A stretch of 64,000 nucleotides of DNA from Streptomyces sp. NBC_00483 (GTDB lineage: Bacteria; Actinomycetota; Actinomycetes; Streptomycetales; Streptomycetaceae). The stretch spans positions 8,370,001 through 8,434,000 of the forward strand of contig NZ_CP107880.1 of the NCBI RefSeq assembly GCF_036013745.1. Direction: 5' to 3'. Under the pieces are notes generated by a model. It ran no database searches and had not been told where the DNA came from. It saw only the letters and a list, made by a program, of their open reading frames with translations. The stretch's first letter is position 1. The number at the start of each line of letters is the position of its first letter. The position numbers were made by a program, and so were the translations under genes. Positions 1 to 64,000 of the stretch are shown here, piece after piece.

Positions 1-215
1 CTCCGCGAGGAACTCGGATTTGATGGCATTGCTGCAGCCGGATGCGTCCGGAGCGGTTTGTAGGAGCGCTTTCGGGGATCGCAGGTGGCTGGTACTGAGC
101 TTGCAGCGCGGGTTGCCAGAGTTCTTGGAGGCGAGCGCCCACCGGCTGCCGTCGGGATAACGGCTCCCCTTGACATACGGATGCCAGCACCGACTGACAT
201 GACTCGATTGGGAGA

Positions 216-1379
216 TCAACTCCGCTCGTGTTCCCCGCTGTCCGGTTCGCTTTCTCCGGTCAGGGTGTCCATCGCGTAGGGGTGGACGTAGCGGCCGTCG
301 TTGAAGGGCTTGAACCAGTCGGCGAGCCCCATGGGTGCGATCCGCAGCATCTCGCCGACGGGGCTGTCCTCGATGCCGTCGGCGGCGTCGTCGTACAGCC
401 ATTCATGGTCCATGTCCTCGTACACGAGGTCGGCGAAGCAGTCGAGAGCCTGCTCGACACCGTCGTCGAGCAGGCCGAAGGTCTCCAGGCAGACCTTCGC
501 CTCGTTCAGCAGGAGCCGCAGTGCCAGTTCCTCTGTGACACAGCTCAGCTGGGTGAAGGTGCCCTGCGTGAACCGGGTGGTCATGGCGATCATGGTGACC
601 AGGAAGCGGCGGGCGAACTGTTCGTCGTAGCGCAGGGCGTAGCGGCGGGGCAGGTCCTCCAGGTGCCACAGCACGTCCTCGCACTCGGCGACGTTGGTGT
701 CCGCTTCGGTGAGGGTGTGGACGTCCATGAACAGCTGGTCGATCATCACGTCTGTGGCCCAGATCAGGGCGCCGGCGGCCAGTTGAGCGTCTTCATCCGC
801 GGTGCCCTCGTAGTCGCCGAATTCCTCATCTTCTTTGTCCTCTTCGGTGATCACGCCGAACATCTGCGGTCCGAAGGCTTTGAGCTGGGGTGCGAGGGCC
901 AGCATCTGGCGGCGGGTCTTCTCGGAATCCGCCGCGATCTCCGCCTCACTCGGTGCGGATGTGTGGGTGGTCTGGGCCAGGTGGGCGCGTCGCGACGCTG
1001 GGTCAGGGGCGGGGGTTTCCGGGCCCGTTGCGGCGTCCAGGCTTTCCTGGGCAAGCTCCGGGTGGAGCTGAACTTCGCACTTCTCGACGGTCCACTCGGC
1101 AAGCAACTCCGTGCGTTCCAGGAGCTCTTGGACGAGGGCGCGGACTGCTTCCTCGGCGATCTCCAGCGTGGGGGCGTGCGCGAAGACCTTCAGTAGTGCG
1201 CCGCCGGGGTGGACGGCGACGAGGCTGTCGACGACCTCCACCTCCATGCCGTCCCGGCCCTCGATGCCTTCGACGGCGTCGAATCCTTGCTCCAGCAGCG
1301 CGATGGCCCCGACGCGCTGCAACTCGTCCATCTCCGGGGCGCCTTCGGAGGTCTGGGTGTCTACGGTCACGACATACAT
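216..1379 (-). CDS. Acidic conserved hypothetical protein
   Basis: Predicted 387-residue acidic protein with no family I recognise. ATG at 1379 is chosen because GGAG lies five bases upstream on the minus strand; an in-frame extension to GTG 1496 has no ribosome site and reads like non-coding sequence. Residues 1-100 look like a small alpha/beta domain. Residues 110-150 are Pro/Ala-rich and the C-terminal half is helical and rich in Asp/Glu. There is no signal peptide or membrane segment, so it is probably cytoplasmic. It lies just downstream of two same-strand reading frames (1387-1695 and 1698-2396) and may be co-transcribed with them. Long consistent codon bias supports a real gene; function is unknown. 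Confidence 0.7.
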   Translation of the reverse strand: MYVVTVDTQTSEGAPEMDELQRVGAIALLEQGFDAVEGIEGRDGMEVEVVDSLVAVHPGGALLKVFAHAPTLEIAEEAVRALVQELLERTELLAEWTVEKCEVQLHPELAQESLDAATGPETPAPDPASRRAHLAQTTHTSAPSEAEIAADSEKTRRQMLALAPQLKAFGPQMFGVITEEDKEDEEFGDYEGTADEDAQLAAGALIWATDVMIDQLFMDVHTLTEADTNVAECEDVLWHLEDLPRRYALRYDEQFARRFLVTMIAMTTRFTQGTFTQLSCVTEELALRLLLNEAKVCLETFGLLDDGVEQALDCFADLVYEDMDHEWLYDDAADGIEDSPVGEMLRIAPMGLADWFKPFNDGRYVHPYAMDTLTGESEPDSGEHERS

Positions 1380-1386
1380 CACTCCG

Positions 1387-1695
1387 TCAGCTTTGCAGCA
1401 CCGGGCAAGGCGGAGGGGCAGTTGTTCGGAACAGCGTGACTGATTCTCGGCGAGAGCCCGGTCCGGAACGAGCACCTGGGCGGGCCTCTTCTCCACCCGC
1501 CTCCGGATCCCGCCGCTCTGGAGGTTGGAACTGGTTTCTACCCCAGCCGAGGGCCGGGCTGTGGATCATCAACTCCAGGCCCTGGTTGAGCTTCTCGCGG
1601 TCAATGCCGGGCGACAGTTGGCGAACGGCCGCAGCCAGCCCTGCATCGTCTCGAGTTCCGGCCGCCCGTAGGTGTTCTTTCTGGTGCTCTCTCAA
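1387..1695 (-). CDS. Small hypothetical protein, doubtful
   Basis: A 102-residue frame starting with TTG two bases after the stop of the upstream thioredoxin-like gene and ending seven bases before the next start. That spacing would suit a coupled operon. Residues 1-55 look protein-like (charged helices, then a segment with MIHSPALGWG). The last 45 residues are Pro/Arg-rich, as expected of an out-of-frame read in high-GC DNA. No clear ribosome site is visible. It may be a genuine small gene, or a frame whose true 3' end was altered. No family recognised. Confidence 0.3.
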   Translation of the reverse strand: MREHQKEHLRAAGTRDDAGLAAAVRQLSPGIDREKLNQGLELMIHSPALGWGRNQFQPPERRDPEAGGEEARPGARSGPGSRRESVTLFRTTAPPPCPVLQS

Positions 1696-1697
1696 CT

Positions 1698-2396
1698 TCA
1701 GAGGCCACGATGCCTTGAGTCATCTGGGATGTCGTACCCCTCAACGTCGCGGAGCCAGTAACGGGTCACGGCAGCCCTCCGCCCGATCTCCTGGGATTCA
1801 GCTACGTCCATCACTTCCCCGGAGTGCATCGCAAGCGTATGAGCGTCCTCCATGGGCTGCAGAACGGCGCGGGCCACGGCCTGTGCCGTGTCGACATCCA
1901 AAAGGCTCTCGGCCTGCCATCGTCGCAGCCGGACCTTGGCCTGCCGTGCAGCACTGCTTAGGGCTTGAGCCTCCAGCGTGCCGACTGCGTTCATTGCCTG
2001 CTCGTCCGCCGCGTTGACCTCCTGCGTGAGGTGCTTGGTGATGACTTCCTGGGCGAGGCGGGCACGCTCCTCTTCCGCATGCTGATAGTCAACCGCCACC
2101 TGTAGGGCCCGCAGGAGTTGGGCAACGCTGGGCGCCCCAGCTGGGCCGTTGGCAGAACGGTAGGTCCGGCAGGCGAGAGAGGGCACGGCACCGCTTTCGG
2201 CTAACGGATCACGGCCGTCGATCAGGACCGTTGGGGAGCCTTTGAACCAAGCTCTACGGGCCTCGGCCAGGTCGGTGATCACTCTCGTGGTGAAGTCCGT
2301 GGTGTTCAGCCCGCAGTCGTCAAGCGCCTGTCGCAGTCGCTCCTCGGTGAGCTGGCGGTGAGGACAAGCTGGCGCTACGAGGACCTCAATCTTCAT
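1698..2396 (-). CDS. Thioredoxin-fold (MerB/DF-type) domain protein with helical C-terminal extension
   Basis: Predicted 232 residues. It begins MKIEVLVAPACPH, a beta strand followed by a CPxx redox-type turn. Then come a helix, a cis-Pro-like stretch GSPTVLIDGRDP (about residues 54-65) and a cysteine in SLACRTY. This pattern is typical of the short thioredoxin-like proteins found near ArsR or mercury genes in actinomycetes. Residues 95-232 form an extra, highly helical, charged region that the usual ~90-residue family members lack. ATG 2396 is the natural start, since the open frame upstream is IS-derived. The substrate is unknown; the second cysteine of a CxxC is replaced by His, so classical disulfide exchange is uncertain. 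Confidence 0.65.
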   Translation of the reverse strand: MKIEVLVAPACPHRQLTEERLRQALDDCGLNTTDFTTRVITDLAEARRAWFKGSPTVLIDGRDPLAESGAVPSLACRTYRSANGPAGAPSVAQLLRALQVAVDYQHAEEERARLAQEVITKHLTQEVNAADEQAMNAVGTLEAQALSSAARQAKVRLRRWQAESLLDVDTAQAVARAVLQPMEDAHTLAMHSGEVMDVAESQEIGRRAAVTRYWLRDVEGYDIPDDSRHRGL

Positions 2397-2419
2397 GTTT
2401 CCAGGATCGCGCACCTCGG

Positions 2420-2904
2420 TGCCGTACGAGCCGACGGAAGTGAGGGTTTCCTGGACGTGGAGGCGGCGACCTTGGTGTCGAGGGTGGCGAGTTCGCCGTG
2501 CACCCTGCGGTAGCACCGCTACTGGTTCTCCCGCATCAGATGCAGGACCAGCGCGTGGGGCGAGCGGAGTTTGTGTGATCGGCCCGGTCCCGTCGGTCTG
2601 CAGGTGCGGGCATGGCGCCGTTTGATCAAGTCGAGACGCCGCCGCAACACGGTGTCGGGCCGGACGGACCAGTATCTGGAGCCGGTGCAGGACTTCACGG
2701 GGACACGGGCACCAGTAGAGCGGCAATGAAGGCCCAATCTTCCGGGGCGAACTTGAGCCGGCTCGCCCCGGGCTGTCCCTGAAGGACGGTGAACTGGTGG
2801 GGCAGGGCGAGGATCTCCGCGTCCTCGTCGCGGTCGCTCATCGGCAGCAACCGCAGCGCGGCGAACATGGTGGGGACGGCTAGGCAGGCGAGACAGAGTG
2901 GCAC
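2420..2904 (-). pseudogene. Frameshifted remnant of rve-type IS transposase
   Basis: The minus strand from 2904 reads MPLCLACLAVPTMFAALRLL and then MSDRDEDAEILALPHQF. This matches the N-terminus of the intact transposase at 11896-12996 (MLVRLACIAVPHAFTALRLI, then MSDHDKDVEILALRHQL). Near 2695 the similarity moves to another frame (VRPDTVLRRRLDLIKRRHA, then PTGPGRSHK), and it fades near 2420. The catalytic core is absent. It is a dead copy of the same IS family in the same orientation as the other three copies in the window. It directly precedes the thioredoxin-fold gene and may have replaced its native promoter. Confidence 0.75.
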
Positions 2905-3070
2905 GAGTGCTCATCCTGCCGCAGCGTCGAAGCCCCTTCTGAGCCGTGCGGATGACATTTCCGGCAGCCGCACGGTCAGCAGGAGGCGGGTACTTTCTGC
3001 CAACTCCGCCCGGGCGACGCTACTATCGGTGAATCATGCAACGCCTGACACATTGGCCGCAGGAGGAGTC

Positions 3071-3286
3071 TTGTTGCACGAGCAGGTTCGCTCCTCGAAT
3101 GTCCGGTCGGTGGGCTACAGCCCGCAGGATCAGGCGCTCGAAGTCGCCTTTCACAGCGGGGCGGTCTATCGCTACGACGGCGTGCCGACAGGCGTGCACG
3201 CGGCCTTGATGGCGGCTGCCAGCAAGGGCGGATTCCTGGCCCAGTTCGTCAAGGGCCGCTACGCCTACCGCCGCGTCTCGGGCTGA
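3071..3286 (+). CDS. KTSC domain protein
   Basis: Predicted ~71-residue protein with the KTSC domain signature: a V-x-SSNV-x-SVGY start, a hydrophobic core with G-x-VYRYDGVP, A-x-SKGGFLAQFV, and a terminal G-x-YAYRRV. KTSC domains (after the Lys-Thr-Ser-Cys lysyl-tRNA-synthetase-associated module) also occur as stand-alone small proteins, often in mobile regions; their role is poorly defined. AGGAGGAG at 3061-3068 points to TTG 3071 or TTG 3074 as start. The longer in-frame extension upstream crosses IS debris and is not credible. It precedes the OLD-family gene by 53 bases on the same strand and could be co-transcribed with it. Confidence 0.75.
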   Translation: MLHEQVRSSNVRSVGYSPQDQALEVAFHSGAVYRYDGVPTGVHAALMAAASKGGFLAQFVKGRYAYRRVSG

Positions 3287-3339
3287 CGCATACATCATTC
3301 CATCCAGGACCCGTCCACTGTCGTCGAGTTGAGGCACGC

Positions 3340-5193
3340 GTGCAGATCTGTTCCGTCTCCGTTGAGGGCTTTCGTTGCCTTGCGGACGTCGCCGAAGTTC
3401 CGGTTCTTTCCCAGACGGTTCTGACCGGTCAAAACGAGGGCGGGAAGACTGCTCTTCTTGACGCGCTGAACTTCTTGCTGCACGGCACAGTACTGAGCGA
3501 GAACGATCTCACCTACGTGGGCGACGGCGAGCTTCAGGAGTCAGCGGAGGATGCAGCTGCCCCGCACGCGCGCGTTCCTCAGACGGTCGTGACAGGCAGC
3601 TTCAGCCTCAGCGCCGATGAGCAGATCCGTCTCAAACTGCCCGAGCAGGTACGAGTCCGGCGACGTTACCGGCCAGAAGCGGGCATGTTCTTGGAGATCC
3701 ATCGCCGTGTCTGCCAAGACCCCCAACTGCGTGACTTGGCGGAGGTGAAGCTTCCGCGGTTGAAGGAACTTGCGGCCGCACACGGGATCGATCCAGTCGG
3801 GCAGGCGAACGCCAGGGCCAGCTGGGAGCAGCCGCTTGGAGCGCTGGCCCAGCAGATGAAGCAGGTGGACGCGTGGGTGCTGGCACACTCCGAAGTGGCC
3901 GCGGCTCTGCCGACGATGGTGTACTTCAAGGGTGACTCCGTCCAGGCGCCCGAGGCCGTGATCCAGAGTCTGCTCAACTCCCGGCTGCGGGAGTACACGC
4001 GGGCCGATGAGGTATCCAAGCGAGTATCGGATCTTGAGGACTATCTCGCCGAGTCGCTGAAAGAAGACATCGACAGCATCCGCCGTCACATCGCGCAGCG
4101 CTGCACCCTGCCCTCGGTAGAGCTGGCTCCCCAAGTGCAGGTGCGCCCGGCGCTTGTAGGCGTCGAGTTGAACGTCATGGACTCCCATGGCCGCCGTTTT
4201 CCTTTGTCGTCCGCCGGCACCGGCCGCTCGCGCCGGATCTCGCTGGCCTTGTGGGAGAGCAGCAACGAACTCCTGGGGCAGCACGACGTCACGCAGGCAC
4301 CCGAGTCGGATGTCCTGTTCGTCTACGACGAGCCCGACACCCATCTCGACTACGCCCATCAGCGGCGCATCATGGCGCTGCTTCAGCTACAGGCTTCGCG
4401 GCCCAACGCGCGCGTCATCGTGGCGACGCACTCGCTCAACCTGATCGACGGAGTCGACATCTCCTCCGTGGTGCACCTGCGTACCCAGGAAGGCCGGGTT
4501 CGGGCGGAGGTCCTGAACGATGACAGCGCGGACGAGGACGTGCGCCGACACCTGTCGACGATCGCGACAACGCTGGGCTTCCGCAACAGCGTCCTCCTGC
4601 ACGAGCGGTTCTTCGTCGCTGTGGAGGGAGTATCGGAGACATCCGCGTTCCCCATCCTCTTTCGCAAGCACGCCAGCTTCCCGATCCAGTCTGCCGGGAT
4701 CTGCCTGTGGGCCGGCGGCAGCAACGAAGGAGCGCTGCGATTCGCCCGTTTCCTCAAAGATCACGGCCGCGACGTCGCCTTTGTCGTCGACAAAGACAGC
4801 CGCACCAACCAGAGGCGCGCCTTCCGCGACGACAAGCTCAAGGAACACGGCTTCGACCTCGAGAAGGAGTGCTTCTACCTCGGCGCCCCCAATGAGCTTG
4901 AGGACCTGTTCACCGACGACGATTGGGCCGAGACGGCGAACGCACTGTGGAAGCCGAATCCCGAACGTGGCCCCTGGCAGCCCCAAGAGATCGTAGAGCT
5001 TCGGGCCGGCAAGTTCAGCTCGCAGCTGCTCGCCCTGCTCAAGGGCGGCTCTCCCGAAGGACCGCAGAACAAGGAAGACCTCATGGTCGGCATCGCAGCA
5101 CACCTCGCTGCGGACCGCATCCCCGCCGCCCTGTCGACGATCTTCGACTCTCTCGTCAGTCGCGCGCAGAACGCGGGGCCGCATCTCTGGTAG
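3340..5193 (+). CDS. OLD-family ATPase with TOPRIM nuclease domain
   Basis: Predicted 617-residue protein. An SMC/ABC-type ATPase head has Walker A GQNEGGKT (residues 30-37), a signature-like SSAGTGRSRR near 290, Walker B LFVYDEPDTHLD near 330 and an H-loop ATHS near 364. A C-terminal TOPRIM-like domain has FVAVEGVSE near 428 and VVDKDS near 485. This is the architecture of OLD (overcoming lysogenization defect) nucleases. Relatives such as GajA act in anti-phage defence by cutting DNA under ATP control. GTG 3340 is preceded by GAGG. No UvrD-like GajB partner follows, so this is not a standard Gabija pair. The next plus-strand gene is a nuclease/repeat protein 528 bases on. A defence role is inferred from family and context. 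Confidence 0.85.
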   Translation: MQICSVSVEGFRCLADVAEVPVLSQTVLTGQNEGGKTALLDALNFLLHGTVLSENDLTYVGDGELQESAEDAAAPHARVPQTVVTGSFSLSADEQIRLKLPEQVRVRRRYRPEAGMFLEIHRRVCQDPQLRDLAEVKLPRLKELAAAHGIDPVGQANARASWEQPLGALAQQMKQVDAWVLAHSEVAAALPTMVYFKGDSVQAPEAVIQSLLNSRLREYTRADEVSKRVSDLEDYLAESLKEDIDSIRRHIAQRCTLPSVELAPQVQVRPALVGVELNVMDSHGRRFPLSSAGTGRSRRISLALWESSNELLGQHDVTQAPESDVLFVYDEPDTHLDYAHQRRIMALLQLQASRPNARVIVATHSLNLIDGVDISSVVHLRTQEGRVRAEVLNDDSADEDVRRHLSTIATTLGFRNSVLLHERFFVAVEGVSETSAFPILFRKHASFPIQSAGICLWAGGSNEGALRFARFLKDHGRDVAFVVDKDSRTNQRRAFRDDKLKEHGFDLEKECFYLGAPNELEDLFTDDDWAETANALWKPNPERGPWQPQEIVELRAGKFSSQLLALLKGGSPEGPQNKEDLMVGIAAHLAADRIPAALSTIFDSLVSRAQNAGPHLW

Positions 5194-5389
5194 CTGCGGT
5201 GGCCTGGCGCGCCGCGCGCCGTGCCTTCATGCGCATCAGTCGCTGCTGCGGCGTGGGTGCCTCCCACGTGTGTAGTCCGACCGACGCCACCCATTGGGAA
5301 CCGTGGTGCCCCGGTTGGTCACCACACCAGCGGCAGCCGTCAGGGGACGGCAGCGCAGCGCTGTGCACGCGTATCACCCGACCACCCAT
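5156..5389 (-). CDS. Small CRWCG-motif Streptomyces protein
   Basis: Predicted 77 residues on the minus strand. Features are RVHSAALPSPDGCRWCG near the N-terminus, W-x-ASVGLHTWEAPT in the middle and a basic tail MRMKARRAAR. I recall this CRWCG, H-x-W-x-APT, R-x-ARRAAR pattern from small uncharacterised Streptomyces proteins, frequently in mobile or phage-like regions. The CxxC may bind metal. ATG 5389 is used because further in-frame extension to 5683 does not resemble the family. Its 3' end overlaps the end of the convergent OLD-family gene by 38 bases. Function unknown. Confidence 0.65.
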   Translation of the reverse strand: MGGRVIRVHSAALPSPDGCRWCGDQPGHHGSQWVASVGLHTWEAPTPQQRLMRMKARRAARQATAATRDAAPRSARD

Positions 5390-5721
5390 GGAACACCGCC
5401 CGTGTACGTCGGAATACCCTCGATAAGAACACTTTCCCCGGAAAGTCATGCTCAAAGAGTGCCACCTGCCACTGACAATCGGACCAAGCCATTCCGTTTC
5501 TTGTGTCGACTGAGACTGTCGCCCGCATGACGGTTCGCTCCAGGCGCGCACGCCCCTCCCCATCTTCCAGTCATATCCATTTTTCGGTTGAAATGACCAC
5601 TTAGGGTGACAGTGGATCCTCAATGCGGCATCGTAGGTCTGCAGTCCCCTCCCGATAGCATCCCCCGTGCCCGCCTGAGACAAGTGAGCGCCGCCGGTCG
5701 GTGGCGAGCAAGGAGTGCAGG
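5390..5721. other. Intergenic region without supported gene
   Basis: About 330 bases between the CRWCG gene and the Mrr-HEAT gene. AT content is higher than in the flanks (for example around 5430-5600), so it probably carries the promoter of the plus-strand gene. I see no convincing coding frame and no strong hairpin. Confidence 0.5.
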
Positions 5722-8700
5722 ATGGCTTCGGACTGGCCCGCGGAGGAAATCCGTCTCGGCGCGCTTGTCAGTCGGCGCAGTGAACGTCCCCTCACCCCGC
5801 CCCTCTCTGCCCCTGATGCACTGCCCTTCGGCGAGCTTTCCCCGCCCGTGTTCGAGCGCTTGGTTAGCGAGGTCATGTGGCTTGTCGATGGGATGAACGA
5901 CATCCGCGGCTACGGGCGATCCGGACAAGATCAGGGCGGACTCGACCTCATTGGCAGGAAAAAGGGCAAGACGCACGTCTATCAAGTGCGCAGGATCGTC
6001 TCCTTGTCCGCGCCCGCGCTCCGTGCAGCCGTTACAGACTTCGCCGGCCCACCCCGCACGACTACCCCCGAAGAGAAGTGGTCCGAGCGACGGTTCGACT
6101 CGGTGCGCTTTGTCCTGGCAGCCGGTTGTATCGTCGACGACACGCCGGTGGAGGACGAACTCGTCTCTCTAAAGGAGCGCTACCAGGGCGACATCGACAT
6201 CGACCTGTACGATGCACGCGCCCTATCTGGGGCCTTGAGAGATCGTCCGTCCCTTGTCGCTGGCGTGTTCGGCCCGGAGTGGGCCAAGGCGTTCTGCGGG
6301 ATAGAAGCGACACCAGTTTCGTCCCTACCGCATGGCTACGCGCTGTTGAATGACCCGCTCGAGCATTTGGACCTGGCCGACGCCCTGCACCGCGCTCAGC
6401 AGCTCGCGGAGACGGAAGAGCCTGGGCCGGCCGCCGAGCTCTTCGGAGAGCTGGCGGATGCACTTGAACAGGCCTCGTTTACCGGGCATGCCGCCCAGTT
6501 GCGCACTCGCCAGCGTGATCTGCTGGCGGCCGCTGGGCAGGCCGACACGGCATTCACCGTCGCGGTTCAGTTGCTGCTGGATCGGTATGACTCCGGCGAC
6601 CGTATGTTTGTCGATGAGCGCTTGGAGCGGCTGGCTTCCAAAGCCGGTGGCACGGCTGCCGACATCTACAGCGTCTTGAAGGCTCTGGCCGACTGGTTCG
6701 AGCACGGCTATGCCCTACCGCCGGTGACCGCCGCACTTGAGGCTGTGGTGCGGGCCAGCGATCCACTAGCAGCCCGCTTGGTGCTGGCAGTCATCGAGCA
6801 GATCGTTGTCGACGAACATCCCGACGATCATCCGGCGAAGCTGTCGGACCTGGTTTCCCAGGTCGCCCCCGCACAGAAGGGGCTCTTGCGGTTGCGGCTG
6901 GAGTGTTGTCTGGCAGACCTGGCCGTCCGCGCCGGACAGGGCCCGGAAGACTCTTACGCCGACCTCAATCGGCGCGCTCTGGGCGGCCGCTTACAGGAAC
7001 GGTTCGCAGTCTTGGTGCATATGCGCCGCGGACGAGCCCTGGCCCTGGCAGACCTCGGAGAAGAGGCCATCGAGGCCTACCGGCGCGCAGTACTGGTCGC
7101 TACCCGAGAGGGCCTGGGAGGCGATGCCCGGCACGCCCTTCGCGCCATTTCCTTTCTGTCCGACCAGTACAACCTTGGACTCAGGGAATCGTCCCAAGCC
7201 ATGCTCTCGGCCCGTACGGTCGGCGCCAAAGGCGCGCGGCTCCTCGAACTCTCCTTCAGTCCAGCCGTCAGCGCGTTGGAAGGGCTGGTCGACAACAATC
7301 TTCCGGACGCCTCGCGAGCCGCGCATCAATGGTTGTGGCAAGACCGGCTCTCCGGTGCCCTGACCGACGAGAACCTCGCACACCAGCGATACGGGGAAGT
7401 CTTCAAACGCGCAGGAGAAGTGAAGCACGCCGTGCGTCAGTTCGTCCTTGCGGGCCGCAGGAAGGACGCTTGCTCCGCCGCCGAACCAGCATCCGAGTTC
7501 CTCGATGTAAGCACCCTCCTGCAGATGAGGGCTCGGTGGGTACGCAGCGCTGCCGCAGCGGTGACCGGCCAGCAAGCGGATCTCATTCCTGATGACGCTG
7601 TCGCAGGTATCGCCGCCCGCCTGACGGACATCGTCATCACGGGCTCGCAGTCGGCAGAAGGAGACATACGCACGGTCATACAGGCACTCGGAGCGCTTGC
7701 AGCGCTCGATGAGCGACTGCCGGAGGCATCAGGGCAACAGGTCCTTCCGCTGTTGGTCGGATGGATACCCAGAGAGCCGACCACTTCCCGGTTCGTAGAC
7801 AAGCAGATGCTGGCTTTCCTCGGCGCCTGCATCAAGGCCGACCTGCCCTTGGCGGGCCAAGCCGCACAAGCCCTGCTGGATGCATGGAAGCTCGATATGA
7901 ACGGAGCCGACGTGCTGTTGGCCGACCTTCATTCCCACCTGTCGTCAGTTGTACCAGTGGTCCGAGAGCGGGCGCAGCAGGGACACCGAGGGGCCGCAGC
8001 TCTCCTCGCACACTGGCGGGTAGACGACCCGTCGGTCGCCGAGACCGCACGGGAACTGGCCGACAGCGTGCTGGCCGAACCAGTGGGAACGGATCGCCCC
8101 TTGTATTCCGTGGGCACCACCGCGCGACAGTGCGCGGCGTTCCTCACGGTGTACTCCAACGATGAGGTCTCCGTGGGCACAGGCGAGGCGGCCGGCATCC
8201 TGCGTGAACGCGTCACAGCACACCTCCTGTTGTGGGCCGAAGACCGCACGGACACAGCTGACCGACGATCCGACGCTGTTCATGCACTGTCCATCCTCGC
8301 CGAAACCCTGCCTGCGGCCATGCGAGACACCATGTTCGAACGGATCATGTGCCTCTACGACGATCCTGGAGAGCACCCGTCCGACGCATTTGACCGACGC
8401 ACCCAGCACCCCCTGAGCCGCCACAAGATCAATGAGGGAAGGGAGGGACGCCTTCCCTTAGAGGTCTTGCAGGCATCCGCCGCTCTCGCTACCACAGGCG
8501 CTCAGGCCGCCCGCGTCGAACAGCGCCTGCTGCCCCTACTGACCCGCCCCGCACAAGTGCGAGGCAATAGCCAGCTGCAGGCACAGGCCATGCTCGCACT
8601 CGACCGTTTGACGCCCGCCCCGGTGTCCCTGATGGCCACTCATGCCTCAGAGTCCATTCGGCACTCTGCCGTGGTTTGTTGGGGCCGCGCCGATCACCGA

Positions 8701-8877
8701 GACCCGTCCCTGGCGCGCGTGTTCGCCCAGGACGCCAACCCTGGAGTACGCCGCGCCCTGGCTCACTCCCTTGCCGACTTCTCCCCGGATGAACAGCGCA
8801 AGTACGAGGCCATTACCGAACAGCTCCGCATCGACACCAGTGCACGTGTCCGCCAAGCCGCAGCCCGTATCCCATGA
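5722..8877 (+). CDS. Mrr-like nuclease domain fused to TPR/HEAT-like repeat protein
   Basis: Predicted 1051 residues; ATG 5722 is preceded by AAGGAG six bases upstream. Residues about 40-215 resemble a restriction-endonuclease (Mrr/PD-(D/E)xK) fold: PPVFERLV (41-48), RGYGRSGQDQGGLDLIG with the likely catalytic Asp75, then VYQVRR where Arg90 replaces the usual lysine. A second half (VRFVLAAG, then WAKAFCG near 215) matches nuclease heads found on NACHT/STAND defence proteins. The remainder is alpha-helical, with TPR-like stretches in the middle and HEAT-like repeats at the C-terminus (NPGVRRALAHSLADF). No P-loop is seen, so it is not a classical Avs. Two TTA codons (6991, 8458) suggest bldA dependence. 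A defence sensor-effector role is inferred. Confidence 0.7.
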   Translation: MASDWPAEEIRLGALVSRRSERPLTPPLSAPDALPFGELSPPVFERLVSEVMWLVDGMNDIRGYGRSGQDQGGLDLIGRKKGKTHVYQVRRIVSLSAPALRAAVTDFAGPPRTTTPEEKWSERRFDSVRFVLAAGCIVDDTPVEDELVSLKERYQGDIDIDLYDARALSGALRDRPSLVAGVFGPEWAKAFCGIEATPVSSLPHGYALLNDPLEHLDLADALHRAQQLAETEEPGPAAELFGELADALEQASFTGHAAQLRTRQRDLLAAAGQADTAFTVAVQLLLDRYDSGDRMFVDERLERLASKAGGTAADIYSVLKALADWFEHGYALPPVTAALEAVVRASDPLAARLVLAVIEQIVVDEHPDDHPAKLSDLVSQVAPAQKGLLRLRLECCLADLAVRAGQGPEDSYADLNRRALGGRLQERFAVLVHMRRGRALALADLGEEAIEAYRRAVLVATREGLGGDARHALRAISFLSDQYNLGLRESSQAMLSARTVGAKGARLLELSFSPAVSALEGLVDNNLPDASRAAHQWLWQDRLSGALTDENLAHQRYGEVFKRAGEVKHAVRQFVLAGRRKDACSAAEPASEFLDVSTLLQMRARWVRSAAAAVTGQQADLIPDDAVAGIAARLTDIVITGSQSAEGDIRTVIQALGALAALDERLPEASGQQVLPLLVGWIPREPTTSRFVDKQMLAFLGACIKADLPLAGQAAQALLDAWKLDMNGADVLLADLHSHLSSVVPVVRERAQQGHRGAAALLAHWRVDDPSVAETARELADSVLAEPVGTDRPLYSVGTTARQCAAFLTVYSNDEVSVGTGEAAGILRERVTAHLLLWAEDRTDTADRRSDAVHALSILAETLPAAMRDTMFERIMCLYDDPGEHPSDAFDRRTQHPLSRHKINEGREGRLPLEVLQASAALATTGAQAARVEQRLLPLLTRPAQVRGNSQLQAQAMLALDRLTPAPVSLMATHASESIRHSAVVCWGRADHRDPSLARVFAQDANPGVRRALAHSLADFSPDEQRKYEAITEQLRIDTSARVRQAAARIP

Positions 8878-9342
8878 GCATGGCCCTGGTAAGCGCTTGG
8901 GCTGATGCAGGGGCGAGTGGGAGAGGCGGAACGAAGCTTGCGTTGAGGGCCGGACGGGGCTGAAGAGCCTCCCACTGCTGGCAGCGTCAGGCGACAGAGC
9001 CGGGCGATACGTCCGGTGGCGTGGTGAGAGCGCGTGGTGACCACTTCCCTGCGCGTGGTGTGACGCCTGTGTCTTCAGGATGTTCCTGTCGCGCCTGAAG
9101 TTCCAGGCGAACGGCCACGCCACGACCACATCACGCTTTCGATGCCCAGTGAACTGCAGCGATCCCTTGACGAGGCGCACGGTGCGGCTGTGCGCGTTGG
9201 CTCAGTCTGGGGCGCAGCTGGTGCTCGCTGGGATGCCGTGCAGGATGCTCTTCGACCGTACGCCGGCCTGGATTACAGAGGTCCTCTGAGGGTCGGTTCG
9301 CCTGTTGCACGCAGCGGCGAGAGCCGTGAATAGCTTTGGGTG
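8878..9342. other. Intergenic region, no supported gene
   Basis: About 465 bases between the Mrr-HEAT gene and the ISL3 element. Short frames exist on both strands (for example ATG 9142 to 9333) but lack a ribosome site or recognisable family. The stretch joins directly to the sequence after 11063 if the IS is removed in thought, and no gene is reconstituted across that join. Confidence 0.5.
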
Positions 9343-9370
9343 TAGCTCTTGGCTCATACAAGATTTTCGT
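9343..9370. repeat. ISL3 left end: target duplication plus inverted repeat
   Basis: TAGCTCTT at 9343-9350 is an 8-bp target-site duplication repeated exactly at 11056-11063. It is followed by the 20-bp left inverted repeat 9351-9370 (GGCTCATACAAGATTTTCGT), an exact reverse complement of 11036-11055. Similarity continues another 12 bases with three mismatches. Confidence 0.95.
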
Positions 9371-11055
9371 AGCCGTTGATCGCCCAGGGGTCGTCCGGAG
9401 TGGTGCGGTGCGGGGTGCGTCGTGAGTGGGCGACGAGGATCACGCGCTTGCGGAGCAACGGGATGCCCGCGCGTCCTGCCATCTGACGCTTGATCATTTT
9501 CAGGTCCGTGATTCTGCCCTCCGCGACGCCCGAGTTGTAGGGAAGAGTCACGGCGGCGTGCACCGCGTCGAAGTCGTCCTGCAGACTGACGGTGAAGCGG
9601 ACGAGCGGGGCGAGGCCGCTCTGGCGGGCGCTGGTAATCCAGCGGTCCATGAGCGCGGCGCGCTTCTTGTCGAAGACCTCACGGAAGGCACCGATGAGGC
9701 CGTGGAGGACGCGCAGTTCGGGGCAGCGTTCCAGCAGGTGCTTGACGAAGACCTGCTGGTCCTCGCCCAGGCGCTCGGGGCGTGTGGTCAGCAGCCGGGT
9801 CACCTCGAACGCGCTGCGGGCGGGGGCGGGTGGAGGCAGGCCTGCGTCCAAGGCCTCGCGGTGGGACGTGAGGTAGAGGCGGACGGTTCCTTCGCTGCCG
9901 TGGAAGCCACGTGCGGTGATCTCGCGGGCGAGAGCCGCGATGTTGTGTTCTCCCTCGGCCCACCTGCGGTGCAGGTGCCCCTGGTAGGGGCCGATAATGC
10001 CGACACGGCGAGGCCAGACAGGGACGACCTCCTGCCAGGTGGCGGCGCGGGCATGGCGTCGTACGACGTTGCGGTCCAAGTCCATGTGCCGAGCGATCGC
10101 GCGTAGCGCCATCCCTTCGGTGAGCAGGGCGTGGACGGTGGTGTGATTTCGGCGGGTGCGCTTGGCCATGAGGCCGCCGGGGGTCCGCGGTGCGGTGGTC
10201 TCGTCGTCGGGTTCGGGCAGGCAGTCACGGTGGATGGTGACCACCTCGTAGATCTTGCGCCCGAGGTTCTGCCACAGGTGGAATCGGTCGCTGGCCTGGA
10301 CAGCCTGCGGTGCACCGGCCGTCATCGCGGTGCGGTAGGAGGCCGAGCCGTCGCGGCAGGCCACCTCGATGCCTGGCTGGGCGCGCAGCCAGTCGGCGGT
10401 GGGTTCGGCATCGCTGGTGTTGAAGGCGTCGACGGGTAGACGGGATTCCGCGTCGATCACGAGGGTGGCGTAGCGGCGACCGCGCCGTAGCGCGAAGTCG
10501 TCCACGGCGACCACCCGCAACGTCGAAGTCGGCGGGTCAGGGCACTTCATCAGACGGGCGAGCAGGGACGCCCAGCTCAGGGCGTGGTGCAGGTGGAGCA
10601 GCAGCCGCGAGCCGGCCTTGCCCGCCAGCGCTGTCGCCACGGCCGCGACGATCAACTGAAGTCCCGGAGTACGGCGTTGATAGCGCAGGGTCAGCCCTTC
10701 GATCTGCTCCGCGAAGGTGGTCTTCGGCAGGCCGCGTTCTCGCAGTACAGACGCCGGACCGAAAGATCGATCCGCACCGGGCGGCCACCGACGGCCTCAT
10801 CCTCGACGTGCCGCACGTACCGGCTGTGTTCCCAGCCGGAGGACTGGCCGCAGCCCGTGCACGCGGCCGGTTCCGCCCGGGACCGTGCGCAGATCACCAC
10901 TGTGTCCCCGCACTCCAGGACCGAACCAATATCCACAGCAGCCAGCTGCGGCAACATCTTCAACACGTCATCGCACACAGGCAGCATCCCGCCGCATCAG
11001 CGACGTGTCACGGCCCAACAAGTCGATCAACGCTCACGAAAATCTTGTATGAGCC
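9351..11055 (-). mobile_element. ISL3-family insertion sequence, 1705 bp
   Basis: The element is bounded by perfect 20-bp terminal inverted repeats and an 8-bp direct target duplication, as expected for the ISL3 family. It contains one transposase reading direction (minus strand) that nearly fills the element. Intact ends and duplication show a simple transposition into this site that has not been rearranged since. The transposase itself is frameshifted, so the copy is probably not autonomous unless frameshifting occurs. Confidence 0.93.
9354..10987 (-). pseudogene. ISL3 transposase, split by one frameshift
   Basis: The N-terminal part (10987 down to about 10730) carries the zinc-finger-like head: CTGCGQ, then VRRLYCENAAC, i.e. 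paired cysteines. The rest (about 10735 down to 9354) continues in another frame as KTTFAEQIEG, then the DDE core with VVAVDDFALRRG, ACRDGSASYR and SGVAEGRITDLKMIKRQM. Homology joins at ENAAC-(P)KTTFAEQ, so one base appears to be missing near 10729. Catalytic residues look intact on the C-terminal frame. ISL3 elements are not known to use programmed frameshifting, so I call it a pseudogene; a sequencing error is the other explanation. Confidence 0.85.
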
Positions 11056-11063
11056 TAGCTCTT
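11036..11063. repeat. ISL3 right end: inverted repeat plus target duplication
   Basis: Right inverted repeat 11036-11055 (ACGAAAATCTTGTATGAGCC), exactly complementary to 9351-9370, followed by the TAGCTCTT duplication at 11056-11063. Confidence 0.95.
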
Positions 11064-11147
11064 CCGCGGTGAGATCGTTCATGCCGTGAGGTCGTAGATC
11101 CGCGAGAGTATTCGCTCCCCCGGAAACCGGCCCTTTCCTCCAACGGC

Positions 11148-11176
11148 TTGACCTCAACCTCACTTGTGGTTTTAGC
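11148..11176 (+). promoter_or_regulatory. Promoter with MerR-like dyad upstream of MarR gene
   Basis: TTGACC at 11148-11153 can act as -35 and TTTAGC at 11171-11176 as a weak -10, with a 17-base spacer. The spacer contains an imperfect dyad (CCTCAA, then TTGTGG), as in promoters bound between -35 and -10 by MerR-type regulators. The MarR-like gene starts 52 bases downstream. The regulator assignment is a guess. Confidence 0.4.
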
Positions 11177-11228
11177 GTTCAAGGTGTTCAGCAAGCAGCA
11201 CCTTCGACGCGAACTGTGAGACCCCGCG

Positions 11229-11690
11229 ATGGAATTCACCGATGCCGAACTCCTCACCCAGCCCATGGGCTACTGGGCCGGAGCCGCCCAGCAGGCCATC
11301 GTCGGGCACATGAACGACTCCCTCGGACAGCTCGGCATCCGGCAGCCGCACGCCTGGTCCCTATTCCGGGTGGGCGAGAGCGAGGGTGAGTTCACCCGGG
11401 ACGAGGTAGCCACGAAGATCGCCGAGACGCGGCCATACGTCGACGTGTCCGTCATCGAAGCAGCGATCGGGGACCTCGTCGAATGGGACTGGCTCACGGA
11501 GGACCAGCAGGGCCTGCTCATACGAACCGAAGCGGGGACCACGGCCTGGGAGCAGGTCACCGGCGAGGTCATCCCGGGCGCGCAAACGCGGCTGCGCGCG
11601 GGGGTCGGCGACGAGGAGTACGTCGCCGCGATCAAGGTGCTGCGGCGGATGATCACCAACGTTGGTGGCGATGCAGGGTTCGTCGCCTAG
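11229..11690 (+). CDS. MarR-like winged-helix protein
   Basis: Predicted 153 residues. It begins with a helical dimerisation segment (MGYWAGAAQQAIVGHMNDSL) and has a winged-helix centre: TRDEVATKI, then VSVIEAAIGDLVEWDWLTED as recognition helix and wing, then LIRTEAG. The C-terminal helix (VAAIKVLRRMITNVGG) is typical of small MarR-family transcription factors. ATG 11229 follows a short leader with only a weak ribosome site (GTGAGA). It lies between two insertion sequences, so its original neighbours and target genes are lost; autoregulation through the upstream dyad is possible. Confidence 0.7.
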   Translation: MEFTDAELLTQPMGYWAGAAQQAIVGHMNDSLGQLGIRQPHAWSLFRVGESEGEFTRDEVATKIAETRPYVDVSVIEAAIGDLVEWDWLTEDQQGLLIRTEAGTTAWEQVTGEVIPGAQTRLRAGVGDEEYVAAIKVLRRMITNVGGDAGFVA

Positions 11691-11763
11691 TCCCAGGCCG
11701 ACCGGGGCCGGGATCGGGTCTGTACGGTGAGCGGTGTAACTCCCGTGTAGAGAGCGACAGTTG

Positions 11764-11868
11764 ATGACTGACGTGACGAGTGGCGTCGAGGCCGACAAGG
11801 CGGCCACGGTTGTTTCGGAGGCCGTGGACGATGCCCTGCTGAACGAGCTGATGGATCGGCCCCGGTGT
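11764..11868 (+). pseudogene. 5' fragment of IS256-family transposase
   Basis: ATG 11764 opens a frame MTDVTSGVEAD, then VVSEAVDDALLNELMDRP. This matches the N-terminus I recall for Streptomyces mutator-type (IS256) transposases (VDDxLLDELVxRA). Sequence just upstream (about 11712-11750) looks like the element's left end. The frame breaks near 11868, where the rve-type IS begins, so about 35 codons of an expected ~400 remain. The other half is not found beyond the IS, implying deletion or rearrangement. Confidence 0.6.
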
Positions 11869-11895
11869 GCGTGCCGATAATTGCGTCCATGCAGG

Positions 11896-12996
11896 TCAGG
11901 AAGCATGTTGGTACTCGTGGAGTACGCCGCCGAGACGATCGTGTCGGCGAACGCGAAGCGGCTTGAGCTGTGGTGGATTGAGCGGTTCCGGCACGACTCG
12001 GAGGGGTGCGGCAGCCTGCAGTGTGCGGTGGGTGCGGTGATGGTTGTAATGCTGTTCGTACTCGCGGAGCGCTCGCCGCAGGTGGGCTTCGTTCCAGAGC
12101 AGGGTGCGGTCGAGGACTTCACGGCGCAGGCTGCGAACCCAGCGTTCCATGATTGAGTTCATGCGTGGCGTGCGGACGGCGGTGAGCACGGTGCGGATCC
12201 CTGCCTGAGAAAGGATCTCGTCGATGACGACGGGGTATTTTGCGTCGCGGTCGCGGATCATGAACTTGATGGCGGTGAGCTGTCCGGCGTCTTCGAGGTC
12301 CATGACCAGGTTCTTGATCGCCTGGGTGACCCAGGCGTGGGTGGGATGCGCGGTGGTGCCGAGCACACGGACGTTTCGGTGGGCGTGGTGGATGGCGGCG
12401 AGGATGTACTGACGTTGTCCGGTGAGGGTGACGGTCTCGATGAAGTCCATCGCGAGGATTGCCTCGGCCTGGGAGTGCAGGAATGTGGCCCAGGTGACGT
12501 TCGAGCGATGGGTTGAAGGATCGATGCCTTCGGCCTTGAGGATTTCCCAGACGGTGGAGGGTGCCAGTTTGATGCCGAGGAGTGTGAGTTCGCCGTGGAT
12601 ACGCCGGTAGCCCCAGGTGGGGTTTTCCTCGGCGAGGCGGAGTATGAGGCGGCGGACGGAAGTGACTGTGCGGGGGCGGCCGGGACGCGGGTTGCGGCTG
12701 AGATGGACGTGACGGCTATTCATGAAGTCGCGGTGCCGGCGCAGGACAGTGTCCGGGGAGACGATGAGCCGTAGCCGGCGCAGGGCGGTTCGTGGCAGCG
12801 GGGCGAGGAGAGCGGCCAGGAACGCGCGGTCGGCCTCCTGAAAGCCGGGGCGTTGGCTGCCGAGCCGGCGTTGCAGGACGGCGAGCTGGTGCCGCAGCGC
12901 GAGGATCTCGACGTCCTTGTCGTGGTCGCTCATAGGGATCAGCCGCAGGGCGGTGAAGGCGTGGGGGACGGCGATGCAGGCCAGGCGTACGAGCAT
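11896..12996 (-). CDS. rve-type (DDE integrase core) IS transposase
   Basis: Predicted 366 residues and apparently intact. An N-terminal helical DNA-binding part (VEILALRHQLAVLQRRL, then SPDTVLRRHRDFMN and ENPTWGYRRIHGELTLLG) precedes an integrase core. The core holds AMDFIETVTL (first Asp), FMIRDRDAKY (second Asp) and NSIMERWVRSLRREV (Glu), the DDE triad of retroviral-integrase-like transposases of the IS3/IS481 broad group. It needs no frameshift. Three damaged relatives in the same orientation occur at 2420, 15996 and 30690. The element's exact ends are unclear; the flanks are an IS256 scrap on one side and a broken oxidoreductase on the other. Confidence 0.85.
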   Translation of the reverse strand: MLVRLACIAVPHAFTALRLIPMSDHDKDVEILALRHQLAVLQRRLGSQRPGFQEADRAFLAALLAPLPRTALRRLRLIVSPDTVLRRHRDFMNSRHVHLSRNPRPGRPRTVTSVRRLILRLAEENPTWGYRRIHGELTLLGIKLAPSTVWEILKAEGIDPSTHRSNVTWATFLHSQAEAILAMDFIETVTLTGQRQYILAAIHHAHRNVRVLGTTAHPTHAWVTQAIKNLVMDLEDAGQLTAIKFMIRDRDAKYPVVIDEILSQAGIRTVLTAVRTPRMNSIMERWVRSLRREVLDRTLLWNEAHLRRALREYEQHYNHHRTHRTLQAAAPLRVVPEPLNPPQLKPLRVRRHDRLGGVLHEYQHAS

Positions 12997-13034
12997 GGAC
13001 AGTGATCATTGCCGACCGCTGTCGTCGGCGCGAC

Positions 13035-13215
13035 AACAGGGCTGAACTGTACCGCCGTAATATTCGGCACCCACAGGGCCGGCGTCGTAGGGGTCGAAGC
13101 CGGTGTCGTCCACGAGCTGCATGGCCACGCGCCGCGCCTCCTCGGAGTCGCCGGCGACGGGGATGGCGATGCGGCCCGGAGTGCCTGCCGGGACACGCTT
13201 GCGAAAGTCGAGGGG
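13035..13215 (-). pseudogene. Fragment of NADPH:F420 oxidoreductase-like gene
   Basis: The minus strand reads GPLDFRKRVPAGTPGRIAIP, then VAGDSEEARRVAMQLVDDTG and FDPYDAGPV. This matches the C-terminal half of NAD(P)-binding F420-reductase-like proteins (GRIALPVAGD, then LVDxxGFDxVDAG). There is no start codon or Rossmann glycine motif. The 3' end is lost near 13030, where the rve-type IS begins, and the 5' end is lost before the STAND ATPase gene. A remnant of a host redox gene. Confidence 0.6.
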
Positions 13216-13235
13216 GCCGAATCGAGCCCGGCAAC

Positions 13236-15389
13236 TCAGCCGGACTCAGGCCCGTTTGACTGATTCGAGACGCTGCGCAGGACCTCCATCACCCCCGCGT
13301 GGACCGAGGAGACGTCCGCTCCGCTCGCGTACTGCTCGGTGTATTCGTCCGGGCCGAGGGCGGCGCGGACCGCGTTCTCGCAGGTGCGCCGGTGCTCGGT
13401 CATCTCGGGGGAACCCAGGTGCGGGGTGCCGAGGATGTCCCAGGCCCGGTCGACGAGGCCGAAGAGGCGGGCCGCCAGATCGGGGTGCTGGTCGCCGGTG
13501 GCCGCGACGGCCAGGGAGTCGAGAGTGATCGCCATCCCGTAGAGGTCGTCCAGGCGCCACTTGGCCTCCAGCGACGACAGGAGCGAGGCGATCGCCTCGG
13601 CCGGACTGCCCTGGGCGATGCAGTGGTTGCCCCAGACGTAGTCCGCGTACGAGCGGATCCAGATCTCGCCGAGGGGATCGGTCAGTTCCCGCAGTCGGTC
13701 CACCCGGGCCCGGACCCCGTCGGCTTCGCCGAGCATCATGTGTGCGTAGCCCCAGGTGGGCAGGGCGGACAGCTCGATCATGGGAGGGCCGGTGCGGGAG
13801 GCCAGTTCGTGTGCGGCCGCGTACAGCGGCAGGGACTCGGCGGGCGAGCCACGCAGGGTCATCGCGGCGGCCTGGACCCACATCGCCCCGGCCAGGGCGG
13901 GCTTGTCGTCGTACTTCTCGGCGAGGATCCGGGCCTCCGCCGCCCGGCGGGCCGTGGTGTCCAAGTCGCCCTGGCCCAGCGCGACATAACCGCACGACCA
14001 CAGGGTCCGCGCCGCGGCGCGCGGACGGTCGGGCGCGAGGGCGAGTGCCGCCTCGCTGTAGTACCGTCCCTCGCGCAGATGGCCGCAGCCGAACCAGAAG
14101 TAGAGCAGGTCGCTCGCCATCTCCAGGGCCGCGTCCCGGTCCGTGCGCAGACAGGTGTCGAGGGCGGCGCGCAGATTGGGCAGTTCGGTGCGGGTGTCGG
14201 CGTGCCACCGCGCCTGGTCGGGCCCGATCCACGCCTGGTCGCCGCGTTGAGCGAAGTCGCGGTAGTAGTCGCGGTGGCGCAGCCGCACCGGGTCCGAATC
14301 GCCGACCCGTTCGAGCCATTCGGCGCCGTACTCGCGCACGGTGTCGAGCAGCCGGTAGCGGGGCTCCGCCTCGCTGTCCTCGGCCAGGACGACGGACTTG
14401 GCGAGCAGCCCGTCCAGGACCTCGGTGAGATCGCAGTCGGCGAGGGGTTCCGAGCTGCACACGAAGTCGACGGCCTTGCGGTCGAAGCTGCTGGGGAAGA
14501 CGGAGAGCCGGGCCCACAGCAGCCGCTCCCGCGGGGTGCACCACTCGTGGCTCCAGCCGACGGTGGTGCGCAGCGCGCTGTGCCGTGCGGGCCGCCGCAG
14601 CGGTGTGGCGCCCGGCAGTCCGTCTTCGGCGTCCAACTCGGCTGCCGGGTCCGGCGGTTCGGACCCCGCGTTCGCCGACAGGACGGCCATCCGCCGGCCA
14701 AGGCGGTGCACGAGATAGTTGACGGACGTGGCGCGCAGCAGTCCCGAGGCGAGCTCGATGGCGAGTGGCACCCCGTCCAACAGGGTGCACAGCCGGGCGA
14801 GTTCCTCCGGGGTCACCTGACCGGGCGGCTCCTCGTCGGGCCAGGCACGGGCGCGCAGTAGATCGAGAGCCTCGCCCTCGGGCCCGGTGTCCATGGGGCC
14901 GACGTCGACACGACGCTCGTACGGGATGTCGAGGGCCTGCCTGCTGGTGGCCAGGATGCACAGTCCCGGCGCCTCGGCGAGCAGGGTTCTGGCGAGCCGG
15001 GCGCACGCCTCGACCAGGTGCTCGCAGGTGTCCAGAACGAGCAGCAGCTCGCGGTCGCGCAGATACTCCGTGAGGACGTCGATCAGTGGCTGATTCGTCT
15101 GGTCGGCGACGCCCAGGACGCCCGCGAGCGTGTGCTCGAGGAGGTCGGGGGAGAGGACGGGGGACAGTTCGACGAGCCAGACGCCGTGGCCGAAACGGGG
15201 AGCGGTCCTGGCGGCGGCCCGCAGGGCGATGCGGGTCTTGCCGATGCCTCCGGGCCCGGTCAGGGTGACGAGCCGTGAGCTGCCGAGCGCGTCGAGCACT
15301 TCACCCAACTGCCTTGCCCTGCCGATGAACTGGGTGGTCTCGATCGGCAGATTGCCGTACTTCGGCCTGTCGCTGTGCGTGGCCATCAT
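13236..15389 (-). CDS. STAND-type (NB-ARC/AfsR-like) ATPase with TPR region, no DNA-binding domain
   Basis: Predicted 717 residues. An NB-ARC-like ATPase occupies residues 20-330: P-loop GPGGIGKT (45-52), Walker B LLLVLDTCEHL near 115, ATSRQALD sensor motif, and LPLAIELAS-type GxP motif (GVPLAIELASG). TPR-like helices then run to the C-terminus. This is the core of AfsR/LuxR-type regulators (COG3903). Such proteins usually also carry a SARP or LuxR helix-turn-helix domain, and none is visible at either end. ATG 15389 is preceded by GGGAGGGG. It could be a regulator acting through a partner or a signalling/defence ATPase. IS debris on both sides hides any original operon. Confidence 0.8.
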   Translation of the reverse strand: MMATHSDRPKYGNLPIETTQFIGRARQLGEVLDALGSSRLVTLTGPGGIGKTRIALRAAARTAPRFGHGVWLVELSPVLSPDLLEHTLAGVLGVADQTNQPLIDVLTEYLRDRELLLVLDTCEHLVEACARLARTLLAEAPGLCILATSRQALDIPYERRVDVGPMDTGPEGEALDLLRARAWPDEEPPGQVTPEELARLCTLLDGVPLAIELASGLLRATSVNYLVHRLGRRMAVLSANAGSEPPDPAAELDAEDGLPGATPLRRPARHSALRTTVGWSHEWCTPRERLLWARLSVFPSSFDRKAVDFVCSSEPLADCDLTEVLDGLLAKSVVLAEDSEAEPRYRLLDTVREYGAEWLERVGDSDPVRLRHRDYYRDFAQRGDQAWIGPDQARWHADTRTELPNLRAALDTCLRTDRDAALEMASDLLYFWFGCGHLREGRYYSEAALALAPDRPRAAARTLWSCGYVALGQGDLDTTARRAAEARILAEKYDDKPALAGAMWVQAAAMTLRGSPAESLPLYAAAHELASRTGPPMIELSALPTWGYAHMMLGEADGVRARVDRLRELTDPLGEIWIRSYADYVWGNHCIAQGSPAEAIASLLSSLEAKWRLDDLYGMAITLDSLAVAATGDQHPDLAARLFGLVDRAWDILGTPHLGSPEMTEHRRTCENAVRAALGPDEYTEQYASGADVSSVHAGVMEVLRSVSNQSNGPESG

Positions 15390-15760
15390 GCGAACCCACC
15401 CCTCCCAGCGGGACATCAAAGGAACCACTGGTGCACCGTTTTCCAGACACGGAGCGTTGCACACCCGGCCACCCCCTGCCACCCGAACGGAGGACAGAGG
15501 GTAATGGCCCAGGTCCGGCGCGGCCGTGTTCCCGCCCCCGCGGCGCGAGCCGGATCCGTATGGCGCGCAGGCGCGTTGACGCCGGACGGGCTCGGCGTGT
15601 GCCGTCCGGTACGGCATCCGCAGAGTCCCAGGCGCTGCGCATCGCGCTGACCATGCCCGCCGACGCCCCGGCCTGGTACTACGAAGGCATCGTCACGCCG
15701 ACCCCGGCCGCCGACGCCCAGGGGTAGCGGCTGCGGGTGCCGGTCGGGCTGCGGGTCGAG
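15390..15760. other. Intergenic region, no supported gene
   Basis: About 370 bases upstream of the STAND ATPase. A plus-strand frame ends at 15727 with the protein-like stretch ALRIALTMPADAPAWYYEG, but its 5' part is not credible, so at most it is a broken 3' end. The minus-strand promoter of the ATPase gene should lie here; no clear -35/-10 pair was identified. Confidence 0.4.
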
Positions 15761-15764
15761 GGGG

Positions 15765-15865
15765 GCCGGCGTTCCACCGCCCTGCGGTCGCACTCTCGAC
15801 GGCGGAATCAACGGCTTCGCGATCTCCCACAGACCATCAGGAACGTTCCAACTCCACGTATCCTC
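15765..15865 (-). pseudogene. N-terminal scrap of IS5-family transposase
   Basis: The minus strand reads WSWNVPDGLWEIAKPLIPPS, then RVRPQGGGT. This is the conserved opening of IS5-type transposases (LWELxxPLxPPxxxRPQGGGT). A stop codon lies just upstream and the frame leaves the family after about 30 residues. Dead fragment. Confidence 0.6.
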
Positions 15866-15889
15866 GCTCGTGTTGAGGTACTACTCCGC

Positions 15890-15993
15890 CTCACCACATA
15901 CAGCGGGTGGTGCCGCCGGCGCCGGTTCGCCCGCAGGGTGGAGGCCACCGTCGACGAGGTGACCGAGAGGTGCTGGCCGCGATCCTGCCCAGA
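15890..15993 (+). pseudogene. Second IS5-family scrap in opposite orientation
   Basis: The plus strand reads RVVPPAPVRPQGGGHRRRGD, then REVLAAI, again the N-terminal RPQGGG block of IS5-type transposases. It faces away from the fragment at 15765-15865. It ends where the truncated rve transposase begins, so it marks the break point of that element. Confidence 0.6.
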
Positions 15994-15995
15994 AT

Positions 15996-16625
15996 GCGGA
16001 CCATTCTGTCGGCGTGCTGGATGGCGGCGAGGACGTACTGGCGTTGGCCGGTGAGGGTGACGGTCTCGATGAAGTCCATCGCGAGGATGGCCTGGGCTTG
16101 GGAGCTTAGGAAGCTGGCCCAAGTGACGGTGGTTCGCTGCGGTGTTGGGGCGATGCCCGCGGTCTTGAGGATTTCCCAGACGGTGGACGGTGCGACCTGG
16201 ACGCCGAGGAGGGCGAGTTCGCCGTGGATGCGGCGATATCCCCAGGTGGGGTTCTCGGCGGCGAAGCGGAGTACCAGGCGGCGGATCGAGGCATGGGTGC
16301 GGGGGCGGCCGGGGCGTCGTTTGGCACTCGCACGGGCGTGGTGGTTCTTGAGCAGGTCGCGGTGCCAGCGCAGGATGGTGTCCGGGCTGACCAGTAGCCG
16401 GAGTCGGCGCAGTGCCGCGCGTGGGAGCGGAGCGAGCAGGGCGGCAAGGAACGCGCGGTCCGCGGCGTGGAGGCGGATGCGCTTGCCTTCGAGTTGTCGC
16501 TGCAGGAGGCCGAGTTGGTGGCAGAGGGCCAAGATCTCGGCGTCCTTCTCGCGGTCGGTCATAGGCAACAAACGGAGGGCTGCAAACGTCTGGGTCATGG
16601 CGAGATAGGCCAGGCGAAGAAGCAT
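15996..16625 (-). pseudogene. rve-type IS transposase lacking its C-terminal part
   Basis: From ATG 16625 the frame matches the intact transposase at 11896-12996 closely (EILALCHQLGLLQRQL, then SPDTILRWHRDLLKNHHA, ENPTWGYRRIHGELALLG, AILAMDFIETVTLTGQRQYV). Similarity stops after AAIQHADRMVRILG near 15996, just past the first catalytic Asp. The second Asp, the Glu and about 160 residues are missing, and the frame then runs into antisense IS5 sequence. Not functional. Confidence 0.85.
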
Positions 16626-16689
16626 GAGTAGTGATCATGTCGGATCGCAGACGCTCCCGTCCTCGCTACGATGGCCTGCGCGGAAGTAT

Positions 16690-16873
16690 TTTCCGGCACG
16701 CACAGGTCGCCACCACGACCATCCGCGACCTGTACACCTACGTACGCTCCACGCTGGCCGATGTCGAAGGCGTGCTGCACATCGAAACCAGCCTGACGGG
16801 CCCGTATCTCAAGCACGCCCGCACCATCAGGACCTCCGAAGGCGTCAACAAGGTCCTGCCCCGCAACAACTAG
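16690..16873 (+). pseudogene. 3' fragment of Lrp/AsnC-type regulator
   Basis: The frame contains VATTTIRDLYTYVRSTLADV, then EGVLHIETSLTGPYLKHART. This resembles the end of the AsnC ligand-binding (RAM) domain: an xxDLxxYVxxxLxxxxGV helix, then an xxETxxxxxxxK strand. There is no helix-turn-helix and no start codon of its own. The 5' part was lost at the IS boundary near 16640. Confidence 0.55.
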
Positions 16874-16882
16874 CCGGTTTGC

Positions 16883-17095
16883 GTGAGGGTCCCGGCTGCC
16901 GTCTTGGGCGTCCGGCCTGACGACGAGCAGGACGCCGTGCTCCGCGACGCCCTCCACCTCGCCGGCATTGAACTCGGCGCCTGCGGCGTACGCGTTGCCG
17001 TCTGGCTCGCCGACTGGCCATGGTCGACCGCCGCCTTCGCCCGCCGTCAACGCGTCGTGGATCAACCGTGCCCGGCAGGCGTGGAGCTGGCTTCA
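16883..17095 (+). pseudogene. Degraded small Streptomyces gene
   Basis: One frame reads AVLRDALHLAGIELGACGVR, then VAVWLADWPWSTAA. The continuation appears one frame over as NASWINRARQAW. Together these resemble a short actinomycete protein pattern I recall (LRDALxLAGIxLG, VxWLAxWxWxTVxxIxSWIxRA). A frameshift near 17040 breaks it. It sits directly before the vWA gene and may have been its upstream operon partner. Confidence 0.4.
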
Positions 17096-17156
17096 CCGCA
17101 ACCATCCGGCCCTTCCAGCCGTCAACCACCTACGACCACGCAAGGAGCACACCCGT

Positions 17157-17879
17157 ATGCCGATCGACTACGTGAAGATGCCCACCGGACTCGTCAGCCT
17201 CACGAAGGCTGCCGCCGTCTCCCTGCGGAAGCAGGGCCTCACTGGGCAACGAGCCGCCGTCTACCTCGTCCTCGACCGGTCCGGAAGCATGCGCCGTTAC
17301 TACAAGGACGGCAGCATGCAGCACCTCGCCGAACAGGCCCTCGCCCTGTCCGCGAACCTGGACGACGACGGAGTCGTGCCCCTCGTCTTCTTCGACACCG
17401 AGGCCCACGACGCCGTCGACATCAGCCTCGACAACTACGTCGGCCGGATCGCGAAACTCCACGAAGCGCTCGGCCACATGGGGACCACCAACTACGCCGC
17501 TGCCATGGACGCCGTCATCAACCACTACCTCGACAGTGATGCCAAGGCGCCCGCGTTCGTCATCTTCCAGACCGACGGCTCCCCCGACTCCCGCCGCGCT
17601 GCCGAACAGACCCTGTGCAAAGCAGCCAAGCTGCCGATCTTCTGGCAGTTCATCGGCTACGGCGACGATGAGTTCAGGTTCTTGCGCAAGCTCGACGAGC
17701 TGGCCGTGCCGAAGAAGCGGATCGTCGACAACGCCGGCTTTTTCCCGGCAGGCAAAGACCCCAAGCTCATCCCCGACGGGGTCCTCTACGACCAGCTCAT
17801 GGGCGAGTATCCGGACTGGCTGCGGGCCGCCTCCACCGCCGGAATCACGGCACACGCCGACTGCACATTGCGGGAGTGA
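17157..17879 (+). CDS. vWA-domain protein (TerF-like)
   Basis: Predicted 240 residues. The first 34 form an amphipathic leader (VSLTKAAAVSLRKQGLTG) typical of TerF/TerD-associated vWA proteins. A von Willebrand A domain follows, with a complete metal site: DRSGSM (Asp40, Ser42, Ser44), Thr in MGTTNYAAAMD, and Asp in TDGSPD. The C-terminus (FLRKLDELAVPKKRIVDNAG, then FPAG) matches cytosolic vWA proteins linked to tellurite and chemical-stress systems in Streptomyces. ATG 17157 has AAGGAG nine bases upstream. No Ter genes adjoin, though a TerD fusion lies at 38954. It is terminated by the hairpin at 18129. Metal-dependent protein-protein interaction is expected; the partner is unknown. Confidence 0.85.
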   Translation: MPIDYVKMPTGLVSLTKAAAVSLRKQGLTGQRAAVYLVLDRSGSMRRYYKDGSMQHLAEQALALSANLDDDGVVPLVFFDTEAHDAVDISLDNYVGRIAKLHEALGHMGTTNYAAAMDAVINHYLDSDAKAPAFVIFQTDGSPDSRRAAEQTLCKAAKLPIFWQFIGYGDDEFRFLRKLDELAVPKKRIVDNAGFFPAGKDPKLIPDGVLYDQLMGEYPDWLRAASTAGITAHADCTLRE

Positions 17880-18128
17880 CCGCCCATGCCACCGAACCTT
17901 GGACGGCGCAACAGGCAAGCTTTGCCGTTGAGTTGGGATTGCGGGCGCACTCGCTGGGTTCCCTGCTCCGAGACCGGGATGTGCGGTACACCGAATGCTT
18001 CGATGCGGGCTTGTGGACGCGCAGTGCCTGGCGCACCAGTTCGCCGACGGTCAAATGGGCGCCGTCTCCTCCTCGTGTCATCCGCGGGAGTCGTGTCCCG
18101 GGTCGCCGACATGGTGTTTGGTCGCCCG

Positions 18129-18170
18129 GTGGTGTGTCGTGGCCGAATGTGTTCGGCGACGACACACCAC
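18129..18170. terminator. Bidirectional terminator hairpin
   Basis: A 19-bp stem (18129-18147 with 18152-18170) has a single G-G mismatch and a TGTG loop. It lies between the convergent vWA gene (plus) and the sugar operon (minus, ending 18175), so it can stop transcription from both sides. Confidence 0.8.
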
Positions 18171-18174
18171 GGGT

Positions 18175-19116
18175 TCATTCCCAGGTCAGGGCGGGGCCAG
18201 TGGGTGTGAGAGTGAAGGGTGTGGCGGCGATGTACCACGTACGGCCGTGGTCGTTATTGCCCTGGAAGAGCAGATGGCGCCGACCGTCGTGATGGAGCAC
18301 GCCCGGGTGGCCGCTCTCGGAGGAATTCCAGGTGCCGGGGGCGCCGACGGGGAGTACGGGTTCGGTGCTGCCGCGTTCCCACCGGACACCGTCCGGACTC
18401 GTGGCCCAACCGATCTGCTGGGGCGCGTTGTTGTAGGCACCGGCGTAGAACATGCCGAAGCGTACGCCGTCCCAGGTCAGGGCGGGTGCCTCGATGCAGT
18501 CCTGTTCCCAGTCGAGTTCGGGCCGCAGGGCCGGGGCGTGCGGGGTCAGATGGGTCCAGGCGTCGGCTCCGAAATCGCTGTCGGCGGCGGCGGTCGCGGT
18601 GCCGATCATCTGGACCTTCATGTCCGGGTCGCGGGTCGCGTAGGCCAGCAGGACGCGGTCGCCGTAGAGCACCGCATCGGCGTCGATGGCCCGGCCGCAC
18701 GACCAGGCGAGCGGCGCGCGTAGCACGGGGTTGTCCCCATGTCCGCTGAACGATAGGCCGTCGGTGCTGCTCGCGTGGCAGATCGCGTCGTTGCGGCCGG
18801 TGCCGTAGGACTGGAAGAACAGGTGGACGCGGTCGCCGATGACGACCGCTCCCGGTGCCGCCGCGCCGCGGGCGTCGTACTCGCCGAACGGGGCGAGTAC
18901 GCGGCTGAGCGTCCAGTTCGCCAGGTCGTCGCTTTCGGCCACGCCGATGCTCCAGCGGTCGCCTTCGCCCGCCGGGCGGCCCGGCGGCAGGGTGAGGTAC
19001 ATCAGGTAGCGGCCTTGGAACCACACCGCTGAGGGGTCCTTGGCGAAGGAACGACCGTCTGGGCCTGGTGCGCCCCAGGGCCTGCCGAGGATATGGATCT
19101 GCTGTCGTGTCTTCAC
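18175..19116 (-). CDS. Five-bladed beta-propeller glycosidase-like protein
   Basis: Predicted 313 residues with no signal peptide. Repeated propeller blades are visible (KDPSAVWFQGRYLMYLTL, WSIGVAESDDLANWT, AICHASSTDGLSF, DCIEAPALTWDGVRFGMFYA, HPGVLHHDGRRHLLFQG). This is the layout of GH43/GH117-like or GH130-like proteins; acidic residues in KDPS, DADAV and CIEAP could form the active site. Being cytoplasmic, it would act on sugars already imported. It is the last gene of the six-gene operon, with GTG 19116 only five bases after the binding-protein stop. The exact glycosidic bond is not predictable. Confidence 0.7.
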   Translation of the reverse strand: MKTRQQIHILGRPWGAPGPDGRSFAKDPSAVWFQGRYLMYLTLPPGRPAGEGDRWSIGVAESDDLANWTLSRVLAPFGEYDARGAAAPGAVVIGDRVHLFFQSYGTGRNDAICHASSTDGLSFSGHGDNPVLRAPLAWSCGRAIDADAVLYGDRVLLAYATRDPDMKVQMIGTATAAADSDFGADAWTHLTPHAPALRPELDWEQDCIEAPALTWDGVRFGMFYAGAYNNAPQQIGWATSPDGVRWERGSTEPVLPVGAPGTWNSSESGHPGVLHHDGRRHLLFQGNNDHGRTWYIAATPFTLTPTGPALTWE

Positions 19117-19121
19117 GGTGG

Positions 19122-20735
19122 TCAGCTCTTCCTCGTGGCGAGTGCTTGTTCGTACTCCGCGCGCATGGCGTCGCCGCCGCGACGGCGCCACTGTCGTATG
19201 GTCTCGGGCCAGCTGGAGACCTTGGCGCGGCCGAGCAGGATGTTGTTGACCGAGTCGTCGAGGAGCTTCGTGAGGAGCTGGCCCTTGGTGGTGGACGTGG
19301 GCGAGTACAGGCCGTATGTGGGGCTGAGCTTCATGTGCGGCGCGGCGGTCCGCAGATTGCGGTACGCGGACTCGGTGGCCTCGGGGAAGCCGGGGAAGAA
19401 CAGCGCCTTGGGCGAGTCGGCCAGGTACTGGATCGGGAAGTCGCCGAGCCCGGTCTCGCTGTTGCCGCGGTCGGTCAGGACGGGGTCGCCCTTCTCGAAG
19501 TTGAAGTCGTAGCCCTCGATCCCGTACTTGCGGAAGGTGTATTCCTGTGTGCCGATCGGCGCCGCACACCAGTTGAGGTACTCCAGGATCGCCTCGATCC
19601 GCCCGGGTTCGGCGCGGCTGAGGGCGGTGATGGAGTTGTTCGGACTGGTCAGCCACATCCTGCCCGGCTTTCCGTCGGGTCCCGGGATGACCGGCAGGGC
19701 GACCTCGAAGCCGCCTCGGCCCTGCTGGTAGAGGCCGGGGAGGGCGGAGTAGGTGTCCTGGAGCATGGCCACCGTCCCCTGGCGGAACCAGACCTTGCCG
19801 TTGAAGGCGGTGACTCCGTCGGGGTGGACCATCTTCTGTGTGGTCATGCGCCGGGCGATGTCCAGCGCCTCGTGGTACTCCTCCGTCTCCCGGAAGAACG
19901 TGAACCTTCCGCCGCGCTCGCTCCACTCGCCGGACAGGCCGAGCATCGTCGCCAGGGTCTGGATGGGGGCGGAGGCGAAGGCCCAGTGGTTGCGGCGGTC
20001 ATCCGTCATCTCCTTGCCCATGGAAAGGAGTTCGCTGACGTCGTGGAATTCGGGGTCCACGTCCCGTTTACGGAACAGGTCTGCCCTCGACAGGAGCGTG
20101 ACCACCGCGAACGCGCCGCGGGTGATGGGGACAGCGAAGATGCGGCCCGAGAACACACAGCCCTGCCAGTTCTGAGTCGGCAGGTTCGCGAGGAACGGGT
20201 ACTTGTGGATCGCGCTGCCCGACAGGTGCGGGGTGAGGTCGTGTGCCTTGGCCTCCAGGAGCTGCGGCAGATAGGCCGGGTTGTTCACGATGTTCCACAC
20301 GTCACCGAGCGCGTCACCGGCGACCGACGTCTGGAACTTGTTGTCGTAGTCCCCTCCGGGCGTGATGGCCAGATTGAGGCGGACGCCGGTGCGCTTGTTG
20401 AGCTCCAGCCAGTACCGGTTGCGCTCGAGCGAGGGCGGGACCGGCGAGTTGGTGGGCACATGGCCCTGGACGGAGAGGCCGCGCCCGGGAGGTCGGTCGA
20501 AGGCGCGCATGGCGTTCGACGGGTAGTGCAGGTACGTCTCGGGCATCAGCGGATGGGTCGTGGGCAGGTCCGGCTTCACACCCTGCCAGCGCCGGTGTTC
20601 GGGCAGTTCGACGGGCTTGTTGATGGCGGTGACGTCCGTGGACCGGGTGACGGTGGAGCAGCCGGTCAGGGCGCCCGCCCCGGCCAGTGCCGCGCCCATG
20701 AAGGTGCGGCGGCGCAACGCGTTGGGCACGGTCAT
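19122..20735 (-). CDS. Lipoprotein sugar-binding protein of ABC transporter
   Basis: Predicted 537 residues. The N-terminus is a basic, twin-arginine-containing stretch (RRRTFMGAALAGAGA) followed by lipobox LTGC with Cys26, so the mature protein should be lipid-anchored outside the membrane. The length and the C-terminal fold (WLTSPNNSITALSR, EYLNWCAAPIGTQEYTFRKY) fit the large extracellular binding proteins (LipO/LplA-like) that pair with LplB and LplC permeases. ATG 20735 overlaps the permease stop by four bases. No ATPase gene is present in the operon; such importers commonly share a multi-use ATPase such as MsiK encoded elsewhere. Substrate is unknown, probably an oligosaccharide. Confidence 0.88.
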   Translation of the reverse strand: MTVPNALRRRTFMGAALAGAGALTGCSTVTRSTDVTAINKPVELPEHRRWQGVKPDLPTTHPLMPETYLHYPSNAMRAFDRPPGRGLSVQGHVPTNSPVPPSLERNRYWLELNKRTGVRLNLAITPGGDYDNKFQTSVAGDALGDVWNIVNNPAYLPQLLEAKAHDLTPHLSGSAIHKYPFLANLPTQNWQGCVFSGRIFAVPITRGAFAVVTLLSRADLFRKRDVDPEFHDVSELLSMGKEMTDDRRNHWAFASAPIQTLATMLGLSGEWSERGGRFTFFRETEEYHEALDIARRMTTQKMVHPDGVTAFNGKVWFRQGTVAMLQDTYSALPGLYQQGRGGFEVALPVIPGPDGKPGRMWLTSPNNSITALSRAEPGRIEAILEYLNWCAAPIGTQEYTFRKYGIEGYDFNFEKGDPVLTDRGNSETGLGDFPIQYLADSPKALFFPGFPEATESAYRNLRTAAPHMKLSPTYGLYSPTSTTKGQLLTKLLDDSVNNILLGRAKVSSWPETIRQWRRRGGDAMRAEYEQALATRKS

Positions 20736-21679
20736 CCCTTCACCGCCCCGGTCAGCATGCCCTTGTTGAAGTGCCGCTGCAGGAACGGATAGGCGATAAG
20801 GATCGGTACGGTCGAGATGACGAGGATCGCCATTTGGATGGACTCCTGCGGGGGCAGTGCCTCGCCGGTCCCGCCGAGTTGGGAGCTGCCGAGCTGGGTG
20901 TCGTTGATCACGAAGGTGCGCAGGACCAGCTGTAGCGGCCACTTGGCGCTGTCATTGAGGTAGATCATCGCGTTGAAGAAGGCGTTCCAGTACGCCACTG
21001 CGTAGAAGAGGCCGATCACCGCGAGCACGGCGCGCGACAGTGGAAGTACGACGCGCCAGAAGATGCCGAACTCGCCTGCGCCGTCGATGCGGGCGCTGTC
21101 CGTCAGCTCGCCCGGGATGTTCATGAAGAAGGCGCGCAGGACGATGACGTTGAAGCCGTTGACGGCCGTGGGGAGGATCAGCGCCCACAGCGAGTCGAGC
21201 AGCCCGAACTCCTTGACCGTCAGATAGCTCGGTATGAGCCCCGGCGTGAAGAGAAGAGTGAGGAGCACCAGCATGAGGATCAGCTTGTGGCCGACCATGG
21301 CGGAGCGGCTGAGCGCGTAGGCGAGCATCGTCGAGAGGGTGAGGCTGACGAGCGTGCCCCCGACGGTGACGACGCCGCTGATGAACAGTGACTGGGTGAC
21401 CACGCCGCCCGCGAACAGCGCGCGGTAGGTGGACAGGTCGACGGATGTGGGCCACAGGACGAAACCGCCTGCCTGCGACACCTCTTGGGGGCCCGCGATG
21501 CTCGTCGAGACGATGCCGACGAACGGCACGATGACAAGAGTGCACAGGACCACGAGTACCAGGCCCTTGAGGGCGCGTACCGGCAACGAGGGTGCGTCCA
21601 GGGGGCGTTCGCCCCGTGAGGCGGACCGCAGGGACGTGAGCGGCGTGCGGTTGCGCACGCGGGGTTCGATGGTCGTCAT
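20732..21679 (-). CDS. ABC sugar transporter permease, LplC-like
   Basis: Predicted 315 residues with about six membrane segments (ALKGLVLVVLCTLVIVPFVG near the start; LILMLVLLTLLFTPGLIPSY; VLAVIGLFYAVAYW; MAILVISTVPILIAYPFLQ). It has the EAA-type coupling loop DSARIDGAGEFGIFWRVVLP, the site that contacts the ATPase. It ends in QRHFNKGMLTGAVKG, characteristic of COG0395/LplC permeases. ATG 21679 overlaps the LplB-like stop (ATGA), and its own stop overlaps the binding-protein start. It forms the inner-membrane channel with the preceding gene product. Confidence 0.9.
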   Translation of the reverse strand: MTTIEPRVRNRTPLTSLRSASRGERPLDAPSLPVRALKGLVLVVLCTLVIVPFVGIVSTSIAGPQEVSQAGGFVLWPTSVDLSTYRALFAGGVVTQSLFISGVVTVGGTLVSLTLSTMLAYALSRSAMVGHKLILMLVLLTLLFTPGLIPSYLTVKEFGLLDSLWALILPTAVNGFNVIVLRAFFMNIPGELTDSARIDGAGEFGIFWRVVLPLSRAVLAVIGLFYAVAYWNAFFNAMIYLNDSAKWPLQLVLRTFVINDTQLGSSQLGGTGEALPPQESIQMAILVISTVPILIAYPFLQRHFNKGMLTGAVKG

Positions 21680-22680
21680 CGCTTTTCGTACACCCCAGAC
21701 TCGCCGAAGACATGGGCCGTCCGGTTCGCGCCGTACACCAGCGCGACGCCCACGATGCCCTTCACCAGACCGACCGCCGCGGCCATGCCCCACTGCCCGC
21801 CGACGATGCCGTTGTTGTAGACGTACGTGTCGAGCACCTCGCTCGCCTGTCGGCCGAAGGCCCCCTGCTGCAGCAGGATCTGCTCGAACCCGACCGTCAG
21901 TGAGTCACCGAGCCGCAGGATCAGGAGCATGATGATGATCCCGCGCATGCCCGGCAGCGTGACGTGCCACAGCTGCCGTGTCTTCGACGCGCCGTCCACG
22001 CTGGCCGCCTCGTACAGGGACGGGCTTATCTGGGCCAGGACCGCGAGGAAGAGGATGGTGGCCCACCCGGTGTCCTTCCACATCACCTGACTGGTGACCA
22101 CGGCGATGAACGCGTCCGGGTTGCCGAGGATGTTCACCGTACCGTGGCCGGCCGCCCGCAGCGCGTTGTTGAGCAGGCCGCCGCCGCCCAGCATCTGCTG
22201 GAAGACGGCCACGACGATCACCCACGACAGGAAGTGCGGCAGGTAGAGGATCGACTGCACGATCCGCTTGAGGCGCTCCGGCAGCAGGGAGTTGAGCAGC
22301 AGAGCGAGCAGGATGGGCGCCGGGAAGACGAACACCACCTGGATGACGGTGATTGTCAGGGTGTTGCCCAGGGCGTTCAGGAACTCCTTGTCGCCGTTGA
22401 ACAGGATCGCGAAGTTGTCGAGTCCGACCCAGGCACTGCGCCCCAGCTGCACGAACGGCAGGTACTCCTGGAAGGCGATGAAATTGCCGAGCAGTGGCAG
22501 GTAGGCGAAGGCGAGGAGCAGGCCGAGTCCGGGGAGTGCCATCAGGAGCAGGACCCTGTCGCGGCGGACGCGCTGCCACAGGCTCTGCTTCATGCCGCTC
22601 GGCGCACCCGGTCCGGCCTGTTCGGCGGCGGCCATCGATGTGGCGTCCGGGGCCGGTGGCGCGGTACGGAGGCTCACCAC
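21676..22680 (-). CDS. ABC sugar transporter permease, LplB-like
   Basis: Predicted about 334 residues. A ~33-residue cytoplasmic leader precedes six membrane segments (LLLMALPGLGLLLAFAYLPL; ITVIQVVFVFPAPILLALLL; ILYLPHFLSWVIVVAVFQQM; and others). The coupling loop is YEAASVDGASKTRQLWHVTL. It belongs to the COG4209/LplB permeases and pairs with the following LplC-like protein. The start is GTG 22680 or GTG 22677; the latter gives a GTGA overlap with the DUF6807 stop. AAGGGG lies upstream at suitable distance. Residues near the start are poorly conserved, so the exact start is uncertain. Confidence 0.88.
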   Translation of the reverse strand: MVSLRTAPPAPDATSMAAAEQAGPGAPSGMKQSLWQRVRRDRVLLLMALPGLGLLLAFAYLPLLGNFIAFQEYLPFVQLGRSAWVGLDNFAILFNGDKEFLNALGNTLTITVIQVVFVFPAPILLALLLNSLLPERLKRIVQSILYLPHFLSWVIVVAVFQQMLGGGGLLNNALRAAGHGTVNILGNPDAFIAVVTSQVMWKDTGWATILFLAVLAQISPSLYEAASVDGASKTRQLWHVTLPGMRGIIIMLLILRLGDSLTVGFEQILLQQGAFGRQASEVLDTYVYNNGIVGGQWGMAAAVGLVKGIVGVALVYGANRTAHVFGESGVYEKR

Positions 22681-23618
22681 TGGAGCCCCTTCAGGTACGC
22701 GGCGGCCCGCTCGTGGTCCCATGCTCCGTCGGCGACGACCACGCGGTAGCGGTAGGCGAAGGACTCGCCGTGCGGCAGCTCGAACTCCTCGAAGAACGCC
22801 CAGGAGAAGGCCGCCGTGGGGATAGGCCTGGAGCGTACGAACCAGTGCGAGGCGTGTACGGCGTCCGGGCCGAGGTTCTCCGGGGCGTGGGCGAACAGGA
22901 GGGTGGAGCGGGCGTCGGTGTCGTCGTGCTCGGCGGTGAAGCCTATCCACTCGGCGTCCGCGGCCGAGGTGCCCATGGTGTCCTCGTCGCCGGCCGGACC
23001 ACTGGGCGTGAGCACCTGCCCTCCGGTGAAGTCGCGCGGGCCGCGCCACTGCAGTCCGGTGTAGCCGGCCATGTCGCGCCCGGCGGTGGTCGGCGATCCG
23101 AAGCGCAACGGCTCGCCGTCGGCGCGGACATTGCTCAGGTGGATCGACCAGTCCATCGCGTACGCGCCGGCCTCCGTATCGACGGAGTGCACCGCGACAC
23201 CGCGCCGCTCGCTCGCCCACTCGGCGCCACTGTGCGCGATCCAGGTCAGGTTCGACGAGAGCCCGACGCGCTCGTCGTCGGCGGTCACGGCGCTGAAGCC
23301 GTCGTGCCGCATGGAGCCGACCCGCTCGGGGACGTGCTGGTATTCCTCCTCTGGCCCGAGGTAGGAGACGCCTCCCCAGAAGTTCTGCCCTGACAGATGG
23401 CTCGCGGTCATCTGCAGGCCCTTGTGCCAGCGGTGGTCGTGGGGGCGGTAGCCGGAGACCGGGTTGCCGGTCAGGGTGCGCAGCGGGTGGATGTACGGCT
23501 TGGGGGCCTCGAAGGGTTCGGGGTCCGGACGGTAGACGTAGGAGAGCAGCTCGGTGCCGTCGGCGCTGACGGTGACGCGGTCGCCGAGGGCGTGGACGGT
23601 GGACAGGCGCGCGGTCAC
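22674..23618 (-). CDS. DUF6807 (PmoA-like) family protein
   Basis: Predicted 314 residues, all beta-rich. Key blocks are KPYIHPLRTLTGNPVSGYRP, HDHRWHKGLQMTASHLSGQN, and the late AFSWAFFEEFELPHGESFAYRYRVVV. This matches the family once misnamed methane oxygenase PmoA (DUF6807), which has a galactose-mutarotase-like beta-sandwich. Genome context for the family is usually Gfo/Idh dehydrogenases and sugar ABC transporters, as here. The His-rich HDHRWH motif probably binds ligand. GTG 23618 overlaps the dehydrogenase stop (GTGA), so translation is coupled. A role as sugar epimerase, lyase or accessory to the neighbouring dehydrogenase is inferred. Confidence 0.8.
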   Translation of the reverse strand: MTARLSTVHALGDRVTVSADGTELLSYVYRPDPEPFEAPKPYIHPLRTLTGNPVSGYRPHDHRWHKGLQMTASHLSGQNFWGGVSYLGPEEEYQHVPERVGSMRHDGFSAVTADDERVGLSSNLTWIAHSGAEWASERRGVAVHSVDTEAGAYAMDWSIHLSNVRADGEPLRFGSPTTAGRDMAGYTGLQWRGPRDFTGGQVLTPSGPAGDEDTMGTSAADAEWIGFTAEHDDTDARSTLLFAHAPENLGPDAVHASHWFVRSRPIPTAAFSWAFFEEFELPHGESFAYRYRVVVADGAWDHERAAAYLKGLQW

Positions 23619-24757
23619 TGCTGCTCCTTCGCTGCGGACGTGGGGGCCCAGTCGGGGTGGTCGCCGTGCATGGACGTGTAGTACGGGTCGCCCGCCGCGA
23701 TCTCGCCGGCCTGCACAGGGCGGCCGGTGAACGCGGACTTGTACAGGGCGGCGGCGAACTCCACGGTGCGGCGGGCGTCATCGCCGCTGCCGGGCGGCCT
23801 GGCGCCGGCTTCGTACGCGTCGAGGACCGCACCGAGCTGTGCGGCGTGCGAGCTGGGTACGTCCGCGGCAGGGGTGCGCCATCGTGCGACACGGGCATCG
23901 GCGTCGAGGCCGCGGCGCGGGGTGTAGGTCCAGCTGTCGTTTTGGTGGCCGTAGAGGTGGATGAGCTCGACGGTGGCGTCGGCACAGTCGATCCGGATGC
24001 GGCTCTCCTCGTCGGGCGACAGCACGCTGTTGACGACGGTGGCCATCGCCCCGCCCCGGAAGCGGACCAGCGCGGTGGAGAGGTCCTCGCTCTCCACGTC
24101 GTGGACGAGGCGTCCCGCCATGGCGCGGATCTCGCTCCAGTCGCCGAGCAGGTGCAGCAGCAGGTCGTACTGGTGGATGCCGTGGCCCATCGTCGGCCCG
24201 CCGCCCTCGGTCTCCCAACGGCCGCGCCAGGGAACGGAGTAGTAGGCCGTGTCGCGGTGCCAGGTGGTCTGGCAATGCGCGACCAGCGGGTCGCCGACCG
24301 CGCCGCTGCCGATCAGCTCGCGGGCGTGGACGGCGCCCGAGCCGTAACGGTGCTGGAAGAACACGGAGGCGAAGCCGGGGGCGGCGTCCTCCGCGGCGGC
24401 TATCTCGTCGTACTCGGCCAGCGAGAGACACAGTGGCTTTTCGCACAGAACCCAGGCGCCCGCCTTGAGGGCGGCGATGGTCTGCTCGCGGTGCAGCCAG
24501 GGCGGGGTGCCGATGAGGACGAGGTCGGGGCGGACTTCGCCCAGCATTGCGGCCAGGTCGGTGTAGCCCGAAACGCCTTCTCCGGCCGCCTCCTGGAAGG
24601 CGGCGAGGCGTCCGGGGTCGACGTCCACCGCGGCCACGAGCTCGACACGGTCGGAGTGGGCGCGCAGGGCGGAGAGATGGGCACCGGTGGCGATGCCACC
24701 GGTGCCGACGACGGCAACGCGCAGGCGGCTGGCGGTGGGTGGGGACGACGGCGTCAT
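23615..24757 (-). CDS. Gfo/Idh/MocA-family oxidoreductase
   Basis: Predicted 380 residues. The N-terminal Rossmann fold has VAVVGTGGIATGAHLSALRA near residue 13 and the hallmark CEKPL near 110, whose lysine positions substrate and NAD(P). The C-terminal beta-sheet domain carries GHGIHQYDLLLHLLGDW, with the GxxxHxxD motif that supplies the catalytic His. Members oxidise or reduce sugars and inositols at a ring carbon. ATG 24757 has AAGGAG upstream. It is the first gene of the operon and follows the mirror-image LacI-type operators at 24824 and 24924, so induction by the imported sugar is likely. Confidence 0.9.
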   Translation of the reverse strand: MTPSSPPTASRLRVAVVGTGGIATGAHLSALRAHSDRVELVAAVDVDPGRLAAFQEAAGEGVSGYTDLAAMLGEVRPDLVLIGTPPWLHREQTIAALKAGAWVLCEKPLCLSLAEYDEIAAAEDAAPGFASVFFQHRYGSGAVHARELIGSGAVGDPLVAHCQTTWHRDTAYYSVPWRGRWETEGGGPTMGHGIHQYDLLLHLLGDWSEIRAMAGRLVHDVESEDLSTALVRFRGGAMATVVNSVLSPDEESRIRIDCADATVELIHLYGHQNDSWTYTPRRGLDADARVARWRTPAADVPSSHAAQLGAVLDAYEAGARPPGSGDDARRTVEFAAALYKSAFTGRPVQAGEIAAGDPYYTSMHGDHPDWAPTSAAKEQQ

Positions 24758-24823
24758 GCGGCGGCTCCTTGGGGTCGCGCGGCGGGCAGAGAGCGCTTTC
24801 CCTGCGTTCGGCCGCGTGGCCAA

Positions 24824-24935
24824 GTGATCGTTCACTCAAGAGAATTGCGAGTACGCCGAAGAACTCGGCTACCCGGCCCACCCATGCACGGACGGGCCGA
24901 TTGTCGGTGACCCTAGGATTCAAGTGAACGATCAC
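24824..24935 (-). promoter_or_regulatory. Paired mirror-image LacI-type operators
   Basis: GTGATCGTTCAC at 24824-24835 and its exact reverse complement GTGAACGATCAC at 24924-24935 lie 100 bp apart, each nearly palindromic around a central CG as in LacI-family operators. Flanks match too (CAA before, CAAG after). They bracket the likely operon promoter upstream of the Gfo/Idh gene. The LacI-family gene at 25038 is the natural ligand; looping or cooperative binding is possible. Confidence 0.75.
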
Positions 24936-24957
24936 ACAAGAGTCGTGAAGCGATTGA

Positions 24958-24971
24958 TTCCAACGTTGGAA
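24958..24971. promoter_or_regulatory. Perfect 14-bp palindrome, possible third operator
   Basis: TTCCAACGTTGGAA is a perfect palindrome with a central CG, between the LacI gene's stop and the paired operators. It could be another LacI-family operator for a different regulator. No experimental support. Confidence 0.4.
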
Positions 24972-25002
24972 GCGGGAGTCTCCGGCGCACTGTCGAAGGT
25001 CT

Positions 25003-25017
25003 GGGCCGCTGCGGCCC
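25003..25017 (-). terminator. Short GC hairpin after LacI gene
   Basis: GGGCCGC, T, GCGGCCC forms a compact perfect stem 21 bases after the LacI gene stop on the minus strand. It is a plausible terminator separating the regulator from the sugar operon. Confidence 0.45.
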
Positions 25018-25037
25018 GCCGACGTTCGGGCTTTCGA

Positions 25038-26096
25038 TCAGCCGATGCGCGTCGGAGCCGGCCCGGTGGACTCCCGGAGGATGATCCGGTTGACCTCCGC
25101 CACCGGCACAGGCCCGACCGGAGGCGCACCGTTCAGCCGCGCGAGAAGTCTGCGCACGGCCTGCCGTCCCTGCCGCTCACGGTCGACACTGACGGTGGTC
25201 AGCGTGGGCCGGAAGTAGCTGCCGATCTCCCAGTCGTCCCAGCCACAGACGCTCATGTCCCGCGGCACATCGACGCCCATGCTCTGCAGGCCGGTGATCA
25301 CACCGAGCGCGAGCTGGTCCGAGGCGGCGAACACGGCCGTGGCACCGCAGCCCGCCATGACATCCTTCGCGGCGTCCCAGCCGGCCCGCATGCTCCACTC
25401 CGCCTCCACAACGGCGCACGACTCGAGCCCGAGCTCGGCTACCGTCGCCTCGTACACAGCCCGTCGTCCCTGCGCCGACGGCCACGCAATGGGACCCGCG
25501 ACATGTGCGAAGCGGCGGTGACCCAGATCCGCCAGGTGCCGTATCAGGCCGGCCGCGAGCGAGGCGTCGGCGAAGGTGCCGCGCGAGCGCATCTCGTCGT
25601 CGTAGACCCCGTCGATCACGAGGGGAACACCGGGGCGTCGCCCCTCGCCCAGGCCCGGGCCTTCGGCCTCATAGAGGGAGGTGAACGACAGCACCCCGTC
25701 CGTGCCCTCGGCCTCGAGCAGCGACTCCAACCGGGCGGCCCGCGCCTCGGCGCCCCCCTCCAGACTCACTACATCCAGCAGGTAATCGGCCTCGTGAGCC
25801 TCCGCCGCGGCGCCACGCAGCAGCTCGTGGGAGATGCGCTCGGTGGCACCCGGCAGGAGGACAGTGAGCCGGTTCGAACGGCGCGTGCGCATGGTCCGCG
25901 CCGCCTGATTGGGCCGGTACCCCAGCTCCTCGATTGCGGCCGCGACCTTACGCGCCACCTCCGTCCGCACCGTCGGATCCTTGCGCAGAAAGCGCGAGAC
26001 CGTCTGGTGCGAAACACCGGCCAACTGCGCGACTTCAAGGATCGTCGGCCGCTTCTTCTCCCGACCCGCACGCGACGCCGGCACCCCCTCCGCCAT
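25038..26096 (-). CDS. LacI-family transcriptional regulator of sugar operon
   Basis: Predicted 352 residues. An N-terminal helix-turn-helix and hinge (TILEVAQLAGVSHQTVSRFL about residues 18-37; YRPNQAARTMRTRRSNRLTV) precede a periplasmic-binding-like sugar-sensing domain (VFAASDQLALGVITGLQSMG, VPRDMSVCGWDDWEIGSYF, PTLTTVSVDRERQGRQAVRR). ATG 26096 is preceded by AAAGGTGG. It lies upstream of, and on the same strand as, the six-gene sugar operon, separated by a hairpin and the mirror operators at 24824-24935. It is therefore very likely the operon's repressor, released by an imported sugar. The inducer cannot be named. Confidence 0.92.
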   Translation of the reverse strand: MAEGVPASRAGREKKRPTILEVAQLAGVSHQTVSRFLRKDPTVRTEVARKVAAAIEELGYRPNQAARTMRTRRSNRLTVLLPGATERISHELLRGAAAEAHEADYLLDVVSLEGGAEARAARLESLLEAEGTDGVLSFTSLYEAEGPGLGEGRRPGVPLVIDGVYDDEMRSRGTFADASLAAGLIRHLADLGHRRFAHVAGPIAWPSAQGRRAVYEATVAELGLESCAVVEAEWSMRAGWDAAKDVMAGCGATAVFAASDQLALGVITGLQSMGVDVPRDMSVCGWDDWEIGSYFRPTLTTVSVDRERQGRQAVRRLLARLNGAPPVGPVPVAEVNRIILRESTGPAPTRIG

Positions 26097-26723
26097 GCCT
26101 GCCACCTTTTCACGCCGGCGGGCAGGCCGGAACCCCGTACGTACACGTCCCGGGGCCGGAGCCGAGACAGGCGCCGTCGGCACGCAAGCAGGCACACTGC
26201 AATTGGTGACCGCAGCCCTCGATATGTCCGACGCTTGTCGAGACATCCTTCGAGGCGTGGCTCACACCCTGACGTTCACAGACCCTGTTTCTACGCGTGC
26301 TCAGGCGCCTATTGTCGGCGGGACTGCTGAGAGGCCACTCGAAACCTCTCCGCCTGGTCACGGAGTTGTCGAACTCGCCTCACGCGCCCCAGTCCACGTC
26401 GCACCCACAGGGCTCTCCCCTCCGTGGCACGGCAGCGGGCCAACGACACCGCACCCCCGTGCTGCACCGCCGCGGCCGCGATCACTGGCTCGGTCATCCG
26501 GAACCTCAACCCTCCTTCTGGGGCGGGCCGTTCGGGACCCCTGCGAGGCGAAGTCGGCGGTGGTGTGGTGGCCGAGCACAGCGCGAGCCTCTACACGTGG
26601 CGAAAGGCTGTGCGGCGACCGACCCTTGTTCGTGGATACGTATGCACGCTACGCTGCCTCGCGCCCGATGGATACGCATCCATCCCTCCGCGACGAGCAT
26701 GTGCTCGGGGAACGGATCCACTG
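26097..26723. other. Long intergenic region with promoter elements
   Basis: 627 bases between the divergent LacI gene and MFS gene. No coding frame with a start site or known family is seen on either strand. AT-richer patches occur at 26205-26290 and 26620-26700. It should hold both divergent promoters; candidate operators are listed separately. Confidence 0.5.
26636..26683 (+). promoter_or_regulatory. ATACGTAT palindrome and ATGGAT/ATCCAT inverted repeat before MFS gene
   Basis: ATACGTAT at 26636-26643 is a perfect 8-mer palindrome followed by G. It recurs within the 10-mer at 28113-28122 upstream of the next transporter. ATGGAT-ACGC-ATCCAT at 26668-26683 is a 6-4-6 inverted repeat. Both lie 41-88 bases before the MFS start, a usual operator position. 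Confidence 0.45.
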
Positions 26724-28088
26724 ATGACCACCACTCCAAGCCGGTCGGCAGAGGCGGGAGCCGCGGCGCGACGCCCCGCCGGCAAGAACGTCCGCTGGGG
26801 AATCGCCGTCCTGATCGGGATCGGAGTCCTGATCAACTATTTCGACCGGAGCAACCTTTCCGTCGCTCAGGGCACACTCTCGGACGACGTCGGGCTCTCC
26901 GCGAGCCAGGTGGGCATCCTGCTGTCGTCGTTCGGCTGGTCCTACCTGCTGTTTCAGATTCCGATGGGACTCCTGGTCGACCGGATCGGCGTCAAGTGGA
27001 TGCAGCGCCTCGCCGCCGGCGTCTGGTTCGTCGCCACCGGGCTGACCGCGCTCGCGAGCGGGATGGGCCTGATCCTGGTCGCCCGGCTGATGCTCGGGGC
27101 GGCCGAGGCACCCTCGTTGGTCGCCGCGTCGAAGGCGGTCGGGTACTGGTTCCCGGTCCGTGAGCGAGGCACCGCTTCCGCGACCTACGAGGTGGCGGCC
27201 AAGCTCTCGAACGTCATCGCCATCCCTCTCGTCGCCGTCGTCGTCGCGCACTGGGGCTGGCGGGCGGCCTTCATCGTCACTGCCGTGCTGAGTCTCCTTT
27301 TCGCGATCGTGTTCTGGATCTGGTACCGGGACCCGCAGGAGAAGGCTTCGCTGTCGACGGCGGAGTACGACTACATCAGGGCCGGCGGCGCCCAACAGCC
27401 CAGTGGGGAACAGCCATTGGGCGTCCCGGAGCTGCGACAGTTCCTCACGGAGCGGAAGATATGGGGGCTGTCGATCGGATTCGCCGCCTACAACTACTCC
27501 TTCTATCTGTTCCTGACCTGGATCCCCGGCTACCTGGAGAAGGAGATGGGCATGGGGGTCCTCGAAAGCGGTGCCTACGCGGTCGTCCCGTGGATCGTCG
27601 CCACCATCACCGATCTGCTCATCGCGGGCTGGCTCGTCGACCACCTGATCAAGAAGGGCCGCGACGCGACCAAGGTGCGCAAGACCGTCCTGGTGGTCAG
27701 CATGGTGTTCGGCCTGGCCGTCGTCGGGGCCGCCTTCTCGCACACACCGGGTGTCGCCGTCCTGTGGATCACGATCGCGCTCGGCGGCCTCGCGGCGGTC
27801 TCCCCCGTGTGCTGGAGCATCCCCTCCCTGATCGCCCCGACCGGGGCCGTGGGAACGGTGAGCTCGATCATGAACTGCATCGGACAGGTGGGAGCGATCG
27901 TCGCGCCGATGGTCACTGGCTTCACCGTCGACGCGACCGGCTCCTTCGCCCCCGCGTTCATCGCGGCAGGGGTCGTCCTCGTGGTCGGCATCATCAGCTT
28001 CGCCTACGTCCTGGGCTCCCTCGACCAGATCAAGCTGCCATCGCAGCCGACCCCGGCGACGGAACCGGTCCCCGACGGCCGGGGCTAG
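26724..28088 (+). CDS. MFS transporter, anion:cation symporter (GudP/phthalate-like) type
   Basis: Predicted 454 residues with twelve membrane segments. The opening VLINYFDRSNLSVAQGTLSD is the signature of the ACS subfamily, which imports organic acids such as glucarate, galactonate or phthalate. Other MFS motifs are GLLVDRIGVKWMQR and RLMLGAAEAPSLVAASKAVG. ATG 26724 has GGGGAACGGA upstream. A second MFS gene and a SnoaL-like gene follow on the same strand, with a shared ATACGTATG motif before this gene and the next. The substrate is probably a carboxylate and is not otherwise defined. Confidence 0.88.
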   Translation: MTTTPSRSAEAGAAARRPAGKNVRWGIAVLIGIGVLINYFDRSNLSVAQGTLSDDVGLSASQVGILLSSFGWSYLLFQIPMGLLVDRIGVKWMQRLAAGVWFVATGLTALASGMGLILVARLMLGAAEAPSLVAASKAVGYWFPVRERGTASATYEVAAKLSNVIAIPLVAVVVAHWGWRAAFIVTAVLSLLFAIVFWIWYRDPQEKASLSTAEYDYIRAGGAQQPSGEQPLGVPELRQFLTERKIWGLSIGFAAYNYSFYLFLTWIPGYLEKEMGMGVLESGAYAVVPWIVATITDLLIAGWLVDHLIKKGRDATKVRKTVLVVSMVFGLAVVGAAFSHTPGVAVLWITIALGGLAAVSPVCWSIPSLIAPTGAVGTVSSIMNCIGQVGAIVAPMVTGFTVDATGSFAPAFIAAGVVLVVGIISFAYVLGSLDQIKLPSQPTPATEPVPDGRG

Positions 28089-28112
28089 CAGTGTGCGCGG
28101 TAAAAGCCTGCG

Positions 28113-28122
28113 CATACGTATG
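28113..28122 (+). promoter_or_regulatory. CATACGTATG palindrome before second MFS gene
   Basis: A perfect 10-bp palindrome 80 bases before the second MFS gene. It contains the same ATACGTATG found at 26636-26644. Spacing and repetition suggest a shared operator for one regulator (GntR-type sites can look like this). Confidence 0.45.
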
Positions 28123-28201
28123 AACAACCGGTAGCCAAGGAAGCTGTTTCAGCCCTGTCCGCCCTGCGCATCCATCGACTTCTTTGAAGGGCTCTTCTCT
28201 G

Positions 28202-29575
28202 ATGTCATTCATACGCCGTCACGCGCCCCGCCTGCCGGATGGGCAGAGTTCCGGGCGCGCGGTTGTCGCCGGCTGTGTCGGTAACCTCATCGAGCACATC
28301 GACCTCGGGCTCTACGGGTATCTTGCGCCCTTCATGGCGAGCACTTTCTTTCCTGGTCAAGGCCGGACCGAGGCCCTGATCGCCACCTATGGTGCCTTCG
28401 CGCTCGGCTTCCTCGCCCAGCCCCTCGGGGGTGTCGTCTTCGGTCGCATGGGGGACCGCCTCGGACGCCGTGTCGTGCTCATCGTGACGATCGTCCTCGT
28501 CGGCGTTCTCACCACGTGCATCGGCATCCTCCCCGGGTACGCGCAGATCGGCGTCGCCGCCCCCGTGCTGCTCTTCCTCATCCGGCTGCTGCAAGGAGTG
28601 GCCCACGGTGGGGAGTACGGCGGTGCGCTGACCTTCCTCATTGAGCACGCCGGGCCCCGGAACCGGGGGCTCTACAGCAGCTTCGCCTCCATGGGCGTCT
28701 TCGGTGGACTCCTGGCCGGGGCGGGCATGGCCTCACTGGTCTCCGCCCTGCTCACCGATCAGCAGATGACGGCCTGGGGCTGGCGGCTGCCGTTCCTCGC
28801 CGCGCTCCCGCTCACGGTGGCAGGCCTGCTGCTACGGATGGGCGTCGCGGACACACCCGCGTTCATCGCCTCACGCGACGCAGGGGAGAAGCCCTCCGCG
28901 TCCCCCGTCAGGGAAACGCTGCGCACCCAGTGGCGCGCGCTGCTGGTGTTCTCGGCGGGTGCGATGACCAACGCGGTGCTCTCCTTCGTCTGGGTCACCT
29001 ACCTTCAGCAGTGGCTGGAGAGCGACGGGGGCCTCAGCGGCGCCGCCGCCTTCGGCTCACACGCCATCGCACTCACGGTCCTCCTGCCGCTGCTCGCCGT
29101 CGCCGGCCGACTCAGTGACCGGATCGGCCGTCGGCCCATGCTGCTCGCCGGATTCGTCTGCGCGATCGTGCTGGTGCCCTTGAGCTTCTGGGTTGCCCAC
29201 GGCCGCACCTTCGGTTCCGCAGTTGTCGCCCAACTCATCTACCTGATACCCGAGTTGTGCATCGCCGTGCCGCTTGCGGCATGGCTGCCCGAGATGGTGC
29301 CCACACGGCTGCGTGTCACGGCGACGGCACTCGGCTTCAATGTGCCCTTCTCCCTCTTCTCCGGCACCGCTCCCATAGTCGCCACCGCCCTGGTCGGCTG
29401 GACCGGGTCGCTGTACTCCGTCTCCGTCTACCTCGGTGCTCTCGCCGCGATTTCCTTCGTCGTGGTCCTGCGTGGCCTGCGCGAGACCGCACAGGCCGGA
29501 ACTCTCATGTCCGCGTCACCGGCGCCGGCGGCCGGGGAGGCCGTCGCCCCCGTCTCTTCACAGCAGCCCCTCTAG
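28202..29575 (+). CDS. MFS transporter, metabolite:H+ symporter (MHS) type
   Basis: Predicted 457 residues and twelve membrane segments. MHS signatures include GNLIEHIDLGLYGYLAPFMA near the N-terminus, RMGDRLGRRVVLI (loop 2-3), LLQGVAHGGEYGGALTFLIE (helix 5) and GRLSDRIGRRPMLLAG. Relatives take up citrate, ketoglutarate, proline/betaine or aromatic acids. ATG 28202 is preferred, with GAAGGG ten bases upstream; an in-frame TTG at 28184 is less likely. It ends 12 bases before the SnoaL-like gene, so the two are probably co-transcribed. Confidence 0.88.
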   Translation: MSFIRRHAPRLPDGQSSGRAVVAGCVGNLIEHIDLGLYGYLAPFMASTFFPGQGRTEALIATYGAFALGFLAQPLGGVVFGRMGDRLGRRVVLIVTIVLVGVLTTCIGILPGYAQIGVAAPVLLFLIRLLQGVAHGGEYGGALTFLIEHAGPRNRGLYSSFASMGVFGGLLAGAGMASLVSALLTDQQMTAWGWRLPFLAALPLTVAGLLLRMGVADTPAFIASRDAGEKPSASPVRETLRTQWRALLVFSAGAMTNAVLSFVWVTYLQQWLESDGGLSGAAAFGSHAIALTVLLPLLAVAGRLSDRIGRRPMLLAGFVCAIVLVPLSFWVAHGRTFGSAVVAQLIYLIPELCIAVPLAAWLPEMVPTRLRVTATALGFNVPFSLFSGTAPIVATALVGWTGSLYSVSVYLGALAAISFVVVLRGLRETAQAGTLMSASPAPAAGEAVAPVSSQQPL

Positions 29576-29587
29576 GAAGGACGACCC

Positions 29588-30589
29588 ATGTCGATTCCCG
29601 CGATCCCCGACCCCGCGGCCCACGCCCCTTACGCGACGGTCGAGGAATACGTCAACAGGTGGACGGACCGCATCTGGCAGGAACGGGGGGTGGGACTGAT
29701 CCGGGAGTGCTACGCCCCCGATGTCATCGTCCACGGGGCGTCGGGCACCGTCACCGGCGTCGAACCGGTCGTCCACGGAACGCTTCAGCGCATCACCTCC
29801 TTTCCCGACCGCATCGGCGGGGCCGAGGACATCATCTGGGAATCACGCGGCAGCGGTTCCTTCATCAGCTCCCACCGCTCTCTGCACACGGGCAGCCACC
29901 AGGGTCACAGCGTCTACGGCGCTCCCACCGGCCATTCCTTCGCCTTCCGCGGCATCGCCCACTGCCTGGTGCGTGAGGGCTGGTTCGTCGAGGAGTGGCT
30001 GGTACGTGACGAATACGAGCTGGTGCGCTCTCTCGGTCTCGACCCGAGGGAAGTCGCCGCCGAACTCGCCGCCCGTGGCGGTGCGGAGCGCCCCACGGAC
30101 GCGGACCCCGGCGACGACCTGCTGGCCACGGGTGTCTCCGGCAGGCGCCCGGGCGACCACAAGGCGGAGTGCGAGCTGATCCTCAAGCAGTTCCACGAGC
30201 TGTGGAACCAGTGCCTGCTCGACCGCGCCGAGCGTTTCGTCGCGCCGGACGTCCGCTGCCACACCACCCGCTCCCGGACACTCCAAGGGCGCGATCAGTA
30301 CCGCGACGACGTCGTCTCGCTGCTCGGTTGCGTTCCCGACGCGCAGGTCACCGTTCTCGATCTGGCCGCCCACACCGCACCGGACCGAGGTACCAGGGTC
30401 GCAGCCGTATGGCGGCTGGATGGGCACTACACCGGCGTTCCCGCCTACGGTCCGGCCACGGGCGAGCCCGTGAGCATCCTCGGCGTCAGCCACTACACCG
30501 TGCGCGAGGGGAAGATCGCGGAGGAATGGCGCATCTTCGATGAACTGGCGCTCCTCACGCAGATCGAACGGCACCGCCGGGCGGGCTGA
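29588..30589 (+). CDS. Tandem SnoaL/NTF2-like protein
   Basis: Predicted 333 residues with two copies of the SnoaL-like cone fold. The first (residues about 15-150) has YVNRWTDRIWQERGVGLIRE, YAPDVIVHG and HCLVREGWFVEEWLVRDEY. The second (about 195-330) has FHELWNQCLLDRAERFVAPD, TLQGRDQYRDDVVSLL and VREGKIAEEWRIFDELALL. Such proteins are cyclases, isomerases, hydratases or binding proteins for small ring compounds. ATG 29588 has AGGAAGGA upstream and follows the MFS gene closely, suggesting it acts on the transported compound or its product. Function beyond the fold is unknown. Confidence 0.85.
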   Translation: MSIPAIPDPAAHAPYATVEEYVNRWTDRIWQERGVGLIRECYAPDVIVHGASGTVTGVEPVVHGTLQRITSFPDRIGGAEDIIWESRGSGSFISSHRSLHTGSHQGHSVYGAPTGHSFAFRGIAHCLVREGWFVEEWLVRDEYELVRSLGLDPREVAAELAARGGAERPTDADPGDDLLATGVSGRRPGDHKAECELILKQFHELWNQCLLDRAERFVAPDVRCHTTRSRTLQGRDQYRDDVVSLLGCVPDAQVTVLDLAAHTAPDRGTRVAAVWRLDGHYTGVPAYGPATGEPVSILGVSHYTVREGKIAEEWRIFDELALLTQIERHRRAG

Positions 30590-30689
30590 ACGCTGTGGGG
30601 CCCGAAAGTCATCGCCGCAGGTCAAGCCACACGTTTCGAGATGTTCCGCGTCGGCACACAAGACTGTAGTGATGTCTGCTGCCGACGGC

Positions 30690-30890
30690 GGTCAGGGACC
30701 AGCGGACGGAAGACTCGGCCGGCGGGCCGGAAGCGGACGCGCTGCTCGCCGAGTTGGCGGTGCAGAAAGGTGAGTTGGTGTCGCAATGCGAGGATCTCGA
30801 TGTGCTTGTTCCGTCGCTCATCGCCAGCTTGCGTAGGGCGGTGAAGACGTGAGTGACGACGATGCAGGCCAGGCGTACGAGTGTGAGCAG
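30690..30890 (-). pseudogene. N-terminal remnant of rve-type IS transposase
   Basis: The minus strand reads LVRLACIVVTHVFTALRKLA, then MSD, and, one frame over, KHIEILALRHQLTFLHRQLG. This matches residues 1-55 of the intact transposase at 11896-12996. The frameshift is next to the MSD codons. The sequence beyond 30890 also matches the right-end flank of the other copies (GTGATCATTGCCGAC). Nothing of the catalytic core remains. Confidence 0.75.
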
Positions 30891-30950
30891 TGATCATTGC
30901 CGACGGCTGTCGTTGCGCCCCGCCGCGATCCCCGCCGCGTCCGAGCCTCG

Positions 30951-30990
30951 GACGGTATGACCGCTCAGGAGACGGTACGACCGCTCAGCC
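30951..30990. repeat. Tandem 20-bp duplication at LacI stop codon
   Basis: GACGGTATGACCGCTCAGGA is followed directly by GACGGTACGACCGCTCAGCC (three differences). The second copy contains the stop of the LacI gene. Probably a replication-slippage duplication. Confidence 0.6.
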
Positions 30991-32010
30991 GGACACCCGA
31001 GACACCAGGCTCATCTCGAGCACCTCGGTGCGCGCGGCCGCGCCGCCGATCATGTCGAGGGCGAGACGGGCCGCGACGTGCCCCTCCTCCACGAGGGGCT
31101 GCGCGACCGTGGTCAGCGGCGGCGCCGAGGTTTCGGCGATGGCGTGGCCGTCGAAACCGACCACGGCGACGTCCCCGGGGATCTGCCGCCCGGCGGCGTG
31201 CAGGGCGGCGAGCGAGCCGACGGCGATGCGGTCGGAGCCCGCGAGGATCGCGTCGATGTCGGGGTGTGTCTCCAGGAGGCGGGCCGTTGCGGCGAGGCCA
31301 GCCGCGGTGTCCCAGCCGGTGTGCACGACGCGCGCCTCGTCGAGGCGGGACCCGAGCACCTCCGCGTAGCCGCGCCGGCGGTCGACGGTCGCCGGGTTGT
31401 CCGCAGGGCCGAGGACGACGGCCACCCGCTCGCGCCCGTCGGCGAGCACCCGCTCCGCGGCAAGGCGGGCCCCGCGCACGTCGTCGGAGTAGACCGTCGA
31501 GAAGATCCCGTCGTACGGCGAGTGGTCGAGCTGCCCGCACAGGACCACGGGCAGCCCGGTGCCCGCGAGGGATTCCAGCAGGTCACTGCCCCGGTACGGG
31601 GTGAGGTGGACGACCGCGTCGACCGAGCGGCGGCCGAAGCTGCGCAGCGCGAGCGCGCGCTCCGACTCGCTGGACGCCTGGATGATCACCGGCAGGAAGC
31701 CGCTGCCCGTCAGGCCCTCCGCGACGCCGCGCAGCACCCTGCCGTACGTCGGGTCGTCGAAGAGCTCGTCCAGCGGCTCGGTGACCAGGACACCCACGGT
31801 CTCCGCGCGGCCGGTGGCCAGGGCGCGGCCGCGCGCGTTCATCACGAAGCCGGTGCGCTCCACCGCCTCGTGCACGGCGCGCTTCGTCTCGGGCGTGACG
31901 AGGTCCGAGTCGTTGAGCGCGCGGGAGGCGGTCGCGCGGGAGACACCTGCCTCGCGGGCGACATCGCCGATCGTCACGGAGCGCGGGGCGCCGGGCCTGC
32001 CTCGGGGCAT
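30985..32010 (-). CDS. LacI-family repressor divergent from beta-galactosidase
   Basis: Predicted 341 residues. The helix-turn-helix is VTIGDVAREAGVSRATASRA (about 12-31) and the hinge has VMNARGRALATGRAETVGVL. The sugar-binding domain includes YRGSDLLESLAGTGLPVVLC, AILAGSDRIAVGSLAALHAA, VAVVGFDGHAIAETSAPPLT and TVAQPLVEEG. ATG 32010 is preceded by AAAGGT. It is transcribed away from the beta-galactosidase gene across a 177-bp region with the perfect operator palindrome at 32163-32180. By position and family it corresponds to EbgR of E. coli; the inducer is probably a galactoside. Confidence 0.92.
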   Translation of the reverse strand: MPRGRPGAPRSVTIGDVAREAGVSRATASRALNDSDLVTPETKRAVHEAVERTGFVMNARGRALATGRAETVGVLVTEPLDELFDDPTYGRVLRGVAEGLTGSGFLPVIIQASSESERALALRSFGRRSVDAVVHLTPYRGSDLLESLAGTGLPVVLCGQLDHSPYDGIFSTVYSDDVRGARLAAERVLADGRERVAVVLGPADNPATVDRRRGYAEVLGSRLDEARVVHTGWDTAAGLAATARLLETHPDIDAILAGSDRIAVGSLAALHAAGRQIPGDVAVVGFDGHAIAETSAPPLTTVAQPLVEEGHVAARLALDMIGGAAARTEVLEMSLVSRVSG

Positions 32011-32150
32011 CGGTGACCTTTCCGCACGGGCCAGGAGCCCGTGACCAGGACGAACGGAGAAGTGCGGTGTTCAGTATCGCCCAGATGACTCGCTGTCAGG
32101 ACGCCGCGAGCGGACGCTCGAGGTGAGATCCAGGTCACATTCGACGGCTG

Positions 32151-37223
<5,073 letters not shown>

Positions 37224-37249
37224 GGCGCCGCTACGGACCGGTGCGCGCC

Positions 37250-37930
37250 GCCGGGAGGCCGGATGTCAGCTTCCCAACGGCGTACCTCGTCGAGGAGCGG
37301 CAGCGCTTCGTCGTGCAGCGCTTCGTCGTGCAGCGGCTTCGGCAGCGGCAGCGTGTTACCGATGGGGGATGGTGTCTGCGTCAGGACCATCAACTCCCCG
37401 TCCCGATTGCGGGAGTTGTAGTGGATGACTGTCATCTCGGGGTACGGGAACGTGGCGAGGCGTCCGCCGCCCCTCTGGACAATGGCGCAACGGTCGTCGA
37501 AGGCGGCCATGAGCCCCGGCCTGAGTTGAGGACGAACCACGGTGCTTCGCTGGGGGAGCAGTGCTGCGCCAGGGTGGTGTGCTCCTTCTGGCTGGGCGGG
37601 TTGCCCACGAGCCGGGCCTTGCTCCATGTGTCGGAGGCATCCTGCCGTCGCACGGTTTCGTCGGGGCCGATCGCGCAGTGTGATGGTGATGTCCCTGGCT
37701 CCCTACGCGGTGGAGCTCTTGACGTCGGCTGCGTCGGCCAGATCGACCTGGACTCGGATGCCCTTGGACGTGACATTGGCGGAGGCGAAGCCGATCACCC
37801 GGAAGTTGGTCACGGCCATGACGTTGATCATCGGCCGCAGTCGGGCTGTCCTGCTGAGCATCAGGACGTGCTCGCCCGGCTCAAGGCAAGAGGTGAGGAG
37901 TGAGAGCCACCTCTCGGCGTCCTTCTCCAA
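37250..37930 (-). pseudogene. Broken bacterial PH-domain protein gene
   Basis: Pieces in different minus-strand frames add up to one known-looking protein. They are WLSLLTSCLEPGEHVLMLSR with a PH-like strand set (37930-37703), then KARLVGNPPSQKEHTTLAQH, then LMAAFDDRCAIVQRGGGRLA with FPYPEMTVIHYNSRNRDGEL and IGNTLPLPKPLHDEALH (to about 37250). I recall an actinomycete protein with this order (KARLV, then HxTLxxLLAQHxxPxEPxWFVxNSGxxG, DDRCxIxK, TFPYxxITxxEYN, LSNTLPM). A stop at 37703 and at least two frameshifts separate the pieces, so it is not functional. It contains a 15-bp tandem duplication (37301-37330). Confidence 0.6.
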
Positions 37931-38101
37931 ACGGCCTGATCGCGTGAACCGTTGGTCCCGTCTCTTGGTACTGCGGGACCAAGGTCACGCGGTGACGGGA
38001 CTTCTGCCTCCGGCCGGGCCGCACCCGTGTCCCGCACCCTTGCGGAGGCCGCCGCCCGACCTGTGCCGGCCCTTGCCCCTCACTTCGCTCAGGAGACAGC
38101 C

Positions 38102-38917
38102 GTGCCCCGCGACCCCGAGCACCGCCAGTGGCAGACCTGGGGATCGACCCAGTCACCGGAAACGGCGGGCAGCCCCTACAGCCACCGCCCGCAACGACGT
38201 CTGAGCAGGAAGACCAAGGCCGTCGCGGGCCTCGGCGCAGGGATCGTGGCGCTGGGCGTCATCGGATCGTTGGGTGACTCGTCGAAGGGCGACGATGCCG
38301 ACCCTGCCGCGGCCCCCGTTGCAGCCGAGTCGTCCACACCGGCCCCCACCCGCACGGCCGACAAGCCGACCCCTGCCGCCACCCACAGGTCCAAGGTGAC
38401 GCCGAAGCCCAGCTGGGCGCCGGTACCGAGCGACGACTGGGCCGGAACAGACTACCAGACCGCGACATCGATCGACGTCCTCGAAAACGACGATGTCGCG
38501 GCAGCCCACCACGATGCGGATGGGCCCGCTCCCGACGCCGTTCTGAAGTCGGTCGCACAGCCGCGAAACGGAACGACGACGATCAAGGACGGCCGGGTCC
38601 GCTACACACCCGACCACGGCTTCAGCGGCGCCGACACCTTCACGTACCGGGTGAAGGTCGACGGCCGTACGGCGAGCGGCACCGTGCATGTCTCGGTCCA
38701 CGCCAAACCCACGCCGACGCCGACCGCCACCCCCACACCGAAGGCCCCGCCGAAGCGGACGCCCACCCCGACTCCGGCTGCCCCCACGCACAGTTCGGAC
38801 TCCGCCGACGCACCGCAGGCCGGTATCAATCCCGGCGGCTTCTGCGGGAACACCGGAGCCATCGGCACGTACAAGGGCAAGATCTACACCTGCGCCGGAG
38901 GGCACTGGCGCAAGTAG
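38102..38917 (+). CDS. Membrane-anchored Ig/cadherin-like surface protein
   Basis: Predicted 271 residues. A short basic cytoplasmic N-terminus (SRKTKAV) leads to one membrane segment (VAGLGAGIVALGVIGSLG, about 41-58), then a Pro/Thr/Ala-rich linker. An Ig-like repeat follows (SIDVLENDD, SVAQPRNGTTTIKDGRVRYT, PDHGFSGADTFTYRVKV), the pattern of tandem-95/cadherin-like bacterial domains. A second TPTPTP linker leads to a C-terminal module ending CGNTGAIGTYKGKIYTCAGG with two cysteines, a small disulfide-stabilised repeat common in Streptomyces exported proteins. GTG 38102 has AGGAGA five bases upstream. Likely extracytoplasmic and wall-associated; role unknown. Confidence 0.75.
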   Translation: MPRDPEHRQWQTWGSTQSPETAGSPYSHRPQRRLSRKTKAVAGLGAGIVALGVIGSLGDSSKGDDADPAAAPVAAESSTPAPTRTADKPTPAATHRSKVTPKPSWAPVPSDDWAGTDYQTATSIDVLENDDVAAAHHDADGPAPDAVLKSVAQPRNGTTTIKDGRVRYTPDHGFSGADTFTYRVKVDGRTASGTVHVSVHAKPTPTPTATPTPKAPPKRTPTPTPAAPTHSSDSADAPQAGINPGGFCGNTGAIGTYKGKIYTCAGGHWRK

Positions 38918-38953
38918 GTGGGGCCAAGCCGGGGGAGCTTGGGCTTGGAGTGG

Positions 38954-40795
38954 CTATTCGACGTCGACCCCGTGGGCACGGGCGAGACCGTCGAGGCCAT
39001 TCGCCCAGCCCTGGCCCACGGCTCGTAGTTTCCAGGTGGTGCGACCATCGACGGGGTGCTGGTACAGCTCGGCGACGACCATGGCGCGGATGCCGGGGTC
39101 GGCGGGTGGCTGGAACGACCAGGCCATCCCGGTGATGTCCTCGATGCGCAGGGTCGTGTGCGTGAGGGAGCCGCAGGTCAGTCCGGTGTCGACGTCCATA
39201 TTGATGGCCACGGCGACGCGCCGTACCCGGGGCGGCAGCGCGGCCAGGTGCAGGGTGGCCCGTTCCACGGTCCGGGGTCCGTCCTGCTGCTTGCCTAGCA
39301 GTCGCGCGGCGCCATCGGCCCCGGCGGGTTGGTGGTAGAAGACGAAGTCGTCGTCCGTGGCAACCCGTCCCTCGGCGCCGGTCAGGAACAGGGTCAGATC
39401 TGCGTCCGCGCCGGCGAAACCGAACGTGATGTTCAGCCCCTGCCAGGCATCTTCGGGCAGCGGCACGGTCTGGCCGGGGACGAGTACGGTCGCGGCCGGC
39501 TCGGGTGCCGGTTCCGGCAGTGGTGCGGACGACGCCGCGCGTTTCCACTCGGTGAACGACCTGATGCGGAACGGGTCGGTGGCCGGAACCTGATCGCTGG
39601 TCGGGTCGACGGAACCAAGGGTGATGTCGAGGTCTGCGAGAGGGCTTTCGCCGGTGTCGGATTCTTCCTGGGCGTGGTCCAGCAGTTCCTGGAGTCCGGC
39701 GACGCGGGTCGTGTCCAGGGGCTTGATGGTGCTGGAGAGATTGCCCGACGCGGTTGTGGCCACGGCGCAAGAGACGTCCTGACCGATATCGAGGAAACGC
39801 AGCGCGTCCTCCGGTTCACGCCAGGGCGTGGACTCGACCGCCTGCCGGGTCCAGCGACCGTAGGCGACAAAACCGAGTCGCTGGGTGTCGGGCAGGCGGG
39901 TCAGCACGGCGAGGTCGATGGCCGTGATGCCCGGCGCTGTGGCGAAGCCCTCCTTGAGGGTGGCGACGATGTTGGAGCCCATGGCGGTCAGCCACCACAG
40001 GACACGGTCCCGTTTGGTGAGCTTCTTCAAGGTGGGGCGCCCGGCGGGAGTCATCGCCGGAGTCTGGGTCGGCATCGCATCGAGATCTTGCTGCCGCATG
40101 ACGACCGACATGACCGTGCTGTCCACGCCGACGGCGCAGCCAGCGGCCGGGTTGTCCGAGAAAGCAGTGTTCACCGCCTCGCAGACGGTGTCCTCCTCGT
40201 TGGCGACAAGAGCCCGCCACCACTGCACCGCTTCGGCTTCCAACTGCCGCTGAATCCCGTGCAGTCGAGCGATCTCTGCGGACAGGTAGACGGGCGCGTC
40301 CTGCTCCGCCTGTTGCCGGGCGGCAGCCCGCTGCGTGCGGGCCAGCCGGCCGACACCTTGGAGGTGGAAGGTGCGGGCCTCTGCCATCGCCCACGGAAGA
40401 CCCAGCTGAGGCGGTTCCGGGAGGACGGGCGGATGGGCCTCGGGGAACGACTGCAGATGCACGCTGGTCGTCTGCTGCCGCAGCTCGCGCAACTGCGCGA
40501 TCGCCGCGTCGCGTTCCGCTTCCTGCTGGGCTCGCTCCGCCTGCCGACGCGCCCGGTCCAGCGCGGTCGCCGATGGCGCGGTGGTCCGCGAACGCGGGGA
40601 GCGGCGCGTGCTGGACCGCCGTCGGCCGTTGCTGAGTGAGCTCGACGCGTATAGAGGGCCGAGCCCGGACGAGATCCGGGAACCACCGCTTCCGACGCTG
40701 ACCCGCGCGATCCGCGGCCCGACCGAGGTCCTCACACCGCGCGTCGAAACCCGCACGCTCATCCCAGGCACACCGACACGAAACCCGAACCCCAT
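38954..40795 (-). CDS. DUF4236 / coiled-coil / TerD fusion protein
   Basis: Predicted 613 residues. Residues 1-52 (MGFGFRVGVPGMSVRVSTRG, VRTSVGPRIARVSVGSGGSR) match DUF4236, a glycine-rich N-terminal module. Residues about 78-115 are a coiled coil (DRARRQAERAQQEAERDAAI). A middle domain (about 190-370; RLGFVAYGRWTRQAVE) is unrecognised. Residues about 430-613 are a TerD domain (LVPGQTVPLPED, FVFYHQPAG, MDVDTGLTCGSLTHTTLRIE, VVAELYQHPVDGRTTWKLRA), the calcium-binding beta-sandwich of tellurite/phage-stress Ter proteins. Alone on its strand; not beside the vWA gene at 17157, which belongs to the same functional sphere. Stress or envelope role inferred. Confidence 0.75.
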   Translation of the reverse strand: MGFGFRVGVPGMSVRVSTRGVRTSVGPRIARVSVGSGGSRISSGLGPLYASSSLSNGRRRSSTRRSPRSRTTAPSATALDRARRQAERAQQEAERDAAIAQLRELRQQTTSVHLQSFPEAHPPVLPEPPQLGLPWAMAEARTFHLQGVGRLARTQRAAARQQAEQDAPVYLSAEIARLHGIQRQLEAEAVQWWRALVANEEDTVCEAVNTAFSDNPAAGCAVGVDSTVMSVVMRQQDLDAMPTQTPAMTPAGRPTLKKLTKRDRVLWWLTAMGSNIVATLKEGFATAPGITAIDLAVLTRLPDTQRLGFVAYGRWTRQAVESTPWREPEDALRFLDIGQDVSCAVATTASGNLSSTIKPLDTTRVAGLQELLDHAQEESDTGESPLADLDITLGSVDPTSDQVPATDPFRIRSFTEWKRAASSAPLPEPAPEPAATVLVPGQTVPLPEDAWQGLNITFGFAGADADLTLFLTGAEGRVATDDDFVFYHQPAGADGAARLLGKQQDGPRTVERATLHLAALPPRVRRVAVAINMDVDTGLTCGSLTHTTLRIEDITGMAWSFQPPADPGIRAMVVAELYQHPVDGRTTWKLRAVGQGWANGLDGLARAHGVDVE

Positions 40796-40967
40796 GATTT
40801 ACCTCATTTCTCCTCAGCCAGTGTGCATTACGGGCACGGGTGGAAGCTCAGGTTCAGGTTCCTGCGTGAGGGCACTGGGGTGTGTGGCGGGCGCCCGGCG
40901 GCATGGCCGCGCCCGCCCAGAACCCAACCTGAGCAGTTCAGGAGGCATGTCGGCGCTGCTCCCGGCC

Positions 40968-42320
40968 TTACCCCTCCTGTTCCGCCACCCTCCGCACCTG
41001 ACGGTAGAGCGAGGGGAGGACGGCCAGGCAGCAGGCGGAGCCGATGATGACCCAGATCGTGGGGGCGTAGACCGTCAGGTCGGCGGTGGCCCAGGTCATC
41101 AGGAGCGGGGTGGTGCCGGCGAAGCAGACCGCGGCGATGTTGTAGCTGAGGGACAGGCCGGTGGAGCGCACCCGTACCGGGAACGCCCGGGGCAGTACGG
41201 ACGAGACCACGCCGGCGAACCCCGCCACGGTGGCGCAGAGCACCATGTGGACGGCCAACAGCACCGGCAGGTACGGCTGCGCGTGCAGCCACATCAGGCA
41301 CGGTGTGGGCAGGATGATCATCGAGACCGCACTGCCCACCAGCAGCGGTCGGGTTCCCACCCGGTCGGCCAAGCGGCCGGCCGCCAGGCAGCCGACGAGG
41401 ACGACGACGTTGCCGACGAGTGAGGCGAGGAACGTCTGTTGGTCGGTGAAGCCGAGACCGGCCTCCGGCAGCTTGTAGTACGTCGGGAGGTAGATGAGGA
41501 AGGCGTAGACGCTGATGGTCCACAGCATGGAGACGAGGAGAGCGGTGCCCAGCGCGTCCCTGTGCTCGGTCAGGAGAATGCGCAGCGGCCCGGGTTGATC
41601 GCCATCGTCACCGGCCGCCGAGTCCTGCTCGGTGAACGCCTCGGTCTCCGGCAGCTGCCGGCGGATGTACACACCGACCGGAATGATCAGCAGGCCGAGC
41701 ACGAAGGGGATCCGCCAGGCCCAGTCCTGCAGCGCCGACTCCGGGAAGACCGAGGTGATGATGAAACCCACCAGAGCGGAGAGCAGGTTGGAGATGCCCA
41801 TCGACGCCTGCAGCCACGACGCGTACAGCGAACGGCGGTCCGCGGGCGCGCTCTCGATCAGGAACGACGCGGCTCCACCGATCTCGCTGCCGGTGGAGAA
41901 GCCCTGGAAGAGCCGTCCGATCAGCAGCAGGATCGGGGCCCCTACGCCGATCGTCGCGACCGGCGGCGCCACCGCGATGACGAGCGTGCCGATGCCCATC
42001 GCCCCGATGGACATCATCAGGGCGGCCTTCCGGCCGATCCGGTCCGCGTAGACACCGCCGACCAGCGCCCCGAGGGGCCGGGCCACGAACCCGGCGCCGA
42101 AGACCACGAAGGTGCTCATCAGCGCGGAGGTCGCGTTGCCGCTGCGGAAGAAGTTGTGGGCGATGTAGCCGGCGAAGAAGGCGTAGACGGAGAAGTCGTA
42201 CCACTCCATCGCGTTGCCGAAGGCGGCCGCGGCCACCGATCTCCGGGCGATCGTGTGCGGGACGCCCTCGTGCTGCACCGGGGGCGCATCGGCCCCGGTC
42301 GTTCGACCCGTTGTCACCAT
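40968..42320 (-). CDS. MFS transporter, MHS type, of ureide/amide cluster
   Basis: Predicted 450 residues with twelve membrane segments. MHS hallmarks are GNAMEWYDFSVYAFFAGYIA, YADRIGRKAALMMS, GRLFQGFSTGSEIGGAASFL and RLADRVGTRPLLVG. ATG 42320 has AAGGAGG seven bases upstream. It begins 43 bases after the M20 hydrolase gene and is the last gene of the minus-strand cluster with the allantoinase-like enzyme, so it probably imports the cyclic ureide or carbamoyl compound they degrade. Substrate inferred from context only. Confidence 0.85.
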   Translation of the reverse strand: MVTTGRTTGADAPPVQHEGVPHTIARRSVAAAAFGNAMEWYDFSVYAFFAGYIAHNFFRSGNATSALMSTFVVFGAGFVARPLGALVGGVYADRIGRKAALMMSIGAMGIGTLVIAVAPPVATIGVGAPILLLIGRLFQGFSTGSEIGGAASFLIESAPADRRSLYASWLQASMGISNLLSALVGFIITSVFPESALQDWAWRIPFVLGLLIIPVGVYIRRQLPETEAFTEQDSAAGDDGDQPGPLRILLTEHRDALGTALLVSMLWTISVYAFLIYLPTYYKLPEAGLGFTDQQTFLASLVGNVVVLVGCLAAGRLADRVGTRPLLVGSAVSMIILPTPCLMWLHAQPYLPVLLAVHMVLCATVAGFAGVVSSVLPRAFPVRVRSTGLSLSYNIAAVCFAGTTPLLMTWATADLTVYAPTIWVIIGSACCLAVLPSLYRQVRRVAEQEG

Positions 42321-42363
42321 CGTGGGCCTCCTTCTTCGAGCGTGGTGGTGTGGGGGATGGCGG

Positions 42364-43644
42364 CTACTGGATCGAGACCGGCTTGTCGCGGTGGTCGAGG
42401 TCGACGAGGGTGGCCGCGAGGACATGCGCGCCGCGTGCGATGTCCGCCACCTCGGTCAGCTCCTCGGGGCAGTGGCTTCGGCCGCCGACGGAGGGGATGA
42501 ACACCATGCCCATCGGGCCCAGTCGAGCCAGGTGGGCAGCGTCGTGGCCGGCACCGGAGGGCACCGCCTTCCAGTCGAGGCCGAGCCCGTCGGCCGCGCC
42601 GGCGATCATGTCCTGCACCAATGCGTCGGTGGGTACCGGGTCCTGGTCGGTCAGCCACTCGAAGTCCACGCCCACACCGCGCTGCCCGGCCTCCGCCGCG
42701 ATCTCGTCGACGATCTGCTTCTGCGCGCCGCGCAGCCAGTTCCCGTCCACACTGCGGATCTCCGCCCACAGCCTGGCCTCGTCGGTGATCACCCCCATCG
42801 AGCGGGGTGCGGAGTCGATGCTGCCGAGAGTGGCGACGCCGTGCACCGGCGCGCCACAGCCGACCCGCTCGACGGTGAGGACCGCGGCCGCCGCCGACAC
42901 CAGGGCGTCGTGCCTGTCTGGCATCGGCGTGGTGCCCGCGTGCCCGGTCTGCCCGGCGAAGTGCACAAGGAGGCGGTCGATCCCGGCGATCGCGGTGACC
43001 ACGCCGATGCCGTGCCCACTGCGCTCCAGCAACGGCCCCTGCTCCACATGGAGTTCGACGTATCCGTGGACGTCCCGGGCCCGCCAGCCGGAGCCGAGTG
43101 CGGCACCCGGGGAGAGTCCGAAGCCCTCCATGGCGTCGCCGAGCCGGAGGCCGGTTCCGTCGGTGCGCTCCAGGTGTTCCGGGGCGAGGATGCCGGCGAT
43201 GGAGCGGGAGCCGAGGCAGGAGATGCCGAACTCGTTGGCCTCCTCTCCGAGGAAGTCGACGACGAGCAGGTCCCGTTCGAGACGGGTGCCGGTCTCTCGC
43301 AGGCGCTGGGCGACCTCGATCCCGCCGATGACTCCGACGATGCCGTCGAAGCGGCCGCCCTGCCGCACGGTGTCCGTGTGTGAACCGGTCACCAGCGCCG
43401 GGGCGGAGGTGTCCTTGCCCGGGAGCCGGCCGATGATGTTCCCCGCCGGGTCGACCGTCGTTTCGAGGCCGGCCTCGATCATCTGGGCGCGCACCCACTC
43501 CCGGGAGGCGCGATAGGGGTCGGAGAAGACCTCCCGGCTCCAGCCTGCGTGGTCGGGGTCGTGAAAGGCAGCGAGCTCGTCGAGTCGCCTGCTCAGGCGC
43601 TCCGGCTCCGGCGCGAGACGGTCCAGGTCGATGCGGACGGTCAT
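42364..43644 (-). CDS. M20-family amidohydrolase (allantoate/N-carbamoyl amino acid hydrolase type)
   Basis: Predicted 426 residues. Metal-site motifs of the M20/Zn-dependent carbamoylase group are complete: TGSHTDTV, GRFDG, FLGEEANEFG, ELHVEQGPLLE and the late SGAGHDAAHLARLGPMGM. The lid domain runs between about 215 and 330 (FAGQTGHAGTTPMPDRHDAL). Members hydrolyse allantoate, N-carbamoyl-L-amino acids or beta-ureido acids, releasing carbamate and ammonia. ATG 43644 is preceded by GAGG. With the cyclic-amide hydrolase two genes upstream it forms a ring-opening then decarbamoylation pair. Which ureide is used cannot be read from sequence. Confidence 0.88.
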   Translation of the reverse strand: MTVRIDLDRLAPEPERLSRRLDELAAFHDPDHAGWSREVFSDPYRASREWVRAQMIEAGLETTVDPAGNIIGRLPGKDTSAPALVTGSHTDTVRQGGRFDGIVGVIGGIEVAQRLRETGTRLERDLLVVDFLGEEANEFGISCLGSRSIAGILAPEHLERTDGTGLRLGDAMEGFGLSPGAALGSGWRARDVHGYVELHVEQGPLLERSGHGIGVVTAIAGIDRLLVHFAGQTGHAGTTPMPDRHDALVSAAAAVLTVERVGCGAPVHGVATLGSIDSAPRSMGVITDEARLWAEIRSVDGNWLRGAQKQIVDEIAAEAGQRGVGVDFEWLTDQDPVPTDALVQDMIAGAADGLGLDWKAVPSGAGHDAAHLARLGPMGMVFIPSVGGRSHCPEELTEVADIARGAHVLAATLVDLDHRDKPVSIQ

Positions 43645-43808
43645 GGTGGTCCTCGGTTCTCCGGTACGGGGGTGGGCCATGGGTGTGCGGGATGAGGGAC
43701 GAAAAGGGGGCGTGGCGTGCGGGGTTCGGGCGGAGACGGAGACCTGCCCGGTGTTTCCCGCAGGTCGGCGCTCCGCACGGGCGACGGTGGCGCGGGCGAT
43801 GTGCGTGG

Positions 43809-44603
43809 CTACTCGGCGTGCGGTGCTCGGCGAGCGTCGCCTTCGGGCACGGGGCCGGGCGGGATCCAGGCGGCGGGGAGATCACGCGGCACCCGGGCCG
43901 CCAGTTCTACCGCAGCGCTGCGCAGCGCCTTCAACGCGACCGCGGGATCGGCGAGGCGGTTCTCCGCGGCGACCACCGACAGGGCGCACAGGCACCGACC
44001 GCCGACCACCACCGGTACCCCGACCGCCGACATGCCGGGAGTGAGCCAGCCGCGGGTGACGTGGTATCCCTGACGCCGGATCAGCCCCAGTTCGTGCCGC
44101 AGCCCGGAGACGTCGGGGGTCGTCGCGGTGTACCGGTGCAGCCGGCCTTCGAGTACCTGCCGGCGCACGGCCGCCGGGGCCAGCGCAAGCAGCGGAGTGG
44201 CGCTCGCTCCCGAATACAGCGTGTGCACCTCGCCGGGGTGGAAGGCCACGCTGCCGGGGCCGCTGCGCCGAGAGTCCAGGCACAGCGCCGCCGAGTGCAC
44301 CCGTACCGACAGCGCGCTGGTCAGTCCGGTCGCCTCGCGGAGCCGGAGGAGAAAGGGCCGGGCGACGTCCACCAGGTGATCGGGGTGGTCCGAGGCCCGG
44401 TCGGTGAGCCGTTCGCCCGGCAGCAGCCGGTCGCCGACCTGGACCAGGAACCCGGAGTGCTTGAGGCGTTGGACGTACCGGTAGACGGTCGACAGCGGCA
44501 TATCGAGTCCCGCGGAGATCTCCGCGGCGTCGACCTGACCCCGGTCCTGTACGAAGGTCAGCATCCGCAGCCCCCGGTCGAGCGAGCTGAGCCCGCCCGG
44601 CAT
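43809..44603 (-). CDS. IclR-family regulator of ureide cluster
   Basis: Predicted 264 residues. Winged helix at the N-terminus (SLDRGLRMLTFVQDRGQVDA, AEISAGLDMPLSTVYRYVQR); effector domain with RPFLLRLREATGLTSALSVR, TLYSGASATPLLALAP and GVPVVVGGRCLCALSVVAAE. It starts 33 bases after the allantoinase-like gene on the same strand and precedes the M20 hydrolase by 164 bases, so it is embedded in the cluster it probably controls. The ATG 44603 ribosome site is weak (GGGCGG). IclR proteins of this type often respond to ring-cleavage or ureide intermediates. Confidence 0.88.
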   Translation of the reverse strand: MPGGLSSLDRGLRMLTFVQDRGQVDAAEISAGLDMPLSTVYRYVQRLKHSGFLVQVGDRLLPGERLTDRASDHPDHLVDVARPFLLRLREATGLTSALSVRVHSAALCLDSRRSGPGSVAFHPGEVHTLYSGASATPLLALAPAAVRRQVLEGRLHRYTATTPDVSGLRHELGLIRRQGYHVTRGWLTPGMSAVGVPVVVGGRCLCALSVVAAENRLADPAVALKALRSAAVELAARVPRDLPAAWIPPGPVPEGDARRAPHAE

Positions 44604-44635
44604 CCGCCCGGCACCCCGGTCTGTGGCCAACGCAC

Positions 44636-46036
44636 TCAGTCCCGGCGTACCTGGGCGCCTCGACCGGCCGCGCCGACCAGTCCCTTGCCCGCGTCCCAGA
44701 CGACGTCGCCGCGGCTGAGTGTCAGGGTGACCCGGGCCCCCGGTACATGCCCGTCGTACGGGCTCCACCCCGCGTTGGAGTGCAGCGACGGCGTCTCGAT
44801 GCGCCAGTCGGGAGACGGAGTGAGGACCATGACGTCCGCATCGTAACCAGGTGCGAGGCGCCCCTTGCGGCCGCCCATCCCATAGCGGTCCGCCGGGTTC
44901 TCGGTGAGCGCCGCCACGGTGCGGGAGAACTCCTTGCCCGCCCCGTAGCGGCGCAGGCAGGCCCCGAGGGTGGTGGAGACCAGCGTCTCGGTGCCCGGCG
45001 TTCCGGAGCTGTTGTCGAGGATCCGCTCGTGGTCCTTGAGGGCGGCCGGCCAGGGAGCGTGGTCGGAGGAGATGACCGAGGCCGTGCCGGCGATCACCGA
45101 CTGCCACATGGCCTCGCGGTCGTCGGAGCCGCGCAGCGGCGGGTTGATCTTCAGTCGGCCGCGCTGGCGCACCATGTCCTCCTCCGTGAGGAGCAGGTAG
45201 TGCGGGCAGGTCTCGAAGGTGACGTCGACTCCCTGGCCCTGGTACCAGGCCACCAGGTCGGAGGAGCGCCCGGTGGAGAGGTGGCACAGGTGCAGCGCGT
45301 TGCCGCGGTCGGCGGCGATCTCCATCGCGGTGAGCACCCCGAGCGACTCCGAGACCGGCGGGCGGGTACGCCCGTGCACCCGCGGATCGGTGGAGGCCCG
45401 ATTCGACTCGTCGGCCAGCAGCGCCTTGATGATCTCGTTGTTCTCGGCGTGCGTGCACAGCGTCGACCCGGCCTCGCCCACCGCCGACGCCACATCGAGC
45501 AGCTCGGCGTCGTCGATCCGGGGAAAACGGAACGGGTCGGTGTCGAAGAGCGACACCTTGAAGCCCACCACGCCGCCCTCGACCAGCTCGCCCGCCCGCC
45601 GCCAACCGCCACCGGGCTCCAGCGTCCCGAGCAGGGCCACGTCGATGACGGCCTCGTCGGCGAGCTTCTCCTGCTTCGCCTCGAGCCGCTCCCGGCGGTT
45701 CACCGGACCCGTACCGTCGAACGGCATCTCGACGATCGTGGTCACACCCCCGGCCGCCGCCGCGGAGGTGGCGGCCAGCAACCCTTCCCCGGAGTGGGAG
45801 TAGGAGTGCACATGGGCGTCGACCGCGCCGGGCAGGACGAAGGACTCACCGACATCGATCACGGACGCACGGTCCGGGACGACCGCACCGCCCGGCGTCG
45901 CATCGTCGGGAACGACGGCGCCGATCCGGCCGTCCTTGATGAAGACCCGTCCTCGCTCGAAGGAGCCCGCCGCCGTCTGTACGAGGCCGACGACCACCGT
46001 GTCGGCAGTCCGGCATGCCTGTTCGGAATCGCTCAT
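44636..46036 (-). CDS. Allantoinase/hydantoinase-type cyclic amidohydrolase
   Basis: Predicted 466 residues. Metal-centre motifs of the dihydroorotase/hydantoinase/allantoinase superfamily are in order: PGAVDAHVHSYSH (first His pair), VVGFKVSLF with the lysine likely carbamylated, CTHAENNEII, LHLCHLSTGRS, and SSDHAPWP with the catalytic Asp. GPVNRRERLEAKQEKLADEA and GRKGRLAPGYDADVMVL are also typical. It opens a cyclic amide by hydrolysis in the cytoplasm; the product suits the M20 hydrolase nearby. ATG 46036 or GTG 46045 may start it; neither has a strong ribosome site. First gene of the minus-strand cluster. Confidence 0.87.
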   Translation of the reverse strand: MSDSEQACRTADTVVVGLVQTAAGSFERGRVFIKDGRIGAVVPDDATPGGAVVPDRASVIDVGESFVLPGAVDAHVHSYSHSGEGLLAATSAAAAGGVTTIVEMPFDGTGPVNRRERLEAKQEKLADEAVIDVALLGTLEPGGGWRRAGELVEGGVVGFKVSLFDTDPFRFPRIDDAELLDVASAVGEAGSTLCTHAENNEIIKALLADESNRASTDPRVHGRTRPPVSESLGVLTAMEIAADRGNALHLCHLSTGRSSDLVAWYQGQGVDVTFETCPHYLLLTEEDMVRQRGRLKINPPLRGSDDREAMWQSVIAGTASVISSDHAPWPAALKDHERILDNSSGTPGTETLVSTTLGACLRRYGAGKEFSRTVAALTENPADRYGMGGRKGRLAPGYDADVMVLTPSPDWRIETPSLHSNAGWSPYDGHVPGARVTLTLSRGDVVWDAGKGLVGAAGRGAQVRRD

Positions 46037-46199
46037 GCGGCGCACGCTACGAAACGGATTTCGGGGCGGGGGAGCGGATTCCCGCGGAATGGGAATGCCG
46101 GCCGGGGCGGCCGGCCACCTTGTGCGCCGTCTTCCGTTACTCGTACAAAACAGGACGTCCCTGCGTTCCTTGCTGGCTGTTCCTGCTGGAAGGAGTCCG

Positions 46200-46471
46200 G
46201 TGTCTGTGACGAGTGAACGCGTTCCCTGTCAGGGGGACGCGATACGGCGCAACAAGTCGGCGGACCTTCGTCAGTGGACGGAAGTGATGGAGCGCGAACA
46301 CGCCGGAATGTCCTTCCGCGCGATGGGCGGTGACTTCGCAGGGGAGCTGCGGGCGGTGGGGGAGAGGCACCTCCATATGCTCAGCATCGACGGGAAGTTG
46401 CTTGCCTGCCACCGCAGTTCGAAAGATGTGGTGCGGGATGCCACGGAGCGCATCGACATTTTCTTCATGAT
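46200..46471 (+). pseudogene. N-terminal fragment of AraC-type regulator
   Basis: GTG 46200 follows AGGAG and opens SADLRQWTEVMEREHAGMSF, then LHMLSIDGKLLACHRSSKDV and IDIFFMIDG. This is the start of an AraC-binding-like (cupin) sensor domain as found in AraC/XylS regulators. After about residue 90 the frame runs into amidase sequence read out of frame, so the rest of the sensor and the DNA-binding domain are missing. Promoter and start are intact, so a truncated peptide may be made. Confidence 0.7.
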
Positions 46472-46473
46472 CG

Positions 46474-47058
46474 ACGGCGCTCGGCGCCCAGGTCGTCGAG
46501 ATCGAACTGCCCCACTACGCCGAGATGACCACGGCCGACGAAGTCATCATGTTCTCCGAGGCCTTCAGCTACCACCTGCCGGACCTGCGTACCCGATGGC
46601 TCGGCTACGGAGCCGCCACACGGCAGACCGTCGGCGCCGCCCTCTACTACAGCTCCGCCGACTACCTCCAGGCCCAACGGGCCCGCCGCGTCGGCCAGAA
46701 GGCGATCCAGCGGACCTTCGAGAACGTCGACCTCATCCTCACCCCCACCGTCGGCGGCGGCGCCGCCTCCCTGGAACGCGTCAAGGACGGATTCTTCCAG
46801 CCCGGCGGCATCGGACCCGTGTACACGGGCTACTGGGACACCACCGGAAACCCGGTGATGAGCGTCCCCTTCGGCTTCACGGACGACGGCATGCCCCTGG
46901 GGCTGCAGATCGCGGGACGCTGGTTCGACGAACAACTCGTGCTGCGCGCCGGTGACGCGTTCCAGGGACGCACCGACTGGCACCTTCACGCCCCCGATCC
47001 CCTGAACTCCCCAGTCCCGCAGCCGAACATGACGGTCGACCGCGCTGTGAGGACGTGA
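46474..47058 (+). pseudogene. C-terminal fragment of amidase-signature enzyme
   Basis: The frame begins abruptly with ALGAQVVEIELPHYAEMTTA and continues EVIMFSEAFSYHLPDLRTRW, DLILTPTVGGGAASLERVKD, GYWDTTGNPVMSVPFGFTDD and GMPLGLQIAGRWFDEQLVLR to a natural stop at 47058. This is the last ~190 residues of a GatA-like amidase. The Gly/Ser-rich catalytic core with Ser-cisSer-Lys is missing. It is joined directly to the AraC fragment at 46471-46474, so one deletion seems to have removed both missing parts. An amidase fits the neighbouring amide-catabolic genes. Confidence 0.75.
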
Positions 47059-47290
47059 AGATGCCGCCCGCCGTCTGGCGTGCCGCCTCCGGAATGCGGG
47101 GGCATGGCGGACGAGGACAAGGACGGAGTGGAGGCCGCGGTCGCGGAGTGGTGGCTGCACCGGCGCCGGGAGTAGAAAGAGGGGGTGTCCGAACGGCACA
47201 TGAGTGTCGGCAGATTGCCGCAACCATCCGTGAACGGCGGGGTACGGAGCTCGGTGTCCCAGAGAAGGCATACGCCTGGCGGGTGACTTG

Positions 47291-47842
47291 TAAGAGGATC
47301 CGCGCAGCGGCTGGTTCGAGTTCGCCCAGCAGGCCGGCAGCGGCGTGGGCCGCACGCTGCGGGGTGGTCTCGGTGATCTCGGCCAGGATGCGCAGGACGC
47401 GGTGGGATTGGGGCCAGTCCAGGAACGGCTGTGCCGTGCCAGTACCGGAGTAGATGCCGGCCTCGATACCGACCCCCCGCTCCAGCAGGGCCGCGGCCAC
47501 ATCAGTGGCACCGTCCTCATGCCAGTTGACGGACGCGTGGTCGGGCAGCACGGTCCAGGCCCGGACCTGCGCGGCGCGGGCCCGAGGATCCGCCGTGGCC
47601 CACGCGCCGGTGGTGACCCCGACGGGGACGCCCGGGACCGCGGCCCGGACCGAGTCGACCGTGGCGGCGACGGCGGCGGCGTCCAGCGTGTCCCGGCCGT
47701 CACGGTCCTTGGGGTGCAGATGGATGTCCTCGGCGCCGGCGGCGACAGCCTCGCGGGCCGCTGTCGCCAATTCGTCCGGGGTCACCGGGAGATGGGAACA
47801 CTCGGCGCGGCTTCGAGCGCCGTTGAGACATGCTTGCAGCAT
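47291..47842 (-). pseudogene. Truncated BKACE (DUF849) family gene
   Basis: From ATG 47842: MLQACLNGARSRAECSHLPV, EAVAAGAEDIHLHPKDRDGR, GVPVGVTTGAWATADP, HASVNWHEDGATDVAAALLE, GVGIEAGIYSGTGTAQPFLD and GELEPAAARILL. This is a beta-keto acid cleavage enzyme (BKACE, DUF849), with the HLHPKD metal-binding element and the NWHEDG/EAGIYSG loops. Similarity stops at ARILL near 47291, about 60 residues before the normal end (the GLEDxL motif). The remaining frame is non-homologous. Probably inactive; relation to the ureide cluster unclear. Confidence 0.7.
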
Positions 47843-47990
47843 GGTGACATCTTCGCAGCTCGCGACCGGGAGGCTGGTGGGCGGACGGCAGCGCGATGAG
47901 ACCGGGATCGACTCCCACGGATTGATCGCGACTCGATACGCGCCGTCGGTCGGGACTCATGGGCAACGTGCCCTGCGGGCCGGTTCGCCG

Positions 47991-50936
47991 TCATGGTTGT
48001 GCCGGTCGTGAGCGGTGGGTGCCCTGGGCGCGCTGATCGAGGAGCTGGGCCAGGTGCAGGCCGGGCCGCGAGGGATCGAGCTGGTTCACTTGCCGGGCGC
48101 AGGAGAAACCGTCGGTGAGTACGGCGGCGTGGCGGTCGGTGGCGCGCAGCGCGGGGGCGAGCGCGTTCTCCGCGACCTGCATGCTCACGTCGTAGTGCTG
48201 CGCCTCGAAGCCGAAGTTGCCCGCCACGCCGCAGCAGCCATCGGCGTCGACGACGTCGCGTACGCCGGCCGCTGCGAGCACCGTGCGTTGGGCGGCGGCG
48301 CCGAAGACCGAGTACTCGTGGCAGTGTGCTTGGAGCACGACCTGATCCGGCAACGGCCTTGCCGGGGACGGCTTCCACCCTGCTTCCACACGGTTGGCGA
48401 GGTACGCGGCGAAGCTGCGCACGCGGGCCGCCACGCGCTTGGCCTGCTCCGTGTGGACCAGTTCGGGCAGGTCCTTGCGCAGCGCGGCCGCACAGCTCGG
48501 CTCGATGACGACGATCGGCCGGTCGGTGCCGTCGTCGAGTGCTTCCGCGGTCTTGGAGAGCAGCCGCTTCGCGGTACCGAGCTGGCCCGTCGAGATCCAC
48601 GTCAGACCGCAGCAGGCATCCGCGGAACACTCGACGGCGTTGCCGGAATCCGTGAGTACGCGAGCCGACGCACCGGCGACCTCGGGTCGGAAGCCGCGGG
48701 TGAAGGTGTCCACGAACAGGACCACTGAGTCCTGGTCGGCGGCCCCGTCAGGAGGATGGATACCGGCGTCGGAGATCTCGCGCCGCCACTCGTCCGCGCC
48801 GGCGAACCGCGGAAGCGCGCGCCGCGTGGTGAGCCCGCCCGCCGCCGCGGCGACCTTGGCCAACGGGGTGGCGAGAACCGCGTTGACGAGCCTGGAGAGG
48901 CGCCCCGTCAGCTTGAGCCATCGAGGGAGCCAGCCGAGCGAGAAGTGTGCGAGGGGCCGCCGACGGCCACGGTAGTAGTGGTCGAAGAACTCCGCCTTGT
49001 ACGTGGCCATGTCCACACCGGCCGGGCAGTCGGTCGAGCAGGCCTTGCACGCGAGGCACAGGTCCAGTGCCTCGCGGACCTCTTCGGACCGCCAGCCCTC
49101 CTCGACCGTGCGGGCGCCACGGACCATGTCCTGAAGGACGCGGGCGCGGCCTCGCGTCGAGTCCTTCTCGTCGCGTGTGGCGCGGTAGCTCGGGCACATC
49201 ACGCCGCCGCTGTCCGCGCGGCACCGGCCCACGCCGATGCAGCCCTGAGTGGCGTGCACCCAAGGGTCCGTCCCGGCGGATGCCGCCGGGCTCAGGTCGA
49301 AGCTCGTGCGCCATTCGCGCTCCGGCACTCCCGCGAGGGCGAGGTGGGCGTCCATCGGGTCGGGATCCGTCATGGAGCCGGGGTTCAGGATGCCGTCGGG
49401 GTCCCACAGTCGTCGGCACTCGGCGAACGCGGCCATCACCGCCGGCGAGTACATGAGGGGCAGCAGCTCGGATCGGGCCCGGCCGTCGCCGTGCTCGCCG
49501 GACAGCGATCCGCCGTGCCGGACCACGAGTTCCGCCGCTTGCCGAGTGAACCGGCGGAAGACGCCGCGGCCCTCCTCGCTGCGCAGGTCGTAGGTGATGC
49601 GGATGTGCATGCAGCCCGCGCCGAAGTGTCCGTACATGACCCCGGTGAGTTGGTGTGCGGCGAGGAGTTCGCGGAGGTCGGCGAGGTAGTCGGCGAGCCG
49701 CTCGGGTGCGACGGCCGAGTCCTCCCAGCCGGGCCACGACTCACCCCCGGACGCCAGACGTGAGGACAGTCCTGCCCCGTCCTCCCGGACACGCCAGAGG
49801 GAAGCCCGTTCCGCCGGGTCCGCGGCCGCTCGGCCCTGGACGAGCCGCCCGTTCCGCGCGAGCCGTGCGAGAAGCCGGTCCGCCTGGGCGGCGACGGACG
49901 CCGGGTCGTCGCCGTCGAGGTCCACAAAGAGCCATGCGCGGCCCTCGGGCAGCCCCAGGACGGCATCCGCCCCTCGACGATGCCGCATCGTGGCCACGAT
50001 GGCCTCGTCGGTGCCCTCGACGGCGGCCGGCGAGAACCCGAGGATCGTGGGGATGTCGCGGGCGGCGTCGACGACGTCCTCGTATCCGAGGCACACGAGC
50101 AGTGCGCTCGCCGGCTTCGGTACGAGTTTCATGCGGGCGCCGACGACGATGGCCCACGTGCCCTCGGAACCGACCACCGCGCGGGCGATGTTGAACTTCT
50201 TCTCCGGCAGGAGGTTCTCGAGGTGATAGCCGGACACCTGCCGGGGGATGCGGCCGAGTTCGAGGCGGAAGACGCTCAGATTCTCCTGCGCGAGCCGGGC
50301 CAGTGACTCCGTGAGGGACTTCGCCCGGGCGGCGGAGAAGGCGTCGGTGGGACGGGTGGCCGACAGCCCGGTCTCGGTTGCCGTGAGCCGTGCGCCGTCG
50401 GCGGTGACGAGGTCGATCTCCGTCACGTGGTCGGAGGTGCGGCCGTAGCGGACGGAGTGGTTGCCGCACGCGTCGTTGCCGATCGCTCCACCGACGGTGG
50501 CGCGATTCTTGGACGAGGGGTCGGGCGCGAACGTACGGCGACCACCGGTGACGCGTTCCACCTCGCGGGACAGCGTCGCGAGGACGACACCGGGCTCGAC
50601 GTCGACCGTCCCGGCCTCCTCGTCGATGCCGAGGACGCGGTCCATGTGCCGGGAGAGGTCCAGGACAAGTCCGGGGCCAACCGCGTTGCCTGCCATGGAC
50701 GTTCCGCCGCCTCGGGCGATGACGGCGGTGCCGATCGCCCGGCACGCCGCGACAGCGGCCACGACGTCCTCGACGGTGCGCGGGAAGGCGACGGCGAGCG
50801 GTTCGACGCGGTAGTTGGAGGCGTCGTACGCGTACTCGGCACGCCGCCGCGACGACGCGTCCGCCGGGACCCCTGCCTCCGCGAGGCGCCGGAGCAGCTC
50901 GGTCGCCGGGGCGCTGACGGAATCGGTCGTGGGCAT
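47991..50936 (-). CDS. FAD-linked oxidase / Fe-S dehydrogenase (D-lactate/glycolate dehydrogenase type)
   Basis: Predicted 981 residues. The N-terminal FAD-binding PCMH domain has AVIARGGGTSMAGNAVGPGL (about 71-90) and SSKNRATVGGAIGNDACGNH. The FAD-oxidase C domain has YGHFGAGCMHIRITYD and GGSLSGEHGDGRARSELLPL. Iron-sulfur segments are CIGVGRCRADSGGVMCPSYR and CLACKACSTDCPAGVDM. C-terminal CCG-domain motifs are CCGLTWIS and CCGVAGNFGFE. This is the single-chain Dld/GlcDF-type 2-hydroxyacid dehydrogenase, oxidising a 2-hydroxy acid and passing electrons to quinone. ATG 50936 follows GAAAGAGAG. Likely last gene of a three-gene unit driven from the divergent promoter at 53412. Substrate unknown. 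Confidence 0.88.
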   Translation of the reverse strand: MPTTDSVSAPATELLRRLAEAGVPADASSRRRAEYAYDASNYRVEPLAVAFPRTVEDVVAAVAACRAIGTAVIARGGGTSMAGNAVGPGLVLDLSRHMDRVLGIDEEAGTVDVEPGVVLATLSREVERVTGGRRTFAPDPSSKNRATVGGAIGNDACGNHSVRYGRTSDHVTEIDLVTADGARLTATETGLSATRPTDAFSAARAKSLTESLARLAQENLSVFRLELGRIPRQVSGYHLENLLPEKKFNIARAVVGSEGTWAIVVGARMKLVPKPASALLVCLGYEDVVDAARDIPTILGFSPAAVEGTDEAIVATMRHRRGADAVLGLPEGRAWLFVDLDGDDPASVAAQADRLLARLARNGRLVQGRAAADPAERASLWRVREDGAGLSSRLASGGESWPGWEDSAVAPERLADYLADLRELLAAHQLTGVMYGHFGAGCMHIRITYDLRSEEGRGVFRRFTRQAAELVVRHGGSLSGEHGDGRARSELLPLMYSPAVMAAFAECRRLWDPDGILNPGSMTDPDPMDAHLALAGVPEREWRTSFDLSPAASAGTDPWVHATQGCIGVGRCRADSGGVMCPSYRATRDEKDSTRGRARVLQDMVRGARTVEEGWRSEEVREALDLCLACKACSTDCPAGVDMATYKAEFFDHYYRGRRRPLAHFSLGWLPRWLKLTGRLSRLVNAVLATPLAKVAAAAGGLTTRRALPRFAGADEWRREISDAGIHPPDGAADQDSVVLFVDTFTRGFRPEVAGASARVLTDSGNAVECSADACCGLTWISTGQLGTAKRLLSKTAEALDDGTDRPIVVIEPSCAAALRKDLPELVHTEQAKRVAARVRSFAAYLANRVEAGWKPSPARPLPDQVVLQAHCHEYSVFGAAAQRTVLAAAGVRDVVDADGCCGVAGNFGFEAQHYDVSMQVAENALAPALRATDRHAAVLTDGFSCARQVNQLDPSRPGLHLAQLLDQRAQGTHRSRPAQP

Positions 50937-51052
50937 GAGCTCTCTTTCGGAATGACGGGTGGCAGCGGCGACCGCGGCGCCGGGCAGGCGCTCGTGGCCG
51001 GTGTCGGATCGTGCTTCTCGCCGCCGACGGTTCCTTCACGGGCGATCCGGAA

Positions 51053-52261
51053 CTACGTCGACGGATGGCGCGGACCGACCCCGATCACATCGAGGTCATG
51101 GCCGATGACCAGGCGCCCGTCGAACCCGTCGGCGGCGCGCTGGAACTGCGCGTCCTTGCCGTTGCCGGGGACGATGTGGGAGAGCACCAAGGTTTTCGCG
51201 TTGGCCTCCTGGGCGACCTTGCCGACGTCCTCCACCAGGGTGTGCGCCTTGAGGAGGTGGTTGTACATGGATTCCTCGTCGGGGTCCCGTGGTGCGGGGT
51301 AGAGCGAGGCGACCCATGTCTTGTCGATGACTTCATGGACGAGCACGTCGGCGTCGCGTGCGAGCGCGACCAGGTTGGGGTTCTTCCCGGTGTCTCCGGA
51401 GAACACCACCGAGCCGTCGTCGGTGTCGAACCGGTAGGCGAGCGCGGGGAACACCGGCGCGTGGTTCACCAGCGTCGCGGACACCCGCACGCGATCGTCC
51501 TCGTAGAAGGTGAAGGGTTCCATCGCGGGACAGGGGGCGCCGTTGGGGTCGGCCGTGTACTGCGGCGGGACCGGGACGTCCCTGGCCTCCCACAGCTGTC
51601 GCGGATGCGGTTTCGCGTTGTCGAACATGCGGTCGTTGATGTCGGTCGCGTAGGCGCGTACGAGGAGGTCTACCATCTGCCGGGTGCCCGGGGTGGGGGT
51701 TTCTCCGCCCACGGGTTCCGGTGCTTCGCGATGGCCGAACACCGGGGGCAGCTGCCCCCGGTTGCCGGGGCCCCAGATCGGGAAGCGGTCGGCGTGCTGG
51801 AGGCCGTTGTAGAGGCCTTCGGTCAGGATGTTCGGCAGATCCACGGTGTGGTCGGAGTGCAGGTGTGTCAGGAAGACCCCGGCCAGGACGTCGAGCGGAC
51901 CGTCGAAGACGGTGTCGAAGTTGGGGCCGAGGCGGGCCTTTCGCAGCTGCCGAACGACTCCGTGGCCCGCGTCGATCAGGTAGTACCGGTCACCCACCAC
52001 GAGCGCCGAGGCGATGCCCTCCCTGGTGCCGCCCGGCCAGTACGGCGGTCCGCCGGAGGTTCCCAGCAGGACCAGCCGGGTGCGTCGGCCGTCGTGGGGC
52101 ACGGGGCCGAATTCCCTTGCTGTGTACGGGATTTGCGCCGCGCCGGCCTCGGTCGGGTACATCACCCCCGCCGCGGTCATTGCGGCGCCGCCGGCCAGGC
52201 CGGTGAGGACGTTGCGCCGCGGGACGCTTCCGGGCCGGGTTCGGGCGAGAAACTCACACAT
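51053..52261 (-). CDS. Exported MBL-fold metallo-hydrolase (Tat signal)
   Basis: Predicted 402 residues. The N-terminus carries a twin-arginine signal (SVPRRNVLTGLAGGAAMTAA, Arg15-Arg16) ending near AGAAQ, so folded export is expected. The metallo-beta-lactamase core has LTHLHSDHTVDL (His133, His135, Asp137, His138), then VVFSGDTGKNPNLV and LVLSHIVPG, giving a two-metal hydrolase site of the arylsulfatase/RNase Z-like type. ATG 52261 is preceded by AAGGAG. Gaps of 93 and 116 bases to its neighbours suggest one operon with the alpha/beta hydrolase and FAD dehydrogenase. Substrate unknown; a lactone or ester would fit the neighbours. Confidence 0.87.
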   Translation of the reverse strand: MCEFLARTRPGSVPRRNVLTGLAGGAAMTAAGVMYPTEAGAAQIPYTAREFGPVPHDGRRTRLVLLGTSGGPPYWPGGTREGIASALVVGDRYYLIDAGHGVVRQLRKARLGPNFDTVFDGPLDVLAGVFLTHLHSDHTVDLPNILTEGLYNGLQHADRFPIWGPGNRGQLPPVFGHREAPEPVGGETPTPGTRQMVDLLVRAYATDINDRMFDNAKPHPRQLWEARDVPVPPQYTADPNGAPCPAMEPFTFYEDDRVRVSATLVNHAPVFPALAYRFDTDDGSVVFSGDTGKNPNLVALARDADVLVHEVIDKTWVASLYPAPRDPDEESMYNHLLKAHTLVEDVGKVAQEANAKTLVLSHIVPGNGKDAQFQRAADGFDGRLVIGHDLDVIGVGPRHPST

Positions 52262-52354
52262 CGATGTCTCCTTGAGCTGGAGAGGCTGGGGAGTGGTGCG
52301 GTTCTGCTGGCGTCCGGGACCGTACGAGGGGCGGACGCGAGTCTGGCCGGGGCC

Positions 52355-53257
52355 CTACGAGGGGCGGACGCCGCCGTGTTCGGGGTCCAGCGTTCCCGGC
52401 GTGGCCTCGTGCCGGAGCAGTTCGAAGGCGGCTGCGGCCGCAACCGGCCAGGCGGGCCCGCCTGGGTCGACGACATCGAAGTGGTTCGCCCCTTCGAGAG
52501 GGGAGAGGTCGACCGTGTCACCGAGCCCTGTCGCACGCTCGGTGAAGCGACGGGCGTCCGAGATCAGATGGCGCCTGCTGTCCGCGTTGCCGACGATGAC
52601 CTTGAGCGGGACGCCGAGCGGGAGCATCTGCGTCGGGGAAGCCGCCCCGAGGCGTGTCTCGGCCTCCTCGACGCCGTCGGTGTCCGCACCCAACAGCGTG
52701 CGGATCGTGGGTTCTTCGAGCCGGTAGGAGAGGTCGAGGGCACCGGCGAGCGAGACCGCTCCGCACACCGGCAGCGGATCGGGTACGTACAGGGGGCTGT
52801 CCTCGGGGACCCGGTGCCGGCCGGCGGCCCACACGCCCAGATGCCCGCCGGAGGAGTGGCCGACCACCACGACGCGATCGAGGTCCAGTTGGTGAGGGCC
52901 GGCCAGCGCACGGAGGTGGTCGAGGCCCGCGCCGACGTCGAGGAACGTTCCCGGCCAGCCGCCGCCCTCGTGGCCCACGCGCCGGAACTCCAGGTTCCAG
53001 GTCGCCACTCCGGCCTCGGTGAGCGTGGCCGCCAGCGGATCGCCGTAGCTCATGTTCCAGTTGGCGGACCAGCCTCCTCCGTGGACGAAGACGACCACCG
53101 GGTGGCCGCCCGGGGCGGTCCGGTCGGGCAGCCGCAGGTCGCCGAACTGCAGCGGGTCGTCGCCGTAACGGATGCGGCGATCCGCTGGTGTGGGAGGCAG
53201 CCACTCCACGATGTCCTGCTCGGTGGGGTTGGCGTACTCGACCGCGCTGCGGTGCAT
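52355..53257 (-). CDS. Alpha/beta hydrolase, esterase/formamidase type
   Basis: Predicted 300 residues. The oxyanion motif HGGGW is at 59-63 and the nucleophile elbow GHSSGG has Ser135. Downstream, IVGNADSRRH supplies a likely Asp and EGANHFDVV the His, completing the triad. Overall layout (short cap, HGGGWSANWNMSYGDPLAA) is that of BD-FAE/hormone-sensitive-lipase-like esterases and of kynurenine formamidase-like enzymes. No signal peptide. ATG 53257 is preceded by GAGGAGA. First gene of the minus-strand unit, 155 bases from its TATGCT promoter, and divergent from a MarR gene. Formamidase activity would suit the nearby aminoaromatic cluster but is speculation. Confidence 0.85.
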   Translation of the reverse strand: MHRSAVEYANPTEQDIVEWLPPTPADRRIRYGDDPLQFGDLRLPDRTAPGGHPVVVFVHGGGWSANWNMSYGDPLAATLTEAGVATWNLEFRRVGHEGGGWPGTFLDVGAGLDHLRALAGPHQLDLDRVVVVGHSSGGHLGVWAAGRHRVPEDSPLYVPDPLPVCGAVSLAGALDLSYRLEEPTIRTLLGADTDGVEEAETRLGAASPTQMLPLGVPLKVIVGNADSRRHLISDARRFTERATGLGDTVDLSPLEGANHFDVVDPGGPAWPVAAAAAFELLRHEATPGTLDPEHGGVRPS

Positions 53258-53406
53258 GGACTTCTCCTCGTGCAGGTCGACTCGTGCAGGTCGACGTGGG
53301 GTGGATGGATCACGCGATTCAGGTCCCCGAGTTGCGGCCATGGGCCGGGAGCGGGGCGGCCGAAGAGAAGGACAGAGCTGCGCAGCAGGCCCACGCCGAG
53401 GAACGG

Positions 53407-53521
53407 TAGGCAGCATACGTCTCATGTTGCCTCTGTCAACGTCCTCGTATCACGCCGTTCAGCTGTGGTTTTGCTTCACATCGGGGTCTTGACGCTTGGA
53501 ATGTACGACGTATGCTGCCTA
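53407..53521. promoter_or_regulatory. Divergent promoters with 15-bp mirror operators
   Basis: TAGGCAGCATACGTC (53407-53421) and its exact reverse complement (53507-53521) lie 100 bp apart. Each covers a -10 TATGCT: the minus-strand promoter is TTGACA 53439-53434 with -10 53417-53412, and the plus-strand promoter is TTGACG 53489-53494 with -10 53511-53516. Both have 16-base spacers. The MarR protein encoded 91 bases downstream is the obvious candidate to bind both and shut off itself and the hydrolase operon. Confidence 0.85.
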
Positions 53522-53611
53522 TATGTTTCGGTCCTCAGCCGGGGCGGAACCTGGGTGCCCCCGTCCCGGATCCGCCACCATGCATCCGGCGCACACGGCA
53601 AGCTGGGAACG

Positions 53612-54091
53612 ATGAACTCCAACGACACTTCCGGATCGGACGAACAGGCCGGCGATCGGCTCCTCGACGAGTTCGATCTCACGCAGAACATCTCCCACCT
53701 GCTGCGCCGGGCGCACTTCCGCGCGGAGGCGATCTTCAAGCAGGAGATGGCCGGCCATGAGCTCACCCCCCGACAGAAGGCGCTGCTCCTCGCCGCTCGC
53801 CAGCGGCCCGGGGCGACCGTCAACGAGCTGGCCAAACAGATCGCGCTCGATCGCAACTCGACGGCCGAGATGCTGGGCCGCCTTGTTCAGCAGGGCTTAC
53901 TGGAGAAGACACCGGCCCCGACGGACAAGCGGGCATCGGCCGTCCACATCACTGAGGACGGTTCCGATCTCCTGCGTACGGTCATGAGGGACGACCAGCA
54001 CGTCGAGGACCGGATCGTCGAGCCGCTTCCCGAGGAGTACCGGCCGCTGTTCCGTAAGTGCCTGCGCATCATGAACGGCCTCGAAGAATGA
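53612..54091 (+). CDS. MarR-family regulator
   Basis: Predicted 159 residues. Dimer helix DLTQNISHLLRRAHFRAEAI; winged helix ELTPRQKALLLAARQRPGAT, VNELAKQIALDRNSTAEMLG (recognition) and EKTPAPTDKRASAVHITEDG (wing with the conserved D-x-R). It contains a TTA leucine codon at 53897, so translation may depend on the bldA tRNA and thus on development. ATG 53612 has only a weak GGGAA site. Transcribed from the plus-strand arm of the mirror promoter and probably autoregulated; aromatic acids are typical MarR ligands. Confidence 0.9.
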   Translation: MNSNDTSGSDEQAGDRLLDEFDLTQNISHLLRRAHFRAEAIFKQEMAGHELTPRQKALLLAARQRPGATVNELAKQIALDRNSTAEMLGRLVQQGLLEKTPAPTDKRASAVHITEDGSDLLRTVMRDDQHVEDRIVEPLPEEYRPLFRKCLRIMNGLEE

Positions 54092-54219
54092 CGTTGAACG
54101 GCCTCGGATAATGACGGCCGGTCCGTCGCCGGAGTACCGGTCGAGGTAGAGGTTCTCAATCGCGCACCCCGAATCCGTGGCACTGATGAGTGAGCACTAT
54201 CGCGGTGAGGCGATACACC

Positions 54220-55035
54220 ATGCACAACGACACCTACGACCGCACCAAAGTCCTGGACAAAGCAGTCCTGGTCCTCTTCAGCTTCACCGCCGAGGACCAG
54301 GCGGTCTCCTTCAGCGAACTGATGGAGCGCACCGGATTTCCCCGGGCGACGCTGCACAGAACTCTCGCCGATCTCGTCGCGGTGAATCTGGTCGAACGGA
54401 CGCCGGAACGCGGATATCGGCTCGGCCGTGATCTATTCCAGCTCGGCATGAGGGCTTTCAACGAGCGGAATCTACTCGAAGTGGCCACGCCGTTCATGGA
54501 GGACGTGTACGAACGCACCCACCAGACCGTGCACCTCGGCATCATCGACCGCACGGAAGTGGTGTACATCGCCAAGATCGGCGGTCATCGCCAGGCCGTC
54601 ACGCCCTCCCGCGTGGGCGGCCGCATGCCCCTGCACTGCACCGCGGTCGGAAAGGCGCTGCTGGCCCACGCGCCCGACGAACTCCTGGGCCGTGTCCTGC
54701 GACAAGGCCTGAAGCCGAGGACCGGCCGCACCATCGTCTCGGCCCACGTGCTGCGGCAGCAGCTGGCGACGGTTGCCGCCGCCGGTGTCGCCTACGAGTA
54801 CGAGGAATCGGCCCAGGGCATCGCCTGCGTAGCCGCTCCCGTGCTCGATCACAGCAATACTCCGATTGCCGCAGTCAGTGTCACCGGGCCCCTTCCAGGA
54901 TTCCGTCCCGAGCGGCACAGCAGAGCAATCTGTGTCGCCGCCACCGGAATTGCGAAGGTGCTGCGGAGTTCGGAAAGCCGTCAGCGGGAAATCAAGGCCT
55001 CCAGTTCCAGTGGCCGGAACTCCGGGCTGGATTGA
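54220..55035 (+). CDS. IclR-family regulator of aminoaromatic cluster
   Basis: Predicted 271 residues. DNA-binding domain VLDKAVLVLFSFTAEDQAVS, FSELMERTGFPRATLHRTLA; effector domain ATPFMEDVYERTHQTVHLGI, GGRMPLHCTAVGKALLAHAP, VAYEYEESAQGIACVAAPVL and IAAVSVTGPL. The C-terminal 20 residues are Ser-rich and unconserved. ATG 54220 follows GGTGAGG. It is directly upstream of, and on the same strand as, the ring-cleavage operon starting 180 bases on, so it is the likely activator or repressor of that operon. IclR proteins commonly control aromatic catabolism. Confidence 0.9.
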   Translation: MHNDTYDRTKVLDKAVLVLFSFTAEDQAVSFSELMERTGFPRATLHRTLADLVAVNLVERTPERGYRLGRDLFQLGMRAFNERNLLEVATPFMEDVYERTHQTVHLGIIDRTEVVYIAKIGGHRQAVTPSRVGGRMPLHCTAVGKALLAHAPDELLGRVLRQGLKPRTGRTIVSAHVLRQQLATVAAAGVAYEYEESAQGIACVAAPVLDHSNTPIAAVSVTGPLPGFRPERHSRAICVAATGIAKVLRSSESRQREIKASSSSGRNSGLD

Positions 55036-55215
55036 CGCGGAAATCTCCGCACATACTGGCCTTCACCCCGTGGTGAAGGTGCTGTTCAAAGAAGACCTTC
55101 GCCGTTTCATCTGGTTGCCGCGCGGCTCCGAAACCTCCCGGCAGCGACAGGGTGAGCAATACATGGGCGGTCCCGCGGGACGCCGTCCCATTCTCGGAAA
55201 CGAAAGGGATTCACC

Positions 55216-56718
55216 TTGCCTGCGCATGAACCGGCCTTCAATGGGCCAGGCGACACCTCGGCCGCCTGGATCAGTAACTTCGTCGACGGGGAATTCGTCG
55301 AGCCCGACCCCGGACGCTTCTTTGACGCCGTCGACCCCGCGACCGGGAAGGTGTTCGCGCAGGTTCACGAGGCCGACGGCCCCCTGGTGGACCGTGCCGT
55401 CAACGCGGCGCGGCGCGCCCTCGACCAGGGATGGGCCGACACCGCGGTCCAGGAGCGGGTGGCCCTTCTGCGCCGGGTCGCGGACGGCATCGAGTGCCGC
55501 TTCGAGGACTTCGTCACGGCCGAGGTACGCGACACCGGTAAGCCCGTCACCCAGGCACGCACCCTCGACGTCGCCCGCGCCGTGCAGAACTTCCGGGCCT
55601 TCGCGGACATCGTGGCCGCAGCAGGCGAAGAGTCGTACCTCAGTGAACTGACCGGTGGCCGACGGGCGTTGAACTACACCGTGCGCAAGCCGCTCGGCGT
55701 GGTGGCGGTCATCGTGCCCTGGAACCTCCCGCTGCTGCTCCTCACATGGAAGGTCGCGCCCGCGCTCGCCTGCGGGAACGCGGTCGTCGTCAAGCCCAGC
55801 GAGGAGACGCCCGGCACCGCGACCCTGCTCGCCGAGGTGATGCGGGAGGCCGGAGCCCCGCGCGGTGTCTACAACGTCGTGCACGGCTTCGGTGGTGGTT
55901 CGGCGGGGCAGTTCCTGACCGAGCACGAGGGCATCGACGGTGTCACCTTCACCGGCTCGTCCGCGACCGGGGCCTCCGTCATGCGGGCCGTGGCGCCGCG
56001 GGTCCGCCCGGTGTCCTTCGAACTCGGAGGCAAGAACGCGGCGATCGTCTTCGACGACGTCGATGTCGACGAGGCCGTCGACGGGCTGGCCCGATCGGTG
56101 TTCACCAACACGGGCCAGGTCTGCCTGTGCACGGAACGGGTGTACGTCCAGCGGCGGGTCTTCGACGAGATCGCCGACGGCCTGGTCCGCCGCGCCCAGG
56201 GACTGCGGATGGCCGACCCCTGGTCCGAGACCACCACCACCGGACCGCTGATCTCGCAGAACCACCGCTCCAAGGTCTTCGACTACATGGCGTCCGCGGA
56301 GCAGGCCGGCGCGACGGTGCTGACCGGCGGAGGCGTCCCGGCGATGGGTGAGCTGTCCGGCGGCTCGTGGATCGAACCGACCCTGTGGACCGGCCTGACG
56401 AACAAGGACCGGGCCGTCCGCGAGGAGATCTTCGGCCCCGTGGCGGCGCTCATCCCCTTCGACACCACCGAAGAGGCCGTCACGCTCGCCAACGACACCG
56501 ACTACGGACTCGCCGCCGCCGTGTGGACCAACGACCTGCGGCGCGGTCACGACGTCGCGCAGCGCATGCGGACCGGCATCTCCTGGGTCAACACCTGGTT
56601 CACCCGCGAACTGCGCTCGCCCTTCGGCGGGGCCGGCCTCTCCGGCATCGGCCGGGAGGGCGGCGAGCACTCCCTGCACTTCTACACCGAGCCCACGAAC
56701 GTGTGCGTGCAGCTGTGA
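55216..56718 (+). CDS. amnC: 2-(amino/hydroxy)muconic semialdehyde dehydrogenase
   Basis: Predicted 500 residues, standard ALDH length. Catalytic Glu269 is in SFELGGKNAAIVF and nucleophile Cys303 in NTGQVCLCTERVYV. The NAD-binding elements are VIVPWNLPLLLLTWKVAPAL and FTGSSATGASVM, and EEIFGPVAALIPF follows later. Within ALDHs, the SGIGREGGEHSLHFYTEPTN tail resembles muconic semialdehyde dehydrogenases (XylG, AmnC). It would oxidise the semialdehyde formed by the ring-cleaving dioxygenase encoded downstream. TTG 55216 with AAAGGG seven bases before is the best start. First gene of the catabolic operon. Confidence 0.88.
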   Translation: MPAHEPAFNGPGDTSAAWISNFVDGEFVEPDPGRFFDAVDPATGKVFAQVHEADGPLVDRAVNAARRALDQGWADTAVQERVALLRRVADGIECRFEDFVTAEVRDTGKPVTQARTLDVARAVQNFRAFADIVAAAGEESYLSELTGGRRALNYTVRKPLGVVAVIVPWNLPLLLLTWKVAPALACGNAVVVKPSEETPGTATLLAEVMREAGAPRGVYNVVHGFGGGSAGQFLTEHEGIDGVTFTGSSATGASVMRAVAPRVRPVSFELGGKNAAIVFDDVDVDEAVDGLARSVFTNTGQVCLCTERVYVQRRVFDEIADGLVRRAQGLRMADPWSETTTTGPLISQNHRSKVFDYMASAEQAGATVLTGGGVPAMGELSGGSWIEPTLWTGLTNKDRAVREEIFGPVAALIPFDTTEEAVTLANDTDYGLAAAVWTNDLRRGHDVAQRMRTGISWVNTWFTRELRSPFGGAGLSGIGREGGEHSLHFYTEPTNVCVQL

Positions 56719-56767
56719 CCGCGACCCCGTCCCCGTACGCCGCCACCCCTGCCAGTAAGGAGCTCCG

Positions 56768-57538
56768 ATGAGCCTGCCGGAGACCACCCTCGACGCCCTC
56801 GCGCAGCGCCTCGACGAGGCGGCCGTGAAGCGCGCCGACACCCCCAGCCTCGCCGACGACGTCGAGTTGTCCGTGGCGGACGCCTACGCGGTCCAACAGC
56901 GGCTGCTGGCCCGCCGGTTGGAGCGCGGAGAGTCGTTCGTCGGCGTGAAGCTCGGCTTCACCAGCCGCGCCAAGATGATCCAGATGGGGGTGTCCGACGT
57001 GATCGTCGGACGCCTCACGGACGTGATGGGGTATACCGACGGTGACTCGGTGGGCCTGTCCACCTTCATCCACCCGAAGGTCGAGCCGGAAGTCGCCTTC
57101 CGTCTCGCCGCCGACGTCGACCTCGACGGTCCCAGCGCCGCCATCGAGTCCGCGGTCGACGCCGTCGCGCCCGCCATGGAGATCATCGACTCCCGCTACC
57201 GCGACTTCCGGTTCACCTACGAGGACGTCATCGCCGACAACACCTCCGCGGCGGCCTACGTCATCGGCGCCTGGCAGCCCCTCCAGGACGTCGACGACCT
57301 GGAGGTGCGCCTCGAAACCCCGGAGACCACCGCGACCGGTTCCACCGCGGCGATCCTCGGCGCCCCTACCCAGGCCCTGCACGCGCTCGTCGACATGTGC
57401 CGTCGCCACCGCATCCCCCTGCGTGCCGGGGACGTCGTCCTGGCGGGCGCGGCGACCGCGGCCGTCCCCTTCACCGAGGGGGTCACGCAGTGCGACGTGG
57501 CCGGACTCGGACGAGTAACTGTGCGAGGTACCAAGTGA
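56768..57538 (+). CDS. 2-oxopent-4-enoate hydratase / 4-oxalocrotonate decarboxylase family
   Basis: Predicted 256 residues. Family motifs are [80 protein letters not shown] and [20 protein letters not shown]. The EPE residues and downstream Glu/Asp bind the divalent metal. Hydratase (XylJ) and decarboxylase (XylI, AmnE) share this fold; the context after a muconic semialdehyde dehydrogenase and beside a deaminase favours decarboxylase. ATG 56768 has AAGGAG upstream. Its stop overlaps the RidA-like start (GTGA). A separate second family member is not present, so the lower pathway is incomplete here. Confidence 0.85.
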
Positions 57539-57960
57539 GTTCAGCACGTGTGGTGGAGACGCTCGCCGTCCCGCGCGGCCGCTTCCCCCATGTCAAGAAG
57601 GCCGGAGACTTCGTCTACATCTCGGGCACCAGCTCACGCCGCCCGGACAACACCATCGAGGGCGCCGACGCCGACGGGTTCGGCACGACATCGCTCGACA
57701 TCCGCGTCCAGACGCGCGCCGTCATCGAGACGATCCGGAAGATCCTCGCCGAGTTCGGCGGCGACCTGCACGACCTGGTGCAGGTGACGACCTATCTCGT
57801 CTCGATGAACGACTTCGGTGGCTACAACGAGGTCTACGCGGAGCTCTTCGACGAGTCGGGCCCCACGCGCACCACGGTCGCGGTGCACCAACTCCCGCAC
57901 CCCCACCTGCTCCTGGAAATGCAGGCGGTCGCCCACCTGCCGGGCGCCGCCAACCGATGA
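57535..57960 (+). CDS. amnD: RidA-family 2-aminomuconate deaminase
   Basis: Predicted 141 residues. RidA/YjgF trimer fold with [60 protein letters not shown] and [20 protein letters not shown]. In this operon setting it matches AmnD/NbaF, the deaminase that releases ammonia from 2-aminomuconate. The conserved RTTVAV...E region replaces the usual R-x-x-x-x-x-x-LP-x-x-x-x-x-E of imine deaminases. GTG 57535 overlaps the previous stop. Its presence argues that the pathway substrate carries an amino group, as 2-aminophenol or 3-hydroxyanthranilate-derived compounds do. Confidence 0.85.
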
Positions 57961-59729
<1,769 letters not shown>

Positions 59730-59758
59730 CTCCGGGCCCGGTAGTCCAGACCACAGAG

Positions 59759-59790
59759 AAGGGTTCGTCGCTCCGGTGACGAACCCTTCC
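59759..59790 (+). terminator. Perfect 12-bp hairpin after dioxygenase genes
   Basis: GAAGGGTTCGTC and GACGAACCCTTC pair perfectly around an 8-base loop, 29 bases after the amnA-like stop. No U-tract follows, which is usual in Streptomyces terminators. The MFS gene begins 62 bases later, so this may be a partial terminator or mRNA-stabilising stem. Confidence 0.75.
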
Positions 59791-59852
59791 GTGTCATGCC
59801 TCAGTCCCGCCCCGCCTCGTCCCGCCCTGCCTCGTCCGAACGAAGGAACAAG

Positions 59853-61169
59853 ATGACCGCCATCGACACGGCCGGCAGCCTGCCCGCGACCGTCACCGCG
59901 AAAGAAGTGCGCCGGGTGGTCCTGTCGAGCTATCTCGGCAGCGTCCTGGAGTACTACGACTTCCTCCTGTACGGCATGGCCGCCGCGCTCGTCTTCGGCC
60001 CGGTGTTCTTCTCCGATCTCTCCCCTTCCGCGGCGACGATCGCCTCCCTCGGCACCTTCGCGGCCGGATACGTGGCCCGCCCGCTCGGCGGCGTGGTGTT
60101 CGGACACTTCGGCGACCGCATCGGGCGCAAGTCCATGCTCGTGCTCTCGATGACGGTGATGGGTGTCGCCTCCTTCCTCATCGGGCTGATACCGCCCGCG
60201 TCGGCGATCGGTTCGTGGGGCGCGGTCATCCTCGTCACGCTCCGGGTCCTGCAAGGCATCGCGGTGGGCGGTGAGTGGGGCGGCGCCACGCTGATGGCGC
60301 TCGAGCACGCCGAGCCCAAGAAGCGGGGCCTCATGGCGGCGTTCACCAACGCCGGCGCACCCAGCGGCGGTGTCCTGGGCACCCTGATACTCATGGCGTT
60401 CTCGACCCTGCCCGAGGACCAATTCCTGGCGTGGGGCTGGCGGGTGCCGTTCCTGCTGTCGGCCGTGATGCTGGCCATCGGCCTGTTCGTGCGATCCCGG
60501 GTCTCGGAGAGCCCGCTGTTCCAGGCCGCTCTCGACCAGGACGAGAAGCGCGACACCGCCCCGCCGCTCCTGGCAGTCCTGAAGAAGCCCAAGGTCGTCC
60601 TGCTGACCGCATTCGCCTGTCTGACGAGCTTCGCCCTGCAGTCGGCCATCACCGCCTTCGGCGTGACCTACGCGGTCGACCAGGGCACGCCCCGGTCCCA
60701 GGTGCTGCTCGGCTTCGCCGTCGGAAACTTCTGCGCCATCTTCGGTGTCCTCGCCTACGCACGGCTGTCCGACCGCGTCGGCCGACGCCCCGTCATGCTC
60801 TTCGGCTACCTCGCCGCGATCGCGCTCGTCTACCCCATGTTCCAACTCCTCGCCTGGGGTGGCTTCGTAGGCGCGATGCTGGCCTTCCTCCTCTTCAACC
60901 TCTTCCAGAACGCCGTCTTCGGCCCGATGGCGGCGTTCATCTCGGAGCAGTTCGGCACCGGCAGCCGCTACACGGGGGCGTCGCTGGGCTTCCAGCTGGC
61001 CACCCTGCTCGGCGGCGGCTTCACCCCGATGATCCTCGCCTCGCTGTCCGCTTCATCCGCCGGGTCGATCACCTCGGCGTGCGTGTTCCTCGCGGCCCTC
61101 GCGGCGATCAGCATCTGCTGCCTGCTTGCCGTCGGAGAGACGAAGGACAACGATCTCGCCGCGGGCTGA
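59853..61169 (+). CDS. MFS transporter, MHS type, of aminoaromatic cluster
   Basis: Predicted 438 residues, twelve membrane segments. MHS motifs are LGSVLEYYDFLLYGMAAALV, HFGDRIGRKSMLVLS, VLQGIAVGGEWGGATLMALE and YARLSDRVGRRPVMLFG. ATG 59853 follows GAAGGA. It lies just beyond the hairpin after the dioxygenase subunits, so it is either the last operon gene or separately attenuated. Likely imports the aromatic acid or its precursor; MHS members include shikimate, ketoglutarate and aromatic acid permeases. Confidence 0.87.
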   Translation: MTAIDTAGSLPATVTAKEVRRVVLSSYLGSVLEYYDFLLYGMAAALVFGPVFFSDLSPSAATIASLGTFAAGYVARPLGGVVFGHFGDRIGRKSMLVLSMTVMGVASFLIGLIPPASAIGSWGAVILVTLRVLQGIAVGGEWGGATLMALEHAEPKKRGLMAAFTNAGAPSGGVLGTLILMAFSTLPEDQFLAWGWRVPFLLSAVMLAIGLFVRSRVSESPLFQAALDQDEKRDTAPPLLAVLKKPKVVLLTAFACLTSFALQSAITAFGVTYAVDQGTPRSQVLLGFAVGNFCAIFGVLAYARLSDRVGRRPVMLFGYLAAIALVYPMFQLLAWGGFVGAMLAFLLFNLFQNAVFGPMAAFISEQFGTGSRYTGASLGFQLATLLGGGFTPMILASLSASSAGSITSACVFLAALAAISICCLLAVGETKDNDLAAG

Positions 61170-61190
61170 GGTCGGCTCTGCCGGTCACCG

Positions 61191-61289
61191 GCTCTGGAAC
61201 TCGGCCCGGACAACGTGTGGGTCAACTGCGTGTGCCCCGGCCCGGTCGACACGGCCCTGCGGGCGCCGCGGCTGGGGATGGGCAGCTGA
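61191..61289 (+). pseudogene. C-terminal scrap of short-chain dehydrogenase
   Basis: The frame ALELGPDNVWVNCVCPGPVD, then TALRAPRLGMGS to a stop, matches the segment after the catalytic YxxxK in SDR enzymes (LAxELGxxxVxVNxVxPGPVxT). No upstream SDR sequence is present; the MFS stop lies 21 bases before. A remnant of a lost dehydrogenase at the end of the catabolic cluster. Confidence 0.6.
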
Positions 61290-61422
61290 GGCACGGGCAT
61301 GCCGAGCGGCTTCTACGTCGGGGGTGCGCACTGTCGGCCCCGACGACACGTCACGCGTGTCCCAGGTTGGTTCCCGGGCACAGAACTGACCCCCGGTTCC
61401 GGTGCCTGCTGCCAGGCGGCCG

Positions 61423-62283
61423 TCAGGCGGACTGAAGTTCGCCGATGAGCTGCGCGGCTTGCTTCCGCGCCGACTCCAAACGCGGGTCGGCCTCGTGGGC
61501 ATACGGCCCCACGACCTTCGCGCAGAGGAACAGAGCCATCAGGCGCCCGGACCTGCTCTCCAGATCCGGCCGCCGCTCAAGCCAGACGCGCTCCGCGAGG
61601 GCCGGGACCGCGAGCGCGTTGCTCCACAGCGTGGCCGCGTCCAGCCCGCGCGGCGCCATCCCCCAGTCCTCCCAGTCGATGATGCAGAAGTCCGGCCCGG
61701 TGACGTTGGACCACGTCAAGTCGGCGTGTGCTGGGGCCCATTCGGGGATGGTGAGGTCGACCGCCTCCGTAAAGACCTGCCGGATAGTCGCCTCCACGAG
61801 GCCCTGAGCGATCGACTGGGTGTCCGGCGTCGCGATACGAGGGGTGAACTGCGCGGCAAGCGCATCCAACGACGTGTTCAGCCCGGCCCACCACGCGTCA
61901 GGCAACCCGGGGTCCTCGATCACCAGCGCCGCCTGCCCGACCGGTGGCGCGGTGACCAGTTCCGTCTCATCGGCCCGCCACATGACCGGCTCATCCTCGT
62001 CCAGCCAGGTCAATCCCGTGTGCCACCGCGGCATCGATACCCCGCACAAGGCAGCTGCCATCTCTGGTCCGTTGCCTCCCTGGGCCGCGATCCTGTGGAG
62101 AGACCGTCGCTCCACCCGCACCCAGGTGCCGCGGTCCGTGCGGCCACCGACCGACCGCCGCTTACGGATCACCGAGTCGCGTTCGAAACGGACCCGCAGG
62201 GACCGCTCCACCCGGTCGAGCACGTCATCGACCGGTTGAACGCGCAGATCAACCGGACGCGCAGGAGGCACCGACAGCGTCAT
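61423..62283 (-). CDS. Phosphotransferase (APH/choline kinase-like) family protein
   Basis: Predicted 286 residues. The kinase-like catalytic segment is clear: APAHADLTWSNVTG (Brenner-type HxDLxxxN) followed by FCIIDWEDWGMAP (metal-binding IDWE), then a helical tail. N-terminal lobe features (ERRSLHRIAAQGGNGPEMAA) are weaker and the usual ATP-binding lysine is not obvious. The family phosphorylates small molecules such as antibiotics, sugars or choline. ATG 62283 is chosen because upstream in-frame sequence crosses the 62402 hairpin. Ribosome site weak. Stands alone; substrate unknown. Confidence 0.7.
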   Translation of the reverse strand: MTLSVPPARPVDLRVQPVDDVLDRVERSLRVRFERDSVIRKRRSVGGRTDRGTWVRVERRSLHRIAAQGGNGPEMAAALCGVSMPRWHTGLTWLDEDEPVMWRADETELVTAPPVGQAALVIEDPGLPDAWWAGLNTSLDALAAQFTPRIATPDTQSIAQGLVEATIRQVFTEAVDLTIPEWAPAHADLTWSNVTGPDFCIIDWEDWGMAPRGLDAATLWSNALAVPALAERVWLERRPDLESRSGRLMALFLCAKVVGPYAHEADPRLESARKQAAQLIGELQSA

Positions 62284-62401
62284 GTCGGGACCGTAGCAAG
62301 CAGCAGGCCGGCGAGCTGGTCGATTCGGCGTCGGCCGCGCCCTGCCTGGCCACGGGCTATCCAACACTCGAACAGCGCCTCCGCCCGATCCTGTTCGTGA
62401 G

Positions 62402-62454
62402 CTGAGCTTGATCTTTAACCTCGGGTGACACCCGAGGTTAAAGATCAAGCTCAG
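62402..62454. terminator. Perfect 25-bp inverted repeat, likely terminator
   Basis: Bases 62402-62426 pair perfectly with 62430-62454 around the loop GAC. The stem contains an A/T-rich central part (TTTAA). It lies downstream of the minus-strand gene 62523-63002 and upstream of the phosphotransferase gene, so it should insulate the two. Unusually long and perfect for a chromosome terminator. Confidence 0.8.
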
Positions 62455-62522
62455 GTCTGTCTCACTCGTGGGTCGGTCTGATTCTGTCTCGTGATCTTGG
62501 CCCATGAGCTGAGAACCCGTTG

Positions 62523-63002
62523 TCAGCCGCTCTGCCGTGGCGCCTCTCGAGCGGCACGGCAGCGATCGTCCGGCATCAGCCACGCCTCCGCATCCCGCCG
62601 GATCCGCGCCGCCTCGAAGCTCTCGTACTCCCGGATCACCGACCTGATCGTGCCTCGCTCGCGGTACTCGTCCATGATCGCGACATGCTCCGGCAAGCGT
62701 ACGAACTCCGCCAGAGCCTGCCGCCCGGTCCACACCGAGACCGATCCGCAGCGCCGGGCCAAGGGCACGACCCACAACCACATGCCGATCGCTCCGTCGA
62801 GATGCGGCCAGCAGCGCCGCAGCGCGAAGCCGCGACGCGCGATGCCGGGCAAGTCTCGGTATGCGTCGCTGGTGAAGTCGGTGACGCTGACGATGAGCGG
62901 GCCGCTCCGGCGACCGGGGATGCCACGGTCGACGCCCTTCGCCTCGGCGCGGTCACCGAAGGAGTCTCCGGCCGGCCCCTGGCACCAGCGGCTCCTCAGC
63001 AT
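62523..63002 (-). CDS. Small conserved protein, ABM/monooxygenase-like fold suspected
   Basis: Predicted 159 residues. The centre (GPLIVSVTDFTSDAYRDLPG, GAIGMWLWVVPLARRCGSVS, VWTGRQALAEFVRLPEHVAI) has the strand-helix pattern of dimeric ferredoxin-like antibiotic-monooxygenase/DUF3291-type proteins, with the end of the helix at MDEYRERG. I do not recognise the exact family. ATG 63002 overlaps the stop of the next upstream gene by seven bases, so it is translated together with the DinB-like protein. The longer in-frame extension is antisense-like and rejected. Confidence 0.6.
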   Translation of the reverse strand: MLRSRWCQGPAGDSFGDRAEAKGVDRGIPGRRSGPLIVSVTDFTSDAYRDLPGIARRGFALRRCWPHLDGAIGMWLWVVPLARRCGSVSVWTGRQALAEFVRLPEHVAIMDEYRERGTIRSVIREYESFEAARIRRDAEAWLMPDDRCRAAREAPRQSG

Positions 63003-63589
63003 GGCCCGGGCGTCCAGGACGGATCGCGGCCAAGCAGGGCCAGCAACCGGTCGCCCGGCGGGGCGTCGTCGGGGACGGCGATCCGTCGGCGGAATGCGGC
63101 ACCGGCCCCGCGGCCCTCGTCCGGGACCAGGGCGGCGACGCGCATTGCGGCGGTAGTGAGTTCGGCGGAAGGTTCCCACGGGGCGTCGATCGTCACCGCG
63201 ACGTCCCAGGCGTGCGCCACGTAGTCGAGCAGGTGGAAGCCGATCGCCATCCGTCCGGGGACAGCAAAGCCCTCGCCCACCTCCGGCAGCGCGAACCGCC
63301 GCTCCAGCACGTCGTCTTCCGCGAACGCCGCGGTGACCTCGCCCACCGACGCCTCATACGCTCCGGCCGGGTCTTCACCGAGGTCGCCGTCGTGCCATAC
63401 GGCCCACGGCTCACCCGCGCCGCGGGCGGAGGCGGCGAACCCCTCGTTCTGGCTGACCAGATGGCGAACCAGCCCGTACAGGGTCCAGTCCGCGCACGGC
63501 GTCGCCAACCTCAAGTGGTCGGTCTTCACCCGGGAGACCACCTCCCCGGTCAGCAACAGCGCCTGGCGGTCCAGTCGTCGTATGTCCAT
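62996..63589 (-). CDS. TIGR03086-type DinB/mycothiol-dependent maleylpyruvate-isomerase-like protein
   Basis: Predicted 197 residues. It begins LDRQALLLTGEVVSRVKTDH, then ATPCADWTLYGLVRHLVSQN, where the CADW and first His belong to the metal site. AIGFHLLDYVAHAWDVAVTI supplies the His-x3-Asp/His ligands. This is the four-helix metal-binding fold of TIGR03086/MDMPI proteins, which in actinomycetes use mycothiol-type chemistry. ATG 63589 is 116 bases from the divergent MocR-type gene, which may control it. Its stop overlaps the next gene. Exact reaction unknown. Confidence 0.8.
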   Translation of the reverse strand: MDIRRLDRQALLLTGEVVSRVKTDHLRLATPCADWTLYGLVRHLVSQNEGFAASARGAGEPWAVWHDGDLGEDPAGAYEASVGEVTAAFAEDDVLERRFALPEVGEGFAVPGRMAIGFHLLDYVAHAWDVAVTIDAPWEPSAELTTAAMRVAALVPDEGRGAGAAFRRRIAVPDDAPPGDRLLALLGRDPSWTPGPC

Positions 63590-63705
63590 GACCGGAGCGT
63601 AAGATCCCTCAGCGATTCAGTTCCAGAGCCAATATCCTGCCAAACGGTTGAGCCAATCCCCGGGCCGAAAGCCAACAACAGCTGAGCCGAAAGCGAAAAG
63701 CCGAG

Positions 63706-64000
63706 ATGGACGTACACGTCAGGCTCGACGGGAAACGAGACCTGTCCGGCCAGATCTATCGCCAGTTGCGCACCGCGATCCACGACGGACTGCTACGGCC
63801 CGGCGATCCGCTTCCCCCGACCCGGGAGTTGAGCCGCCGCCTCGCGGTGGCCCGCAACACCGTCGGCGTCGCCTACGAACGGCTCGTCGCCGAGGGCTAT
63901 GCGGACAGCAGGGTCGGCTCCGGGACCTATGTGCGTACGACGGGCCTGCCCACGCGCGAGGCCGCGACCGCCACCGACACCACAGGCTCGGGACTGCGTC
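63706..64000 (+). CDS. MocR/PdxR-type GntR regulator, 5' part only
   Basis: The reading frame is open to the window end (98 residues seen). The N-terminal GntR winged helix is complete: DLSGQIYRQLRTAIHDGLLR, GDPLPPTRELSRRLAVARNT, VGVAYERLVAEGYADSRVGS, then GTYVRT. The LSGQIYRQLRxAI opening is typical of MocR regulators, in which this domain is followed by a PLP-dependent aminotransferase-like domain; that part lies outside the window. Start ATG 63706 lies after a purine-rich leader (GCGAAAAGCCGAG). Divergent from the DinB-like gene. Confidence 0.85.
   Translation, partial: MDVHVRLDGKRDLSGQIYRQLRTAIHDGLLRPGDPLPPTRELSRRLAVARNTVGVAYERLVAEGYADSRVGSGTYVRTTGLPTREAATATDTTGSGLR

Follow-up and report, generated by a model that had tools for sequence, protein, structure and literature searches.

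The classes of OLD nucleases are defined by their partners, and a matter of interest is how hosts are spared the harm that such a nuclease could do. Class 1 includes P2 Old and the T. scotoductus OLD (PDB 6p74), class 2 Gabija (GajA/GajB), class 3 the retron OLDs and class 4 PARIS. In the portion of PMC10568477 on which we draw, class 1 OLDs are described as single genes and fused AriAB forms of PARIS are mentioned. We analysed a stretch of 64,000 nucleotides from Streptomyces sp. NBC_00483 (the window), in which an earlier note had proposed that an OLD gene and a large gene behind it, here called BIG, may form a new defence pair. We find that the core unit is instead OLD with a small convergent gene, CRWCG, joined in one clade by a KTSC gene.

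An OLD-type protein and its convergent neighbour

The OLD gene (3340..5193, plus strand) encodes 617 residues and, like BIG, is intact in the window. A Pfam scan of its product found AAA_15 and OLD-like_TOPRIM above their cut-offs (72.9 and 27.5 bits, respectively), and the motifs agree with the ATPase and TOPRIM assignments made earlier: Walker A GQNEGGKT, Walker B YDEPDTHLDY, and TOPRIM VEG and DKD. G30, N32, G35, K36, Y329-Y338, E429, D484 and D486 are invariant in an alignment with 27 relatives, and the fusion of an ABC ATPase and a TOPRIM domain in a single protein places it among the OLD-family nucleases. Given that the TOPRIM residues E429, D484 and D486 are kept, OLD is predicted to cleave DNA, and it is most likely a nuclease made constitutively. 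No relatives of OLD or BIG were found among the viral contigs searched. Immediately upstream lies the gene of a KTSC-domain protein of 70-71 aa (3071..3286, plus strand; Pfam KTSC, 71.2 bits), already noticed earlier, whose likely start from the sequence is TTG 3071 or 3074, the ORF from 2789 being over-long; it occupies this place in 11/11 loci of the clade with at least 59% OLD identity. Transposase-like ORFs, named by eye, lie downstream (9354-10655 and 11896-12996) and, as a fragment, upstream (2695-2904), in keeping with the IS elements that had been said to flank the block.

The 3' end of OLD meets the CRWCG gene (5156..5389, minus strand), which encodes 77 aa with the motif GCRWCG and whose stop overlaps that of OLD by 38 bp; an alternative ORF of 175 codons was dropped in favour of the 77-codon one. 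The earlier note had listed a CRWCG gene and a convergent small gene. The gene is present, but both entries are one and the same, and what had been counted as evidence against a pair proves to be a conserved partner of OLD. Of 55 relatives, 54 have a convergent CRWCG no more than 600 bp from the OLD end; in the remaining one an IS630 separates the two. A first sample of 48 loci contributed 49 OLD 3' ends, all with this neighbour, and a further six plasmid copies contributed five, the exception being the one with the IS630; of 30 other TOPRIM loci taken as a control, none had it. The adjacency spans OLD identities of 37-100% and extends to a second family of the class. Of 49 rows, seven were left out for frame breaks or early ends. 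In the 42 readable ones the two stops mostly overlap, by 7-50 bp (35 rows) or by 91-109 bp (five rows); the last two rows have gaps of 4 and 17 bp. The CRWCG gene has a median dN/dS of 0.079 (52 pairs), and its distances correlate with those of OLD (Mantel r 0.84, 0 of 999).

CRWCG is not confined to OLD loci. A profile search of 297 genomes gave 64 matches, 38 of them away from OLD, so that a view of CRWCG as an OLD-only gene had to be rejected; tblastn found no OLD in 20 fetched stretches around such matches. The strongest matches, however, adjoin this OLD family in 26 of 28 cases. Neither did any Pfam family match CRWCG nor did a PDB profile search give anything credible. C19, C22, H29 and H40 are invariant in alignments of 39 and 59 sequences, which suggests a zinc-finger-like protein in which a CxxC pair and two histidines would be the putative zinc ligands.

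A damage-type promoter motif and the proposed control of OLD

Upstream of the CRWCG gene lies the element TTGTCAGTG-N8-CACTCT (5456..5478, minus strand), which resembles RecA-NDp/PafBC promoters of the consensus TGTCRG-N10-TA-N3-T (PMC2375139, PMC8151990). The pattern TTGTCRGTG-N9-A-N3-T precedes 55 of 55 CRWCG copies, exactly in 35 and with one mismatch in 20, while shuffled sequences gave 0.16 matches per 49. Neither the 170 bp in front of each of 48 OLD genes nor seven detectable CRWCG domains away from OLD show its exact core. In this genome the motif was counted 74 times as against 3 for the reversed pattern, and it precedes 8/10 of the repair genes scanned; it is found upstream of uvrA, uvrB, dinB, ung, dnaE and ogt. 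The 27 distinct exact CRWCG sites share the -35-like box, the spacing and the A and T of the -10 region with RecA-NDp/PafBC promoters, but depart from the consensus at the first -10 base, which is rarely T and instead G, C or A. Against our reading below, the part of PMC9380542 used here states that an initial search in S. venezuelae did not detect the M. smegmatis PafBC motif. Judged by its motif, the CRWCG promoter is predicted to be of the LexA-independent DNA-damage type and to be induced accordingly.

The best explanation that we can offer, and one that we hold tentatively, is that a damage-induced CRWCG restrains the OLD toward which it is transcribed. OLD would be made from an ordinary promoter of its own as an ATPase-gated TOPRIM nuclease, and CRWCG from the LexA-independent promoter. 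Because this promoter is of the damage type, CRWCG should appear when damaged or single-stranded DNA accumulates, and because the gene runs into the OLD 3' end, with stops that usually overlap, its induction should lower OLD expression, while the CRWCG protein itself probably restrains OLD. OLD would thus attack foreign or competing DNA but stand idle during repair of the cell's own DNA; its target, and with it an anti-phage or anti-plasmid role, we infer. CRWCG is therefore probably a damage-induced regulator of OLD that serves as an off-switch, a direction of regulation suggested by the gene arrangement, and the regulator could act otherwise. A constant convergent partner with a damage-type promoter predicts both the moment at which OLD is restrained and the protein responsible.

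The same gene-pair and promoter data would also fit an on-switch, in which CRWCG is induced by the damage that a phage or an entering replicon causes and then recruits OLD to DNA or licenses its cutting. An invading genome could indeed produce the damage signal as well. However, the convergent arrangement, with stop overlaps of 7-50 bp in 35 of the 49 rows, would set CRWCG induction against OLD transcription, and we regard an on-switch as unlikely, if worth keeping in mind.

Replicon ends and the BIG gene

The OLD-CRWCG unit is enriched near the ends of linear replicons, where it would travel with ttrA. Plasmid copies of OLD lie within 20 kb of an end in 9/11 cases (1.63 expected). Large-contig copies lie within 30 kb of an end in 6/16 cases (0.17 expected, or 0.48 if confined to 1 Mb arms), contig ends being taken as replicon ends independently of telomere sequences. 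In a weak control that considered distance to the contig start only, other full-length OLD-like genes lay far from it, and one partial TOPRIM match (G353) lay 15 kb from it. A TtrA-like helicase is found in 28/53 OLD loci as opposed to 2/20 BIG-only loci; on three plasmids ttrA and OLD are co-oriented with 146-181 bp between them, and on two plasmids SbcC/SbcD genes adjoin OLD. Since TtrA is needed for SLP2 conjugation according to the part of PMC8743542 used here, all of this may be read as a role of the unit outside defence, in linear-replicon biology, for example the processing of ends or conjugation together with TtrA. Such a role is nevertheless improbable in our estimation: OLD is present in only 25/297 genomes, 10 of the 16 large-contig copies, including that of the window, have over 200 kb between them and the nearest contig end, and the defence systems Lamassu and Wadjet likewise cluster at Streptomyces ends, as stated in the part of PMC10482375 consulted.

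BIG (5722..8877, plus strand; 1051 aa) has its best start at ATG 5722, with AAGGAG immediately upstream, 528 bases behind the OLD stop, the distance already given in the earlier note. Its AlphaFold2 model (pLDDT 88.5) bears out the nuclease-like head and helical repeat body that had been read from the letters, with an alpha-beta-beta-beta-alpha-beta order at residues 41-163 followed by TPR-like and HEAT-like repeats. A Pfam scan gave one match, to HEAT_2 and marginally below its cut-off, and no direct Mrr match; a PDB profile search returned HEAT proteins and designed repeat proteins, and the matches in a structure comparison cover the repeats, none of them the head. A distant relative, P0066, does match Mrr_cat (32.7 bits, cut-off 21). 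Through this homology and the modelled strand order, the head (about residues 41-192; 5842..6297, plus strand; E45, D75, Q88, Arg90) appears to have an Mrr-like fold. It differs from Mrr-type restriction endonucleases in its long TPR/HEAT body and at the catalytic (Q/E)xK, which reads QVR in the window; position 90 is Arg in 46/54 aligned sequences and Lys in 8/54. Of the nuclease fold expected in residues 40-215, then, the fold order stood while the catalytic lysine did not. An exact damage box is missing upstream of BIG in the window and at nine further loci with a close BIG, and we rejected the idea that BIG of the window has a damage promoter. Exact TTGTCRGTG lies 30-65 bp before the estimated start of five of 26 BIG-family genes, all of them distant (26-29% identity); two further members (L075 and L150) carry it with one mismatch.

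That OLD and BIG constitute a two-gene defence system draws on their co-location in other genomes, which we could confirm at G025, G252, G313, Streptomyces sp. TRM70350 and an S. globisporus plasmid. Among seven loci with context seen, sampled from the 24 BIG clusters at 70% identity or more in a protein search, six have BIG behind OLD, adjacent, on the same strand and about 510-540 bp apart. However, each gene is found without the other: BIG is absent beside 5/11 close OLDs (59-82% identity), and the stretches read around BIG on an S. rochei plasmid and in three relatives at 50-54% contain no OLD. In addition, the two are separated by a convergent gene that has a promoter of its own, and the five downstream flanks of paired loci that could be read all run into a truncated ttrA at the same junction, which suggests that the association arose once. 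The truncation follows from the helicase-like match behind BIG, which in 5/5 loci begins only at the DEAH motif, no earlier than query residue 139; a BIG-helicase operon was likewise rejected. An obligate pair is thus rejected, and a two-gene system of any kind seems to us very improbable. BIG looks like an occasional neighbour of OLD, and we would suggest, with some hesitation, that it is a candidate defence or sensor protein in its own right, taken up by one lineage of the OLD region.

Finally, CRWCG-type domains do occur in unrelated contexts, but that CRWCG is a mobile-element gene merely hitchhiking beside OLD is hardly credible in view of its adjacency across 37-100% OLD identity and a second family, the OLD neighbourhood of nearly all of its strongest profile matches, and the absence of the promoter element at the seven copies elsewhere.

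Comparison with known systems

Like PARIS and the retron OLDs, the protein described here has an OLD-type ATPase and TOPRIM. In PARIS these stand in separate genes, whereas here they are fused; the Pfam scan of eight window ORFs revealed no reverse transcriptase such as adjoins retron OLDs together with an ncRNA. With Gabija it shares a PADLOC assignment, the best model for this OLD being a GajA (89.1 bits). However, the same eight ORFs contain no UvrD/PcrA/Rep-like GajB, as had been noted before, and the TtrA-like helicase near OLD relatives matches GajB only at E 0.019.

With CRWCG as a damage-driven partner of OLD, a probable defence gene of the DNA-cutting kind would be linked to the RecA-NDp/PafBC response, and Streptomyces replicon ends would harbor another candidate besides Lamassu and Wadjet. 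One could go further, though we are rather doubtful, and see a new OLD class: a nuclease located near the ends of linear actinobacterial replicons, with a dedicated zinc-finger antidote supplied through a LexA-independent response and convergent transcription as a second brake, by which the cell would disarm its own DNA-cutting defence during self-repair. Class 1 also carries ABC ATPase and TOPRIM in one protein, and its T. scotoductus member, 6p74, is the only match in a PDB sequence search with OLD, a weak one (E 2e-4). Class 1 OLDs are described as single genes; in contrast, the OLD described here has CRWCG beside it in all but one of its 55 relatives.

The OLD-family gene and its large neighbour

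ORF and Pfam readings of the window (G000:C1:8370001-8434000, in a genome of 10.24 Mb) bore out the earlier note's description of its two genes: an OLD-family gene (OLD, 3340-5193, plus strand), whose AAA_15 and OLD-like_TOPRIM matches both exceed the cut-off, and a large gene (BIG, 5722-8877, plus strand). A near-identical copy of the locus is carried by Streptomyces sp. NBC_01016. The ATPase and TOPRIM residues of OLD are invariant across 27 aligned relatives. In PADLOC the GajA model ranks first for OLD (89.1 bits), followed by Old and AriA, and no PADLOC model matched BIG. By eye, a short ORF at 2695-2904 resembles the broken start of a transposase like that at 11896-12996, so that the block may lie between IS elements of the same kind. 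The minus strand also holds an ORF (1698-2726) with a DF-family (seleno)protein match of 53.5 bits, under the cut-off of 70, and, past the transposases, a 793-residue ORF (13236-15617) with a P-loop resembling by eye those of STAND/AfsR-like ATPases.

In the predicted model of BIG (pLDDT 88.5, pTM 0.79), residues 41-163 follow an alpha-beta-beta-beta-alpha-beta order, and structure comparison places TPR-like helices at about 209-500 and helices of HEAT/ARM type from about 520 to 1051, the kind of match that is common for repeat proteins. Among 54 aligned family members, E45 and D75 are kept in 53 and Q88 in all, while residue 90 is an Arg in 46 and a Lys in the remaining eight, all of them distant, one of which matched Mrr_cat above cut-off. 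As the altered site is strictly conserved, a retained function, perhaps DNA or nucleotide binding, seems likelier than decay.

The proposal that OLD and BIG form a new defence pair fared less evenly. Among 297 family genomes, BIG (E<=1e-3) occurs in 24 and OLD (E<=1e-40) in 25, with both in five and adjacent in three (the window, G025 and G252). In an overlapping draw of 392 genus genomes, BIG (E<=1e-15) occurs in 17, OLD in 21 and both in two (the window and G313), adjacent each time; Streptomyces sp. TRM70350 and an S. globisporus plasmid supply two more paired loci. BIG lies behind OLD in six of the seven loci, near-duplicates excluded, that have at least 70% BIG identity and a context that was read, the exception being an S. 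rochei plasmid; three relatives at 50-54% identity likewise do not follow OLD. Adjacency in several genomes therefore stands, but BIG is missing at five of the 11 loci of the OLD clade at 59% identity or more (present in six), which all have a KTSC-domain gene just upstream, and BIG copies exist without OLD in the stretch read. Moreover, in 5/5 paired loci with a readable downstream flank, BIG is followed at the same junction by a ttrA-like gene for a helicase whose N-terminal part is missing. Given this common junction and the occurrence counts, the association looks like a single event that spread as a block. G313 (L118 5745-16314) has, 9 kb from the end of a contig, a BIG gene flanked by two OLDs that belong to different subclades and are both accompanied by a CRWCG gene of their own.

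CRWCG, the constant partner of OLD

A small convergent gene with a GCRWCG motif (CRWCG) was found within 600 bp of 49/49 OLD 3' ends (48 loci, OLD identity 37-100%). In a comparison of stop positions, 35 of 49 rows showed an overlap of 7-50 bp between the stops of OLD and CRWCG. None of 30 control loci around other TOPRIM (PF20469) matches, eight of them with frames of at least 570 aa, had such a gene. In six additional plasmid copies CRWCG adjoins OLD in five; in the sixth, an IS630 separates the two and OLD is truncated. Of the strongest CRWCG profile matches in the 297 genomes, 26/28 adjoin OLD, leaving two strong matches elsewhere along with 36 weaker ones, several within larger ORFs. The pair also occurs in one genome from another family of the class. 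A search of titles and abstract openings, a coverage outside which most subscription papers fall, found no report of it.

In CRWCG, ribosome-site-like sequences lie 14-21 codons ahead of the motif, C19, C22, H29 and H40 are invariant in the alignment, and the median dN/dS is 0.079 (52 pairs, close clade). Its distances and those of OLD are correlated (Mantel r 0.84, 0/999 permutations, 47 loci), as shared descent alone would also predict. In five of 11 plasmid copies (L113, L114, L248, L250, L251), Tni-type transposition genes (a Mu-like transposase, an ATP-binding protein and a third gene) are annotated about 1 kb or less from OLD/CRWCG, which may be a preferred insertion site for them.

A putative damage-type promoter

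The element TTGTCRGTG-N9-A-N3-T precedes 49/49 CRWCG genes (0.16 in shuffled sequences), 32 exactly and 17 with one mismatch, which falls at the first base in 16, and all six additional plasmid copies have it too, three times without and three times with a single mismatch. No exact box occurs in the 170 bp ahead of 48 OLD genes, and the element was not seen at seven script-detectable CRWCG domains away from OLD. In the available portions of the sources, its matches are the recA promoter of S. rimosus, which is UV-inducible, TTGTCAGTGGC-N6-TAGggT (PMC2375139), the mycobacterial PafBC motif, TGTCAG-N10-TA-N3-T (PMC8151990), and the RecA-NDp promoter type reported ahead of UV-inducible SCO6735 (PMC5087735); it counts against the match that, unlike the PafBC/RecA-NDp motif, the CRWCG sites do not have T as the first base of the -10. 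The pattern is strongly over-represented in G000 (74 occurrences, against three for the reversed pattern). Ten downstream genes were chosen by eye among 30 loci; two lack a recognised identity and eight encode DNA polymerase IV, a RarA-like ATPase, UvrA, UvrB, Ogt, DnaE, Ung and HolA. The motif thus precedes repair genes here, whereas an S. venezuelae study, in the portion available, states that the M. smegmatis PafBC motif did not turn up in an initial search (PMC9380542). Five distant Mrr-HEAT relatives of BIG (L065, L072, L073, L076, L155) have the TTGTCRGTG box in exact form 30-65 bp ahead of their estimated starts, and so may be induced by DNA damage.

Replicon position and a possible mode of action

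OLD lies within 20 kb of an end in 9/11 plasmid records (1.63 expected if uniform, P 2e-7) and within 30 kb in 6/16 contigs above 1 Mb (0.17 expected; with placement restricted to arms of 1 Mb, 0.48, P 5e-6). The OLD of the window itself lies 1.86 Mb away from a contig end. A TtrA-like helicase accompanies 28/53 OLD loci as against 2/20 BIG-only loci and 0/20 non-OLD CRWCG loci, the latter being shorter stretches. TtrA is described, in the part of PMC8743542 available, as a putative DEAD-box helicase needed for SLP2 conjugation and located at the ends of most replicons studied there. On two linear plasmids, genes annotated as SbcC- and SbcD-type lie directly behind OLD (L250 11206-15388, L252 8196-12382).

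We propose that OLD, expressed from its own promoter, would be an ATP-gated nuclease, and that damaged or single-stranded DNA would induce CRWCG. The main rival reading has CRWCG as an on-switch for OLD. We favour an off-switch that would protect the host during repair, since convergent overlapping transcription should lower OLD. That the unit would serve in defence is suggested by its patchy distribution, its mobile surroundings and the kinship of OLD with the OLD proteins of P2 (Old), Gabija, retrons and PARIS, as set out in the accessible part of PMC10568477.
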